Shown here: positions 1-64,000 of the stretch, piece by piece
Numbering within the stretch: position 1 is the first letter of the stretch
How the letters are laid out: each line of letters begins with the position of its first letter
NCBI GenBank assembly: GCA_956465555.1
Contig: OY101121.1
Coordinates: 2,194,722-2,258,721, forward strand
DNA: 64,000 nt
From: Nitzschia sp. pyKryTriq1
Taxonomy: Eukaryota; Bacillariophyta; Bacillariophyceae; Bacillariales; Bacillariaceae
Direction: 5' to 3'
Made by a program: the position numbers and the translations under genes
The notes under the pieces: generated by a model
Seen by the model: only the letters and a program-made list of their open reading frames with translations
The model's database searches: none
What the model was told of the DNA's origin: nothing

Positions 1-461
1 GTGAGCTTTTCTCTCATGTTGTTCATGTTCGTTGTTTGTTGTTTTTGGATACTCTTCGAAAGGAAGGAAGTCATAATGACTTTTGATTAATAGGACTAAT
101 GCGTGGAAATATTTCATCCAACAGTATTCTCCCAAAATAACGCACCGACCGCCGCACTCTAACTTTTTAAACTCTTCTCATGACCCATGACCACAAAAGT
201 ACCGGTAGTTATGGTCTACCGTATGCTGTTACAGTAACTCAATATCTGCACCACTACCCCACAAGACTTTGACTGGCGGCACGAGCCATCCACCGCATCT
301 GATGCTGAAACGATCGTTCCGGTACAAGCGCAGTAAAAATAATAGTCACATCAAGCAATCATCGAAGGGTCTCCAGCAACCGGCTGTCGGTACTACTGCA
401 CGAATATTGAGGACAATTACATCATTGCATTGACACTGTAAACTGTAAATTCCACGGGAGG
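1..461. other. Intergenic, upstream of the CTD phosphatase gene
   Basis: No coding region can be supported. The stretch contains one TACCGGTA-type word near 200 and AT-rich sequence, and is presumably the 5' flank of the gene that starts at 462. Confidence 0.5.
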
Positions 462-3105
462 ATGAGTTCGGGTAGTAGTAGCGGCGAGCGATCACCCAAA
501 AGCACAAATGTCTCGTTGCCGGAGAATCTGGTCCTTCAGAGTTGGAAGTCCAAACCTGGTTCTTTGGTTCGAGTGGGTGAGACGATTGCCGTGGCATGCT
601 CGAAAGAAGCCTTGGAGGCGTCTTCGTCTGCTGCATCGCCCGCTTCGGCTCCTGCCATTACGTCGTTGTCGGAACACAAGCGGCCGAACCGAAGACGGCG
701 TGTCGTTCCTTCGGCGGCGGCAGCGGCAGCTCCACCTGCAACTTCTGTTGGCAAGCCCAGCACGGCTCCTTCCAACAGCAGCACATCTGATCCAATAGCT
801 AGCATCCAACAGCGCCTCGCTGGGAAGCTATCCTCAGACAAAGCTTCATCGTCGAAAGAAGAAGGCAAAGGATTGTCTGGTCAAGGGTTTCCTGACGCGG
901 CATCGTCGACAACCTCTTCCACCAAAACAAAAGATGCCTCCAACGTGCCCATCTTGGCCCCGGCTACTGGAATTTTACGAATACTTCCGCATCCAGAATC
1001 AATCGAAGCCTTACCCTCGCATCTTGTCATTGGGTGCATTGACGAATGTTTGCATCCAGCCTTTTTGGAAGGACTTTGTGTCGTTTGTGGAGAATCCATG
1101 ATCCGTCGGGGCGAAGCAGACGACGAGGAGGATGACGAAGACCAAGTTGTGAGTCCCAATGTCTCTGTTCCGACTTTTGACGCTACAACCTCTACGAGAA
1201 ATACTAGTAACAAGCCCAAAACGTCCCAAGTGACAGTCTCGGGTGGGGTCACCATGACAGTTTCCGCCGCAGAAAGCCGAAAAATGGCACAACAAGATAC
1301 GGAACGGCTGTTGCATCAAGCCAAATTGTCACTCGTGCTGGATTTAGATCACACCTTGGTACACGCCACCGCCGACCATCGGGCGCAACAATTTCATGGC
1401 AAGGACGATGTTCGAACCTTGCGATTGCCCGTCATGGAGGGCATGGTGGGGGCTCCGGTGCCCGGTCAACCTCCCATGTTCATGCAACATCATGTCAAGC
1501 TGCGGCCTCATATCAAAACATTTCTACAAAGTGTTCAGCCGGATTACGAACTAACTGTATATACTGCAGGGACCAGACAATATGCCGAAGAGATCACCAT
1601 TGTCTTATGTCGGCACATGGTCGGGTCTACCAGGGATATCGATGATCTTGAACGACTTCGGTATCAAGTCCACATGGCTGAAGTGGAATTCCATCGAATC
1701 CAATCCCTTCACCAAACGTTTCCAATGCAACAGTCGTTTGATGACAAGAATACGGATGTAATCGGGGATACGAAAAAGCGCAAAATAGAAAATTCTTCGA
1801 GTAGTGATGATGCAGCAGATGTAAACGCGGATGAGACGGGCACGAAACGGAAAAAGGTATCCTTTGGCGTACCACAAGATAGCAACGATCAGGATGACGA
1901 ACAAGACAGCAAACCAGCCGCAACTACCACCACCACCACCTCTCATAAGAATCTGAAAAGTGATCACATCACCAAAGACCAATTGGAAGCACTCCGGAAG
2001 GAATTAATCGATGCAGAAGAATTGGAAAAGAAAGCGTGGGAATGCCGACAAAAGTTATTTGGAAGTCGTGTGGTATCCCGCACGGATATTCGAGATTTGG
2101 GACGAGATGTCAAAAGTCTGAAGCGAATCTTTCCGTGTGGTGGTACTATGGCAGCCGTTTTGGACGATCGAGAAGATGTATGGGCCAATGCGGCGGACAA
2201 TTCTCAGGATACCATCAAGGGAGAACCGCCTGACAACTTGTTGCTGGTACGACCGTACCACTGGAAACCTTTTATAGGTTTCGCGGATGTGAATAATAGT
2301 GCCGGGGAAGACTTATCGGGGGATCAACAGGGGACTAATGGCGAAGATCCGAACGTCGAAAAGGATGTTCAACTAATGTGGACATGCCGCATACTTAAGG
2401 GGCTTCATCGACGCTTCTATCGACAAGACATGAACAATCGCAAGACTGTTCCAGAACTATTGGCGCAAATGCGATCTCAGGTCTTGCGAGATTCGACGTT
2501 GGTACTTTCAGGGCTGGTACCGCTGCATAAGAAGTCGATCGGTGCCAAGCAGACGCGACCGCCCATTGTGCGATATGCTCAGAGTTTAGGGGCCAAGGTA
2601 CGTACGAGTACAGGACATGTTTCATGGTTATGCCGTATTTGTCTGGAATCATGTGAGCTAACCATTGGGACGGGTCCATTACTTCTTTTCACTTGATAAA
2701 TATATGCAGCTGGTGGATAATGTGGAACCGGGTGTCACACACGTGGTAGCCGCAAAGGATGGAACCGACAAGTGCATAGCGGCTCGAAAGACGCCTGGTT
2801 GTGTTCTAGTCAAAGCTTCATGGCTAGTAGAATGCTATTGGAGTATGACCCGTCGAGACGTGAAACTTCATTTACTGGGCGGCGAACAAGCACCCGCCGC
2901 AGCCAACAAGGCTAATAACAATAGCAGCAGCAGCAGCAGCAACAACAATAACAACAACACCAGCAGCAGCAAACAGCACCGGCCTGCTTTGCAAGAATCC
3001 AAAGTCGAAAACGAGCCGCGTGGCGATGTCAGTGATATCAGTAGTACTGGAAGCGAGGCAGATGATGATTTTGCAGCTGCATTTGAGGACGAAATGATGA
3101 GCTAG
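462..3105 (+). CDS. FCP1: FCP1-type RNA polymerase II CTD phosphatase
   Basis: Two exons, 462..2597 and 2710..3105, joined in phase 0 across a 112-bp GT-AG intron, give 843 residues. FCP1 removes phosphate from the C-terminal domain of RNA polymerase II in the nucleus so that the enzyme can be recycled. The N-terminal part has the biotinyl-like segment typical of FCP1 (LQSWKSKPGSLVRVGE, APATGILR) and a C-rich C.HP...GLCVVCG patch. The catalytic DxDxT motif is DLDHT at residues 294-298, followed by LRPHIKTFLQ and the second acidic motif VLDDRED near residue 568. The BRCT domain is split by the intron: SLGAK ends exon 1 and VDNVEPGVTHVVAAKDGTDK begins exon 2. An acidic, poly-Ser/Asn tail follows. 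Without splicing the frame ends at 2696 and the BRCT domain is lost. The gene converges on the ZIP transporter gene. Confidence 0.93.
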
Positions 3106-3108
3106 ACT

Positions 3109-3150
3109 TGGCTAAATTAGACGATGCACTTTATCGCTGCTTTATACAGT
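3109..3150 (+). repeat. Partial copy (A) of a dispersed repeat
   Basis: This sequence, just after the FCP1 stop codon, shares CTAAATTAGAC, TGCACTTT and CGCTGCTTTA in the same order with the copies at 5264, 10355 (reverse) and 18302. The left half (CTCTCGACCGTCAAG) is missing here. Confidence 0.55.
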
Positions 3151-3343
3151 ATGAGATATAGCAATTTTTTTAATATTATGTAATATAGGGTTACCGATTC
3201 TTCCTCCGGCGGGAGGGACATGGCTAGTACTATCGAAGAGTGAATGAATCTCTAGAGAGGGGAATTTTCTAGCGTGATAAGAGTAAACAGTCAGTCGACT
3301 AAAAATCTTCCATCGATGATGATGATGATGTTGATTCGTAAAA

Positions 3344-4471
3344 CTACAACTCTGCATGATCATGGTGGTTGTGGTCGTGGCCGTGGTGTTCATGATGATG
3401 ATGTCCTGCATGGGCATGGTGGTCATGGTGATGTTCATGGTGGTGGTTGATGTGTATTTCGCTCATGACCTGGCGTTCGCCGCGGGCATAATGCTCCTGC
3501 TGATGGTGGTGATGATGATGATGATCGTCCTTGGCAGGTGGCGCATGATGGTGGTGGTGGACTTTCTCCTGATGGGCAGCAGGATGCCCATGATTATGAT
3601 GTCCATGACTATGGCCATGATGTCCTCCCTCCATTTCTTCCAACCGACTGACTGCATACAGAAAGGCGATTCCGGCACCAAAAAAGATGAGTTGCGCCAA
3701 TCGAAATTTCAACGTGGCCTTTTCTTCTAGCAACTCGGGTAAAATCGTACAGGCGGCCAAATAGACGAAACCTCCGGCGGTGACATAAATCAACGCATCT
3801 CCCGCAAATCCCTCCAAGAGAATCCCCACCACTGTCCCGGCCATGGCCGCCAAGGCAGTTCCAAACTGTGCCAAAATCGCTTGCTGTTTGCTGTACCCAT
3901 TCTTGACGAGAATGGCAAAATCTCCCAATTCGTGTGGGATTTCATGAAACAAAATCGAAAGAGTCGCCAGTCCTCCACGAGACTTGAGCAAGGAAATGAC
4001 ACTGGCGTCGGGATCGGATATACTCGAAAAAGAGGCTCCAATGGCAAGTCCATCGGTGAAATTGTGCATGGCATCGGCTGCTAAATTCAATAGAACTGCA
4101 GAAGTTTTCAACTCTTCGTGATGGTGATTGTGGTGCTCCTTTTCACTGTCACTGTCCTTTCCCTTTCCGTGGCTGGAATGCGAGTGACCGCCACCGAGCG
4201 ATCGCAGTAGCATATCCGCCACGAGAAAGATTGTGAAACCCAAGAGCACCCACAATCCTACATCGCCTCCTCCGCCCGCATGCGGAATGGTGTGCAAAAA
4301 GACATCCCCCAACAGCCCCCCCGCAGCCATGGCCTGACCTAGGGCCAGTATCGAACTGTTTTCGCCTTCCCCACTCGCGTAGTGAGGAAACAGCAGCAGC
4401 AACACATTGGGTGCCAAACTAATCAATGCCGTGGACGACAGCGCAGCGATGATGGCATTCTGAGACACCAT
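3344..4471 (-). CDS. ZIP-family metal transporter, SLC39A7 (KE4)-like
   Basis: 375 residues from the ATG at 4471; the open frame continues upstream only from a non-ATG codon, so this start is preferred. ZIP transporters move Zn2+ (or Fe2+, Mn2+) into the cytosol; the SLC39A7 subgroup works in the ER or Golgi. About seven to eight hydrophobic segments are visible. The metal-site helices carry NLAADAMHNFTDGLAIGA and ILFHEIPHELGDFAILV, which match the HNFxDG and HEIPHE signatures of the family. Two cytosolic or luminal His-rich regions occur: HSHSSHG...HHNHHHEE between early helices and a very long His/Asp run over the last 80 residues. The His tail is longer than usual for the family and probably binds metal. 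The gene converges on FCP1. Confidence 0.92.
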   Translation of the reverse strand: MVSQNAIIAALSSTALISLAPNVLLLLFPHYASGEGENSSILALGQAMAAGGLLGDVFLHTIPHAGGGGDVGLWVLLGFTIFLVADMLLRSLGGGHSHSSHGKGKDSDSEKEHHNHHHEELKTSAVLLNLAADAMHNFTDGLAIGASFSSISDPDASVISLLKSRGGLATLSILFHEIPHELGDFAILVKNGYSKQQAILAQFGTALAAMAGTVVGILLEGFAGDALIYVTAGGFVYLAACTILPELLEEKATLKFRLAQLIFFGAGIAFLYAVSRLEEMEGGHHGHSHGHHNHGHPAAHQEKVHHHHHAPPAKDDHHHHHHHQQEHYARGERQVMSEIHINHHHEHHHDHHAHAGHHHHEHHGHDHNHHDHAEL

Positions 4472-5410
4472 AATATCGCTCGTTCGTTCGTTTGTTCGTT
4501 CAATTGTTGTGTTGCTCACAGTATTACTCTGAGCTCGAAGTATTCGCAATGTAGCTAGAATAACCTACAATAGTAATAGTCTACTCCAGACTCGCATCGT
4601 GTCCATGGTCGATTCTCGAGAAGAGGTACCAGACACCAGACACCGCAGGGAAGAAGGCAACAATAAATAAGGGAGACACTTCTCGTATCTTTTGCCCTGT
4701 TTTGACTTGATGGACTCCAAAACTCGAGAAAGTGGGGGCGGGCGGGAGGAGTAATAGCGGGGGCGAAAGAAGAGAAAGAAACAGGGGAGATGTGGAAAGT
4801 CAAAAAGAGACTTCAGATTTTAGCGCTGCGCGTGCGTGCGTGGGTGTGTTGGAGAGTGTTGCTCATGATGATTCGAAGGAATCGAATATCGAGACACGCG
4901 GCGAATGATTCTGTATAATTCTGAAGGATTCGGAGAGAAGTGCTCATAATTTTAGTAAGCGGACATTACGCTAAAGAGACACGAGAGTTTGTAACATGGG
5001 TGATGGTGCAACAAAACCGATGACTTCTCCGACCAAAATTCTTGTGCGGTGCTTCCGCATTCCGCGCGCAAGCCCCGGTAAATAAATGCAGAGCGAACGA
5101 CTTCCACTATTTTTTCCTCACTTCAGCTATCTCTCTCTACTCTAGAGTAGTAGAGCATCACTAGTAGCTCTTTTCTATGTTACCTGGAGTAGAGATATAT
5201 TTGGAGAAGCACTCCCGTATCCCTATTGGCTGCTGGGTCCAGCATATTCTATTGAAGAGAGATTCATTGCTCTCGACCGTCAAGGTAGTAACTAAATTAG
5301 ACAGTGCACATTTACGCTGCTTTACGATATTTTCTAGAGTAGTAGCTCTGCTCTATGTTAGCTAGGGTAGACATAGATTTGGGGAATCACTTCCTTACCC
5401 CTATTAGGTC
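4472..5410. other. Intergenic with repeat and local duplication
   Basis: No gene can be supported. The region contains CGTTCGTTCGTT-type short repeats next to the ZIP start, purine-rich sequence, a dispersed repeat copy (5264..5330) and a degenerate local duplication (5168..5254 against 5346..5456). Confidence 0.5.
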
Positions 5411-5456
5411 TCAGGCCGATCCTGATTCTTCCTCTGGCTGCTGGGTCCATATTCTA
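5168..5456. repeat. Local direct duplication overlapping the end of the DUF2358 gene
   Basis: The segment about 5168..5254 resembles about 5346..5456. Both run TCTATGTTA, a GGTAGA/AGTAGA word, TTTGG.GAA, CC.TATT.GG and TGGCTGCTGGGTCC, ending at ATATTCT. The right copy continues into the last codons of the DUF2358 gene, while the left copy lacks about 25 bp and is non-coding. Confidence 0.55.
5264..5330 (+). repeat. Dispersed repeat, copy B
   Basis: Contains TTGCTCTCGACCGTCAAGG, then ACTAAATTAGACAGTGCAC and CGCTGCTTTACGATAT. The same order of words is found at 18302..18376 and, reversed, at 10355..10430. It lies between the two arms of the local duplication. Confidence 0.7.
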
Positions 5457-6325
5457 GACGCCACGTTCGGCAAGAGCGTCTCCAAAAAGGCCTGGGCAAC
5501 CGAAATGTCCCATTCTTCTTCGTGATGGCAAACGAGCCCCTCCTCGTCGAAATGATAGGTCGTTCGTCCGGTCCAGACTGGAAGCTTGGGATGCCACGGT
5601 AAATGCAAAACCCCTTGCAATCGCCATCGGGCTACAATAGCTGTTGTATCGGCCTCCAAAGATAAGAGTTCCGCAGTACTGGTGGCATGATCGAACAGAT
5701 GACTGGCCGCATTGATATATTTGCGCAACCCTTTCACTGGCATGTCTGGATCGGGCCCATCAAAGAAACAATCATCACGGTAAATAGTCGTATTGAGACG
5801 TCCCGTAATATAGTACCCCTTGTTGGTTTCCGGCCTCCAATCTTGTCGTATTATATCCATCCGCTCCTCCACAGTGGTGTGCCGATATTTGAGTTGCGAC
5901 ATTCGAATGGATCGGCATCCAGGGGGAGGACCAATCAAGTCGAGAGATTTGTGCCGAATCACAAGAAAGCGCATCATCATGTCCAATCCATCCAGCAGAT
6001 CCGCTGTCCGACGTTTTAGAAAAGGACACTTGATAGATAAAGAGCGGTTGTACCAAACGTCCATATGAGTGACACACCAAGCCTCGAGAGGCGATAATCG
6101 TGGCGATATTACCAATGAGGAGGATGAAGTCCCAGACGCTGCCTCTCCCACAATGATACTACCCACGTTATTGTTATTTTCATTCTCCGGAAACAAAAAG
6201 ACCGGCCCCACTAGTGGGGCACGCGGACTTGCACTGGATTGCCTGGTTGTTACTCCTACAAAACTGTAGGCACCCATCCAGTGCCGAAGAAGCAGCGCTA
6301 CAGCCAAAAGGCGACGGGACGTCAT
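5411..6325 (-). CDS. Plastid-targeted DUF2358 (NTF2-like) protein
   Basis: 304 residues from the ATG at 6325; an upstream in-frame ATG at 6388 would add 21 residues before the signal peptide and is less likely. The start MTSRRLLAVALLLRHWMGA is a signal peptide, followed by AYSFVGVTTR, an ASAF-like plastid entry site. The C-terminal half has the DUF2358 pattern: ERMDIIRQDWRPETNKGYYI, then TTIYRDDCFFDGPDPDMPV, GLRKYINAASHLFDHA, IVARWRLQGVLHLPWHPKLP and TYHFDEEGLVCHHEEEWDIS. Plant homologues are chloroplast proteins of unknown activity; the fold is related to SnoaL/NTF2 proteins. The gene is divergent from the RAP-domain gene. Function beyond plastid location is not known. Confidence 0.82.
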   Translation of the reverse strand: MTSRRLLAVALLLRHWMGAYSFVGVTTRQSSASPRAPLVGPVFLFPENENNNNVGSIIVGEAASGTSSSSLVISPRLSPLEAWCVTHMDVWYNRSLSIKCPFLKRRTADLLDGLDMMMRFLVIRHKSLDLIGPPPGCRSIRMSQLKYRHTTVEERMDIIRQDWRPETNKGYYITGRLNTTIYRDDCFFDGPDPDMPVKGLRKYINAASHLFDHATSTAELLSLEADTTAIVARWRLQGVLHLPWHPKLPVWTGRTTYHFDEEGLVCHHEEEWDISVAQAFLETLLPNVASRIWTQQPEEESGSA

Positions 6326-7134
6326 CGTCCTCGTTTTGGGTACAGTAGTAATGACACGTACGTAGTATTGACAATTTATTTGATACATGCAGGAGGGCCC
6401 GTATGGTCGAACTGTTATTTCTGGAGGAGCATGTGTACGGTATAAAATTGTTGAATAAAGTAGTAAGTGTTCTACGTCGTACTCGTCTGCTTATTCGGGA
6501 TCAGCCATCAGCTAGCCATCGGCCATCATCGATCATCGTCGTCAAACTTCAAAACGGAGAAGAAGAAAATATCCATCAACTTTCGCGAACGGTCTTGAAG
6601 ATCGAAGATCCTGAAACGACTATTCCGACCGACGTTTCAGGATGTCGGATGACGTACAGACAGACAGTACCAGTACGACGTACATACCGGTATTGCGACG
6701 TCTGTCCGTGGGACGACAGCGTCATTTTGCTGCCGACTGCCGACCACACACGCACGCACGTCGCTCGCTCATCAAGTAGCTCGGCCTTCTTCAAGCCACT
6801 TCAACTTGGCCGATCCAAGCGCGCCAGCTCTTCTTCGGCTGGTCGGATGCAGGATGCAGGAAGTTCGTCTCCAACTGGAACGACAATGAGCCGAAAAGCA
6901 CAAAGAAAGGGGTGGCCGAAGAAAACAAGGCATCCGCACGACGAACTGTGTATCCATTACATCAGCCCACATCTCGACCATTCCCCGCAAAAGGACTTGG
7001 TTGATTGATTCTTCGACTAGTCTACGTACGACGAGCGAGGAACACATCATTCCGAACGTCGTCCTCGAACAAGTACAGTAGTTAACGGGCTTATTATTGT
7101 ACCAAGAGTTATCGACCGCAGCAAAGCGACAAAA
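6326..7134. other. Divergent intergenic region between DUF2358 and RAP genes
   Basis: 809 bp. It contains an open frame (6403..7008) of Arg/Ser-rich composition that matches no family I recognise and is probably leader or promoter sequence. A TACCGGTA word lies near 6686 and repeated ACGTAC words are present. Confidence 0.45.
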
Positions 7135-10121
7135 ATGACAGGCTCCACCACCACTGTTTTTTCGAAACGAAAGATGCGACGAGTTGCGGCGTTTCTCCTT
7201 TCAGTGGCCGTTGCTCTGGACGGGACGATTGCTCTAGCTCTTAACAACAACAACGGGAACGGGAACAACAAGGGCTCGCGCATTATTTCTCCCAAAACGG
7301 CTGCTACAAGTACAGTAGGCGCCGTCTTGCCTCCACTCATCGAAAGTGGGACGAGACGACGACAGTACAAGTACACGCCCAACCCACAAGCTTCTTCTTC
7401 TTCTTCTTCTTCTTCGAGAAAGAAGAACTTCCGAAAGAAAGCACTAGTAGATAAGGCAGAACAGAGGTCGCTTCCTGAGATCATTCCACGCTTATCCGAT
7501 TTGTACCATTCTACCGCCGCCGAGCAGCAGCAGGTGAAACCACCTTCATTGGTCCAGGAGGACGCAACAAGTGGCGGTAGCAGCAGCAGCAGCAGCAATA
7601 CCAAAAAGAAAAATGAGGCGCAATGGATCAAATCAAGGCAACGCGAGGACCGTAACGACGGCGGTGAGCAAACATCATCATCATCATCATCATCATTGGA
7701 GGAGACGAATGAAAGTCAGAGTAGTGAACCTTGGAAGGCTAGCTTTCAATCTTCCATTCGAACACAAGGACGGATCAAGAAAGAGTTCAAGACTTTCAAC
7801 GTAGGAGAGTCACCCAACCTCAAAGCCAAACGCATCCTGAAGGCGTTTCTGTCCACACCCCCGACCCAATGCAATGCTGCCAACGTTGTCGGCGCCTTGA
7901 CCTTCAGTGCCAAAGCCTTGGGTTCTCGCAGAATAGAACCCGACGAGCAGCTTCGGAGTATGCTTTTTGAAACATTAGACGCCCTTTACATTTTGGTGGA
8001 TCAAAGACTCTTGTCGACAAGACAGCTTTGCAATGCTTGTTGGGCCATCGCCAAGCACTACGATCGAGACAATACTCTACTTCCGCCTCCACCAGAGGCC
8101 ACCTACCTTTCATCAGATGAGGCCCTCGGGACAGCGGAACGATGGGACATTCTGGAACTGCCGGATAAGATGAAGGAACAACAACAGCGAGTGGACGAGA
8201 CTGTGGACGAAATCGCTCGTCAACTCACGACCATTCTCGAAGAATCATCGGAGGAGCTTTTGCCGGGCACGGATGCGCCACCTCTACAGGCCAAGGTGGG
8301 AGAAATTTGTATGACGAGCTGGGCGTATGGTAAACTTCGTCCCCGGAGCACCCCACCGGGATGGGAAATCCCGCCCCAGCTTGGAAAGCTTCCCAATGCC
8401 AAAAGTGAGGCAGCGAAAATGGCTCGCACTACCAGTATGATAACCTTTGAGCAATGGGGATCCTTTGGTAGTGGTGACAAGAAAAAGAAGAACGACTATA
8501 AGGACGACGACGACCAGGAATCTTTGCCAGCTGAAAACGTTACTGGGAGACTGTTCGACGCAATTGGGGCATCATTGTGTCGAAGTCCGGCAGCCATGGG
8601 GATCGTCGATACCAAGAATGATGATGAAACCAACAATGGAGGCACGGTCTATGCATCTACTTGCTTGGAAACTTGTTCATGGAGTGAGCTTGCGAATGTT
8701 GGATGGTCTTTTGCTTCTCATGGCAGGTGCAAAAGCAAGGAATCACAAATGCTTCTGCAAGGGCTGGCGCGTGAGGCAAGCTTCCGCTTGGAAGTCGGGG
8801 GTGAAACCATGGGAGAGTTCTTAATCCGAGATATTGCCCAGCTTCTATGGGCGCTGGGGACTCTTCAAGCCGACAACTTTCGACTGGCAGATGATCTCGT
8901 GGGCTTGGTCGAAGCACTCTCCGGTTATCTCCGTCTCGGGGAAAAGGCGCCTTCCTTCGGTCGTGGGCGAAGGCTTCTCCGCTGGAGTTGTGCTGATCTG
9001 GTTCAAGTCGCACTTTCGCTGGCCCATGCTCGCATTGACGACTTGAATCTCTTACGTGCCATCTACGAAGAAAGTCACCACCGATTGCTGGAAGACGCCC
9101 ACAGTGATTTCAATGATCAAGACGGACGAAGCTCCTTCCGACCATGGGAAGTGAGTATCTTGTTATGGGCTCAAGCGCGTCTCTATCTCAAAGCCGAGCA
9201 AGATCCTCTATTCGAGGAGTTCACCGCGGATGCTCCCAAATTCTTCCTCTCATCACTATCTCGGAATCGTAAGACACTAGCTGAACGCGGCATTTGCTCT
9301 CAGGAGCAAGCCAACATTGTTTGGTCCCTGACTGTGCTCGAAAACCACCAATCTCAAGATGCCATCGAGCTCATCAGTAGAATTTTTCACGAAGCTGCTG
9401 ATGCGTGCAACGATCAAAACGCTATTCAGCTCGAGCATGCCCACCAGCTGTGGCAAGCTTACTTCCTGCTCGAAGAAGAGAGCCCAGAATCAGTGGCTAA
9501 TGTCCCGACTTGGTTTGCTAGTTATCTCCAGGATAAATGGAAACTCGAGAAGGCAAGGGGCAAGTTGAGCAGTGCCAGGCATAAATCATTGAGCCAAAGT
9601 CTTAACCTAATGGGCGTCCGTCACTTTAACGAGCACGACGAAGATATTGATGTCGCGATCGTTTTGAAAAAGGATGCTTCGTGGACGCATGAAACGGACT
9701 CCGAGGAGGACAAGCCAGGTGCCCATGTGTCGGTTGCTGTGGAATTTGATGGTCCCAATCACTTCACAAGAGAGAAAGATGGCGCGGAGAGATCCACGCA
9801 GCCACGTGCCCTCGGCCACACAGTTCTCAAATACAGGCTTTTGAAGAAGCAAGGCTGGACCGTCGTACGGGTGCCTTATTTTGAGTTTGATCGAATCCCA
9901 TTTTGGGCAAGTATGGTAAGTTCGGCGTTCCTTCGTTTGCTAGCTATGGTCAAAGTGCGACACCAACTCTAACAACCCGTTCTTCTCTGTCTCTCTACTC
10001 AAAGGAACGACAAAGATATTTGCAGCGGAAGCTGAAAACGCACGCCAACATCCAATTCAGCGAGGTTGACGTTAGCGAGTACAAAGCGCTTAAGCCAAAC
10101 CGAGAATCACGATTTGACTAG
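7135..10121 (+). CDS. RAP-domain protein, probable organelle RNA factor
   Basis: Two exons, 7135..9915 and 10005..10121, joined in phase 0 by an 89-bp intron (GTAAGT...AAAG), give 965 residues. RAP-domain proteins bind RNA and act in plastid or mitochondrial RNA processing and translation. The N-terminus (RRVAAFLLSVAVALDGTIALA) is hydrophobic and could be a targeting signal, but there is no clean ASAF motif. Residues about 40-220 are poly-Ser/Lys and disordered. The middle is made of helical repeats with recurring WA.AK / WSFASHG / LLWALGTLQ / LLWAQARL / IVWSLTVLE words, the usual FAST/OPR-like helical array. The RAP domain starts near residue 864 (VSVAVEFDGPNHF) and runs through LKYRLLKKQGWTVVRVPYFE; its last helix (ERQRYLQRKLKTHAN) is in exon 2. 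Without splicing the protein ends at 9972 and loses that helix. Confidence 0.88.
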
Positions 10122-10162
10122 AGGGATGCTTCTACTTGAGTCTTTCCTTGCACCAAAACAAA

Positions 10163-10201
10163 CAGGAGTATCTTGCAGGAGTATCTTGCAGGAGTATCTT
10201 G
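10163..10201 (+). repeat. Tandem repeat, 13-bp unit, three copies
   Basis: The unit CAGGAGTATCTTG occurs three times head to tail without change. Confidence 0.9.
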
Positions 10202-10354
10202 CACGCCAAACGGGTGTTCTTAGTCATTATTTTTCAAGTCTGCCAGTACTACTTTTTTGAAGCTTTTCCACCTCTTCGAGTGACTGTAGGAAGTCCTCTC
10301 TGAGTCTACTCCGCGGGCAGCCGTTAGTAGACTAGTGTTCGAGTAGAATTTAAA

Positions 10355-10430
10355 GTATATCGTAAAGCAGGGGGAAAGTGCGCTGTCGAGTTTAGCTACT
10401 CTGCTAGTCTACCTTGACGGTCGAGAGCAC
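10355..10430 (-). repeat. Dispersed repeat, copy C (reverse)
   Basis: Read on the minus strand it gives GTGCTCTCGACCGTCAAGG, then CTAAACTCGACAGCGCAC and CTGCTTTACGATAT, the order seen in copies B and D. It has about 11 extra bases after the GGTAG word. Confidence 0.7.
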
Positions 10431-10769
10431 CGAAGAAGAATCATCATCAATTTCTCTCCATCGATCTTTGATCTTGCTGCTTGCGCCGGCGGAACTACCG
10501 AACGTCAGACAGTGGTCCATCCAGTCGGAATATGGGACGTTAAGATTCGGTTAGGGTTTCGCACCGCGAGCGGGCCGACTTGAATACGTACTTTGCATTC
10601 CCCGCCAAAAAACGCAAACGTCATCCCCGACGACCACGACAACGATCGATAACCTTTTCGCTCCTCCGACAACCCCAGCAGATGGGATCGAGAATGGTGA
10701 GACCGTGTTGTGTATGAACCACCCATTCAGTGCAATTAGTATTCTTACAAAGCAGCCCAATACATCAAA

Positions 10770-11675
10770 ATGAAATTCGCCCTTGTTACCGTTGCCGCTG
10801 CTCTTTCGAGCGCCAGTGCTTTCACTGCTGCCGTAAGTGATTGAAAACGAAGAATCATCGTGCCAGACATTGGTGGATGCATTTGCAACGGATCTCTCGG
10901 CTAACCCGCTTCTCAAATGAATCTCTGTTGATAATCCGTGTTGTAGCCCAAGCATGCTCGCCAGATGACTTCTTTGAATGTTTGGGGAGATAAGGATTAT
11001 TTGATTGCTCCCTCGATCCTTTCGGCTGATTTCGCCAAGCTCGGACAGGAAGTCGACAATGTATTGGAGGCTGGTGCCGATGTCGTCCACTTTGACGTCA
11101 TGGACAACCACTATGTTCCCAACTTGACCATCGGACCCATGGTGTGCAAGGCTCTTCGAGACCACGGAGTCACTGCCCCCATCGATGTCCACCTGATGGT
11201 TTCCCCCGTCGATGCCGCCATCCAGGATTTCGTTGACGCCGGTGCTTCGTACATTACTTTCCACCCTGAAGCCACCAACCACGTCGACCGCTCCCTTCAA
11301 CTCATCAAGAATGGAGGATGCAAGGCCGGACTTGTTTTCAACCCCGCCACTTCGTTGGATGCTGCCAAATTCGTTATGGACAAGCTTGACATTATCCTTC
11401 TCATGTCCGTGAACCCTGGATTCGGAGGACAAGCCTTCATTCCCGCCACTCTCGAAAAGGCGAAGGATGCCCGAAAAATGATCGACGACAATGGTTTGGA
11501 TTGCCGTCTAGAAATCGATGGTGGTGTCAAGGTTGATAACATCAAGGAAATCTGCGAAGCTGGAGTTGACATGTTCGTCGCTGGAAGTGCTATTTTGAAG
11601 GAACCTCGCACAGTGGAAGCATACAAGGCGACCATCGATAAGATGCGTGCCGAACTTGCTGCCGCCAAGAAGTAA
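10770..11675 (+). CDS. RPE: Ribulose-phosphate 3-epimerase, plastid form
   Basis: Two exons, 10770..10832 and 10947..11675, joined in phase 0 by a 114-bp intron (GTAAGT...TTGTAG), give 263 residues. The enzyme interconverts ribulose 5-phosphate and xylulose 5-phosphate in the Calvin cycle and pentose phosphate pathway. Exon 1 alone encodes the targeting signal [18 protein letters not shown], a textbook diatom signal peptide with an SASAF cleavage motif, so stromal location is well supported. The mature enzyme shows [53 protein letters not shown] and LEIDGGV, which carry the TIM-barrel catalytic Asp residues and the phosphate-binding Gly-rich loops. Length after the presequence (about 236) is normal. 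An annotation starting at the internal ATG (10965) would miss the plastid signal. Confidence 0.96.
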
Positions 11676-12390
11676 ATAGTCAAGCAGCCCTACTGCTACA
11701 AAACTGCATACAATTCTACCCTCTAGATTCCTATAAGTCGAAGATTATTCGTTCAGGCCACTCTAGTAGCAGTACTGCTCTTCTTGCGATGCAAAACATT
11801 CTCGCACGAGCCTGCTCCAGAATTCGATTTTTTGCACTGGAAGAAAGTAGTAGCATTAAATCTATAAATTTCTACGTTATGTATGGATAGTCCATTGAAA
11901 GCCACACCAGGGTATGGGCGGTCGCTGTGCTTTTCAATGCTGCGGCTTGTGCCTCCTTGCTTGGTGCCTGCCCTCTTGCTTCGGTAGACTATCGCTACTT
12001 AAAATGGGCACAACTACTAGCTACGTAAGGTACTATTTGTTACTAAATGTGATACAGTAGGACGAGTGGTGAGAGTGGTGAGAGTGGTGAGAGTGCAACT
12101 ATACTGCTTATCATAGATTCTTCTTTCAAGAGTCCCAGTCACGCGGTCACTCTCTCTACTAGCTCTACCTACTACTAGCTATGTAGAGTAGAGAGAGGAG
12201 TGAGGATCGAGTCGTCGCGTCTATCTGAGAGAATAGTCGTCGCTGCGCGCGACCCCCATCTTTTTTTTAGAGATAGAGAGATCTACTGCAGCTACATAGA
12301 TGTTCGAGCAAAGTACAATATGGTTTCGACAACAACAACAGTATAAAATGAAAGTTTTCTGAGGAAAGAACAAACCTGTCATAGACGACG
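11676..12390. other. Intergenic between RPE and glycosyltransferase genes
   Basis: Contains a short tandem repeat of GAGTGGTGA (about 12064..12095) and TAG/CTA-rich sequence. No gene is supported. Confidence 0.5.
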
Positions 12391-13893
12391 ATGATGAAAG
12401 AAGAAGAAGAATCATCATCACCATCGTCAGGAAGGCGCCGATCGCCTTCCAGATCTGTGCTTCTGACCATGTCGAGCCTCGTCTTCTTGGGTGTGATGCT
12501 GGTTTGGATGGATTCGACTGTTCTTTTTTCGGCGCCGAGATCATTCGAATCATCATCAGCATCATCCTCTGCTGGAACGGCGGCAGTTGATTTTGAATCT
12601 CCTTCTCGTGGCTCTTCAAACAAAACAAAAAACCCTTCGACGGCATGTTGCTGCTGGTTAGATCCACCATGGGGGACGAACGTAACTATCATTCCAACGA
12701 AGAATGATGTTGCTTCCTCCACAACAAGCAGCAGAGCCTGCGCTATTCGTGTAGGTCAAAGCCCCGACTTTCTGGTCCAGCCGTACACTACTGCCTCTAG
12801 ACTCCGTTGCTCGAATAATGGTGACGGTGATTCCGCAGAACAACCTAGCAGCAGTAGCAGCAGCAGCTCTCCAATACAAACAATGATGGACGACGAGAAT
12901 GAGCAGGATATCACGGTAATTCTGTTGTATTACGCGAATCCATCCGTTCTGAAGCAACAAATGGATCATTGGGCTGGATTTCCCAAGCATCTTCGAGACC
13001 GTCTGCGTCTATTGATAGTGGACGATGGATCACCAGAAGGCTTGCAGGCACAAGAGTACCTGAAAGAAGAATTATCAATATCATTGAGGCCATCATCACC
13101 ACCACCACCGTCATCATCGTCATCGTCATCATCATCAAGGGCGACAACGACAAACGATCAAATCAGCAGCCACAAGAGTCATCATCATGCCAGTAATGGT
13201 GTCAGTTCATATTCTTTGTCTTTTCCGATTCGTGTGGTACGTGTGGTCGAAAATTTGGTTTGGAACATTCCAGGAGCTCAGAATTTAGGCGTTCATGTGG
13301 CAGATACTGCCAAAATACTCTTGCTCGATTTGGATTCCTTTGTCAAGCCACATATTTTCGAACGACTCTTGACTCTTCCTTTATCGAATGAACACTACGA
13401 CCATATCGCCTATCGTTTCTATATTCCTGGTGGTGAACAACAACAAGACAAGAGTCACAACAAGATTGCGTTTCTAAGAAAAGATTCGTATTGGTCTGCT
13501 GGTGGATACGATGAAGACTTCGTGGGGCATTACGGTCATGATGATTATGCCTTTTGGTATCGTTTCCGGATGAACCCACGGTCGTTCTATGAAAAGATAG
13601 ACACTGATCCATCACGCAGCATCAGCGGTTCCAACAGTACCGATCATCATCATGATCGATTATACGTTTACTACCAAAACAATCCAGCCCCCTGTGCGAT
13701 TTGGAAGGATCGGCGGGAGCATCATCATGATCGTTATACCAAATGTGAATCCGCACTACAGACACTACCGCATCCGCCCAAACGAGAAGATATTCCTGTC
13801 AATCGAAAACTATTCTTTCGAAGGAAATTCACGCAATGTTGGAGCAATCTCTTTTTGCGATTTGACTGGACGACCGACTTGCGAATTGAATAA
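12391..13893 (+). CDS. Type II membrane glycosyltransferase, GT-A fold
   Basis: 500 residues, one exon. A single transmembrane segment near residues 25-45 (SVLLTMSSLVFLGVMLVW) after a basic cytosolic start gives the type II topology of Golgi glycosyltransferases. A Ser-rich stem follows. The catalytic region starts near residue 171 (DITVILLYYANPSVLKQQ, then LRLLIVDDGSPEG), with LVWNIPGAQNLGV, the DxD-type metal site LLLDLDSF near 311-317, and SAGGYDEDFVGHYGHDDYAF near 370-388. The last motif resembles the acceptor-site motif of GT7-like domains. Sugar donor and acceptor cannot be told. A low-complexity Pro/Ser/Thr loop (about residues 235-270) interrupts the catalytic domain. The gene converges on the SFT2 gene. 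Confidence 0.83.
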   Translation: MMKEEEESSSPSSGRRRSPSRSVLLTMSSLVFLGVMLVWMDSTVLFSAPRSFESSSASSSAGTAAVDFESPSRGSSNKTKNPSTACCCWLDPPWGTNVTIIPTKNDVASSTTSSRACAIRVGQSPDFLVQPYTTASRLRCSNNGDGDSAEQPSSSSSSSSPIQTMMDDENEQDITVILLYYANPSVLKQQMDHWAGFPKHLRDRLRLLIVDDGSPEGLQAQEYLKEELSISLRPSSPPPPSSSSSSSSSRATTTNDQISSHKSHHHASNGVSSYSLSFPIRVVRVVENLVWNIPGAQNLGVHVADTAKILLLDLDSFVKPHIFERLLTLPLSNEHYDHIAYRFYIPGGEQQQDKSHNKIAFLRKDSYWSAGGYDEDFVGHYGHDDYAFWYRFRMNPRSFYEKIDTDPSRSISGSNSTDHHHDRLYVYYQNNPAPCAIWKDRREHHHDRYTKCESALQTLPHPPKREDIPVNRKLFFRRKFTQCWSNLFLRFDWTTDLRIE

Positions 13894-14306
13894 ATTGTTG
13901 GCGACTGATTGACTCGCATAAAGCGTGCGGCACCGCCGTTAGATGGTCGCCGCAGAATCGAACCTCTTTTGATAACAAGTAGGACTAGTTACTATTATAA
14001 GCGATGAAATTTACTCTACAAGTTTTCTAGTTTACACAAGTCGATGGAACTGTCTGTTTCAGCGCGTTGGTGTTGCTGAATAATAGCATGAATGAGAAGG
14101 GCCTTCAGGCCTTGTTGCTTGTTCTGTGCGTTTACGTACAGCCCGTGTTATCGAAGCTGTAGTACTGAGTGTCAACTTTTGCCATTGTTACATCGATTAT
14201 CGCGTAGACCCTCGGTTAGGGCTCTTTTCGTGATCGATGCCGCAATATCATTTATTGATTGGTTCCCAAGCACATCCCTTTTTCATCCCGATACGAATGC
14301 AACAAT
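13894..14306. other. Convergent intergenic region, GT and SFT2 genes
   Basis: 413 bp between two gene ends; nothing else recognised. Confidence 0.5.
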
Positions 14307-15132
14307 TTAGCTACTACTACTTCGCATGCAAAAGCCCACGCAAGCGCTGACGCACATTGCCTGCATGCGGCAACATGCCTTGATGATCGGCTGAAGCATG
14401 GTACATATAGCTCTAGAAATCAAAGTCAATCCCGTGGTTCCTCCAGGTAGAAAGCTGATCAGATACCACACCAACGCCACCAGCTGTACCACCGATGCAG
14501 TAAGCACTAAAACATAACCCTGGACGCCTCCTTTTGAAAACGTAAGGTACAAGGTCGCTAGCATACTTCCAAAGTAGATGGTCGTAAAGAGCATTTGATC
14601 CGATTTGAACATGGATTTCATGTGTTCGACAGGCCCCTTGAGAATTCCAAAGCTACCCATGAACATTAACGACCCACACGTAAACGAGAGAGCGAACTTT
14701 TGCGGCCTGAACCCTATCGCTGGCAAACCAACAAAGAAGGCTAGGGCAAAGAAGAGGACCGAGAGAAATAGAAAGGCGCAAAAGACCTAGAACAAACAGG
14801 CAGAGCGGCAACCGTAAAGTGAGATCGGCTGACTGCAGCAACGAATCATCGATCCAGTCGTGCAGGTGATGGACGACTCCTCCCCTGCCACGGCGTACCT
14901 GAAACCGCTGTTGATATCCCATTCCTAGAATTTTCCTCGGCATACTTGCTTCCATAGATTCCCTCATACTTTCCAAGCTGAATCCGGGCATGCCTTCCGT
15001 GCTGAACAGCGGCAGACCTTGTTCGGTGTCAAACCACGACGAACCTGCTGCTGCGCCTTCGCCGTTTTGAGACGCCTGCTGATCTTCATACCACTTGCCG
15101 AATGATGATGACATTCCAGACGATCTTCTCAT
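14307..15132 (-). CDS. SFT2: SFT2-family vesicle transport protein
   Basis: Two exons on the minus strand, 15132..14899 and 14786..14307, joined in phase 0 across a 112-bp intron (GTACGC...TTCTAG), give 237 residues. SFT2/Got1-like proteins are four-helix Golgi membrane proteins that help fusion of endosome-derived transport vesicles with the Golgi. Exon 1 encodes a soluble 78-residue head ending ILGMGYQQRFQ. Exon 2 opens directly with the first helix (VFCAFLFLSVLFFALAFFVG), then FRPQKFALSFTCGSLMFMGS, LKGPVEHMKSMF, ATLYLTFSKGG and LVALVWYLISFLPGG, in the usual SFT2 order and spacing. The reported downstream frame lacks an ATG, which confirms that the two pieces belong to one spliced gene. Confidence 0.93.
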
Positions 15133-15711
15133 ACAATCTTGAATTCAAGAAATATGCCAAAATAGTCGAGTGTTTGTGCTTTGTTTCGAAGCAATGTTAT
15201 GACTATTTTGCTGTCCGCATCTTGCATCACCACATTGTCCCATTGTCGCTTTCAGCTTTATATTTTTTTGTTCGCAGAGCGCACCTCGCGGGTCATCGCG
15301 GCGAGGAAACAGCGTGTGCAGTACAGACGCTAGAATTGAAAAAGGCGGGGGGGGGGAGAAGTTGCGCGATATTTGGGGGAAATCGTATCAGCCGACTGCC
15401 TCGACTCAACCAGAGTATTTAGAATTTCAAAATAGCTACTCGTTCACTGTACTATCCATACCATACTACTCGGGTAGACTACAGTACTGGCATACTGTAC
15501 TGTGGGAATACGAGAGTAGTTCGAACGGTAGACTTTATTCTACCGAGCAGAGAGACTAATACTTCGTCAGTATACGTAATATATTAAAAATATGAAGGGC
15601 ATCTATCAGCAGAGTGTCTACGCTATCTCCTGAATATACAATGAATGAACCATCGACGAACTCATCAGCTCCTCCTCCTCCTCCTCCTCGACTCCATCGT
15701 CATCATCATCA
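15133..15711. other. Intergenic, SFT2 5' flank and beta-helix gene 3' flank
   Basis: Contains an 11-base G run near 15346 and CTA/TAC-rich sequence. No gene is supported. Confidence 0.5.
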
Positions 15712-17874
15712 TCATGTGATGGGACATCCCGACGGTGAGGTGCCCGCTTGAAAGACGGGAGGATCCAGGCAATTGTACCAATAATCATCATCCATGCGAG
15801 CCACTCCTAGATCACAATATCCAGCATCCTCTACATTTCCAAACACTCCTTCTGCCGGCGGCGCCAACCCAGTGCTGGATTCATTGTTCCAGGCAAGGGT
15901 ACCAGTGCTGCTCGGTTCGATCGTCGCCCATTCTCCAAACACACTTTCTGCCGGCGGCGCAAACGATGCGTTGAAGGCAATATCCCCCTCGTTGCTGCCA
16001 GGATCGATCGCTGCCCCGCCTGTAAAAACAAACTGTTCTGGACCGTACCAGAGATTGGTTCCAGAACTTGTCCATTCTGTCTCATTGGAAATAAAAATGG
16101 GTGCTGCGCCGGTTGTTTCGATATTTTCCACGCACAGATTGGAAATGGAACACTTGCTCGGTCCTCCCGCTTGGCAGTAAAGTAGATTTCGACACCCGTT
16201 GGGATGAACGCCGCACCCTCCCGACAGCAAATACGCCAATTTCACATTGCGAAAGGTAGTATTTTCAACATGAAAGGATTGTTGTAAGGAAACCATCAAT
16301 TCTTCTTCGTAAATGACATTGTCCAAGAGACAATTGGACATCGTAAACTCGACAGAAAGATCGGGAATATCCCTTCCCATCAATTCCAACAAGTAATTGG
16401 TTCCGACTGTAATGAGACGTTTCGTGGCCGTCAGATCGATCCACGCACAATCTTCAAATCGAATTCCAGTTCCAGGATGACTGAGAGCGACGCTGACTCC
16501 GCCAAAAACTCCCGCACCTTGAATTTGACCCGTAAACGTAACTCCCCTTAGAACAAAGTTGTCGATATTCGGTGTCGCATTCACAAAGCCGTATTTGGGA
16601 TGATAGGTATTCGATTGTGTGACGACATGGGCCAAGCCTCCGTCGAGGGTACAGTTGTTGGATCGTTTTCCGTCCAATCCACATTGGATCGTCACGTTCG
16701 GTCGCAACGCAATCAGGGTATAATCTCCATCGGTCATGTTGAAATCGTTCCGTGATGGGTTACGAAAGGTTCCAATCCGTATACGAGTATTGGGACAAAT
16801 AATGAGGGGTGATGCTGCCATGGAAACATCCTTCGGTGCAACAATTTGCGCCTCGATAATATCCAAAGTACTTGTAAAGCAAGGATACGAATAGCTTGAT
16901 TCTTGGCCAGTGTTCTGGTTTTTGTTGTCGCCTCCAGCTACCAACACTACCACCAAGACAATGACAGTGATGACTGCCATTACAATGATGGTGGGTAACA
17001 GCCAGCGGCGACTGGGACCATATTTGGCTTGGGCATTTGCAGCGGCTGTCTTGCGCGGACGATGCTGTTGGTCTGGTTGGTGTTCCAAATCGTGGTCATC
17101 GTCATCGTCGTCGTCGTCGTCGTCTCCTTCGCCATCGATATCTACATTGTAGACAATGGCCGAAGCGGTGGCCATGGTGGTAACTCTTATGGCAGAAATC
17201 ACCGGTAGTTCGTGATATTCTTCCGCGACAGGCAATGATGAGTTCGTACCGGTAGAAGTGATGGTGGCACGATGTGGTGGTGGGCAATCCTCAAGAGAAG
17301 ATGTTGTTGTTGTTGTTGTTGTTGTGGTGGTGGTGGTCTTACTTCTAGTCGGAGGATTGGAATCATCGTTATCCTCGGATGCTTCATCCTTATCATCCTC
17401 TTCATCCTCGTCACCGCCATCATCATCATCCTCGTCGTCTTCACCTTCCTTTGGTACCGTAGGAGTGTCGGCTGAATCGACAGATCCCGTCGCCGCCACT
17501 GCTGCTGCTGCTGCGGCTGCTGGCACTGTTTTCGCGACCTGCATGGTTGCTGGTGATGCCCCTGCAGCTATCGTTCCTCCTCCCGCTTCTTCCCCCCTTG
17601 CGGAAGCACTTGGCCCTGGAATCGCCACGGCCCCAGGTGCCGTCGTTGTCGTTGTTGCTGTCCTTATTTCGGTCTCCGTGGCAACCTTTTCGTCAGGAGG
17701 AGGAGGAGGAGGAGGAGGAGGAGTCGCCATTACGTTCGTATCATTACTTGTAGTCGCAGTTGACGGGTGGCGGACGCCCATTACCGCGGACGAGGCCGCG
17801 GTGGGCATTGTTTCGTTTCCATCCTCACCATCACCAGTTTGCTCTTTTGGGTCCTTTTTGTTGTCGTCCATCAT
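15712..17874 (-). CDS. Single-pass membrane protein with a beta-helix-like outer domain
   Basis: 720 residues from the ATG at 17874; the open frame upstream of it has no ATG. The first 285 residues are acidic, Thr/Asp/Ala-rich and disordered, with poly-Pro and poly-Asp runs. One membrane segment near residues 290-315 (RRWLLPTIIVMAVITVIVLV) separates them from a Cys-containing outer region of about 400 residues. That part has short repeated strands (TRIRIGTF, YTLIALRPNVTIQCG, FVLRGVTFTGQIQGAG, IRFEDCAWIDL, FTMSNCLLDNVIY, FHVENTTFRNVKL), the rhythm of a right-handed parallel beta helix, plus many N-glycosylation sites. Near the C-terminus a short motif (APPAEGVFG) occurs in duplicate (also APPAESVFG). 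Such proteins are frequent in diatoms, perhaps at the cell surface; the function is not known. Confidence 0.75.
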   Translation of the reverse strand: MMDDNKKDPKEQTGDGEDGNETMPTAASSAVMGVRHPSTATTSNDTNVMATPPPPPPPPPDEKVATETEIRTATTTTTAPGAVAIPGPSASARGEEAGGGTIAAGASPATMQVAKTVPAAAAAAAVAATGSVDSADTPTVPKEGEDDEDDDDGGDEDEEDDKDEASEDNDDSNPPTRSKTTTTTTTTTTTTSSLEDCPPPHRATITSTGTNSSLPVAEEYHELPVISAIRVTTMATASAIVYNVDIDGEGDDDDDDDDDDHDLEHQPDQQHRPRKTAAANAQAKYGPSRRWLLPTIIVMAVITVIVLVVVLVAGGDNKNQNTGQESSYSYPCFTSTLDIIEAQIVAPKDVSMAASPLIICPNTRIRIGTFRNPSRNDFNMTDGDYTLIALRPNVTIQCGLDGKRSNNCTLDGGLAHVVTQSNTYHPKYGFVNATPNIDNFVLRGVTFTGQIQGAGVFGGVSVALSHPGTGIRFEDCAWIDLTATKRLITVGTNYLLELMGRDIPDLSVEFTMSNCLLDNVIYEEELMVSLQQSFHVENTTFRNVKLAYLLSGGCGVHPNGCRNLLYCQAGGPSKCSISNLCVENIETTGAAPIFISNETEWTSSGTNLWYGPEQFVFTGGAAIDPGSNEGDIAFNASFAPPAESVFGEWATIEPSSTGTLAWNNESSTGLAPPAEGVFGNVEDAGYCDLGVARMDDDYWYNCLDPPVFQAGTSPSGCPIT

Positions 17875-18846
17875 GCCTATATAGTTGATGATTCGAATAG
17901 GATTCAATTGAATTCAATGGAATGGAATAGAATAGAATGGGTGCGGTATTAACCTTGCCTTATTGTTCTTGTCTTTTGTTAGGTCGGGACGGACCACAAA
18001 AGGATACCGATAGAGGAGTAACATTTCAGCGAAGAGTGAAATACTGTAGTACCAACCGCGTGCACAGTACACGTACAGTACAGTACCGTTACTGTACTAC
18101 TACACGTACTGTACGTACCGTCGACCACAAAATCCCGAGAGCAAAACGCCTCCAAAGCAAGTCCACGGGGAGTGGACTAGTACGACCACGAAGTGATCGT
18201 GCGAAAATTGGCGTGTCCGCGATTAAAGAAAAGTTGTCTCTACTACTAGAGAGTAGTCTACTGCCGCTGCTGGCTACTACAAGTAATGGTAGCTACTTTT
18301 CTTCATTGCTCTCGACCGTCAAGAAGGTAGTAGTAACTAAATTACACCGTGCACTTTTTCGCTGCTTTACCATATACTACTACTATGTAGTCTAGTAGCT
18401 CTAGAGTAGTAGAAATCATTAGACCACCACCTACTAGTAGACTACTGTTACTGTCAGTCCACCAAGTCCTCGTTCCTTGTTCTAATAGGAAGAACAATAT
18501 TCATACTAAAATGCAGGTACTGTATCATGTTACTCTCCTGCATTATCACACTCCTTGTAGTACTCTATCTAACTAGCAATCATCGCTCGTCTACCGGTAG
18601 ATGATAGACTGGTACTACTAGTAGTACGAAGGATGCGAGATCGTCTGGTGCTTCTTTGCCACCGGCCGGAGGACGGGCACAGCGCATTGGTGACTACAGT
18701 AGTAGGTACGGTATGAGTAGTGACATAAGAACAGTCTATACCGGTAGAGTGCTAGGGTTATGCTGCTGTTTTGTAGCAAATCGACTCGAACTATATCATA
18801 TTCTTCTTGTTTAAACCGTTACAAAATTAAGAAGTGGTTTTTATTA
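17875..18846. other. Intergenic with dispersed repeat
   Basis: 972 bp. Contains GGAATAGAATAG-type short repeats near 17920, clusters of GTAC palindromes (18060..18120), dispersed repeat copy D and TACCGGTA words near 18590 and 18740. No gene is supported. Confidence 0.5.
18302..18376 (+). repeat. Dispersed repeat, copy D
   Basis: Contains TTCATTGCTCTCGACCGTCA, then AACTAAATTACACCGTGCAC and TTTTTCGCTGCTTTACCATA. It is the closest full-length partner of copy B at 5264..5330. Confidence 0.7.
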
Positions 18847-19620
18847 TCATCGCCGGCTGGACAATGTGGTTTGAGGGGAGAACAAGTTGTTGGGAACCTT
18901 GACAACTCGCCGAGCTGCTCCATGAGAACCCCGACGAGAGATCTTTACAAGGTGCGCCGAATTGGTCATTGTAGGCTGAGTCTTGGAAGACCGTCTCTTC
19001 TTTTCATTGCTTGTAGAAGTAGCAGCACTACCAGTAGGAAGATCGTCGGCGCAATCAGCAGCCGCATAGATGATGCTTGCTTCCGTGGCGTCGTCGCAAC
19101 CTCGCTGGAAGGCTTCTTGGCAACACATCATGTTGTATGGCTGACAGGCCGCAGCAATTCGTTCGGGACTCACTTCCTCGTCTCTCTTCCACTGGTTTTC
19201 TTGTTCTTCGAAAACTGCCAGCTGTGCCTGCTTCCGGACATATCGTCGCTTCTTGCTGCTTCCAGGTTGCTTCCACTCGAGACCGCGGAAGCAAAGATCT
19301 TCGTGCTCGGGGACCCCTCGATTCATGAGATCGATTACAACCATACAGTCTTCCCTGAAGGCTTCATATTCTCCCCGCTCGTGCCACACCAAGTAGCGCT
19401 CGATTTGGGAGTAATCGTCAAGGGCGGGGATGAGATAAACATTGCACTGCCCGTGGAACCGAACAGACTTGTTTGGCGGTTGTTGCCGTTGTACTTCTTC
19501 TTCAGTAGTAGTAGGTGGTGGAGTGAGTGGCTTCGTTTCTTCCATTGTTGTTTCAATGGATGAAACTGATGACGATGATTCGCAGTCGATCAGTGAGCAG
19601 CTATCGGCGTGAGGAGGCAT
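18847..19620 (-). CDS. Unknown soluble protein of a diatom-type family
   Basis: 257 residues from the ATG at 19620; upstream in-frame sequence has no ATG. After a Ser/Thr/Pro-rich head the core reads SVRFHGQCNVYLIPALDDYS, ERYLVWHERGEYEAFREDC, then DLCFRGLEWKQPG, a basic linker, AVFEEQENQW and PERIAAACQPYNMMCCQEAF with a closing A...G..DA pattern. I remember this order of motifs (VRF, D-Y-S..ER..W, CxRGLE, EEQ..Q, IA..Y) from large families of short diatom proteins of unknown role, often with many paralogues per genome. No catalytic motif is visible. The C-terminus is basic and Ser/Thr-rich. No function is proposed. Confidence 0.75.
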   Translation of the reverse strand: MPPHADSCSLIDCESSSSVSSIETTMEETKPLTPPPTTTEEEVQRQQPPNKSVRFHGQCNVYLIPALDDYSQIERYLVWHERGEYEAFREDCMVVIDLMNRGVPEHEDLCFRGLEWKQPGSSKKRRYVRKQAQLAVFEEQENQWKRDEEVSPERIAAACQPYNMMCCQEAFQRGCDDATEASIIYAAADCADDLPTGSAATSTSNEKKRRSSKTQPTMTNSAHLVKISRRGSHGAARRVVKVPNNLFSPQTTLSSRR

Positions 19621-20876
19621 GGTGGATGTTATGATGATATTGATGGGTTGGAATGAGAAATAATAATATGAGAAATGAGAGACTCTTGTCGCCACTCGCC
19701 TCTCGCCAAGTTCCTGGGTGAGAGAAGAAGACCTCTGCGTCGAGTTGTATCACACTACTGTACGAATAGTACCGGTAGTGTAATTCTAACATTGTCATCC
19801 AACAAAGGCATATGTAAAGTTCCAGAGGTTGACTCGATTCTCAAGACCAGCCTCCTTGGTCTAGGCCGAACTTCCATTCTGGACCCAGAGGTTTAGTATT
19901 AGCGCGGCTCACCAGGAGTCATCCAAAATGTCTTTTGGTTAAATGTAAAATAAGAAGATTTAAAACGATTGGAAGAGAATTAATTGTTTAGAGGATTTTC
20001 AAGTTCTGGCAACTAATAATAAGCGCGGACGAAACTTCTCTTCTCCATCGAGTCATGGGGCTTCCCAGAGATTCCACGACAGCGCCACGCACTGATTTTT
20101 GTATTATGCCCTTGCGGAGAAAACTGACGACAAACTCCACTAAGAAGAGTGGTACTCGTGGTCTACCGTAGTAGTACTGGTAGTGGTATTAGTAGTACTA
20201 TTAGAGGATTAGTAGTTTTATTAGAGTAGTAGTCCCTCAGAGTTTTTAGTTGGATATTCCCGTAGCATGCATGGTCGGGACATAACAGTTCGTACTACAC
20301 TAAGTAGCACTCTGTCAGTAGATCGAGAATCCGAGAATCGAGAGAAAGGAGAACTCCTCGATTATCTGTGATTAGACAGTCTTGCCGGTCTCTCAAACTT
20401 CCGGCAATTGTAGTACTCTCTCTACTACTACTAGAGTAGAGAGAGAGAGTAGTAGTGGGGGTGGGGGGGGGGGTGGGGGGTGGGGGGGGGGCACCCGACT
20501 GCACCGGCCGGTAGAGGGACTCTCTGTATGTGCCGGTTCTTTACAGTACCTGTATCCCTGGTGGTGGGTACCTCTGGTACGCGCTACTACAAGTAGTATT
20601 GAAGAATCCCGCTTCCTGTTTTCAGAGTGCATTTTTGACGCCATCTACCGTGACAATTGACAATGGTATTTTGGTTTTTCGGGGACAAAGAACCCCTACT
20701 ATGCAATGTCGTCTCCTGTCGTGTACGGTTGCATTGACTTTCCTCGTGGCGTGACACCATGAGTGTTAATCTCCTCATCGTCGTGGCTACGGAAAGCTAA
20801 TTGGTACTGAGCCTTTGTGGAAGTCATTCAAAATTCTCTATTGTACATTTTAAAATCAAGCAACGTGTTTACCTGT
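19621..20876. other. Intergenic with a long G run
   Basis: 1.26 kb between two minus-strand genes. Contains TACCGGTA near 19769, TAGTAGTA tracts near 20165..20235 and a 35-base G-rich run at 20457..20491. No gene is supported. Confidence 0.5.
20457..20491 (+). other. Extreme G run, candidate G-quadruplex
   Basis: Thirty-five bases consist only of G with four single T interruptions, giving runs of 5, 11, 6 and 11 G in order. It follows a GAGAGAGAG tract and sits in non-coding DNA. Confidence 0.8.
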
Positions 20877-22781
20877 TTATACACTGTCGTCACCGGTGAC
20901 AACATTGGTGTTGGCCTCGGTTGGGCTAATATCAGAGGAAGAATCCTCCTCGTCATCTCGAAGGGATGCTTCCTTAGCAGCGACCCATTCATCGATTTCC
21001 TCGTCGTAGCCATCCAGCAAGCAAAGTTCCCAGCCCTCAAAGAACCTGGGCAAGAGGAATAAACGGGCAGGGATACACAAGAGCGTCATGAAGGGGAAAA
21101 CGATGGCAACCGACGGCGTGTTTTGCACAAAGAAGACACCCAAGAAGAAGATGCATTCGAAGAGGGTGAAGAAGTGAATCTTCTTGGTCGTGACGTACTT
21201 GGTGAAGGGTTTCTCCGGGAACTTGCTGGGTTGCGAGAAGAACAGGAGGAAGCGACCCCAGAATTGAATTCCGGGCAAGGAGGAGAGACCCATGAACAAA
21301 AACACACCCAGCAAGACGGGGAGGGGGATCTGCTTGAGGGCGGGCAAGAAGAGGAGCGAAAGACCGATCAACAAGTGGGAGAAGAGTAGGGTCAATCGAT
21401 TCTCTTGGACGTGGATGATTTTGCCGTCCTTGTCCTTCTCGGCAAGGTTGTTCAAGTGGACAATGCATGGAACGGTGGTAGCCACGAGCCAGGGAAGGCC
21501 AAGGAAACCGTTGACCATGTTAGTGGCACCGTTCAAGAAAAGATCCCAGTTGTAGGACTCTCCGTGCTTCAAGTTGTTGCCGGGGTTGTAGATCAAGTGC
21601 CATGTGATACCGTTGTCGAGGTAGAGCAAGATGAAAGTAAGAAGGGCCGGTCCAGCCGCCATGAAGGGGACCCAGCTCTTTCCGTTCAAGTCAGCCATGT
21701 TAGCAAACCAAGGTCGTGTTCCAGCAGGAGCAGCTTGGTCCTCGCAGTCATCGGGCCAGAAAGATGTACAGTCGGAAGTGCAGCAGGCATACGTGGGTTC
21801 GAAGCTGTCGGGAACGCTCAATCCTGGGACCTCGATGTCGGGGAAGCCAAGGTTGGCAACAATAGCCCACATGATGACGGCAGCTGTAACAGCAAAGTCA
21901 TGGATGGAGTTACGAACATCTTGATTGCAGCAGAAACCAGAAGTCTTGAAGCCACGCAAGAAGAAGATGGTGGCAGTGGTTCCGAGACCCAAGATGATAC
22001 TCAACAGGGCTGTCTCTTGTTTGCTGTAGTCTTCATTATCCGCGTTGCTTTCATGGAAAAGATTGTCGGGATCCAAGTATCGGAGGAGACCACCAGGTCC
22101 GAAAGGACTTCCAATAGCGTTCAAGATGAAAATGGAAACGATCAACAACGCGAAGATATCGTCGGTGAATCGAGTTGCGAATCGGATGTATCGGGTAAGG
22201 TCGAAGAAGGCGGTAAAGGTAGTGTATCCAAAAGTCCAGACCGATACCCAAGCATAAAAGGGAAGGAAAGGAATATCAAGGTTCACGGACATTTCGTACA
22301 TCACCGTAGTCATAATCAAGACAGGACCAGTACATCCGATGATGATAGTTGGCATTCCGCTGAAGAAAGCCATGCAGACACCGACCCAGGCACTAGCAAG
22401 GATGGTCTCGACGGCACCAATTTGGTTCTGGGTGTTTCGACCGTAGACTGCGCCGAAAGTAAGGACGGGAGCAATCACGGTGATGAACATCAGAAGAGAA
22501 ACGGCAATGGTCTTCTGGTTGAAGGTGGTCATCTCCTGGACCCAGTGGGTTCCGATAGTGGTTCGAATGTCATGCATCAGACCACGGCCCCATGGCTGGC
22601 CAGGCTCTGATATTACAGTACGTGATAAAAAACAAACGAATCGGAAAATGAGATTCGAACATAGTCTCCATTTGAATGCCATTCATGATCTTGCCTGTGG
22701 TTACTTACCGATGAAGACTTTTCCGGCATTCGGAATCAAGTCGGCATTGCTCTTGGGGGTTTTGGTCTTAGTGGTCTCCAT
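20877..22781 (-). CDS. SLC4: SLC4-family bicarbonate/anion transporter
   Basis: Two exons on the minus strand, 22781..22709 and 22606..20877, joined in phase 1 across a 102-bp intron, give 600 residues. Exon 1 encodes METTKTKTPKSNADLIP and the splice restores a Glu codon before PGQPWGRGLMHDIR. SLC4 proteins carry HCO3- across membranes; characterised diatom members take bicarbonate from seawater for the carbon-concentrating mechanism in a Na+-dependent way. The protein has about 11-14 membrane segments with typical SLC4 words: ITVIAPVLTFGAVYG, ETILASAWVGVCMAFFSG, GCTGPVLIMTTVMYE, FYAWVSVWTF, LTFILLYLDNGITWHL, NGFLGLPWLVATTVPCI and FLFMGLSSLPGIQFWGR. The large N-terminal cytosolic domain of animal SLC4 proteins is absent, as in plant BOR and diatom members. 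The C-terminus is acidic and Ser-rich. Residues cannot decide between HCO3- and borate. Confidence 0.9.
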
Positions 22782-24107
22782 GATTGAATTCGCAAAGACG
22801 AGGTGCAGCTGAAATAATAATGTTTGACTTTCAGGTTTGCACTGTTCGTAAATTATAAGAACAGCTTGGGTGTTACCGTTCCGTTTTGTTTTGTGTTTTC
22901 CTGTGCAAATTTTTGGATCTTCTGACGTTGTCACATTTTTTGTCGCCAACTTTCTGGTGCAAATAAAGGGGAAGTACCACAGTCTACACCTATCGTTTCT
23001 ACTATCTAGTCTACCTGCGGTTTTGCCTGCATGTGTGTCGTTGAAGTTTCTCATTTTTCATCATCAGAAGGAAACAACGTAAAGAAGGAAACACCAGGTT
23101 TCTCGATTCGAATATATGCCCTCGACGGCCTTGTCCTAGATTATTTATTCGTTTCCATCTATGCCCATGTACCCTTCTGTATGCCCTCCTTGTCGTACTT
23201 TCTTGAAGTTATACTGGATGGTACCGTTACGCCACCTGTCTTCTCACATTCAATCCTGCTCACAAAATCACGGAGGGGAGAACGGAATCACAGACTGTGT
23301 TCTGTTTCTGTGCAAGAAGGAGTCAACAAAATTGGAAACGACGACGACAGAATCATGAGTACCTGGTAGCGTGACGTCAATATTTCCACTACTAGAATGA
23401 AAACTAGAAACAGTCGTCATCATGGAGAGAATGAACTCCTACCGGTACTGTACCGGTACCAGGTACGGTACTGTACAAGTACCGGTACAGTAGCTCCCAG
23501 CACCAGGGGCTACTTACCGGTAATTCCCCTGGCTCGCAGCGAAAGAAATCAATCCGGTCGGCGGGAGGACTTCATTGACAAGAAGTCAAAGAAGTCGGTC
23601 TGTCGCCGAGGTCATCAGAGCGAGCGAGGTCTCCGCCTACTCAACCCATTCGACCTCGCGTTTTCAAATCGGCCCGGCTGGAGTGCGTGCGTGAGTGCGT
23701 GCTCGTGCATTGCATTGCCCGCGCGTACCAGGTACTACTGGTACCGTACCGGTAGCCTCACTCCCGCCCGCGCAGCGCCGCCGCATCCATCTCTCCTCCG
23801 ACGACCGACCATGGCGGGCGACTCTTGTTCGTCGTCGTGCGTCGTGCATCGATCGATGTCTTGTTGCGGGTTGCGGGTCTTTGTCGGTCATTGGAGACGT
23901 GAAACATCTCTTTGACTTCCTGCTGCTGCGATAGTATTCATTGCGTTGCTACGAACAGACAGAAAGTGCAGTACCATTTGGCTACTAGAGTTGAGCGGGA
24001 GCGGCACCAAGAACGCTTTCTGCTTTTTCGAAAAAGTCACTATTTGAATACTGTCAAAGCACAGTACTCGGGTGCCGGTACAGTACAGAACAGAACAGAA
24101 CAGCACC
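22782..24107. other. Divergent intergenic region, SLC4 and YIP1 genes
   Basis: 1.3 kb. Dense GTAC/ACCGGT palindromes lie at 23440..23525 and 23730..23755. The 172-codon open frame across 23397..23915 is basic, Cys-rich and unlike any family, so I treat it as chance. Confidence 0.5.
23440..23525. repeat. Cluster of ACCGGT/GTAC palindromes
   Basis: At least four ACCGGT words (each centred in TACCGGTA or TACCGGTAC contexts) and many GTAC words are packed in about 85 bp of non-coding DNA. Similar clusters occur at 26740..26815 and 27915..28015. Confidence 0.7.
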
Positions 24108-25829
24108 ATGAGTTCCGACGACTTTTTCAGCAGTGAACTAAGTTCACCACCGAAACAAACGGCGTCTCTGGCGGCGGCACGACGAAAAGGTCCTCCACCT
24201 CCTCCACCCCGAAGACCGGCTGCTGGTACAGGTAGTACAACAGCAACAGCAGCAGCAGCAGCAGCAACCACAAAGTTAGGAGCTGCTGCCACGACTCGAC
24301 CATCACGGCCCGCGCCATCGAGACCTGCTGCGACTACGACTGCTGCTTCTGCTGCTGCGGCGGCAACAGCTAGTAGAAGTGCTGCTGGTACGGCAACCAC
24401 CAGCACAAGACTCTCTCGACCCACACCTCATCGTCCAGCAGCTACGAATATCGCCAACAGCAAACCAGCGACCGGTAGTGCTGCAGGTGCGACTTCTAGC
24501 AGCAGTAGTACCAGTACCACCCAGGCAGCAGCGCGGCCACTGCCAACGGCTCGTTCGGCTCGCACCGCCCCCGTCATGAGTCGTCCCGTCGGTCAATACT
24601 ATGCCAGTAGTACCGGTAGTACGGCTACGAGTAGCGCTGGCGCCAACAACAACAACACTGCCGGAAGGAATTATTATGGAGCTCCTGCTCCTGCTGCAAC
24701 GGAAGAGACTTCTGCGGATACGTGGGATTGGGGGTCTCCCGCAGCTGCAGCACCAGCTGCAGCACCAGCACCAGCACCAGCTGCGAGTAAGAACAATAGT
24801 TGGGCGGCTCCTGCTGCTACTACTGCCGCCAGCAGCAGCAATCCCAATCGCAGCTGGGCAGCTCCTCCTGCGGCTGCAGCTACGAGTACAGCTACATCAT
24901 CATCCAACACCGATGACTGGTATGCCGGGGGCGACATGGACATGGATGCAACAACAACGAACAATAATGATGATTACAGTTCAGTCAACTTGAACAATAG
25001 TAGCAGCAGTGGAATGTATACCAGTGCAGGCTTTTATGGAGGAGCTGGAGCTGCTACTTCGAATCATATGGCTACGACCGAACAGGAACCTTTCTTGTCG
25101 GGAAGCATGGACGATGCGTCATTCTCGTCGGCACCACAACCGCAAATGTCCTCCTCGTCCTTTCATAAACCACAACAACCATACAAAGCCAACATGTTTA
25201 TTCCCAAAGCATCATCCGACAATAGTTTCGGTTCCGGTGGATCAGGCGGTAGCAACAACAATACTATGTCTGCCGATGAAGCGCCACTCATGGAAGAATT
25301 GGGCATTAATTTACAACATATTGGTATGAAAACCAAAGCCGTCATTTTACCATTTTCGAGACAACGCGGGGTCGGTCAAATGGAACCTCAAGACATTGTT
25401 CAAGATGCCGATTTGGCCGGACCCATTGCGTTTTGTCTTATTTTGGGCGCGGAAATGGTCTTGACGGGAAAATTACAATTCGGATACATTTATGGATTTG
25501 GCGTCTTTGGATGTCTCAGCATGACCTTGATTGTCAATCTCATGAGTCCCTTGGCCGAAGGCATTAGTGTCTGGACCGTCAGCAGTGTCTTGGGCTATGC
25601 CCTCATTCCGGTCAATGTCTTGGCGGCGGTCAAATTACTCTTCATGAATGATTATTTATTCAATTTGCAAGCATTGGGACGATTTTTGGGATTGTTGACT
25701 GTCGCGTGGAGTACGGTGGCATCGACCCGACTCTTGGAATTGGGATGTGGACTCAGGGAACAACGATATCTGATTGCGTATCCGGTCGCCTTGTTGTATT
25801 CAGCCTTTGTCATGATTACCATATTTTAA
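24108..25829 (+). CDS. YIP1-family (YIPF5-like) Golgi membrane protein
   Basis: 573 residues from the ATG at 24108; the frame upstream has only a GTG. YIP1/YIPF proteins sit in ER exit sites and early Golgi, bind Rab GTPases and help vesicle budding. The first 400 residues are low complexity (Ala/Thr/Ser/Asn-rich, with repeated AAPAAAPAPAPA-type and NNSWAAPA units). The C-terminal 170 residues form the family core: EAPLMEELGINLQHI and TKAVILPF, then DLAGPIAFCLILGAEMVLTG, FGYIYGFGVFGCLSMTLIVN, VLGYALIPVNVLAAV, FLGLLTVAWSTVAS and a last helix VALLYSAFVMITIF. Five membrane helices agree with the family. The Ala/Asn-rich head is much longer than in animals or yeast. Immediately upstream lies a tandem CAGAA tract. 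Confidence 0.9.
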   Translation: MSSDDFFSSELSSPPKQTASLAAARRKGPPPPPPRRPAAGTGSTTATAAAAAATTKLGAAATTRPSRPAPSRPAATTTAASAAAAATASRSAAGTATTSTRLSRPTPHRPAATNIANSKPATGSAAGATSSSSSTSTTQAAARPLPTARSARTAPVMSRPVGQYYASSTGSTATSSAGANNNNTAGRNYYGAPAPAATEETSADTWDWGSPAAAAPAAAPAPAPAASKNNSWAAPAATTAASSSNPNRSWAAPPAAAATSTATSSSNTDDWYAGGDMDMDATTTNNNDDYSSVNLNNSSSSGMYTSAGFYGGAGAATSNHMATTEQEPFLSGSMDDASFSSAPQPQMSSSSFHKPQQPYKANMFIPKASSDNSFGSGGSGGSNNNTMSADEAPLMEELGINLQHIGMKTKAVILPFSRQRGVGQMEPQDIVQDADLAGPIAFCLILGAEMVLTGKLQFGYIYGFGVFGCLSMTLIVNLMSPLAEGISVWTVSSVLGYALIPVNVLAAVKLLFMNDYLFNLQALGRFLGLLTVAWSTVASTRLLELGCGLREQRYLIAYPVALLYSAFVMITIF

Positions 25830-28428
25830 AATTAAACATAAGGAGGAGGAGGAGGAGGAGGAGAAATCAAAACAACACAAGGAAAGCAACAGTGCAGGCA
25901 ATATCTCGTAATCATAATAGTAAATACAGAAATGAGACATACACTACTAGAGCTCTTGTGAAAAGAGTCGACCCCTTTAGTAGGAATACTTTGTAATGAT
26001 GGTAGTCCTACTGGGTACGCATACTAATGCAGGCACTCTAGAGTGGTAGTAGAGGCTGCTCTACAAGTACTCTACTCTATGGATACTCTCTGTTGAGAGA
26101 GAGCACGGATACTCGTGCTGCTCGGAGTACAGTGCTCTCGCGATCAGTACTCAGTAGGTACCGGTACTGTACTACTATGTACATGGTACGTCGTGGTGCA
26201 CCCTCCCGCCCCCCTCCTTGCTTCTATGACGAAAAACAAGAAGAAGCAACACGGAAGATACCGGCACACTAAACTGCCAGCAGGAGGGTGGAGTGAAGCG
26301 ATACTCTCTGCAATGATCTAGTAGCAGAAGATTTGTTGTTCTTTCCCAGCAGTAAATCACAAGAAGCATGCTGCTGCAGGAGTATCAAAGGAACGCCGCC
26401 GGGGGATGCTAGTACTCTTCTACGCCACCAGCCATCTACTACTACTACCAATCCTGTGTTGTTCCGCCACAACAAGCGACGGCCTCTACTAACCAGAGAC
26501 GACTGCAACCTGCTCGTCTACTAGTAGTAGTAGGCCTCACTACTCTTCCTACACGAGAGACTTTAGTGCTCCAACTGCTACACTATCATAGATGAGGAAG
26601 GACCCTACCAGCTACCGGTAGAGTCTCTACTACCGGTATGTTATTCAATAACAAAATTGCTGCGGGAGTGGTGCTGGTAGTAGCTGATGGTTTTGTAATA
26701 CGCCTGTACGCAGTCTACCCCGTTACGGTATCATAATGGTACGGTACCGGTACGTCCGGACCGGATGATTTACTCTTTCGTAAACTACCGGTAGCCTGGT
26801 ACGTACCGGTGCGCTGTAGGTCGAATTTCATACGTAATGTTTGTTTCGCCGAGACTTTTAAAGTTCAATAGAGTAATAAGCCCATTGTGTTGAAGTTTGT
26901 GAAGACGACGCACAAAAAGCAAGCGTGCGTGGTGCAAAACTTGACAAGCAAGCACAACAACGCACGCGTGCGTGGTAATATTTTTTAACCCACACCCGAG
27001 ATTGCAAAAATAAATAAGCCACTTCTTGAACTTGAAGATAGTTGAATGGAGAAGCATAAATCGCTATCGCTTCGACGCTGGATCTCATCCCGGCGGGCGT
27101 GGCTGAAGCCACTTGCGTAGCATTGCAATGCGTGCGGTAAAGCACTGCGGGAGTGTGGCTCAAGAGAAGAAAACGGTGGTGTAGGGACTAGTAGTCGGAT
27201 GAGTCCATGCACCAGCCTTGGATCCACTTGAAGATCGAGGTGGCTGGGGCTGGTGGTTGTGGTTTAGCATAGCATTCTACTATCTACTAAGCGACAACGA
27301 TTTGTCGCTTGTGAGATGGTTGTTGTTGTTGCTGGTACCGGCGTTCCGGAGTTCAGTAACAACAACAACAACAACAACAACAAGAAAGTGAGAGGAGCGA
27401 AGCGCTTGCTGCTTGCTGTCGGCCGTTGTTGCTCTTCCGCTGCTCCTCATCTCTCACTCACGCATGCTTTCGTCCAGCGAGTTCCGTCTGGCCTTCCCTC
27501 CTGTTGCTCCGCTACTACAAGGGTGAGAACTGAGAACCCGCGGTGTCGATGATTGATTCATGCCCTTCAATCGCAAAATAGTGTTCAAGAAGGCACTACT
27601 GACGCATGTAACAGAAGAACCAGGCGAGCGAGAATTCTCCAGATTCGCAACGAGAATTTTTTTCCTAAATAAAACGAGATAAATTGAGCGGTGGTTGAAC
27701 CGCAGGAACTTAAGCCTTTTCAGATTAGTTCTTCTTGTGGCGAGTTCTGGCTATCTTCTATCATCCCCAGTTTGCCGACGTATTGTATTGTATTGTATTG
27801 TATTGTATCTATTCTACAGGAGACACACGTTCAAAATCTACTGGAAGTTGATCGCGATGAGGTCAATTCAGCTGGAAAAAGAAAGGAGCTTCTTCTGCCT
27901 CTCGCAACAACAAATAATGTGTACCGGTACCGTACTGTACGAGTGTTGTTGGGGATCTCCTCTTTACGGGAGGATGTGAAGAAAATTTCTTCTCTACAGT
28001 ACCGGTAGTACTGTACCGCAGAGTGTGAGTAGTCTATCGACCGAGAACCGAAGTCTCTTCTCGCGTCCCTAAAATTCGCCACTTGGGTTGTTTAGTTGCC
28101 TCGTACTTGAAGCAAGTTTGAAGGCGGAAGTGTCTACTGTACCTGGTACTCTTGCACGCGTACCTGGTACCGTGCTTGTACTCGTATGGTAAACACGGAG
28201 TTATTTTCATGGTAGCGCTTTTTTGCCTGCCTGTAGATGAACTGCCTTTCCCACACGGTAGAAATCGTCAAATCGCCGGTATTCTCGCACTACTCTCGTT
28301 CTCCGCCAACGCTCCACAATCCACAAAGGGATGCCTGTTAGCAGCCAGCAGCATTGCCTCACAAAAAACCAAACCCTTCAAAGCAAATTACAGCATAGAC
28401 AAAGCCCACAGCACCACTACCAACAACA
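25830..28428. other. Long intergenic region (2.6 kb)
   Basis: No gene supported. It holds a GGAGGAGGAGG tract after the YIP1 stop, dense TACCGGTA and GTAC palindromes (26155..26170, 26610..26640, 26740..26815, 27915..28015), an AAC trinucleotide tract (27358..27384) and a TATTG pentamer tract (27781..27808). Short open frames on both strands show no family resemblance. Confidence 0.45.
27781..27808 (+). repeat. TATTG pentanucleotide microsatellite
   Basis: The unit TATTG is repeated five times, followed by a partial sixth. Confidence 0.9.
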
Positions 28429-29294
28429 ATGGATACCACAATGGACGAGTCCAAGATGTCCTGGAACCAGGTTGCCATCCAGCTGAGCAATCAAGCGATG
28501 GACGATCTTCAAGAGCGAGGAGACCTCCTTGCTGCGTACCTGAACCTCTCGGGCGCCGTTACTGCGATAGGAAAGGCGCTACCGCTGCATCACCATGAAA
28601 GCACGCACAACGCCGAATCGATGGCCGCCGCTTACTCTTACTCTTGGGTGAAGTGCTCTAACGAGACCTTCTTGAACCAGTTAACTCCTCAGGCAAATGA
28701 GGGCTACTTGCCTTTCATGTGTCTGCGATTCCTTCGGATCAAGAGGGACAGCGACACAATCGACTACGACTCGCACTGCCCCTGTCAGTTTTCTTGGGCA
28801 GTATACTACAAGTAAGTGAGCCTCGTCGATGCGCCTTTATTTCAACACTGAGTGATACGACATCCTCTATAAGTAACTAACTTCTTCTGCTACTATCTCC
28901 TTCCTTCTTCAGTGTCGGAATACTCTGCACCGTTCTAGGGACTATCATGGGTCGACAGACTCAATTCTCACAGCTATCGAAGTTCATGCTGGAGCAAGGG
29001 AGATCATTCATGGACTCCGTGCTTATCCGGGTAGAGGCTGAAAGACCAGATAACAAGGATTGGGCCACCGTGCACCTTTCGATTCTTGTCAACCAAGCTC
29101 TCGGAGACCTAGAAGGAAGAATTGCTCATTACGACCCGCAATTACATTCCACACCAGAGGCGGTGGAAAGTCTGTTGAAACGAACAAGAGATTGCTTACA
29201 AGCTTACTCGAGGTTCTTCGCATTTGAAGATCTAATGGAATTCCATTTCTCAATGCAACCGCTCCTGTCCAACCACTGCGCGCAGGCGGCGTAG
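28429..29294 (+). CDS. Unknown helical protein, two exons
   Basis: Exons 28429..28811 and 28913..29294 join in phase 2 across a 101-bp intron (GTAAGT...CTTCAG) to give 254 residues. The junction restores an Asn codon: FSWAVYYN then VGILCTVLGTIMGRQ. I do not recognise the family with certainty. The protein is predicted mostly helical, with no signal peptide and no membrane segment; helix pairs such as VAIQLSNQAMDDLQERGDLL and TVHLSILVNQALGDLEGRIA have a TPR-like look, and I recall similar short helical proteins in diatoms. The splice is well supported because the two frames have continuous composition and both sites match the local consensus. The gene converges on the GPCR-like gene. Confidence 0.72.
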
Positions 29295-29857
29295 TGTTGT
29301 ACTGTTTGCTTTTACTCGGCTGTGAATAATCCGCCTATGGCCGGTATCGTATAATAGAATCTTGAACTTACTCTACCTGAAAACTACTACTACTACTACT
29401 AGAGCTAGGAGTTGCGTATCATGATAATACTGTAGGAACATTTTGTTGTTATAGTCCTGTCTGTAGGAGAAAATACCCTCGTTCTACTACTAGCCGACTG
29501 AATGCATGTCGACTTAACAAGAATAACGTGACCAGTTCCAAAAGCCACTTCTAGTAAATTCACCAAACTGTACTACGGTACAGGTTGCACCAATACCACG
29601 GCCATCCAGGGGCTCTCTAAGAATGTCATGACCGGAACTGGAGTGGCTCGCAATTCAATATCCTCACTATTTGTCTAGTATTCTTCGTAGTTCGATTGGA
29701 TACCACCGGGCAGCATTCCACCTGAGTGTTTATTTTATAGCTTGTTGCTGCCTTACTTGGAGATCTCAACTGGATGTCCCCGGTCCTACATGTTTACATG
29801 GCACTTGGGCGGGACAAAACCTCTACATCTCTCGTCGTGAGAGATATTTGTATGCGC
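29295..29857. other. Convergent intergenic region
   Basis: 563 bp between two gene ends, with a CTACTACTACTA tract near 29382. No gene is supported. Confidence 0.5.
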
Positions 29858-31963
29858 TCATAGTTCTTCTTCTTCAACAATTTCACATTCGGACGACGAC
29901 TCAAGAGACATTGCGTCCCTGTTACTTAATTCTTCTTCAAGAGCCGCGATACCTGTGCGCACAATGTATGCATTCACAGAGCCAGTTTCTGATCTTGCTG
30001 TTGGCGATTCGTCATTGCTGCTGCGTTGGCTGGAGGAGCCACTCCCCTCGATAGTCGGCCTTTCGCCTCCAGGGGAGTCATATTTTCTTGTAATTTCATC
30101 TTTTTGTTCCTCTCGGCGGCCATGTTCAGTATCAGTACTGTCCTTCTCGAGATCGAGCACCGCCTTGATAGCTGTGTCCACAGGGGAGGATGGTTTTTCA
30201 TGGGACCAGGAGGCCCGGCGAGGTGACCCCGGAGTTAGAGGAGCGGATGTGCCGGATCGTTGAAAAGGGTGCTGGATAAAACTTCTTCTTGGGACTGATT
30301 CCGCTGACGATTGCCGACTGTTCAATCGAAAGAAGCTTGTGGAACGTGTGCCTTCATTAGGGCGGACGTGCTGAAACTCCTCGGAGTCCGGATTTACTAT
30401 TCTCTTGATAGCAAAAAAGTCCACGGACTCCTCGTAGTCTACTTCTTCTCTCCCTCTTTCCACATTACCAATATCCTCCTCCTCTTCTTCAATCTTAGTT
30501 GAAGGACCGCGCTCTTGACGCCTCCCGCAGCAGCGTCCTCGTTCTTTCAACCATTTGATCCATACATGGGACGTGAAGATCAGCATGTTGAAAAAGCCCT
30601 GAAGCGGGAAGAATATGACGGCAAATATACGGATAGTAGTGTATAGGTTTTCATTCATATTCTTTGAATTGAGCTGGGAAGTCAAAATCAGTGGAAAATA
30701 CACCAGCAGAAAAGCCCCACTGTAAAGAAGACCGGATTCCATGGTACGACGGGTCAAGGGCATCTTGGTTCGGTGGCTGTTGTTGTTGTTGTTGTTGTCT
30801 GTCGGCGTGGTAGTACCACTTCCGCTACCACCGACACCACCGCCACCACTTCCGCTACCAGCAACACCGCCACTGCTACTACCAACAACAACAACGCCAC
30901 CACCACTCGTCGCCTCAACGGTCCCCATGGTTGATGGCCTTGTTCCAACCAAAGAGCCACGGCGAATCATATTTGTCAACGAGCCACGGCGATTGTTCCT
31001 GCTATTGTTTGCCACTGACAGCCGAAAGTCCCATCTTTGGTTTCTTTTTTCCATCTGACGGACGGTCAAATAAATGACCACCATGCTAATGACCACAATA
31101 CAGAAACAGGTTGCGACAGGAATGATTGCAAAATGGAGCTCAAATTCTTTTGCTCCCTCGCCTCTGTCACAATATTGGGGGTCGAAATGACATGTTTTAT
31201 GCCCCGTGCCCATATAACATCCCAAGTATCCGGCATAGTTGAAAATTTTGAGAATAATACCTGCAATGGCTGTCCCTACTGTGAACGAGAAGTTAAAGCA
31301 ATGCGCTGTCGGTACCAGCCATCTCATCAGTACTCGATCTGAGAATCGATAGCGGATATTCAGGAGATAGTATATACATATCGCCGCATTGTACATGGGC
31401 ACCCCGACCTTACAGCGTAGAAAGAAGAGAAGCAAGCACACCACAACGCACAGTAGAATGAAAAGTGAGCACATCCATCACTCCATGATTCCAGCATATA
31501 TAATATAAATGTTTTCCAAGACAAGACAACTCACCCCCATGTGTACGAAGAATCCTGGTTCGAATTGGTAAATTTCACACAATGTAAGAAAAATGGAACT
31601 TGACAAAAACGAGATCCACAATCATTGCGACAACTTGACGTATTCCCTCCTTTTTCTCTTACCTTGAGCTGCACATGTCTGCACTGTTCCATAGGTAGGT
31701 AGCTGGACTTTGGTGGTCTCCATTTCTGTCAGAATCGCAGGTCCCGGCGTGGTCGAGAAGGAAAGTCCAAACGAGGCAAGAATATCCAAGAAACTCATAC
31801 CCAGCAGCAGCTGGTCACGGGGTCTCCGAAATAAACTCTGCCGATTGGATTTTCGTAGAATAAGATAACTGACATAAGCCGACGAGAAAAGGGAGATGGG
31901 GGCCACAACGAATGGCACGTAGAACAGGGCCTTTTGCTCTGCGCTCGCCTTGCTGAAACTCAT
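29858..31963 (-). CDS. Seven-helix GPCR-like receptor with a 20-nt microexon
   Basis: Three exons on the minus strand, 31963..31663, 31554..31535 and 31408..29858, give 623 residues. Introns are 108 and 126 bp, both GT-AG. The middle exon is only 20 nt and encodes FFVHMG, completing the motif CAAQGFFVHMGVGVPMYN at the start of helix 3; skipping it destroys the frame. Seven hydrophobic segments follow: ALFYVPFVVAPISLFSSAYV, LLLGMSFLDILASFGLSF, NAAICIYYLLNI, MRWLVPTAHCFNFSFTVG, ATCFCIVVISMVVIYLT, LYSGAFLLVYFPLILTS and IRIFAVIFFPLQGFFNMLIF. Cys pairs before helix 3 and in the second outer loop (GCYMG..KTC..QYC) fit a GPCR disulfide. The loop between helices 5 and 6 is Gly/Ser-rich, and the tail of about 230 residues is Ser/Glu-rich. 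This resembles a class of diatom receptors distantly like slime-mould cAMP receptors. Ligand unknown. Confidence 0.85.
31535..31554 (-). other. Microexon of the GPCR-like gene
   Basis: Twenty coding bases bounded by ACCAG on the 5' side and GTGAGT on the 3' side. It joins a phase-1 donor (GCTCAAG) to a phase-0 acceptor and gives the residues GFFVHMG with the split Gly codon. Confidence 0.8.
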
Positions 31964-33058
31964 TCCTTTCGATATGAGGTGCGATGCGGAGAAAGGCAAT
32001 AGCAGCAGCAGCAGCACACCATTCGGCTTTTATCTGTCTGACTTGCGTAATACTTCGTAGGCTAGTCTAGCTGCACTACAATTTGGAGATGTATTGTAGA
32101 GGTTGCATACCGGAGGGTCGGGAGCCGATTTATTACGCTGGATTTGAACTGTAACAGGTACTTGTACCAGCAGGTACTCGAACATATACCGTTGCCGTTC
32201 CATACCGCAAACCCCGCGAACGAACCCCCCCCGCCCCCCCCCCGGCGGGCGAAACGACGTGCCGCTCACCCATGAAATATGCCTTCGACGCGGTGAGGGC
32301 CCCTCTCTAACTACTCCTACCGGTACTTGTACCAGGTACTGTGCGAACACCCGTTATCGAAATCTTACCGGGGATGTACATCATCTATCAGACCGTTCTA
32401 CCACTCGGCGGAGTTCATACTGGTTCAGTACAGTCTTCTTTTTAAATTTATTATTATTATGCACATTTTGGTATAATAAATAATTCTTGTGCCAGACGAC
32501 CGCGCGGCGGCGCTGCCCCCCACCTAAAGAGCGTATGTATTATCATCAATGATCATTGGATGTCCAGTAAGAAGTCGAACGTATGCATTCATTCATGGAA
32601 TTCATTATTATTATTTATTTTTGGTCAGCAAAGTGCACATTTTCCAGCCACCTGCCTGGCTGCTACCTGGTGAAGTTTGGGCTGGATGGGCGGAGGAAAA
32701 GGTGCTTTTTTTACTTATGGTTGTGACATATTCTGACGTAGGTTTTTACTCGTAAGTTGCGCAAGAGAAAACGAAAGGTTGCGCGTGCTTGCGTCGTGGA
32801 TAGGAGCTTACCGGATGAATGACGGACGAGGGAGTTTGGAACGGTTGGGTTTTTGCTACGAGTAGTACTACTACAGTACGTACTACAAGTACCACAAAAC
32901 CAAAAATTAGCACTGTATACAATAAGAGTCAGTTCAAGCGCTCTCCTCGTGTTGCATGTCATCGTCATTCGCTCATATACAGTACACTACGTTGCTACTT
33001 TTGTTATTACAACTAATTACTACTTACGTACTGTACAACAATAACAATAACAATAGCA
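31964..33058. other. Divergent intergenic region, GPCR-like and TOP3 genes
   Basis: 1.1 kb. Contains a C-rich run (32225..32244), TACCGGTA near 32320 and GTAC clusters near 32865..33040. The TOP3 leader just before the ATG is a CAATAACAATAACAATAG run. Confidence 0.5.
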
Positions 33059-36000
33059 ATGACAGAGGCGCCCTTAGCTCCAGCTGCTAGTACTAGTAGT
33101 AGTGCCAGTGGTGGGGGACGAGGACGAGGGCGTGGAGGTGGCCGAGGACGTGATGGACGAGGACGCGGCCGAGGACGCGGCCGAGGAAGAGGAAGAGGAG
33201 GTGGCGGCCCTACCGGTGATACCAGTACGAGTAGCAGAAGCAATAGTAGTAGTGGAGGGAAAGAAGGAGGAGGAGGAGGAGGAGGAACCTCGAAAACGGA
33301 TCCACCGTCGGATCCAGCATCCAATGCCAATGCCAATGCCAATACTGCGGAGGCCGCCGCGAAGCCCAACAAGCCCAACACTGAGCGGAATGACAACGGC
33401 AATACTAGTAATAGCAGCAGTAAAGGGGGAAGCGGACGAGGAGGAGGGCGCGGTGGAAGGGGCAGAGGTGGTGCTGGTGGTACTGCTGCTGCTGCTGGCC
33501 GTGGAAGTGGAAGAGGCAGGGGCAGAGGATCTGGATCTGGCAACAACCACAACAGCAACAACAGCAACGATGCTACCAGTACCAATAACGAGGCAAACGA
33601 CAACACCAGTAATAACAAGCCGAACAATAACGAACAGACCAAACAGAGTAAGAATCTTCAACCCAATAAAAAGAAGAACCAAAAGAAGCAGCAGCAGCAG
33701 CAGCAACAACAACAGCAAGAAGCCGTCAGCAAACCCGATGGAAATAAGCCCGACGACGACAAATCTCCTCCAAAGAATGAGAATAAAAACAAAGGAAAGA
33801 AGAAGAACGTCAACAATGAAAAGGAAAACAAATCCAAAGGCAGTTCCACCACCGCCACCGCCACCAGCAGCAATAACATCAACAACAACAGCAACAAAAA
33901 GAGCAAGGCGGACAAGGCCAGCAACCAGAGCTTCACGCCCAAGTCCACGAGCTCCTCCATTCCGCCAAACCAGCCGCAACAAACCAGCGATATCAATTAC
34001 GGACGAGGTCAGAAGATTACCATCTTTCATGTTGCCGAAAAGCCAAGCATAGCCCAAGCAATTGCCAATGGATTGTCAAGGGGAAACGTTGTATTTAAGA
34101 AACATGTCTTGCCCGTCCACGAATTCACGGATCCACCCTTTCCCAAGGCGCCCCAGGCTTCCAGTGTCTTTCACAAGGTTTCATCTGTGGCGGGCCACGT
34201 CTTTTCAGTCGACTTTCCCCAAAAGTATCAGTCCTGGGAGTCGGTGGATCCACTAGAACTCTTTCAAGCACCGATTGTTCGAAAGCCGTGCAAGGGATCG
34301 GTTGTCAAGCATTTACAAGACGAAGCGAAAGGGTGCGACTTTATTGTCTTGTGGATGGATTGTGATCGGTACGTACGTACGTATGGATGGATGGATGGAT
34401 GTATATGTACAGTATGGCGATCGGCTCTCGTGAACATGCGTCAAGCTCAAAAATCCAAATTTTCTCTTGTTTTCTTGGTTTCCATCACCATCACCATCAT
34501 CAACACTGCCACCATCAGAGAGGGCGAAAATATTAATTTCGAAGTCTTGGATTGCTGCATGCATCTCATGAAAGGTGGTACTGGAGTCGCCAATTATGAT
34601 CGCGTCTATCGGGCTTACTTTTCCGCCATCAATCCTTCGGATATTCAAAAGGCCTATCAAAACTTGGGCAAGCCCGACAAGAATCAAGCGTTGAGTGTGG
34701 ATGCCCGGCAAGAGTTGGATTTGAAAGTCGGTGTGGCCTTTTCGCGATTTCAAACGCGCTTCTTTCAAGGACGTTATGGAGACTTGGACAGTTCTGTCGT
34801 TTCCTATGGACCGTGTCAGACGCCAACTTTGGGATTTTGTGTACAGCGGCATATCGACATTGAAACCTTCAAGCCCGAGCCATGTAAGTACGATGTGACA
34901 TGGCGCGTTTGTGGGCTCACTCTGGTGGTGCTGCTTCTGCTTCTGCTGCTGTTGATGCTGACTAGTTTGGCTTTTCTATATGTTATGTCCAATAATGCTA
35001 CTGCTGCTGCTTCTTCTACTAGACTGGGTTTTGGAGTTGGGCGTCTTGAAGCGTGGGAGAATGTTACGAGCCACATGGGAAGCGGGTCGTTCATTCAACA
35101 AGAACAAAACAGAGAGCCTCATTGACACGGCGTTGGAGCAAAATGCATCGGTCACAGTCACAAATGTTGTCATAAAAGAAAAGAAACAAGGCCGACCCAC
35201 TCCTCTCAATACTGTTGCGTTACTCAAAGCTTGTTCCAAGGCCTTGGGTATCGGACCCCACGCGGCCATGCAAGCCGCTGAGCGCCTGTATTTGAGTGGT
35301 TATCTAAGCTATCCGCGAACGGAGTCGACCGCCTATCCCAAATCATTTGATATCAAGAGCACGCTAGAGCAACAAACCGGCGATGGTCGATGGGGTGGGT
35401 ATGTGCGAGAATTGCTGGCGCTTGGTCCTGCCAAGTCACGGGGTGGAGTCGATATGGGTGATCATCCTCCCATTACACCTTGCCGGGCCGCCGGCTTTCA
35501 TGAATTGTCGGGGGACATGGCCCGTATCTTTGAATTCGTGGTGCGCCATTTTATTGCGTCGGTTTCACCAGATGCGGTGTGGCAGTCGACCAAGATTGAC
35601 TTCGAGATTGAAGCACTCGGCCCGAAAGGCAAATTCTATTTGTCGGGGAAAGAGCTCGTTTCCCCTGGGTTTCTCGCCATTCTTCTGCACAAAGAGTACG
35701 GTGACAAGCAAGAAGATAACGACGATGAAGACGAAGAAGAACGACAAATCCCCGAATTTGTCAAAGGAGAGACGATTCCGTTGCTCAAGACTAATTCGAC
35801 CGCTGGTTCCTCCAAGGTTAATGTGGCTACCGCCGCACCTGTTTGGGCTTCGTTGGATATCAAAGAAAAGAAGACCGTGGCTCCTGGATACCTCACCGAG
35901 TCGGAATTGATTGGGTTGATGGAGAAATATGGGATTGGTACCGATGCTTCGATTCCTACGCACATTCAGAATATTCAAAACAGGAATTATGTTCGCCTCG

Positions 36001-37234
36001 AGTCAGGTCGACGTCTGCTTCCCAACAAACTTGGTATGGTTCTAGTCCAAGGTTATCATCAAATTGACAGTGGCTTGGTTTTACCCAAGGTGCGATCCGA
36101 TATTGAAGGACAATGCAACCGTATTGCCAAAGGCGACGCCGAGAAGGATGACGTTGTACGTCGAGCGATCGAGATCTTTGAAGAAAAGTAAGTGCGGCAT
36201 CAAATCAACGTAAGGCAATAGCGACTGGCTGCTTCGATTGATTGTTGCTCATCCTACCCTTTTTGGCTATTGATTCTCTTCAGGTTTGGCTACTTTGTGA
36301 AACACATTGATAAAATGGACGTCCTATTCAGCTCTTCATTTTCCAAGCTTGAAGACGTCGGAAAGGCTTTTACGCGTTGTGGACACACAAGGTACGTGCC
36401 GACATCAGCTGTAAATGCTTCTTGATATAGATTTCCCGATTGTCCGTAACGACTAACGCGCCGACTTTCCATTCGGTTAGGCGTTATCTCCAAATGATCC
36501 CAGGCCCTCCGCCTCGTCTGTACAACCGATTTACCGAGAGTGTGTACCCGTTGCCGGTAGGAGGAGATGTCAAGCAGTGGAGTGGCAGGAGCTGCCCCGT
36601 AGAGGGATGCGGGTTTGAACTTTGTTTGTATTCAGTAGGCGCACCCCCTCGCACGTTCCCTCTTTGTCCGAATTGTTTCAATAGTCCAGACTGGGCGCTT
36701 GGCAACGAAGACGACGAAGAAGCAGAGGATGGAAAAGCAAAGAAGGATGCCGAAGATAAGGCGGACGAGCACAAGGAGAATCAAATCAAGAAGATGGCGG
36801 GCAAGTCCTTGACGCTGGAATGTCCACTGCCCGACGAGCACCCGCTGGTTCAAGACTTGTACGTGAGTCCCGATCCTGATAGTGATGGAATCTTCATTTT
36901 AGATCCCCACTTTGGTCCAAAGTGGCGACTAGTTTCGACGAGAGACGCCACAATTATTCATCTTCCCAAGACCATTGAGAAAATCACCGTTCTTGATGAA
37001 ATAGAAGAAGTCCTTGGTTGCCACAAGCTCAAGGTTGAATTTAAGGACGGACAGAGTCCACTCGCCGACGGCTCGACGAAATATTCTTGTTTCTATCCCA
37101 CCGATCCTGTCCTTCAAGGCGCCTCTCGAGTCTTTCATGGCTCAGAACGGACTGCTGGAAAAGGACGTGGAGGTCGAGGTGGTAGGGGGCGGGGAGGCCG
37201 CGGTCGAGGTGGTAGAGGGCGTGGGAGGCGTTAG
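33059..37234 (+). CDS. TOP3A: DNA topoisomerase III alpha (type IA)
   Basis: Five exons, 33059..34368, 34519..34883, 35023..36187, 36284..36391 and 36481..37234, give 1233 residues. Introns are 150, 139, 96 and 89 bp. The enzyme passes single DNA strands through transient breaks and, with a RecQ helicase and RMI1, dissolves recombination intermediates. Residues 1-315 are Gly/Arg-rich then Asn/Lys/Gln-rich and disordered. The TOPRIM domain starts near residue 320 (ITIFHVAEKPSIAQAIANGL) and its metal site DCDREGEN (434-441) is rebuilt only by splicing. FKPEPYWVLEL is also a splice junction. The active-site Tyr is residue 655 in LSYPRTES. A C4 zinc finger (CPVEGCGFELC...CPNC) and a C-terminal RGG tail follow. 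Intron 1 is in frame and has no stop, so the unspliced frame looks continuous across it. Confidence 0.95.
34369..34518 (+). other. TOP3 intron 1, in frame and stop-free
   Basis: The intron is 150 nt (a multiple of three) and open in the gene's frame. It begins with a GTAC/GGAT simple-repeat tract. Retention would insert 50 residues inside the TOPRIM acidic motif. Confidence 0.85.
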
Positions 37235-37887
37235 AGAGTAGACAGATTGGCGCTCGTGCTATTTTAGAGACTACTCGTTCCAGGAGTACATAGTGAATCG
37301 CCTCGTTGCGTCGATCAAGCCGCCAACGCCAAGATACCTCGGTACACCTCTTGCGTGTTGAATCAATCATCGGCACCCCCACTTGCGTGTCCATCAGAGC
37401 GGACTTGAGAAATCGTGCGGCGCAGGGCGACTCTCTTCTCTCTCCCTATCACTCTCCTCATCACTCTCCTCATCACTCTCCCGATCACTCCTTGTCTGGT
37501 CTTGGCCGTTCGACGCCAGCCGTTTTTACCAGCCGCCGACGGGCTCCATGTGCCCGGTAGCAATCGGCGTTTTCTGATCCTTTTTTTGAAAATTCGCCTC
37601 CCTCCAATGGGGGCGGGCGCGCTCTCATACTTTATGTATGTACGATGATACCGCGTTTCGCTACAGGGAGGGAACGAAGATCCAAGATTCGCCATATCCG
37701 TGATTCAAATGCGATCTGATTGGTCCACGCGACTCCTCCGCGCCAAGATCTTTTGAGCAGATGGATTTGAGAACCCCTGATCGCACCAATAGTCGTCTGC
37801 ATCGAGAAGACGCGATGACACCTATCTCCTGCATTTCACAAGAAGCCATCAACATAAAACAACATCGAAACCTGCAAGTACTTTACG
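37235..37887. other. Intergenic between TOP3 and small plastid gene
   Basis: Contains a 12-bp tandem repeat (37448..37491). No gene is supported. Confidence 0.5.
37448..37491 (+). repeat. Tandem repeat, 12-bp unit
   Basis: ATCACTCTCCTC occurs twice exactly, once with two changes and then as a partial unit. Confidence 0.85.
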
Positions 37888-38379
37888 ATGAAGCTATTCT
37901 ATTCAATCATTTCGTTGATCTTCCTTCGGGAGACCGCGACTGCCTTTGTGATTTCGCCCACCGCGGGGAGAAGCGCTGCTTCTGTTCGAGGAGCCGCCGA
38001 GGACGCCGAGATCGATTTTGATGGTGAGAATGCACACCGGTGTGATTTGCCCCCAACCCTTTGATTTGTACCAGGTACTCAGAAATGATACTCTAACCCT
38101 TGTCCGTTTTGTTAAAATGTTGTTTTAATCCCAGCGCCTCCTGAACGAGCCGCCGCCGTTGGCAATGCAGTAAAATCGCCAGAGGCCAAGATTGGATTCG
38201 GACCGTTGCAGGTTGCTGTCCCATCTTTTATCGCCAAGGCGTTTGGTATGAATGATCGCCACGCTTCATCACTCGACGATATTCAGTTCCTCATGGACGA
38301 GGAGTGTTACCTAGGGAGAGACGGGAACCTGGACCATTGCGCCGATTTCGATCCACCCCACAACGAGGCATCCCCTTAA
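37888..38379 (+). CDS. Small acidic plastid-targeted protein, two exons
   Basis: Exons 37888..38023 and 38135..38379 join in phase 1 over a 111-bp intron (GTGAGA...CCCAG) to give 126 residues. Neither exon stands out alone because both are short. The start MKLFYSIISLIFLRETATAF is a signal peptide ending in an ATAF cleavage site, the diatom plastid signature, followed by a Ser/Ala/Arg transit-like stretch. The mature part reads IGFGPLQVAVPSFIAKAFGM, then SLDDIQFLMDEECYLGRDG and NLDHCADFDPPHN. The two Cys residues are 12 apart in an acidic setting, which suggests a redox pair or metal site; this is inference. I do not know the family. A stop codon follows at 38377. The upstream neighbour TOP3 is on the same strand. 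Confidence 0.78.
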
Positions 38380-39728
38380 TTGTGGGGATTCAAACTGCTA
38401 CTGTACCGAGGAATTCGCACACAACGACGTCTCACCCATCACCGTTGCGATCACGATAAACCCGCAACGCAACTTACACTACACTGCAATACGATCCGTT
38501 TCCGACGCATGTCGTGACGCCATTTCTACTCCAAACTACGACTACTACTGCTGTCATCGGGTGCTCCATCTCGGTCGTATTTTGTTGTTTCCACCGCCCA
38601 CTACTATCCCGCACATTCTTGCCAGCCAAGCCACCACTTGCTTCCTCGAGACGACAGCATCATTGGCAAACCTTTCTCTACTAGTCGCAACCTTGTCTTA
38701 TCTCTATTTAACTATGCTAGTAGTCAAACTCTACTCGAGTAGCCTAGTAGTACCGCGCTCCTCTTTGCTGGCTAAGTCTACTGCTGGTGCTCAGCAAGAT
38801 AAAGGAGCCCCCTGCTCATCCCGGTATTACAATCAGCATCATCAGGTCAAGCTGGCAGCAGTCCCTTCTCAACGATGGAACCCGCCAGCCAATAGAGGAG
38901 ACCACGTTGACTACCGGTAGTAGTACTCGTACTCGTTAGTACTACGGTAGTCTCATACCGGCCACGACGATGTACATACGGTAGGATAGACGTCGAAGTC
39001 CAAGTAGTCCAAGCGAAGGACAGAGCGAGCGAGAGGAGTCATCTTGGATCCTACCCTGGTACTGTATGTACTAGTAGTAGCATGATGTTCCGGTCAGTAT
39101 GGAGACCGAGGACAGCACGACAGCACTCTACTAGAATGTTACTTAGAAGTCCAATGATACTACCACCCAACCCGACGTCGAATATCGCACGAATTGATTA
39201 ACGCTCTCTGTAGTTGAGAGATGTATCGTCAATGTAGTGTATTGTTAGTCGCAATTGGGTCTGATAAACCAAATAGAAACAGTCTTACAAAATAGGAAAG
39301 CAAACAAGATTATAACAACATTAACAAGCTATCGATCGGCAACAGCAAGTCGAGATGAGTTCCGGCATGCGTTGGGTCATCGTCGCATCGGCACTTCAAT
39401 GGGAAGCGATGACCGCCCAATCACACCCCACGGCTCCCACGACTCACGACCGACGGCCAGACTATATGACCAAATCAATTCGCCGCGAAGGATCCATATT
39501 ACTTATTTGAGACGCACTTGTTTGCTGAGCCTTCTTTCAATCTTTTACCATCACATGGTCATTTCAAATGCAGCAAGTGAATGGAACGATAGGCTCACTC
39601 ACCGTCTCATCCATACTCCAAGACTAGACTCCTACTATTACTACATCAGCACCAGTCAAGACTCCAGACTGTAATATACAGACGACAGCATACTACCCGC
39701 TAGTGGTAGAATTACCATCTCATCCATC
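38380..39728. other. Intergenic, 1.35 kb
   Basis: TAC/TAG-rich, with TACCGGTA near 38910 and GTAC words near 39060. Short open frames near 38561 and 39255 show no family pattern. Confidence 0.5.
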
Positions 39729-40438
39729 ATGGCGATCGCAGCAGTCATTGACCCCAACGCCGCCAAGGCAACGGCGAAAGGAGTCGACGATAAACTCATT
39801 CGTCTCATTCGAACGGGATTGGTAGCGAATATATTCTTGCTCATTGCGGGCTCTATGGATGTGGGATTTTATGTGAGGGAACTCTTGTGAAATGGTGGAC
39901 TCGAGATGTGGTGGGAGACGCGTTGTATCTGACAGGCTTTTCCGCATTCTTTCTATCCGGTTTCATCGAGCTTTGGATTGATGTGGGATGGGTACGCAGC
40001 TTTTCTCACGGAAGATATACGACCAAAAAAGGTGTCAATATCATGATCACGATCCTGTTCCTGCTGGGAAATATTGGAAATTTGATTGCCTTTATATTCT
40101 GGAGACGGGGTAAAGAAGGAATTCAAGCCGAACACATAACTCAATGGGTCGCCTCGAACATCTTTCTTTTGACGGCTGTCATTGTCTTGATAGCCAATCG
40201 ACCCAAATATGTTCCCTTTCAAAATCGCATGGACTCCGTCGCGAATGTCTTCTTTTTTGTCGAATCGCTCATGGCATGTTGTGCTCGATACGTTTCCACT
40301 GTGGGACAAACGACGATGAATCCTACGGAGATGCATTTCGAAATCGCTGCGGCCTCGTTTGCCATTGCCAGTGCCTTGTGTTATGTCGTCGCCGATCTCA
40401 TTCGAATTCGAGATCCCGATAGTATTGTATTCTCATAG
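39729..40438 (+). CDS. Multi-pass membrane protein with a frame break
   Basis: The ATG at 39729 opens a frame reading MAIAAVIDPNAAKATAKGVD, then LVANIFLLIAGSMDVGFYVREL with a first membrane helix, and stops at 39888. A second frame, open from 39794 and shifted, carries VKWWTRDVVGDALYLTGFSA, FFLSGFIELWIDVGWV and three more helices to the stop at 40438. Its first good ATG is internal to the helices. A one-base gain near 39886 would unite the two into about 236 residues with five to six membrane segments. No GT-AG intron that keeps all helices gives the right phase. It could be a real frameshift mutation, a sequence error or, less likely, programmed frameshifting. Later helices repeat an AN.F/SN.FLL theme. 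The family is not recognised; a resemblance to YrhK-type helix pairs is weak. Confidence 0.6.
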
Positions 40439-40748
40439 AACATGCATCAACAACATAGAGTTAGTCTATGACATCATACTCCCACAGTAGTCCATGCAGC
40501 ACACACGTAAACTCTGCTCGTACTGGTACTAGAGTAGAGTCAAACTCTTCAATACAGCTGGACTTCTCCATCCAGTCGGCTTCACCCAAACCAAAACTTC
40601 CTACTGACGACGACCGACAACAACAAAGTCGTTTCCAAACACAAGAACGTCAGTAGTACTCATCCACCAAGTTTGAGAGATTTCTTGAGTATAGTCGAAA
40701 AGTATAATCGGTCGTCTTACAATGATGTTAGCTAATAGCAGTACTCTG
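40439..40748. other. Convergent intergenic region
   Basis: 310 bp between two gene ends; nothing recognised. Confidence 0.5.
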
Positions 40749-42893
40749 CTACGTCTCGATCTTAGTAGACTTTGATGATTCTTGAGCTTCTTTCTCTCTC
40801 ATTCGTTTCCTCCAGGTCGTGATGCTCATATCGCCAATTCGATTCAAAGGTGGAGGATGCGTTTCGGCCCAGTCGGTAAACTTGGACGACCACATGTACG
40901 ACTCTTCCACCGATCCTCCAAACAATTCCCACATTTCCAAATCGCAATTTCGAAAGGCCGTCTGGATACGATCCCATTCCGGTGTGCCGGGCGTCGCACC
41001 CTGGGGCCACTTTCCATCGGGCGAACACAGCAAGGCTCCGACATAGCTTTGTCCAGCGCGACGGGCCGCTCCCGAATAATGCAGGACGGTCCAACTCAAA
41101 TCGTCGGCGGCATCCACGGTCGTCCAATGCTCCTCACTGACCATACCATTATCCAAAGTCGTCAAAGTCCAAGCTCCTGGCGACGATGACGAGGATGACG
41201 AAGCACTCCAATGTTTTCGAGGAGTGCATCGATAATGGCGTTTGCACCACACCAAATCCCCATCTAACGTTTCCACACAAAAGACGGGATCGTACCACAT
41301 GCTCTTGGGAGTATTGGTATTGGTATTGGTATTGGTATTGCTGCTGCTGCTACCTGCGGGATAAAAGATTTGATGCTGCATCGGAAAGGCATCATAGGCA
41401 GGATTGGCACCGACCACAATCTTCCAACTCCATGGATGTCGTCCTCCTCCGATATCATCATCATCATCATCATCGTTGTGCCTTTTCTTCAAGGCACTGC
41501 TGTCTGGATGTTCCAAGTGCCCCAATAAGATTTGTCGTGCCCCGATATGATCCAAGGGTTTCCCTCTCGGCCATTCTTTTAACAGTGGGACACGGGGTTG
41601 CTGCAATATGGGGGAATCGCATTGAAAGCAATTGTTTTGTTGCAAAATACACAAGGTAAAATCTTCGAGTTGTGGTGTTTCATTCGAAACAATCACGCGG
41701 TAGCTTCCGACTTGATCTCGTAAATCCAAATCATTCAATAAATCAATCGCCTTTTTGGATTGTGGATCCGACAGTGCGGCTTGAATTTGAGGTCCACAGC
41801 AATTCACCATGGTTTGAAATTCCTTTATATTGCGTCCCACGCCCTTTTCCCAGCTCGGATTGATATCCCCATTCTTGACGACATCAATGTTGGATAGAAT
41901 GTCGAGGGAATCAAGGACGAATAAAAGACTAAAGATGTAATCTTCCGAGGATTTGCGAGCGAGTAGTGTATCTGCCTTTTGCAACAAACGTTGATGTGAC
42001 GCCAAGGTACTCCATGGCACCAATTGAATATAGAGCGACTGCAGAGGATTTATGGTAGATGGATGATAGGTTCCGACAAATCGTTCTTGAAATATTTCGG
42101 GGGCGCAGGTCGGATCGCAAAGGACGGCTTGAATTTCATGATTGTTGTTGTTGTTGTTGTTGTTGTTGCTGTTCTTGTTCTTGCTGTTGTTGCGGAGGAG
42201 TAATAGTTGTTTCAGTGCCTCTTGCTCCGAAGGAGTGGCGACGCCCAACACTACTACCACATTGGTATCGGATGGCAATGATGATGATAGTGATGATGAT
42301 GATGCTAGATTAATCACATGCGTCTCGACAGTCGTAGTCGTCGTCGTATCTTCTTCTTCTTGGCTTTCCTCGCCGTCATTCTCCTTGCTGCGGACTTGAA
42401 CAAAATGAGGAAGTCGTTTGGCAAGTTGTTGTGCCACTTGAAACCACGTTGGATCAGGTAGTGGAGAAGTCGCTCCATATTGGGAAGGAGCCGAACCTGT
42501 CACAAAGACGATCCGGGCCTTGGATTGATTTTGTTCGTAAGTGGAAGTAGATGAAGAAGAAGAAGATGAAGCGGTCGGCGTGGTGCTCGTGGTGCTACTG
42601 GTCGATGATGATGGAGGCGGAGTGGTAGTGGACATTGCGAGGCATGATGGTGCGACGGATCTAGTAGTACCTGTAGCAGTAGCGGTACGAGAACGTCGAG
42701 GGGCAAACAAGGTTGATGCGGAAATGGAGGATTTGGATTTGGATTCGGATATTATGTATTTATATTTCGACGCTGCTGATGGTGATGGCGAAAACGCCGA
42801 TACCCGTACTACCACCGGTGCTGATGAGAGGAGGGCAGCAGCAAGGCATGATAGCCAAAGCGAAAGATTTAGGAGCTGATGAATCATCATCAT
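40749..42893 (-). CDS. VDR: Violaxanthin de-epoxidase-related protein, plastid
   Basis: 714 residues from the ATG at 42893; the frame upstream has only a TTG. The N-terminus LNLSLWLSCLAAALLSSAP then RVSAFSPSPSA is a signal peptide with an ASAF-type site, so plastid import is likely. A Ser/Thr-rich linker of about 70 residues follows. The conserved core matches VDE-related proteins rather than VDE itself: FTLCILQQNNCFQCDSP, VVGANPAYDAFPMQHQIFYP, MWYDPVFCVETLDGDLVWCK, TLTTLDNGMVSEEHWTTVDA, DDLSWTVLHYSGAARRAGQS and YVGALLCSPDGKWP. VDE enzymes remove epoxides from xanthophylls in photoprotection; the activity of VDR members is not settled. Two low-complexity insertions (Asn run near residue 245; Ser/Asn/Thr near 530) are unusual. 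A 150-residue domain of unknown kind precedes the core (VFVTGSAPSQYGATSPLPDP). Confidence 0.85.
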   Translation of the reverse strand: MMMIHQLLNLSLWLSCLAAALLSSAPVVVRVSAFSPSPSAASKYKYIISESKSKSSISASTLFAPRRSRTATATGTTRSVAPSCLAMSTTTPPPSSSTSSTTSTTPTASSSSSSSTSTYEQNQSKARIVFVTGSAPSQYGATSPLPDPTWFQVAQQLAKRLPHFVQVRSKENDGEESQEEEDTTTTTTVETHVINLASSSSLSSSLPSDTNVVVVLGVATPSEQEALKQLLLLRNNSKNKNSNNNNNNNNNHEIQAVLCDPTCAPEIFQERFVGTYHPSTINPLQSLYIQLVPWSTLASHQRLLQKADTLLARKSSEDYIFSLLFVLDSLDILSNIDVVKNGDINPSWEKGVGRNIKEFQTMVNCCGPQIQAALSDPQSKKAIDLLNDLDLRDQVGSYRVIVSNETPQLEDFTLCILQQNNCFQCDSPILQQPRVPLLKEWPRGKPLDHIGARQILLGHLEHPDSSALKKRHNDDDDDDDIGGGRHPWSWKIVVGANPAYDAFPMQHQIFYPAGSSSSNTNTNTNTNTPKSMWYDPVFCVETLDGDLVWCKRHYRCTPRKHWSASSSSSSSPGAWTLTTLDNGMVSEEHWTTVDAADDLSWTVLHYSGAARRAGQSYVGALLCSPDGKWPQGATPGTPEWDRIQTAFRNCDLEMWELFGGSVEESYMWSSKFTDWAETHPPPLNRIGDMSITTWRKRMREKEAQESSKSTKIET

Positions 42894-43576
42894 CGTCAAA
42901 CTACTCCTACCAAAGTGATAATACTCGTACTTGTACCGTTAGAGACAATATTATGAAGGAAGATCCTTTTCTCTTTTCTCGGCTCTCTCTTCTCTCGGCT
43001 TCGCGTCATCGCCCCCTCATGCATCGCATCGTCGCCCATTACAAACGTTAACGCGCGGCGATCGGTCGTCCAAGTCCAACTCTCATGCGTCTTCTCCAAT
43101 GCTTACGCGCTTGAGATGGATTGGAACTTAGATAGTCTTGATTTGATGTGATTCTGGTTGTTGGCGGGTGCTCTCGAGTGTTCTCATTGGTCGTTGACAC
43201 GCTCGCCCGCCCGCGAGGATATGAAAGTATACATAGATTCTACGTAAAAGCAGCCGCGCACGCCAGGCGTCCTCCAACGACGACGCGCCGGATTTCGAAC
43301 TCTTCAACAGAAAAACTACCGACTAACTGAAACTGAAAGCACTGGATGGAGGGCGGGGCGCGGGATTTCAAATCCCACACCCATGTCACCCCGGTACAAG
43401 TACAGTAGCAAGGAGCACAGCGGAACTGATGAACCTCTTTCTGGAGCCCTCACCATTCTTTGTTAAAACATCATCATCACTACTACTGTACTACTCACCA
43501 CAAGTACAAGTAGTCTACCGGTACCACCACCACCGGTGCGGTAGCCGTTGTGTTATTATTTTCTACCCCCTCCAAG
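42894..43576. other. Divergent intergenic region, VDR and TBC genes
   Basis: 683 bp, with ACCGGT words at 43517..43537 directly before the TBC start. No gene is supported. Confidence 0.5.
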
Positions 43577-46500
43577 ATGGAGGATCGTAGCGGCAGCAAT
43601 GGCAACAGCAGTACACCTGCTGTGATTGTTGTTCCACCACCACCGCCAGCAGCAGCAGTAGCAGTCCAAGTCGTCGTCCAAGATGATACGGAGACGGACA
43701 GCAAAGAGTGGGAGATTCAATGTTGCTTGAATGGTGGCAGCGTTGGTGTTGGATCTTCTCCGTCTACTCCTTCTTCGAATGGTGATGCCACTCAATCGCG
43801 ACACCACCAGCAACAACACCAACAACAGCCACAAACGCAATGGTGGGTCGATCTCGTTCAGTTGCGCCAACTCGCGATATCCACCGGAGGACTCAAGACG
43901 ATTGCCTTGCGTCGTCAAGCTTGGCCCAAATTAGTGGCCGCTCATGAAGTGTTGTGGAAGGGAGCAGGGAGTACTAGTGAATGTACTGCTACTACTACCA
44001 GTACTACTACCAGTACTACTACTTCTACTTATGATCGCAAGACACGACGAAAGCTTCACAAGCTAGCCCAACGCGCCACTTGGAGCAAGTGTCAAATGAC
44101 ACAATCGCCCAAGACCTTTGATGAACTCTTGGGGTTGGTTCTCTCTGCTACGTCTGCTTCCAAGAATGACAACAACAACAACAACATCAACAACAGTGAA
44201 GACGCTCCGAGCATCGTTCCTCCTACTCCGGAGAACAACTATACTGATACTGCCATCAATCCTAAAAGTACTACGAATCCTTTGGCAGCTTCGGGGTCCT
44301 TCAGTCCCTTGACTTCTCCCACAACGACGATGACGATGACTCCACAGACCAATCGACTTCGTCGCGTCTCGTTTGAAGACGACGACGATGATGATGATGA
44401 TGATGAGAAAGAGGAGGAGTTAGGATCGTCATCTTTGAAACAAATCAACAACCACAAGGCTCCACCAGCAACAACAGCACGACAAGTCGAACGACAACGT
44501 CTCGCACAACTTCGTCAAGATGAACGTCGAGTCTTGTTCAAGCTCTTGGAACATTTGCATCGAGTATTACTATCCTCGACTTCATCAAGAACTTCAACAA
44601 GAACTTCAACAAGAACAACAACATCGTCAGCGTCATCAGCGTTTTCACAGATTTTCCAAGATGGAATTCAAAATCGATTGGCCGTCTTGTGGATTGTTCT
44701 GGAAACTCCCTCCTTGACATCCATTACCAGTCTTCAACTGGCTCCCTACTCGTGGAAACAACTACGCACACGTACGGGTACACGTACACATACACATACT
44801 ACCCTACATAAATCACAACCACAGCAACCAGATACCACGGATGGGGAAGACGGTGAAGAAGCAGAAGAGGATGATGACAATGACAATGATGATGATTTAT
44901 TCTTGCAATTATTGCACTTGTGGGATCCACATTTACATCATCATTTGGTACACACCTTGGGCGGCTACAACAACCATGATCCGCATACTGGTACTACTAC
45001 TGGTACTGGTACTGGTGGTACACCCTCGTGTATTGCCCAATCTTGGATTCCTCATTGGTTCGCACAAGACTTGACTGATTTGCATATTTTGTTACGCATT
45101 TGGGATGTCTTGATGGCATTCCCTGCTCCTACAACGATTGTGTAAGTGCATACTTCGTATGACGGACTGTTGAGTATCGTGCTGGTGGTTGGTTTCAATC
45201 AAAAAATGTCAGTGTTGGATGTTCTTACGGCGTTCTCATGTTTCCATTTTCATTCTCCTTTTCACGCACGTTTGGTATTTCAAGATACTTTTCCGTGGCC
45301 TTGGTGGTTCATTTTCGTGATCCAATCTTGGCGACCCATCAACGTCCTGTTTTGGAAGCGATTCTACAACATTTGCCAAGTGATGGATTGGAAAAATACT
45401 ACAATAATGAACAAGTCGTCGAACAAATTATTGAGGAATGTCTGGAAGGAATGCAAAAGTACGATTGTTCTTATTCTTCTTCGGCTTCGACTTTTATTGC
45501 AGCTGTTCCTATTACAAAAAGTTCAAGTACTACCAATTTGACCTCCTGTTTGTCTTCGGGATCCTTGTCATCATTGGCAAAAGCGGCCTTGCCCATTCTG
45601 ACCTCACCCTCGCGAAGACGCAAACACCAGGAATCATCATCCATTCCGGATTGGGCGGAAGCGAAGACTGCACCTACAGACTATCAAGTGTTGCAACGAC
45701 TGGCACAATTGCGTCGTGAAAAAGAACATCAAAAGCAACAAGAGCATCAGCAAAAGCAGAAGCAACAGAATCATCAGCCACGACAGTTGCTACTTTCGGA
45801 CAACGCAGGAGAAGAAGAAGAACTAGACGAGACAGAAGGAAGTACTAATAGTACCGATGCCGATCCACTCATGTCACCGCCACCAGCTACCACCATTGAA
45901 ACGTATGGTGGTGGTGGTGGGGATAGCACCACGACGACGACGACCATCACTCCTCGTGCTACTCGTGCCCTTTCTCATCAACATCATCAACGACAGCAAC
46001 CAGATCATGACGATGATGAAACGACATTGGAGACTCTGCTGGATCTGGATCCAACACCTTGCAGCACACCCGAAAGTTTGGGGGGCAACAAGAACAAGAA
46101 CAACAAGGAATCATCGTCATTCTTGTTGTTTGACAAGCGACGATCATCATCTTTCACGATCAACATGCCTGGGAAGAGGATGCTGATGGTGATGGTGGCT
46201 GCTACAACGTTTATCGTTGGTCTACTCGTGCTGACCACCATGACTGGATATTGTCATTATCACTCCAACGAAAGTCCTCCAGCAACCGCATTCAACATGA
46301 TCGACGAGACTTCCATTACTACTTCGAGTACTCCTAAAGAGGAGCTACTACACGTTCCAGCGACAACCTTTGTCGCTCCGGATTCATCGTTGACGGCCAT
46401 CACACAACAAAACGAACCGCTACCGGTATTGACGATCGAGTCGTCGATGGCGGCCGATGAAAAGCCCTCTTCCTCCACTCCTCTCGACAGAACTCGTTTT

Positions 46501-49500
46501 GCCGTCGAGACCGTGCAGGAGGACTCTTCTTGTTGTGCTGACAACCTTGACCAGGATGAAGACTTTTACTTTGTGTCGCCAATTCAAGCAAATGTGGAGG
46601 CCATGGTACTAGAAGCCAACCACAATATGGACGAGGTCACGCCAGTAGTGGCTCTACCAGAGGACAGTACTGGTATTCTGACGGACGACTTTGTCTCTTC
46701 GCCAGATAGTACTATTGAAACTGAGCACCGACGAGTCGTTGTGGAACCGTTTGAGGAGGAACCCGTCGAAGTGCAACTCGAACAGCCACTAGTATTCAAG
46801 AAGACCTCCTTTCAAAATGCTATGGGTCGAAGATTCTCGACCATGCTGTCCAAGACCCAGGATGGTACTCTTCAAGTCGCTTCTCATTGGAAACGGACGA
46901 CACTGAATATCCTTGAAAGCGGTGTTCGGAGGACCGGAGAAGGAGCCAAACGTTCCCTGGAATCAATGGGTCGAGCGGCTAACGATGGTATCACTTCGGT
47001 ACAGGGAACGGCCGCACAAGCCTCGCGCTTGGTACGCTCGGGAACAAAGAGCTCTTGGAAGGCAATGGACAAAGTAACACAACGCGCACTGCTTTCCGCC
47101 CGTCTTGGCGCCAAGAACAGTTTGGTGTCGATCAAGGGGACGACGGTGCGAGTCTCGGAGCTGGCACGATCGAGGACCGAGAGTTCGTTGAAAGCTCTTG
47201 GTCACGGTGCTCGGGCCACTAGCCGTGAGACGCAACGTGCGATGCACTTTCTGGGTGCAGTTGCCAAGCAAGGTCTCACGCACGTCGTGGGGACGGCCAC
47301 GCTAGCCTCAGACTTGGCCCGGGCAGGGACCAACTCTACTTTGAATGCTCTTGGAGGAGGAGTGCGTGCCACCAAGAACGACGCCGAGCGTGTGATATCA
47401 GTGCTTCGTTTGGGTGCCAAGGAGAGTTTCGCGTCCGTCCAGGGGTCGACGGCGCGAGTCTCGGAGCTGGCGCGATCTGGGACCAAGAGTTCATTGAAGG
47501 CTATTGGAGAAAGAGTGCAGGTCACCAAGAACGACGCCGAGCGTTTGATATCAGTGCTTCGTCTGGGTGCCAAGAAGAGTTTCGTGTCCGTCAAGGGGAC
47601 GACGACGCGAGTCTCGGAGCTGGCGCGATCGGGGACCAAGAGTTCATTGAAGGCTCTTGGAGGAGGAGTGCGGGCCACCAACCGTGGAACGCTGCGTGCG
47701 ATGCACTCTCTGGGTGCGGGTGCCAAGCAAGGTCTCACACACGTCGTGGGGACGACCACGCGAGCCTCACACTTGGCCCGGGCAGGGACCAATTCTACTT
47801 TGAATGCTCTTGGAGAAGGAGTGCGTACCACCAAGAACGACGCCGAGCGTGCGGTATCACTGCTTCGTCTGGGTGCCAAGAAGAGTTTCGTGTCCGTCAA
47901 GGGGACGACGGCGCGAGTGTCGGAGCTGGCGCGATCGGGGACCAAGAGTTCATTGAAGGCGCTTGGCCACGGTGCCCGGGCCACCGGCTATGGAGCCCAA
48001 CGCGCGATACATCATTTTAATGTTGGCGCCAAGCGTGGCTTCTCTTCCTTTGCCGAAACGACGACGCGAGTCTCGCATTGCGCACGGATAGGAACCAACA
48101 CCACGCTGAATGCACTAGCCAACGGTGCTCGTATTGCCAGTCAAGGAAGGCTGCCTGTGATTAATTCCCTTCGTCTGGGTGCTACACATGGTCTTCATTC
48201 GGTCAGGGGAACTACGACGCGTGCCTCTCAGTTGGCGCGATTAGGAACCAACACCACGTTGAATGCTCTCGGCAAATACCTTCGTCTTGGCGCACAACGA
48301 GTTATCAGGTCCGCCACGGGTACTACGACGCGAGCCTCGGAAATGGCACGATTGGGAATAGCCACGGCTTTGAAGGCTCTTCGTTACGGTGCTCGGGCCA
48401 CCAACCAAGTATCCCAGAGGGCCATTTATTCCGTCCACCTCGCTGGCAGGCAAAGTTTTGAGTCCCTCGCGGCCACTGGTTCTAACCTTTTTGAGCTGAT
48501 TTCGTGCCTATTCGTGATGGCCGTCCTGTCAGCTGGATACTACACCACGGAGAATGCATCCAACACGATCATAGAGCCTAAAGAACTACTATCGAAAACA
48601 ACTGTCGCTCCAGTTTCGACCACGGGAATTGAAGCTACTTGTCGTCTCACCACCACCGGGGACGAGAAAGACATCTTCCTCTGCCCAATAAAGACTAATG
48701 CTGAGGACTTGCAAGCCGTAGAGTCGCTCGATAGAGAAAGGTCTGCTCGTACCTTCGTGAAAGGTTCCCTCGGTTTCATTGGCCGTGCTGCCAAACAAGG
48801 GTTCGGGTCCGTCGTGGGTACTTCGGTGCGAGCTTCGCATTTGGTGCGAGTCGGGACGAACACCACCCTAAATGCTCTTGGTAGCGGTGTTCGGGCCACC
48901 AGCCAAGGAACAACTTCTCTTCGCCTTGGCGCCAATCAAGGTTTGGAGTCGCTCATGGGTACGGCGTCAAGAGTTCTTGAGTTGAGTTCCAGAAAACTAG
49001 ACTCTCTCGTCATTAGCAAGTCTTTGAGCCGGGCCATGCCAGTTGCATGGTACCGAGTGACTTCCACTCCTACGAATGTACTGCTTCGCCGGAACGCCCA
49101 TTTTATTGGTTCTCATCGTGTTGGCCACCCCTCTCATAGAAGACGAGCTCGCGGTGCGAATGATATCGCTCGAGATGCCCTTCTACGAAAGAATCATCCC
49201 CACGTGCTCCAGGCTATTCAAGATTCTTCCTTGGGGGCTGTCCGTCAGGTCATTGCCCCGGCGGAAAATATTCCTATTGGCGAAACGTATCTCCGAATGA
49301 ATGATTCGGAGACGCCTGCCGCTGTCCCGCAGCAAGAAGTCGATGCTGGTGCGGAGGCATGGCACGCCGTTCGAGATCCTTCGAGTCAACGGATAGAAGG
49401 AATGGGAGATGCCCGAGTTGCCATAGTTGGAGCTCTGGATTCCCTGCTTGGTAGATTCCGAAAGAATGGCGACAAGGTAAAAGAAGGGGTATCCGCCATG

Positions 49501-49551
49501 GGTCGAAATGGGCCATCGCGGGCTTTTCTGGGGCTCAAAACAATACAATAA
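43577..49551 (+). CDS. TBC-domain protein (TBC1D20/Gyp8-like) fused to a 51-residue repeat array
   Basis: Exons 43577..45141 and 45285..49551 join in phase 2 over a 143-bp intron (GTAAGT...TCAAG) to give 1943 residues. The splice falls inside the TBC domain: SWIPHWFAQDLTDLHILLRI, then WDVLMAFPAPTTIV in exon 1 and YFSVALVVHFRDPIL in exon 2. TBC domains are GAPs for Rab GTPases; this subgroup acts on Rab1-type GTPases at the ER. The catalytic Arg (IxxDxxR) and Gln (YxQ) fingers are not clear; FQDGIQNRLAVL is the nearest Gln motif. A membrane segment lies near residues 821-842 (MLMVMVAATTFIVGLLVLTT). Residues about 1103-1589 are ten tandem units, mostly 51 residues, with the consensus LARSGTKSSLKALGGGVRAT then RLGAKKSFVSVKGTTTRVSE. 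A second hydrophobic segment (ISCLFVMAVLSAGYY) and a diverged unit follow. The repeat half could be a separate gene using an ATG such as 45238 or 46165, but exon 2 is open without a break. Confidence 0.75.
47026..48486 (+). repeat. Coding tandem repeat array, 153-bp unit
   Basis: Unit starts: 47026, 47161, 47314, 47467, 47620, 47773, 47926, 48079, 48232 and 48343. Seven units are exactly 153 bp (51 codons); the first, ninth and tenth are shorter (45, 37 and 48 codons). Some segments are nearly identical in DNA, for example GCGCGATCGGGGACCAAGAG around 47625 and 47931. Confidence 0.9.
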
Positions 49552-50088
49552 GCCGGAATGTCGTGATTCCGATGAAGCAGTCCAGTCATAGGTAGTCACT
49601 CACTCCCAAAACAACATCCTGCACGCGCGGAAGGTCGTGATTCCGCTAATAATACATCGGTCCGGTCATCGTGGATCGGCCAAACATCATCGAATGCCGA
49701 GCCGTTGAAAAAAGAGAATAGAGTGGTACTAAAATACCCGTTTTGCATTTGCATTGCAGTTTCGAAGAATGGAGGAGCCAAGCTAGTAGTAGTAGCGCTT
49801 GGATTGACGATTCTTCATTCCAGCCCCTGCGCGGAGCGAAAGCTCGATTTATTTTATTTAGCGATTGAAGTCCCGTGCTTTCGAAGACAACTCGCCGGAC
49901 CGCTGTGCGAGATCGGAGAATGAATCGGATTACTCGTGCTTCATTCGAAACTACCGTACGCGTGTAGGTTTTTGTTGTTGTAGCTCAGACCTAATACACT
50001 ACTACAGTACTCTTTTCACGCACGCACGATGCAACTATTCTTCGTATTATGTACCTATACGCATCGATCTGCGGAATAATACTTGCCC
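49552..50088. other. Intergenic between TBC and sirtuin-like genes
   Basis: 537 bp; includes a short imperfect repeat of GTCGTGATTCCG (49559 and 49634), each followed by a CCGGTCAT/CCAGTCAT word. No gene is supported. Confidence 0.5.
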
Positions 50089-51513
50089 ATGCACACAGCA
50101 AGACATTCATTACGTTGCTTTATCCAAGAAGGTGATGGCACTAGCCAGCACCGAGAGCTTGACGCGATGACAATGATGATTCAGACTCTTGCCATCATGT
50201 CAGAAGAAGAATCCAAAAATATCAATGCTGACAATACTACTACATCACGCACTTCTTGTATTGCTACGAGCAGCAGTAACAAAGAAATCCGAGATGCCGC
50301 CCGCGCCATTGCCGAGTGTGATTTCTTGCTAGTCGCCACGGGCGCTGGATTTTCGGCTGATTCGGGCCTACCGACGTATACCCAAGTCGCTCAAAATCCC
50401 ATCTATGAGGAACTAGGAATTGAATATTCGGATTTGTGCCGAGTCGAATGTTTGATGAAACGTCCGGCCTTGTTTTATGGATTTTGGGGTGGGTGTTGGA
50501 ATGCCTATCAAGAAGCGACGCCCCACGAAGGATACACGATCCTGAAAAAATGGTGTTGCGAGCAAAAGAAGCAGCAGAAGAACGACTACTATCACTACAC
50601 AAGCAATGTGGATGGCTACTTGCGACGAGTCGGATTTCCCAAAGAAAGGATCCATGAGATGCATGGGTCCATTGACACTTGGTTACTGTCCGCCGTGCTG
50701 GCTAATAATGATGATGATCATCATCATGAGGATCATCATGACGAGGATGTACAAATTGAACTTTCTCCTTCCTTTCGATTTCCCATTGACAGTGCAACTA
50801 TGGAATTAGCATTGAAGCCAGAGAGTGTGTTAGGGGATCTTCTCCTTGCTGAAGAAAACCAAAAGGAACAACTGTTACCACCACGGCCAAGACAAGACGG
50901 CAGGATGAGTGGTGACAACAGCAAAAACTACAGCAACAACAACAGCAGCAACATCAGCAGGAGGAAGAACAAACGTTTGTTCCGACCCCGAGTCCTCATG
51001 TTTGATGACGGCTTGGAGGATCATAAAGCAATGGGACTACACGAGTCCTCGGATCGGTATCAAGCCTGGGAGGAACACATGGAAACGGAAATGGCGAATA
51101 GTAGTACTACGGATAGTAGTACTATAAAGAAAAAGTTGGTGGTTTTGGAGATTGGATGTGGCATTCGAGTTCCCAGTGTCCGACAAGAATGTCACGATGT
51201 AATGGTCGATACTGCTACTCGATGTCTACTAAAACAACAACAACAACAGCAGCAGCAGCAACAACAACAAATGGGACGTGAGCACGACGAGTATGTTTTG
51301 AAGGAAAAATGCTGTACGCACATTCGAATCAATCCCGACTTATTGGAGGAGGATGGGGAGGACGCAGCAGCAGGAATGAAACAAACCATGCCGTCTTCTT
51401 CTTCTTCTAGTTCTTCCTCCTGCTGGGATCTCATTGATACCATTTCCATTCCAGGCACCGCTTTGCTCACATTAAAAGCTATCGATGAGCAAATGCTGCA
51501 ATGGAACTCGTAG
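50089..51513 (+). CDS. Sirtuin-like (SIR2) NAD-binding protein without zinc cysteines
   Basis: 474 residues from the first in-frame ATG at 50089; later ATGs at 50167 and 50197 are also possible, because the domain begins only near residue 75. Sirtuins use NAD+ to deacylate lysines. The NAD-binding signature FLLVATGAGFSADSGLPTY (about 77-97), the TSNVDGYLRRVGF segment and the catalytic His in RIHEMHGSID are present. The expected two CxxC zinc pairs after the His are absent: the region instead holds an acidic/His low-complexity stretch (residues about 205-225). RPRVLMFDD and LVVLEIGCGIRVPSVRQE match the later NAD-site strands. A poly-Gln run (near residue 385) and a poly-Ser run are inserted near the C-terminus. 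It is likely a zinc-less sirtuin-like protein; activity is not certain. The gene converges on the TPR gene. Confidence 0.82.
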   Translation: MHTARHSLRCFIQEGDGTSQHRELDAMTMMIQTLAIMSEEESKNINADNTTTSRTSCIATSSSNKEIRDAARAIAECDFLLVATGAGFSADSGLPTYTQVAQNPIYEELGIEYSDLCRVECLMKRPALFYGFWGGCWNAYQEATPHEGYTILKKWCCEQKKQQKNDYYHYTSNVDGYLRRVGFPKERIHEMHGSIDTWLLSAVLANNDDDHHHEDHHDEDVQIELSPSFRFPIDSATMELALKPESVLGDLLLAEENQKEQLLPPRPRQDGRMSGDNSKNYSNNNSSNISRRKNKRLFRPRVLMFDDGLEDHKAMGLHESSDRYQAWEEHMETEMANSSTTDSSTIKKKLVVLEIGCGIRVPSVRQECHDVMVDTATRCLLKQQQQQQQQQQQQMGREHDEYVLKEKCCTHIRINPDLLEEDGEDAAAGMKQTMPSSSSSSSSSCWDLIDTISIPGTALLTLKAIDEQMLQWNS

Positions 51514-51955
51514 TAGTAGTAGTAGTAACATGATCAGAGGACTATCTACTAGACTATACTACTAGCGAGGAATAGTCTACGTACTACTAGAGGATTTGTT
51601 TTTGCTGCGCCCCTTCTTCTACAATGCTTCCCCACAACTTCAACTACCACTAGTAGTAGACTCAAGTAGCCAGTACAGTATTTTTAAAAAAGAAACAAAC
51701 ATGATACTCTACTAGTACGATGATAAGTCAAGCTTTTCCCGTAAGAGCCGATCTATTACGAAGAAGTCTACTACTGTCGTCTCTCAAGTGTACTCGTAGT
51801 AGCGCATCATAGCGCATCATGATGGATGCATCAATGAGAATATTCTTCTTCTTCTGATGGTACTTACTAACTTACTTACTTAGGTAGTACTACTCTAGTA
51901 GTAGAGGGAGGAGTGAGTCTCAAACTCATATTACGTACTATATTTCAGGTCAGTA
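51514..51955. other. Convergent intergenic region
   Basis: 442 bp of TAG/CTA-rich sequence with GTAGTAGTAGTAGTAGTA directly after the sirtuin stop. No gene is supported. Confidence 0.5.
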
Positions 51956-53090
51956 TTACTTTTTACCGAAAAAGCCAAAGGGATTGAATCCCTTGGTCTC
52001 GTAGGCGTCCATTAGTTTTTGAAAGTCAGCCTGTTGTTTGATAGGATCCAAATCGGGATCACCACGAACCGTAGAGTAGTTATCAAATCCATTTTCAAAG
52101 GCCTTGGCTAAGTTGCCAATGGACTATATAAAAAGTAGATAGTAGATAATATTATGGAGGACATCACAGAACAGCACAGTACAACGATAGAAACAAGCGT
52201 ATGCGATGGTGTGAGAAGAACGCACCGAGCAAGAACAAAATCCACAAACCAAAAAGAAAGATCGCAAGATCGCACGAACGCACACAGCATATTACTACGT
52301 ACCTCCTCTAGATTTCCCAATCGAGCATGAGCACAGGCCATGTTATAATGCGCCGCTTGAAGTTCAAAGTCATCCAACGCATTGACACTTTGACTTTCGG
52401 TTCCACCAAAGGCACCACCGACGGGGCTGGGCCCGGAAAGAGCTTTGGTTCGCAACACATCAGGTCGGCTTCCTGGAAGCTTCATTCCCTTTTGAAATGC
52501 TAATAGTAATAGCAATAGCAAAGCGGGGGATCGTCGTCGCAGTCAGTGAACAACAACAACAATAATAATAATAATGTTTGGATCCATCATTCGTGCAAAC
52601 AAGAACAAGAAATAAATTAGAAAAGACACCATCAGATCAGCGACATGGTCGAAAATAGAAGAACACAAGCGAGACAAGAATACATGTATGCAACCGCGCA
52701 CAAAATGGATTGATTGATTCATTCATTGATTCGTCTTCCAATTCCCCATCACGACGACGTACCGACTAACGCTTCTTCAAAATTCCCTTCTTGCATCAGC
52801 CGTAGTCCTAGCACTTCGGCTTCCCGAAAGCTGGTAGGATTGGGAGCATCTTCGGCGGACATCATCATTGTCGTTGTGCTGGTGCTGGCAGATCGCGGCG
52901 GCGCACTAAAGGGAGATGATGACGATAGAGAAGAAGTTGATGGTGATGGTGCGGCCGTCGTCGCCCTTCTGCTAATGCTGGCGGTAGTGGTGTACGAGTA
53001 TCGGACCGTATAGGCATCACAAAAAGGCCGCGATGCTGCCATATTCGCCACGGCAACCATTGATAGCAATGTTTTGGAAGAGAATTTCAT
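51956..53090 (-). CDS. TPR-repeat protein with N-terminal targeting signal, probably plastid
   Basis: Three exons on the minus strand, 53090..52763, 52499..52303 and 52123..51956, with introns of 263 and 179 bp, give 230 residues. Only the splices yield a continuous helical repeat: RLMQEGNFEEALV joins AFQKGMKLPGS, and YNMACAHARLGNLEE joins SIGNLAKAFENGFDNY. These are two TPR motifs, used for protein binding. The start MKFSSKTLLSMVAVANMAAS and the following RPFCDAYTVRYSY look like a signal peptide plus transit region, suggesting the plastid; the cleavage motif is not a clean ASAF. A Ser/Thr-rich linker precedes the repeats. The C-terminus ends FNPFGFFGKK. Related TPR proteins of algae are plastid assembly factors, but the role here is inference only. 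An AT microsatellite lies just upstream. Confidence 0.85.
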
Positions 53091-54000
53091 TGTAGGCTAC
53101 GGTACGTATATATATATATATATATATATATCCTGAGTGTGCTTAAGGATGCGTTGGAAGGACGAATCTTTCGGGTGTTTTGATTGAAGATTGAAGATTG
53201 CAGGATCCAAATAATATCCGATGCCGATGGGATGGGGTGCTTGTAAGATACGCAAAGCAGTCACAGTACAGTATGCTTGGGAGATCCAAACACTTCCCCA
53301 GGCAGGCTCAAGGCTTTACAGCTACAATAGTAGAGATAGAGGGATAATGATCCACAGTACCAGTCTGGTGTCTACTTTTGGCTCCAACAAAGGATCCAGG
53401 TGTCAAGAAACATACGAGTACTAGCCGTCAACGACCGTTCAAAATAAAGCAAGCATCATCTCGCAGATCGGCTCAAGAACCGAAGGCCGCGGCGCACCCG
53501 GAAATGAGGCCTACGTCATCATTCATAATGGAAAACAAATAAAAGGTAAACCTGACGGCGGCCGGACGGCAAGCTGTGGATTATGGATCAGACAGAAATT
53601 CGATTCATTGGATTGAATCCTGAATCCCAGGAACTTCCCGGGGAAGGTGAGTCATGTCGGTTGTATCCTATCCATGTCGCAGGGTATCCAAATTGGATAC
53701 CATCATATTCAAAATGTAGATATGCATATCACGCCCGCTGCACCGACACATCTTCTTTCACAAGATTTCGCCAAATCATCCTGTACCGGTAGTGGAGTTG
53801 ACACACACAACACAACAATAAAACAAAGCCTCACTTCTTTTGCAGCTGCGATTTCTGCGAAAAAGAAACGAGAAAAGCAATCGAAGAAGAAGGATCGATC
53901 ATCATATCAAATCCGTTTTTGCAGTTTGATTGATAGTCTTAGCTCTTCTATTTTTACGAATTGGTTTCTCAAGTTTCTGAAAAAGAAGAGTCCATCGACA
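53091..54000. other. Divergent intergenic region, TPR and BTB-like genes
   Basis: 910 bp, with an AT dinucleotide tract (53105..53133) and TACCGGTA at 53783. An open frame continues upstream of the BTB-like start from about 53674 and could encode an N-terminal extension. Confidence 0.45.
53105..53133. repeat. AT dinucleotide microsatellite
   Basis: About 14 TA units lie 15 bp upstream of the TPR gene start. Confidence 0.9.
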
Positions 54001-55059
54001 ATGCCAACTTCTGTTTCCAAAGCCGGTGGTCCCAGTGAAGACACAACCGTATTCGTTTCAGGAAGCAGCTTCTGCATGGTTCCTTCGCTCTACCAAAAGG
54101 TAGAAAAGCTTCGTTGGCAAAAGAAACGCGGCTTTCCACACTTGAACGCCAATGCCGATGTCTTTGAGCTACTGTTGCGCTTCCTAATGGTCAAGAAACT
54201 GCCCGAGACGACCAGCATGACGGCCCGGCAAGCAGCGGAACTCTTGAAGATGATCGAGCCTCTTGGAAATGAAGTGGAGTCCCTGAAGGAGCATGTGCAA
54301 ATGTTCCTCGAGGCGGAACATGAAATGAAACGATCATCCTCCGCCTTTCAATTTCTTCGTCGTTTGTCATCCTTGACGACTTCCTCAAAGACGGTGGACG
54401 AGGAGGATTCGATCGATCTGTTTGAGACTACTACCTGCGGTACTAGTAGTACTACCAGGAGCAACATAACCAAACCTTCGATCACACTTGTCTCTGCGGT
54501 TCCCAAGAAAGAGAAACCTGACAACGACAAGAACTTGATCGATTTCTTTGGCGTAACGAATGCTGGTACCAATATTATGGCATCTTCGCCAGAGCATGCC
54601 CTGGATAATGATATGCTGCCCCATTTACAGGTGGCGGATAGTACTGATTGTTCGTCATCGGAAGCATCCTCCCCTACTGCTGCTCGTCAGGAGGAACGAA
54701 AAGTCTCCTTCTCCATGGACGGTTCTACTACAACTTCAGTCGTCATTTCTTCGAATCATTCTTATTCTACTGGTAGCTCCTCCTCGGTCAGCAGAAACAA
54801 GCCTGTGGCTACTACTACTCCATATTATTTTGATAGTGGCGATGATGAGGCCACCATGATGAATCCCTCCAATTCTTTCGAATCAACTCATTCTTCATCT
54901 CACGAATCGTCGTCGTCGTCGTCGTCCTTTCGAGGAGTTGTACCTACCAAACAAACGTTCCGAAACGTCTTTCAAAAGCTCAAGGGCGGGAAGAACAATA
55001 ATAACATTGATGTTCCTCGTACGCATGCGGAATGGTGTGCCTCCGAATACGTTTTGTAA
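54001..55059 (+). CDS. BTB/POZ-like domain protein
   Basis: 352 residues from the ATG at 54001. The open frame extends upstream to an ATG at 53674, adding 109 residues that are mostly basic or non-conserved, so the later start is preferred but not proven. The N-terminal 120 residues look like the potassium-channel T1/BTB fold common in stramenopiles: TTVFVSGSSFCMVPSLYQKV, KRGFPHLNANADVFELLLRF, LMVKKLPE and MTARQAAELLKMIEPLGNEV, then LKEHVQMFLEA. BTB domains assemble proteins into oligomers or link them to cullin ligases. The rest is Ser/Thr-rich and disordered, with one basic patch near the C-terminus (FRNVFQKLKGGKNNN). No second known domain is seen. The gene converges on the TDT gene. Confidence 0.75.
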   Translation: MPTSVSKAGGPSEDTTVFVSGSSFCMVPSLYQKVEKLRWQKKRGFPHLNANADVFELLLRFLMVKKLPETTSMTARQAAELLKMIEPLGNEVESLKEHVQMFLEAEHEMKRSSSAFQFLRRLSSLTTSSKTVDEEDSIDLFETTTCGTSSTTRSNITKPSITLVSAVPKKEKPDNDKNLIDFFGVTNAGTNIMASSPEHALDNDMLPHLQVADSTDCSSSEASSPTAARQEERKVSFSMDGSTTTSVVISSNHSYSTGSSSSVSRNKPVATTTPYYFDSGDDEATMMNPSNSFESTHSSSHESSSSSSSFRGVVPTKQTFRNVFQKLKGGKNNNNIDVPRTHAEWCASEYVL

Positions 55060-55557
55060 AATGAATGGATGTATGAAAGAATGAATGAAGGGGAGGCTCG
55101 CTGGGTTGGGTTTTTCGTGGGGTCGCTACTCGCTAATAGAGAACTACTACTGACAGTTCAATACAATACAATACTTTCAACTTTTTTGGGAGGATTATTC
55201 TTGATTCTGAAATTATCATGGGGGCAGCACCAATCCGCTATTGCCTACTACTTCTAATAGTACTTCGACATACCGGGGGTGCTATCTGGATTGGTGTGTG
55301 ACTATCGCTCGTCCGCCGTCTCAACCATTTTTCTTTTGTACACGCGCATCATTCTTCTCTTGTCTTTCCAACAACCAAATTGTTGTCGCATCGGCCCGAG
55401 GGGAATACTACTAGAAGATCATTTCAAATAAATAACATCATAGAGACGCATCATCACTCAATCATCGCAGATACAATACATTGTTAGCTTGCCTTTTTTT
55501 AAAATAGCTACTGGTTACTCATACGATCCATCAAGCCAAGTCAGCCCTAACTACTCT
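55060..55557. other. Convergent intergenic region
   Basis: 498 bp between gene ends; nothing recognised. Confidence 0.5.
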
Positions 55558-58500
55558 CTAGTAGTACGCCCGCGGAGATCCAGAATTGGCCCGACGACGT
55601 CCTGGCTGAGACCAATCGCTGACAGCACCATAGACACCTGAATTTCCAGTACCCAAACGAGCTCCGTAACTGAAATCGAGGCCGGGTACGCTGAGCGTAC
55701 GATGTCGTCTTCGAGGTGGGTGTTTGCCCACCCACTCCAACAAGACCTCACGTTCCGTTTGCATTTCGCTCCAGTTCATGGTGGGTTCAAACCCCAAAGA
55801 GAGCAGACGTCGAGTACGGACATAGCGAAGCGACCCTTCCGGGCCACTTCGAGCCAGCACCAACGCTCCAGTTTCGTTGGCTTGCAAGATAGCTGGACTG
55901 ACAAAGGGTTGACGCATGGTGTCTCCGGCAGTCACCATGTCTCGCATGGCAATAATAGTCTCATTGGGAGCGGGTGGCTCTTCCTCGTCGGTAAGATCCA
56001 AGTTGGTCCAGCGCGGAAGACAATAGAGAAACCTGGCTGTGATATAAAGTGTAGCGATAGTTCCTCCCACCAGTACTGAAAACCAGTAAACATACAGGAT
56101 GATCATACGCCAGCTGCGAGGATGAATTTGAGAGAAACTGATAATGGCTCCTCGGTACGCTTGGAGAGCGTTTGCATGGGACAAGACGGGAAAACAAAAG
56201 GCAGCGTGGGCCGGAGAAAATTCCTTCTTTCGAAAGTCATGCCATCGATTCCAGAGACTAAGGCAACTGGCAAGGAATCCCAACACAGATAAAGCTGCCA
56301 TGACATGCATACAGGGTAGATAGACCATTCGGTGCACGTGTTGGAAGCGAGTCACATCAGGATGCTCCTCCTCAAACGAGGGCTGAGCCATGATTGTCAG
56401 GGCGTAGAGCGAAATGGCAGGAGCACTCATCTGCATCCAACCGACAGTGGCTGAGATCTTATCGTTGATTGCCACACGAATCAAACTGATCGGAAAGAAG
56501 AAAAAGTTGGCTGCCAACGACACCTAAAAGTCGCGAAGAAGAGAACCTGTGAGACGACCCCCCAAAAAATGGATGATTAGTTTTCACTTGGTAAACAAAC
56601 CAACGTACCGCCATGAGTAAATGACCAGGCATGGGGTAGTACAGCCACGTCTTGACGGCACTAAGACCCACACCTACGGTATTGGGAAACCAACTCGGAT
56701 CGGGCATAATTCGGTAGGCCAGTGTCATGTAGACGAACCAAACAACCAAGCAAAAATGGACACAGGCCGCCGACGTGACCATGAATTGTCCAATCGCTCC
56801 TCGGCCCGCAAAGACGCAGACGGTCGTCATGCACAGCAGGCCCGCTGGACTGGCTGTGGTCGGCGACGACATTTCATCCAGAACAGTTCTCGTGTAAAAG
56901 AGGACCTTGAGGACAAACAACATAGACAGAAACCCAGCGAAAATCTTGCAAGCAAAATGAAATCCAAGAGCGAGCCGGTACATGTCAGATTTGGTATCAC
57001 AGTAGAAGCATCCTGGAAATTCTGGAAAGGTGCATTGAGACGAGTGGAAGTGGACGGGCTCGCAGTGCGGGAGATTTGATTCGGCAAATTTGAACCAGAC
57101 GACTCCCAAAGTAACCACAGCCATGGCTATGGCACCAATCGTCAGGGGAAGATTGGCAATGAATGTTTCCACACCAATGGCGAACCTGTTGAGCCGCTTG
57201 GAGACATTGCGCCACCAATGACTGGTTTCCACGTCTCGCCGGTTCATTTCAGCTTCTTCTCTAGCCTCGGCTTTCCATTGAGCAATGAGCTTGGTGCGTT
57301 CTTTTTCCAGCATCCGAGCTCGCTTCTGGGTCCATTGGCGATAATCGAAATTGGATTCCGGAGACGAGTCATCCGAGAGATTCTCTTGTTGTTGCAACTG
57401 ACGAGATCCCTTGTGCTTGCGTTTCGATTTCTTTTTTTGACCCTTTCGACTTGATTTATGCTGCCTCTGCCCTGCGATGGCGTGTTCCATCATGGCTACC
57501 GACGAAGTTCGATTGTCCCAACGTTCCGTATTCGCCATGGTGTTGTCCATGTCGAGTCCCAGTGGAATTCCGCTTCCACCGCCCGACGGCTGTTGATAGT
57601 ATTGTTGATGATGATTAGCAGCAGCTTGATGCTGTCGACGGCTAGAAGAAGATGATGACGAAGATTGTCGGTGAGAACCATCACGTTCGTTGGTGCTAAT
57701 CCCAGGCGGAGGTAACAAGGAAGTTTGTTCGTTGGTATCCTCTTCTCCATAATAGTACGGGTTTTCGTTTCCAGCAGTATAACCACCAGGAGCTGTACCA
57801 CCACCTCCACCGGACGCCAGGGATCGCCTTGCATTCTTGGACCTTTTGTTATTATTGTTGTAGCGCCGTGGATCATTCGACTCCTCCTCTTCACTGCTAC
57901 TCGAATAACCTCCGCTCGATAATTCACCGCTTGCAGTTGTGGTGCCTCGCCCTGTAGACGTATTGGTATCCTCTTGCTCCTCTCCGTCCTCTTCTTCTTT
58001 TCCATCTTCCCAATCGTCATTGGTAATGGATGGTAATCGTTTATGTGTCCCCCTGGACGCCGGGGGTCGATCACTCGAACTGGATCGTGTTCGATGATGA
58101 CGCGGAAGCGGAGTAATGATTTGTTGAGGACTGGGCATGCGTCGATGCTGATGCTGCCGACCACCCATAATCACCGGATGAGGAGGAATGGTGCCTCGAT
58201 TCAAAAATTCTTGATTGCGTCGATGAAACTCCGAGACACTACTAGCTGGTGTAGTAGTAGCATCTTCTTTTGTGCTAGTCGTCGTCGGTGTCCATTGTTC
58301 CCGCAACAAATCCAAAAAGGAACCACTGCTGTTTTTGTGTCGATGATGTCCCCTGCCTGGCGACTCGGGAGCTGATGGTCCAGAACCCGCGCCATGATCC
58401 TGAAGAAAAAGATTCATACTTTCTTCACGCCGTTGAAAACTTTCCAAACTTGACATGCTCCCCATACTGTTCGAGTGGACATGCGTCGGGGGTGCTGCCA

Positions 58501-59467
58501 ACAAGGGTGGTGGTGGTGGTGGTGGTGGTGGACGAGTAGTAGACAAAGACTCGAGTGTAGATATTGTTGTATCGGCACCACCAGTGCTACCGGTACTGGG
58601 GGGAGTCGGGGTTATGATTCGAGCCGCCGCCACCGCAGCCTTGCCCGATACGGGTGGTCGTTTGGGTGGACGACGTGGATCATGCGAGGCTGTAGTGGAA
58701 GTACCGGTAGTAGGCGGCGGAGGCGCTTGTTTTCCAATGGTGCGATACGGACTCAAACGAGGCAGGCTGTTGGTGGTGGGGGCTTGCTGGGCGACTGGTT
58801 TGGTTTGTGATACTGATACTGATGCTGGTACTCCTGCTGCTTGATTTGGTGGCGGCATGTTGGCATAGGGATGATGGGGTGGTGGAGGATAGCCGTAGGG
58901 TGCTCCTCCTTGCTGCTGGTGCTGCTGTTGTTGTTGTTGGCCTGCTGGACCGGAAGGAGGTGCTCCACCAGGAGGAGGATATCCACCAGGAGGGTATCCA
59001 TGGGGTAGTTGTGGTGGTGGGTATCCATAGGGAGGATATCCTCCCATCGATCCTGGTGGCGCTAGTGGCGAAGGAGGCGGCATTCCATATATGCTCATAA
59101 ACGCTGCGACTTGTGATGGATCCATTCCGTAAAGAGGCGGCGGCGGTGGCATCATGGAAGGATGAAACGATGGGTGCTGTTGTTGTTGCTGCTGTTGTTG
59201 CTGCTGCTGCAGCTGTAGATGTTGTTGACTCGATTCGGGAGCTGTCATCCCTGGCAGATGTTGCTGGGGTGGAGGAGGGTACCGAAGAAAATTATTATTG
59301 GAATGATCACTAGTAGCAGTAGTAGTACCTGGCGGTCCGTTTCCGGCTGCATGTGGTGGATGTTGTAGTAAAGGTTGTGGCGGATATTGAGAAGGAAGTA
59401 AAGGATATGGCTGTGGTGGTGGTTGTATTGGTTGGTGATGCATCTGCTGCATCTGTGGCTGTATCAT

Positions 59468-59502
<35 letters not shown>

Positions 59503-60751
59503 TGTTTCCTTGTTGTTGCCTTAATTGCATAAGTTTCCGTCGTTCATGATACGGTAGCATTTGCGGATTTACGGGCGCAGAGGAAGATAATGGAGATGGT
59601 GGATGCTGCTGCTGCTGCTGATGATGATGCTGCTGATGCTGACTATGATAGGGATTGCCGGGTTGTTGCTGTCGCAGCGGTGGTGTACCACCTGATGCCG
59701 CCGATGATCCTGCTCCAACATATTTGAAACTCCCATTACTTGCCACACTGTCAAAACTGGGTCGCCGTCGTTTTTGGACGAAACTGTATGATTATATAAT
59801 TGCTGGATATGTTAGACAACAACCACTGATTGAACAAAACGATCAATGATATAGGACCACAAGTACAGTACTATACTGTAGTATACTGTAGTATAGTATA
59901 GTATATCATCTTTGCACGTACCTTCCATCACTTCCATCGGAATCATATTGTGCGCCCATTCCAGCAGTCATGTGTTGCGGGAAAAAAGGATGCACTGGAG
60001 GAATATTCATGACGTCGTCCGAGTCTTTTCGAACAGGCGTCGTGACGCTGCTTTTATTGTTGTTGCGAGGACTGGAGTTTTCAATCGTCGTCATGACAAT
60101 GCTGCTGCTGCTGCTGCTGCTGCTGATTTGGGATGGCTTGGGAGATGGTGGATATTGAAAAACAAGAACATTACTACTCGAAGAATCAGCTTGCTGCTGC
60201 TGCTGCTGCTGCTGATTCTTTTGTTTCTTGTTGGATGGTGGCTGTTGCCCTTCTGGTGGCTGAGACGACGACTTGGAAGACGCGGGCGCAAACGGACTGG
60301 CGGTTAAGGACGTTGAACTGGCAGAAGAAACATAGGACATGGCCGTCTGTATGGGGCCCGGTCCGCCTCCTCCTCCTGTAGCATCAGCATCAGCATCAGC
60401 TGCTGCTGATGCACTTGTGCTGTTGTTGTTGGTCTCGCCGCTCGTCTGCTGGAGATCAAACGTCGCTGTATCAGTATTGGTATTAGCATCTCCTGCTGTT
60501 ATTTCATAGTCGTTGTCGTTGTCGTTGTCGTCTCGAGGCTTCGTCGTCGTCGTCGTCGTCGTCGTCATCAAAGTAGAAGTCATTCCCGTCCCTTCGGTCA
60601 ACGAAGAACTTGATTCGATAATTTCCAAATGTTCCAACGAGGCGGCGGGTGGAGGGTGATGTGGAGACATCCTCTCCTCATCCTCATCCCCATTTTCCTC
60701 TTCTTGTTGTTGCTGTTGCTGTTGTTGCTGTTGTGGATGGCTCATCATCAT
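55558..60751 (-). CDS. SLAC1/TDT-type anion or dicarboxylate transporter with giant poly-Gln tail
   Basis: Three exons on the minus strand, 60751..59922, 59783..56609 and 56523..55558, with introns of 138 and 85 bp, give 1656 residues. The first junction rebuilds a basic phosphosite-like segment, FVQKRRRPSFDSVASNG; the second lies between HLLMA and VSLAANFFFF inside a membrane helix. About nine to ten membrane segments occupy the C-terminal third: ANLPLTIGAIAMAVVTLGVV, FACKIFAGFLSMLFVLKVLF, HFCLVVWFVYMTLAYRI, MQMSAPAISLYALTIMA, MHVMAALSVLGFLASCLSLW and LYVYWFSVLVGGTIATLYIT. The motifs PDPSWFPNTVG and FSPAHAAFCFPVLSHA match the TDT family (Mae1, TehA, SLAC1), which moves malate or small anions. 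The first 1120 residues are low complexity, rich in Gln, Pro, Ser and His, with several poly-Gln runs. Substrate is not known. Confidence 0.8.
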
Positions 60752-61981
60752 TCGACTTTCAGAGGTGGGTGTACAGTACTCAGGTGTTATCACTCTACAG
60801 GTGCTGTGTCACCGATATAATGTAATACTGTTTGATACCCGCGTTCAGTAATAGTACTGTATTCAACGGTGATAGGAACTGAAAGTAGAAGTGTAGAAGT
60901 AGAAGTAGAATTATGCGTACTGTCGTTGAGAGTTGAGACAGCCGTCGCGCTCGTCGCTACAGAAGCTACCGGTACAAGTACTGTACTGTACAGATAGATG
61001 ATGATGATGGAAAAGAGCGAGAAAATACGAGTACTGCGGATACTGCGGATATTACTACGGATAGAAGATGATGCTAGCTTGTGATCTTCTGATGATGATT
61101 CTTGATTGATGATGCGATACTCCGTCCCCTACTGTAATCTTGTACATAGGGTCTCTACTCGCCGTACTGCCTTCTTTTTTATTGGATCCTGCATGCGCTT
61201 CCTTCCTTCCTTCCTTCCTTCCTTTCTCTCCAAAAAATCGCGACGCCATGGTCGTTGCACCCGGAATCTGATTGGCATGGCCGGCGTGCGATTGGTTTTT
61301 GAAAACAAGCAATCTTAGGCAAGCAAGCCCAGCCCAGGCTTGCAGAGCTTGGCGGGCGGCGGGAGATTGGTGGCTGACTTCTCCGACCAAAGATTGACTG
61401 TGCGGTCTGCGGTCGCTCCTTTTCGGCCATCGGCCGCATCCAAACCCAAACACAAAACACAACTCCAAACTCAGATCACACCGTAACAAAGAAGACCAGA
61501 AAGAAGCAGAAGCAAAGGCACAGAAGATAAGAGAGAAGAATAGACTCACAAAGCCACTGTGTGATGGCCCCCCATCTTTTAAAACAAATAGACGACAAAT
61601 AATTAGAGTATGCTGGTAGTAATAACCATGATATTAAAATATAAGCGTGCATCCTACTACTAGCTACATAGCCGACAAGGAGTTGAGTTGTGTCGTCGTC
61701 ATTGTCTTTGGGCTGCGCTAGCTCTCGTCTTGCGTAGCAAAGCAGCAGCACCAGAAAGAGTGAGTCGTCCTCAGTCAGTCCCTCCAGTATAGGTACGGTA
61801 GAGTATAGTAGTAGAAGTTGAGTTGATATACATTTCACACAAAAGTCCACAAGTAAGTCCACAAACAAACAACATTGATTTCCCTTGATCATCATGATGA
61901 GGAGGAGGTCCGACCTCCTCTTTGCACAACATCATGCAGTGCGTGTTGCTGCTGATACCCATCGAGCAGTAAACACTTGAG
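60752..61981. other. Intergenic between TDT and HSF genes
   Basis: 1.2 kb. TACCGGTAC at about 60969 and GTAC words are near the TDT start; a CCTT microsatellite is at 61199..61224. The 164-codon open frame at 61055..61549 has no family pattern. Confidence 0.5.
61199..61224 (+). repeat. CCTT tetranucleotide microsatellite
   Basis: Six consecutive TTCC/CCTT units. Confidence 0.9.
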
Positions 61982-63413
61982 TTATGCGACCAATGATCCT
62001 CTTGAAAAGGACAAGAGCGCCCGGCAACCTGCCAAGACATCGTCCTCACCATTGGTGGTGGTGGTGATACTAGAAGTAGTCACCACATCATGGTGATGAT
62101 GGCAATGATCGTGAATAAAATGAGGAGACGGCGTCGTCTGCGTGGTTGTGTATTCTCGTAGTAGGCAGGGCTGCAGCAGCTCGTGATGAGCATTGGCAGG
62201 GAGGGTCGTCAAGTCGAGCGAAATTCGGCGACCTTGAGGTTGTTGATCTTCGTCTTCTTCCATACCCAGCAGGACTGGAGAAGATCTTGGAGAGATAATG
62301 GTCGGCCGAGACTTTTTGGCCGGTTGTTGTGTCGTTTGATCTTCTTGTTCGTCGTAAAATGGTGTCGGTAATAGTTCCGAGATGGATCGATCGCGCTTGC
62401 CAGTACTTGGAGTAGTAGTAGTGGGGGCTGCGGTGGCGGCTCCCACCGGTGTGGATCGACGCTTGAGGCGGAGAATATCGTCCATCACAATCACAGCGTC
62501 ATTGCAGTAGGTAGCACCTCGTTGTCTCCCCTTGCCCATGCGGATGAAACAAAAGTAATTCAATTGCCGACGAAGCGAGGCAAAGGAGCTGTGGTTAAAG
62601 TATCTTGGTAAAATGCTGGCTTCCACCTTGACACGATCATGCACCACAATGCGGCCCAGAGTGATGGCCGTGCCTTCTTTCACCGAGCCGGGATGGAAAG
62701 AAATGACATCTTCATTCTCTTTGAGCATATCCACCAAGCGTCTACGAAGAGGGAATATAGAGAAAAGAGGAGAAGGACGTGAGTGGTGTGGTGATAATAC
62801 CGGTATAAGCAAGGCAGGATCGGATCGGCATTGATGAATGATGGGTGTCAAGCGCACAGGCAGGGACGAGCGAGAAGCGCGTGTTGTGTACCGTATGTTG
62901 TGATGTCCGCGCCAAAAGCTTTTGTCCGTTTCGGACATTGGAGCTGACACCTGATTGGTGTTCGACTCACAGGAGTCACACAAGACGAATAAAGTGCGGC
63001 GAAAGATACGGTGATTGATCAGGTTATGGGCGCAACGAAGGAGAAAAAACAGTTCCGAACCCTCTTTGATGTTGTGTCCATGCATGCATGCGAGATGCAA
63101 GAAATGATGCCCAAATGATCGGAAGTCGAGCGCCATGGCGGCAAAACAACATATCAATAACATTCTGATAAGCATACGATGATGCTGGTGGAAGGGAGGC
63201 TTTGAAACGGTACTCAAAGAAGTACGTCTCGTCATTTTCTTCCACCAGCAAGGGGACGAAAAAATGAGAATTTCTTCCTTCCGCCAACCAGTACTGCTGC
63301 GCTTACCTCAAGAACGGAATGGTCTTTTCCTCCTCCTTCGAGGATCCTGAATCAGATCCATAAGGATCTTCAGAGACAGAGACGGTGCGACGGATGAGTT
63401 TGGTAGTCATCAT
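61982..63413 (-). CDS. HSF: Heat shock factor-type transcription factor
   Basis: Two exons on the minus strand, 63413..63307 and 62741..61982, joined in phase 2 over a 565-bp intron, give 288 residues. The start MMTTKLIRRTVSVSEDPYGS is preferred over an upstream ATG at 63590. HSF proteins bind GAA-type inverted repeats in DNA; diatoms have very large HSF families. The DNA-binding domain is split by the splice: KTIPFLR then RLVDMLKENEDVISFHPGSV, then ILPRYFNHSSFASLRRQLNY and FCFIRMGKGRQRGATYCND, which carries the recognition helix. Compared with the family, the wing is somewhat divergent. A basic/Ser linker with KRRSTPVG follows, then a His-rich tail. No clear coiled-coil trimer region is present, so it may be a shortened member. 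The intron is four times longer than others here and partly open in frame. Confidence 0.9.
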
Positions 63414-64000
63414 TGGAAAGATTATGGTGTCAACACAAGCTTGGTCGAGAAAGTTTCTAATGAGAATGTTTCTTCGGCAGCACCGACCGACCGGCGACGA
63501 GATCAAGAAGAAAAAATAAAGAAGACGAGCTTCTTGTTTCTCAAATAAAAGATCGAGGCGGAGCGCGAGCCGATTGGAACTTGATGTCATGCGAAATGTT
63601 TAGCCCGTAGAAACCACAGGGAATTTCAGTACAGGCAGCATTGGTAGTTGCCTTAAATAAAATAATAGTACAGCTCACTACTTTCAGAATCCAATGGGCT
63701 GTCGGTTCCCACTTCTTTTGTGCCGCCGGCACGCAATTCTGATGCCCCTGCGAGAAAATTGGCTTATATTGACACAGAAGGACTTGAACAGAAAAGCCAA
63801 GGATCAGTTTGCCGCGTCACTTTTTGAATCTTGACATACAGATTTGAAGAAGTGGAATGTGTGAAGGGCTTGGTTCTTCGGCGCGCTTCTGCCATCTGTC
63901 TTTGTGTCGAAGTCCCAAACTCATACCGGTAGCAACGAGGATCCACGTGTCGATCGCTGCGTCGCGCCCAGAAGAAAAATGAGGCGGCGTCAGTCAGTCA
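63414..64000. other. 5' flank of the HSF gene
   Basis: 587 bp with a TACCGGTA word near 63926. No further gene is supported before the window ends. Confidence 0.5.

Follow-up and report, generated by a model that had tools for sequence, protein, structure and literature searches.

The gene studied here lies on the + strand of the window (the 64,000-nucleotide stretch of the Nitzschia sp. pyKryTriq1 assembly that was analysed, located on contig C7 of a genome of 40.65 Mb in 20 contigs). A tentative, reasonably plausible reading of its product is that of an ER-anchored, probable pseudo-GAP paralogue of TBC1D20/Gyp8 in which the luminal tail has grown into a basic, weakly amphipathic repeat array. 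The predicted architecture, a degenerate TBC1D20 paralogue devoid of finger motifs and extended by a repeat array, is unusual, and a literature search of partial coverage found no protein of such layout named in titles or abstracts. An earlier note on this DNA had described a TBC-type Rab GAP fused to a membrane-flanked array of 51-residue units, an observation that is right in outline, with the function probably misplaced.

The gene consists of two exons and encodes a product of 1,943 residues (Table 1), and the start assigned to it in the earlier note stands unchanged. Two acceptors, at 45212 and 45284, both preserve the reading frame; use of 45212 adds 24 residues that split a helix between TTIV and YFSVALVV, whereas 45284 joins the two parts. 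As the joined helix is unbroken both in human TBC1D20 and in a paralogue from the same genome, 45284 fits better than 45212, which places the most likely start of exon 2 at 45285. Exon 2 is stop-free over 4.27 kb (~1,421 codons), which would occur by chance with a probability of ~5.5e-32 at the composition of the window and bears out the earlier description of an open 4.3-kb exon that runs through the membrane segment and the array; the frame is indeed a single open one, but most of the TBC domain sits in exon 1. The gene is also rich in further low-complexity inserts.

Two separate products, one a TBC part that stops early and the other a protein with signal-anchor-like first residues that starts at an in-frame ATG at 46165, are very unlikely. 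The position of this ATG immediately before the first membrane segment would suit such an arrangement, as would the shifts in GC3 from 0.33-0.35 around the point where the TBC part ends to ~0.50 from 45886 onward and 0.63-0.66 in the array. However, GC3 shows no step at the ATG, with 0.50 reached already upstream and values of 0.45-0.49 in exon 1 and 0.44-0.45 in the tail, and the first of the two products would have no obvious end because exon 2 contains neither an in-frame stop nor a GTAAGT or GTGAGT donor, its sole GTRAG being located within the array at 47225. In the paralogue, moreover, the end of the TBC domain, the linker, the membrane segment and the extension all lie in one exon. A codon-usage test whose training set contained exon 1 of the gene itself did not place frame 0 best in the membrane segments, and codon usage and GC3 are not decisive between one gene and two. 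A single product appears to be the better reading.

Table 1. Features of the gene and its predicted product, with positions in the window
Feature	Position	Strand	Description
Exon 1	43577..45141	+	ATG, low-complexity N terminus, most of the degenerate TBC1D20-like domain; open frame; TBC1D20 matches at aa 90-121 and 484-538
Possible arginine-finger remnant, LHKLAQRATW	44054..44083	+	by-eye comparison with paralogue IERDVSRCTW; Asp missing; not significant alone
Site matching the glutamine finger YYQGYHD of the paralogue, FQDGIQN (aa 360)	44654..44674	+	MAFFT alignment and pattern search
Intron	45142..45284	+	GTAAGT...TTTCAAG, 143 bp; rival acceptor 45212
Exon 2	45285..49551	+	end of TBC domain, linker, membrane segment, spacer, repeats, C-terminal tail, stop
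PDWAEAKTAPTDYQVLQRL, match to paralogue linker PTWSLISMSPSDWVLKQRL	45646..45702	+	weak blastp match, 37% over 19 aa (E 1.0)
Membrane segment 1 (aa 821-841)	46180..46242	+	basic N flank; predicted N-cytosolic/C-luminal
Acidic spacer (aa 842-1044)	46243..46851	+	net charge -26
Leading degenerate units (~aa 1048-1127)	46861..47100	+	second unit, profile score 10.4; first by eye only
Seven full-length ungapped 51-residue units (aa 1128-1484)	47101..48171	+	TRF, autocorrelation, profile
Truncated unit (37 aa) and one degenerate 51-aa unit	48172..48435	+	profile 36.9 and 45.2 bits
Second hydrophobic segment (aa 1588-1609), weak	48481..48546	+	hydropathy 1.77; flanks 0/-2
Resumed repeat past the second hydrophobic segment	48781..48975	+	one unit (aa 1688, 63.6 bits) and a partial one (by eye); genome-search match of array
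C-terminal tail	48976..49548	+	amphipathic stretch aa ~1902-1923, moment 0.54-0.56

The relation to TBC1D20 proposed in the earlier note is supported by a PDB search (E up to 1), in which two of the three sequences returned are human TBC1D20 (4hl4/4hlq, E 6.5e-7) and the third is neuroguidin (E 0.33); with low complexity trimmed, TBC1D20 is found at E 2.7e-7 and is followed by TBC1D7 at E 0.064. The score against the RabGAP-TBC profile PF00566 is 20.1 bits, below the Pfam gathering cut-off of 25.2, the best stretch covers only profile positions 159-216, and the gene is not among the 10 matches of a genome-wide PF00566 search made without exon joining. Both the IxxDxxR arginine finger and the YxQ glutamine finger are absent from aa 80-600 in a pattern search. 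In Toxoplasma, these two motifs are taken as a dual-finger active site, and rescue by one TBC protein is disrupted upon mutating either site (PMC11101121). Relaxing the first position of IxxDxxR yields only LRQDERR at aa 312 (44510), which is also the stretch chosen by local alignment to the arginine finger of the paralogue, with a score reached by 180 of 500 shuffles. Local alignment of the glutamine-finger stretch of the paralogue matched only an asparagine-rich run, and the corresponding site in Table 1 therefore rests on MAFFT. The stretches LRQDERR or FQDG might act as substitute fingers. As both finger patterns are missing and the paralogue keeps both, the window protein is probably a non-catalytic relative of TBC1D20 and not the active Rab GAP first suggested, with the losses judged on alignments that cross long low-complexity inserts, across which motifs could be misplaced.

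Human TBC1D20 and yeast Gyp8 are ER-anchored Rab GAPs in which the TBC domain is followed by a membrane anchor, and in the human protein the tail beyond this anchor is very short. An anchor C-terminal to the TBC domain, as looked for in members of this family, is likewise predicted in the window protein. A genome search with the trimmed TBC part recovered four pieces of the window gene, one locus on contig C4 (E 1.8e-4) and another, at chance level, on contig C1 (E 0.21). The C4 gene (locus L033; 1,075 residues with its two exons joined) is, to judge from its sequence, the canonical TBC1D20: it matches TBC1D20 at E 8e-34 with a trimmed query, aligns its YYQGYHD to the human YYQGYHD, carries the arginine finger IERDVSR and scores 52.2 bits against PF00566, above the cut-off. 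Its domain order of TBC, linker, membrane segment and extension is that of the window protein, with ~280 residues past the membrane segment that are free of 51-residue repeats. Because this layout already exists in the paralogue, what was presumed to be a fusion is more aptly seen as a paralogue of TBC1D20 whose tail has expanded. The extension of the paralogue also contains an amphipathic stretch near its end (moment 0.51), which fits a common theme of luminal membrane contact and is only suggestive.

The first membrane segment reported earlier is present, with 19 residues (aa 821-839) at a Kyte-Doolittle hydropathy of 2.43 and no proline, and it forms the highest 10-residue block (pLDDT 63) in a low-confidence structure model. 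The 15 residues before it carry a net charge of +5 and the 15 after it -1, and the membrane segment of the paralogue (hydropathy 1.92) is flanked by +3 and -1. As the basic flank of a membrane segment is cytosolic under the positive-inside rule, these charges predict that the TBC part faces the cytosol and that everything beyond the segment, the array included, is luminal. N-glycosylation sequons are not enriched in the predicted luminal part (5 against 5.8 in shuffles) and were dropped as evidence on topology. The array has a net charge of +61, and a luminal array of such charge would be unusual. The second hydrophobic segment that was thought to close the array is present but weak, and repeats are found on both sides of it. 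Since its hydropathy is lower than that of a helix inside the TBC domain (1.85) and neither flank shows a basic bias, it cannot be taken as an established membrane span; were it to span, units would lie on both sides of the membrane. A duplication of the module of membrane segment plus spacer was also considered and rejected, as the local alignment score of 43 is reached by 16 of 1000 shuffles, the highest of which scores 59.

The 51-residue period of the array is overwhelming. Autocorrelation of the protein is 1.56 at lag 51, 1.57 at lag 102 and 1.74 at lag 153, against a mean of -0.55 in shuffles (sd 0.095, highest -0.18), and TRF reports periods of 153 bp and 459 bp; among shorter lags, at which the 11-residue sub-repeat of a perilipin-type 3-11 helix would show, 22 (-0.04) and 33 (-0.11) exceed the highest shuffle and 11 (-0.21) falls below it. 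A profile built from six units gives those same six scores of 129.5-147.3 and the unit at aa 1434 a score of 48.6. The ten units counted previously are close to what is found, although only seven are full-length; about four more, one of them recognized by eye only, are truncated or degenerate and lie ahead of the second hydrophobic segment, with a further scored unit behind it. In a single-protein genome search with the array in which the best candidates were scored, all six matches at E 0.001 and all ten at E 10 fall in the window gene, and six peptide patterns each found no close relative in viral or prokaryotic contigs. A match of the array to the designed repeat protein 7ue2 in the PDB (E 8.7e-4) and a Pfam hit below cut-off, YqbF_HeH, were set aside as presumably compositional. 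The C-terminal tail has no Pfam match at E 0.1.

Several measures point to a weak helical signal in these units. When angles from 60 to 180 degrees are scanned, the hydrophobic moment averaged across the seven full units is highest at 98-99 degrees, and because the 14th harmonic (98.8 degrees, moment 0.249) is the strongest of unit harmonics 6-25, a unit would make 14 turns in its 51 residues and keep its face. With the angle fixed at a value known beforehand from the scan, shuffled columns attain mean moments as high as those observed 8, 4, 4 and 2 times per 1000 in four settings, and in a stricter test that accepts any of six angles between 94 and 104 degrees, 79 of 5000 do so. All nine units tested, three more diverged ones included and the leading degenerate and truncated units left out, share a phase that falls within -87 to -103 degrees and have moments of 0.18-0.28. 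In all six comparisons with neutral drift simulated from one reference unit, the projected moment lies above the mean; singly it is reached by 16, 18, 26, 69, 75 and 124 of 400 simulations, so that most comparisons are weak when taken alone, with neither the phases nor the drift comparisons being independent, as the units are kin to each other. The six drift-compared units hold a single proline in total, against 1.5-2.4 expected in each. AlphaFold gives no confident structure, with a pLDDT of 40.3 and partly strand for two units and a mean of 35.7 for the whole C-terminal part, in which the array is drawn mostly as helices. A Gly content of 11% in the seven full units also counts against the helix reading. 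The amphipathic, helical character ascribed to the units in the earlier note is upheld in part, by moment and phase and not by structure prediction, and the array is best described as weakly amphipathic, putatively helical, in phase, basic and nearly proline-free.

The ages of the units bear on whether the array is maintained. Two units separated by three positions, those at aa 1179 and aa 1332, show 92% DNA identity and a dN/dS of 1.22, and the six pairs that include the most diverged full unit (aa 1434) have dS of 1.08-1.28 and dN/dS of 0.40-0.66. From this difference it follows that older copies have been kept as protein and that part of the array is recent. Across the seven full units, dN/dS is below 1 in 16 of 21 pairs and above 1 in the other five, so that part of the array may be drifting. 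A low-constraint expansion, in which the tail grew by tandem duplication of the 153-bp unit and is little more than tolerated, is a somewhat doubtful alternative that draws on the 92%-identical pair, on the five pairs above 1, on the restriction of the array to the window gene among the best candidates scored in the genome search and on the many other low-complexity inserts of the gene. It is opposed by the low dN/dS in pairs with the aa 1434 unit, by the helical phase common to all nine units tested and by the scarcity of proline.

In composition and moment the array resembles, without homology, the amphipathic helix of perilipin 4. Hydrophobic, aromatic and charged residues make up 0.37, 0.022 and 0.21 of the array, with a moment of 0.25-0.27 across settings, and the corresponding values published for the Plin4 helix are 0.35, 0.002 and 0.15 with a moment of 0.257 (PMC5889406), the two moments having been computed with different programs. 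The same source describes the Plin4 helix as unfolded in solution. These similar values would suit an active Rab GAP whose repeats coat the cytosolic face of an ER-derived surface such as lipid droplets, as the earlier note proposed, with the first membrane segment acting as a hairpin or monolayer anchor. Strongly basic stretches usually remain in the cytosol, which likewise counts for this arrangement. It is nevertheless quite unlikely, as the finger motifs are absent, the first segment lacks proline and has a strongly basic N flank like that of the canonical paralogue, and Pfam scans of the C-terminal part (E 1 and E 0.1) include no perilipin model among their matches; the +5/-1 flanks predict that the array is luminal rather than a cytosolic coat.

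In the preferred reading of an ER-anchored pseudo-GAP paralogue with a luminal array, the first segment would cross the ER membrane once and leave the TBC part in the cytosol. The combination of an acidic spacer (-26) and a basic array (+61) behind a single membrane segment suggests a lipid-induced helix array in the lumen, where the array would fold on meeting lipid or the neighbouring spacer into a long helix along the luminal leaflet, and its multivalent weak binding could keep the protein in a membrane domain. The pseudo-TBC part, in turn, may bind one of Rab1, Rab2 and Rab18 without accelerating GTP hydrolysis and, when bound, could compete with or scaffold the active paralogue. Rab1 and Rab2 (PMC9804665) and Rab18 (PMC4632505) are candidates from the known family. 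The charge pairing of spacer and array would also be consistent with a luminal array whose binding partner is not lipid and could be, for instance, the acidic spacer on a second molecule or the polyanions of a diatom silica vesicle. This is the least probable of the readings, and is in keeping with the ~21% Ser plus Thr of the seven full units and the eight silicon-transporter matches (PF03842) in the genome, seven of them above 870 bits, which mark the genome as most likely that of a diatom. A doubtful elaboration of the preferred reading is that a spare TBC1D20 has turned into a membrane-spanning pseudo-GAP scaffold, with a cytosolic Rab-binding head and, in the lumen, a giant helix akin to that of perilipin 4 by which the luminal leaflet would be sensed or shaped; if true, Rab control and a luminal membrane surface would be linked in one chain.

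A survey of ER factors places TBC1D20 among those of probable LECA age and records the loss of reticulons and lunapark in stramenopiles (PMC9804665). In the present genome, PF03134 (REEP type) exceeds its cut-off at four of five places. If the preferred reading is true, such a degenerate paralogue of TBC1D20, with its helix array in the lumen, would represent a concrete candidate for a lineage-specific ER factor, and a long, weak amphipathic helix array would have arisen independently of perilipins. If the helix signal alone holds, the unit would be a natural repeat whose length, 14 turns in 51 residues, holds one face in register.

Comparison with known systems sets these features in context. 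Among Toxoplasma TBC proteins, 10 of 18 keep both finger motifs, and loss of one or both, as in the window protein, is thus known; a 51-residue array, which the window protein has, is not among the features described in the accessible part of that work (PMC11101121). Perilipin 4 (PMC5889406) is like the array in its long tandem repeats, weak moment and richness in Gly, Thr and Val; the array differs in having units of 51 rather than 33 residues, some of them truncated, in being more charged and in its position behind a membrane segment with a predicted luminal location. Human TBC1D20 is the best PDB match of the window protein, which departs from TBC1D20/Gyp8 in having neither IxxDxxR nor YxQ in aa 80-600 and in extending ~1,100 residues past the membrane segment. 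The paralogue on contig C4, in contrast to the window protein in its intact finger motifs and its shorter, repeat-free extension, shares with it a TBC1D20-like domain, a membrane segment with a basic N flank and a long post-membrane extension.

Within the 51-residue array of the degenerate TBC1D20-like gene, the units at window 47101-48018 form a mosaic, their ends being of two kinds (KNDAER and QRAMH-like) that occur in differing combinations, and a period of 459 bp, corresponding to three units, outscores the single-unit period. Together, these two features of the repeat sequence suggest that the units arose by block duplication and exchange between copies.

On either side of this gene lie open frames with family matches. 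The adjoining downstream frame scores above the Sir2-family cut-off, and the upstream frame scores slightly below the cut-off for the violaxanthin de-epoxidase lipocalin family, with an N terminus that by eye has a plastid-targeting look. Elsewhere in the genome, four of the eight silicon-transporter matches are clustered within about 42 kb of one contig.

Coordinates of the features (G000, the genome containing the window; C1 and C4, its contigs)
Feature	Location	Strand	Score (cut-off), bits
Canonical TBC1D20 gene (L033)	G000:C4:179500-186000	-	
Sir2-family open frame	window 50176-51510	+	38.7 (24)
Open frame with sub-threshold violaxanthin de-epoxidase lipocalin match	window 40749-42938	-	24.6 (25.7)
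Four silicon-transporter matches	G000:C1:275839-317295		

The same genome also carries a canonical TBC1D20 paralogue, L033, which has both the IxxDxxR and YxQ finger motifs and extends for about 280 residues C-terminal to its membrane segment, with an amphipathic stretch close to the end of this extension.
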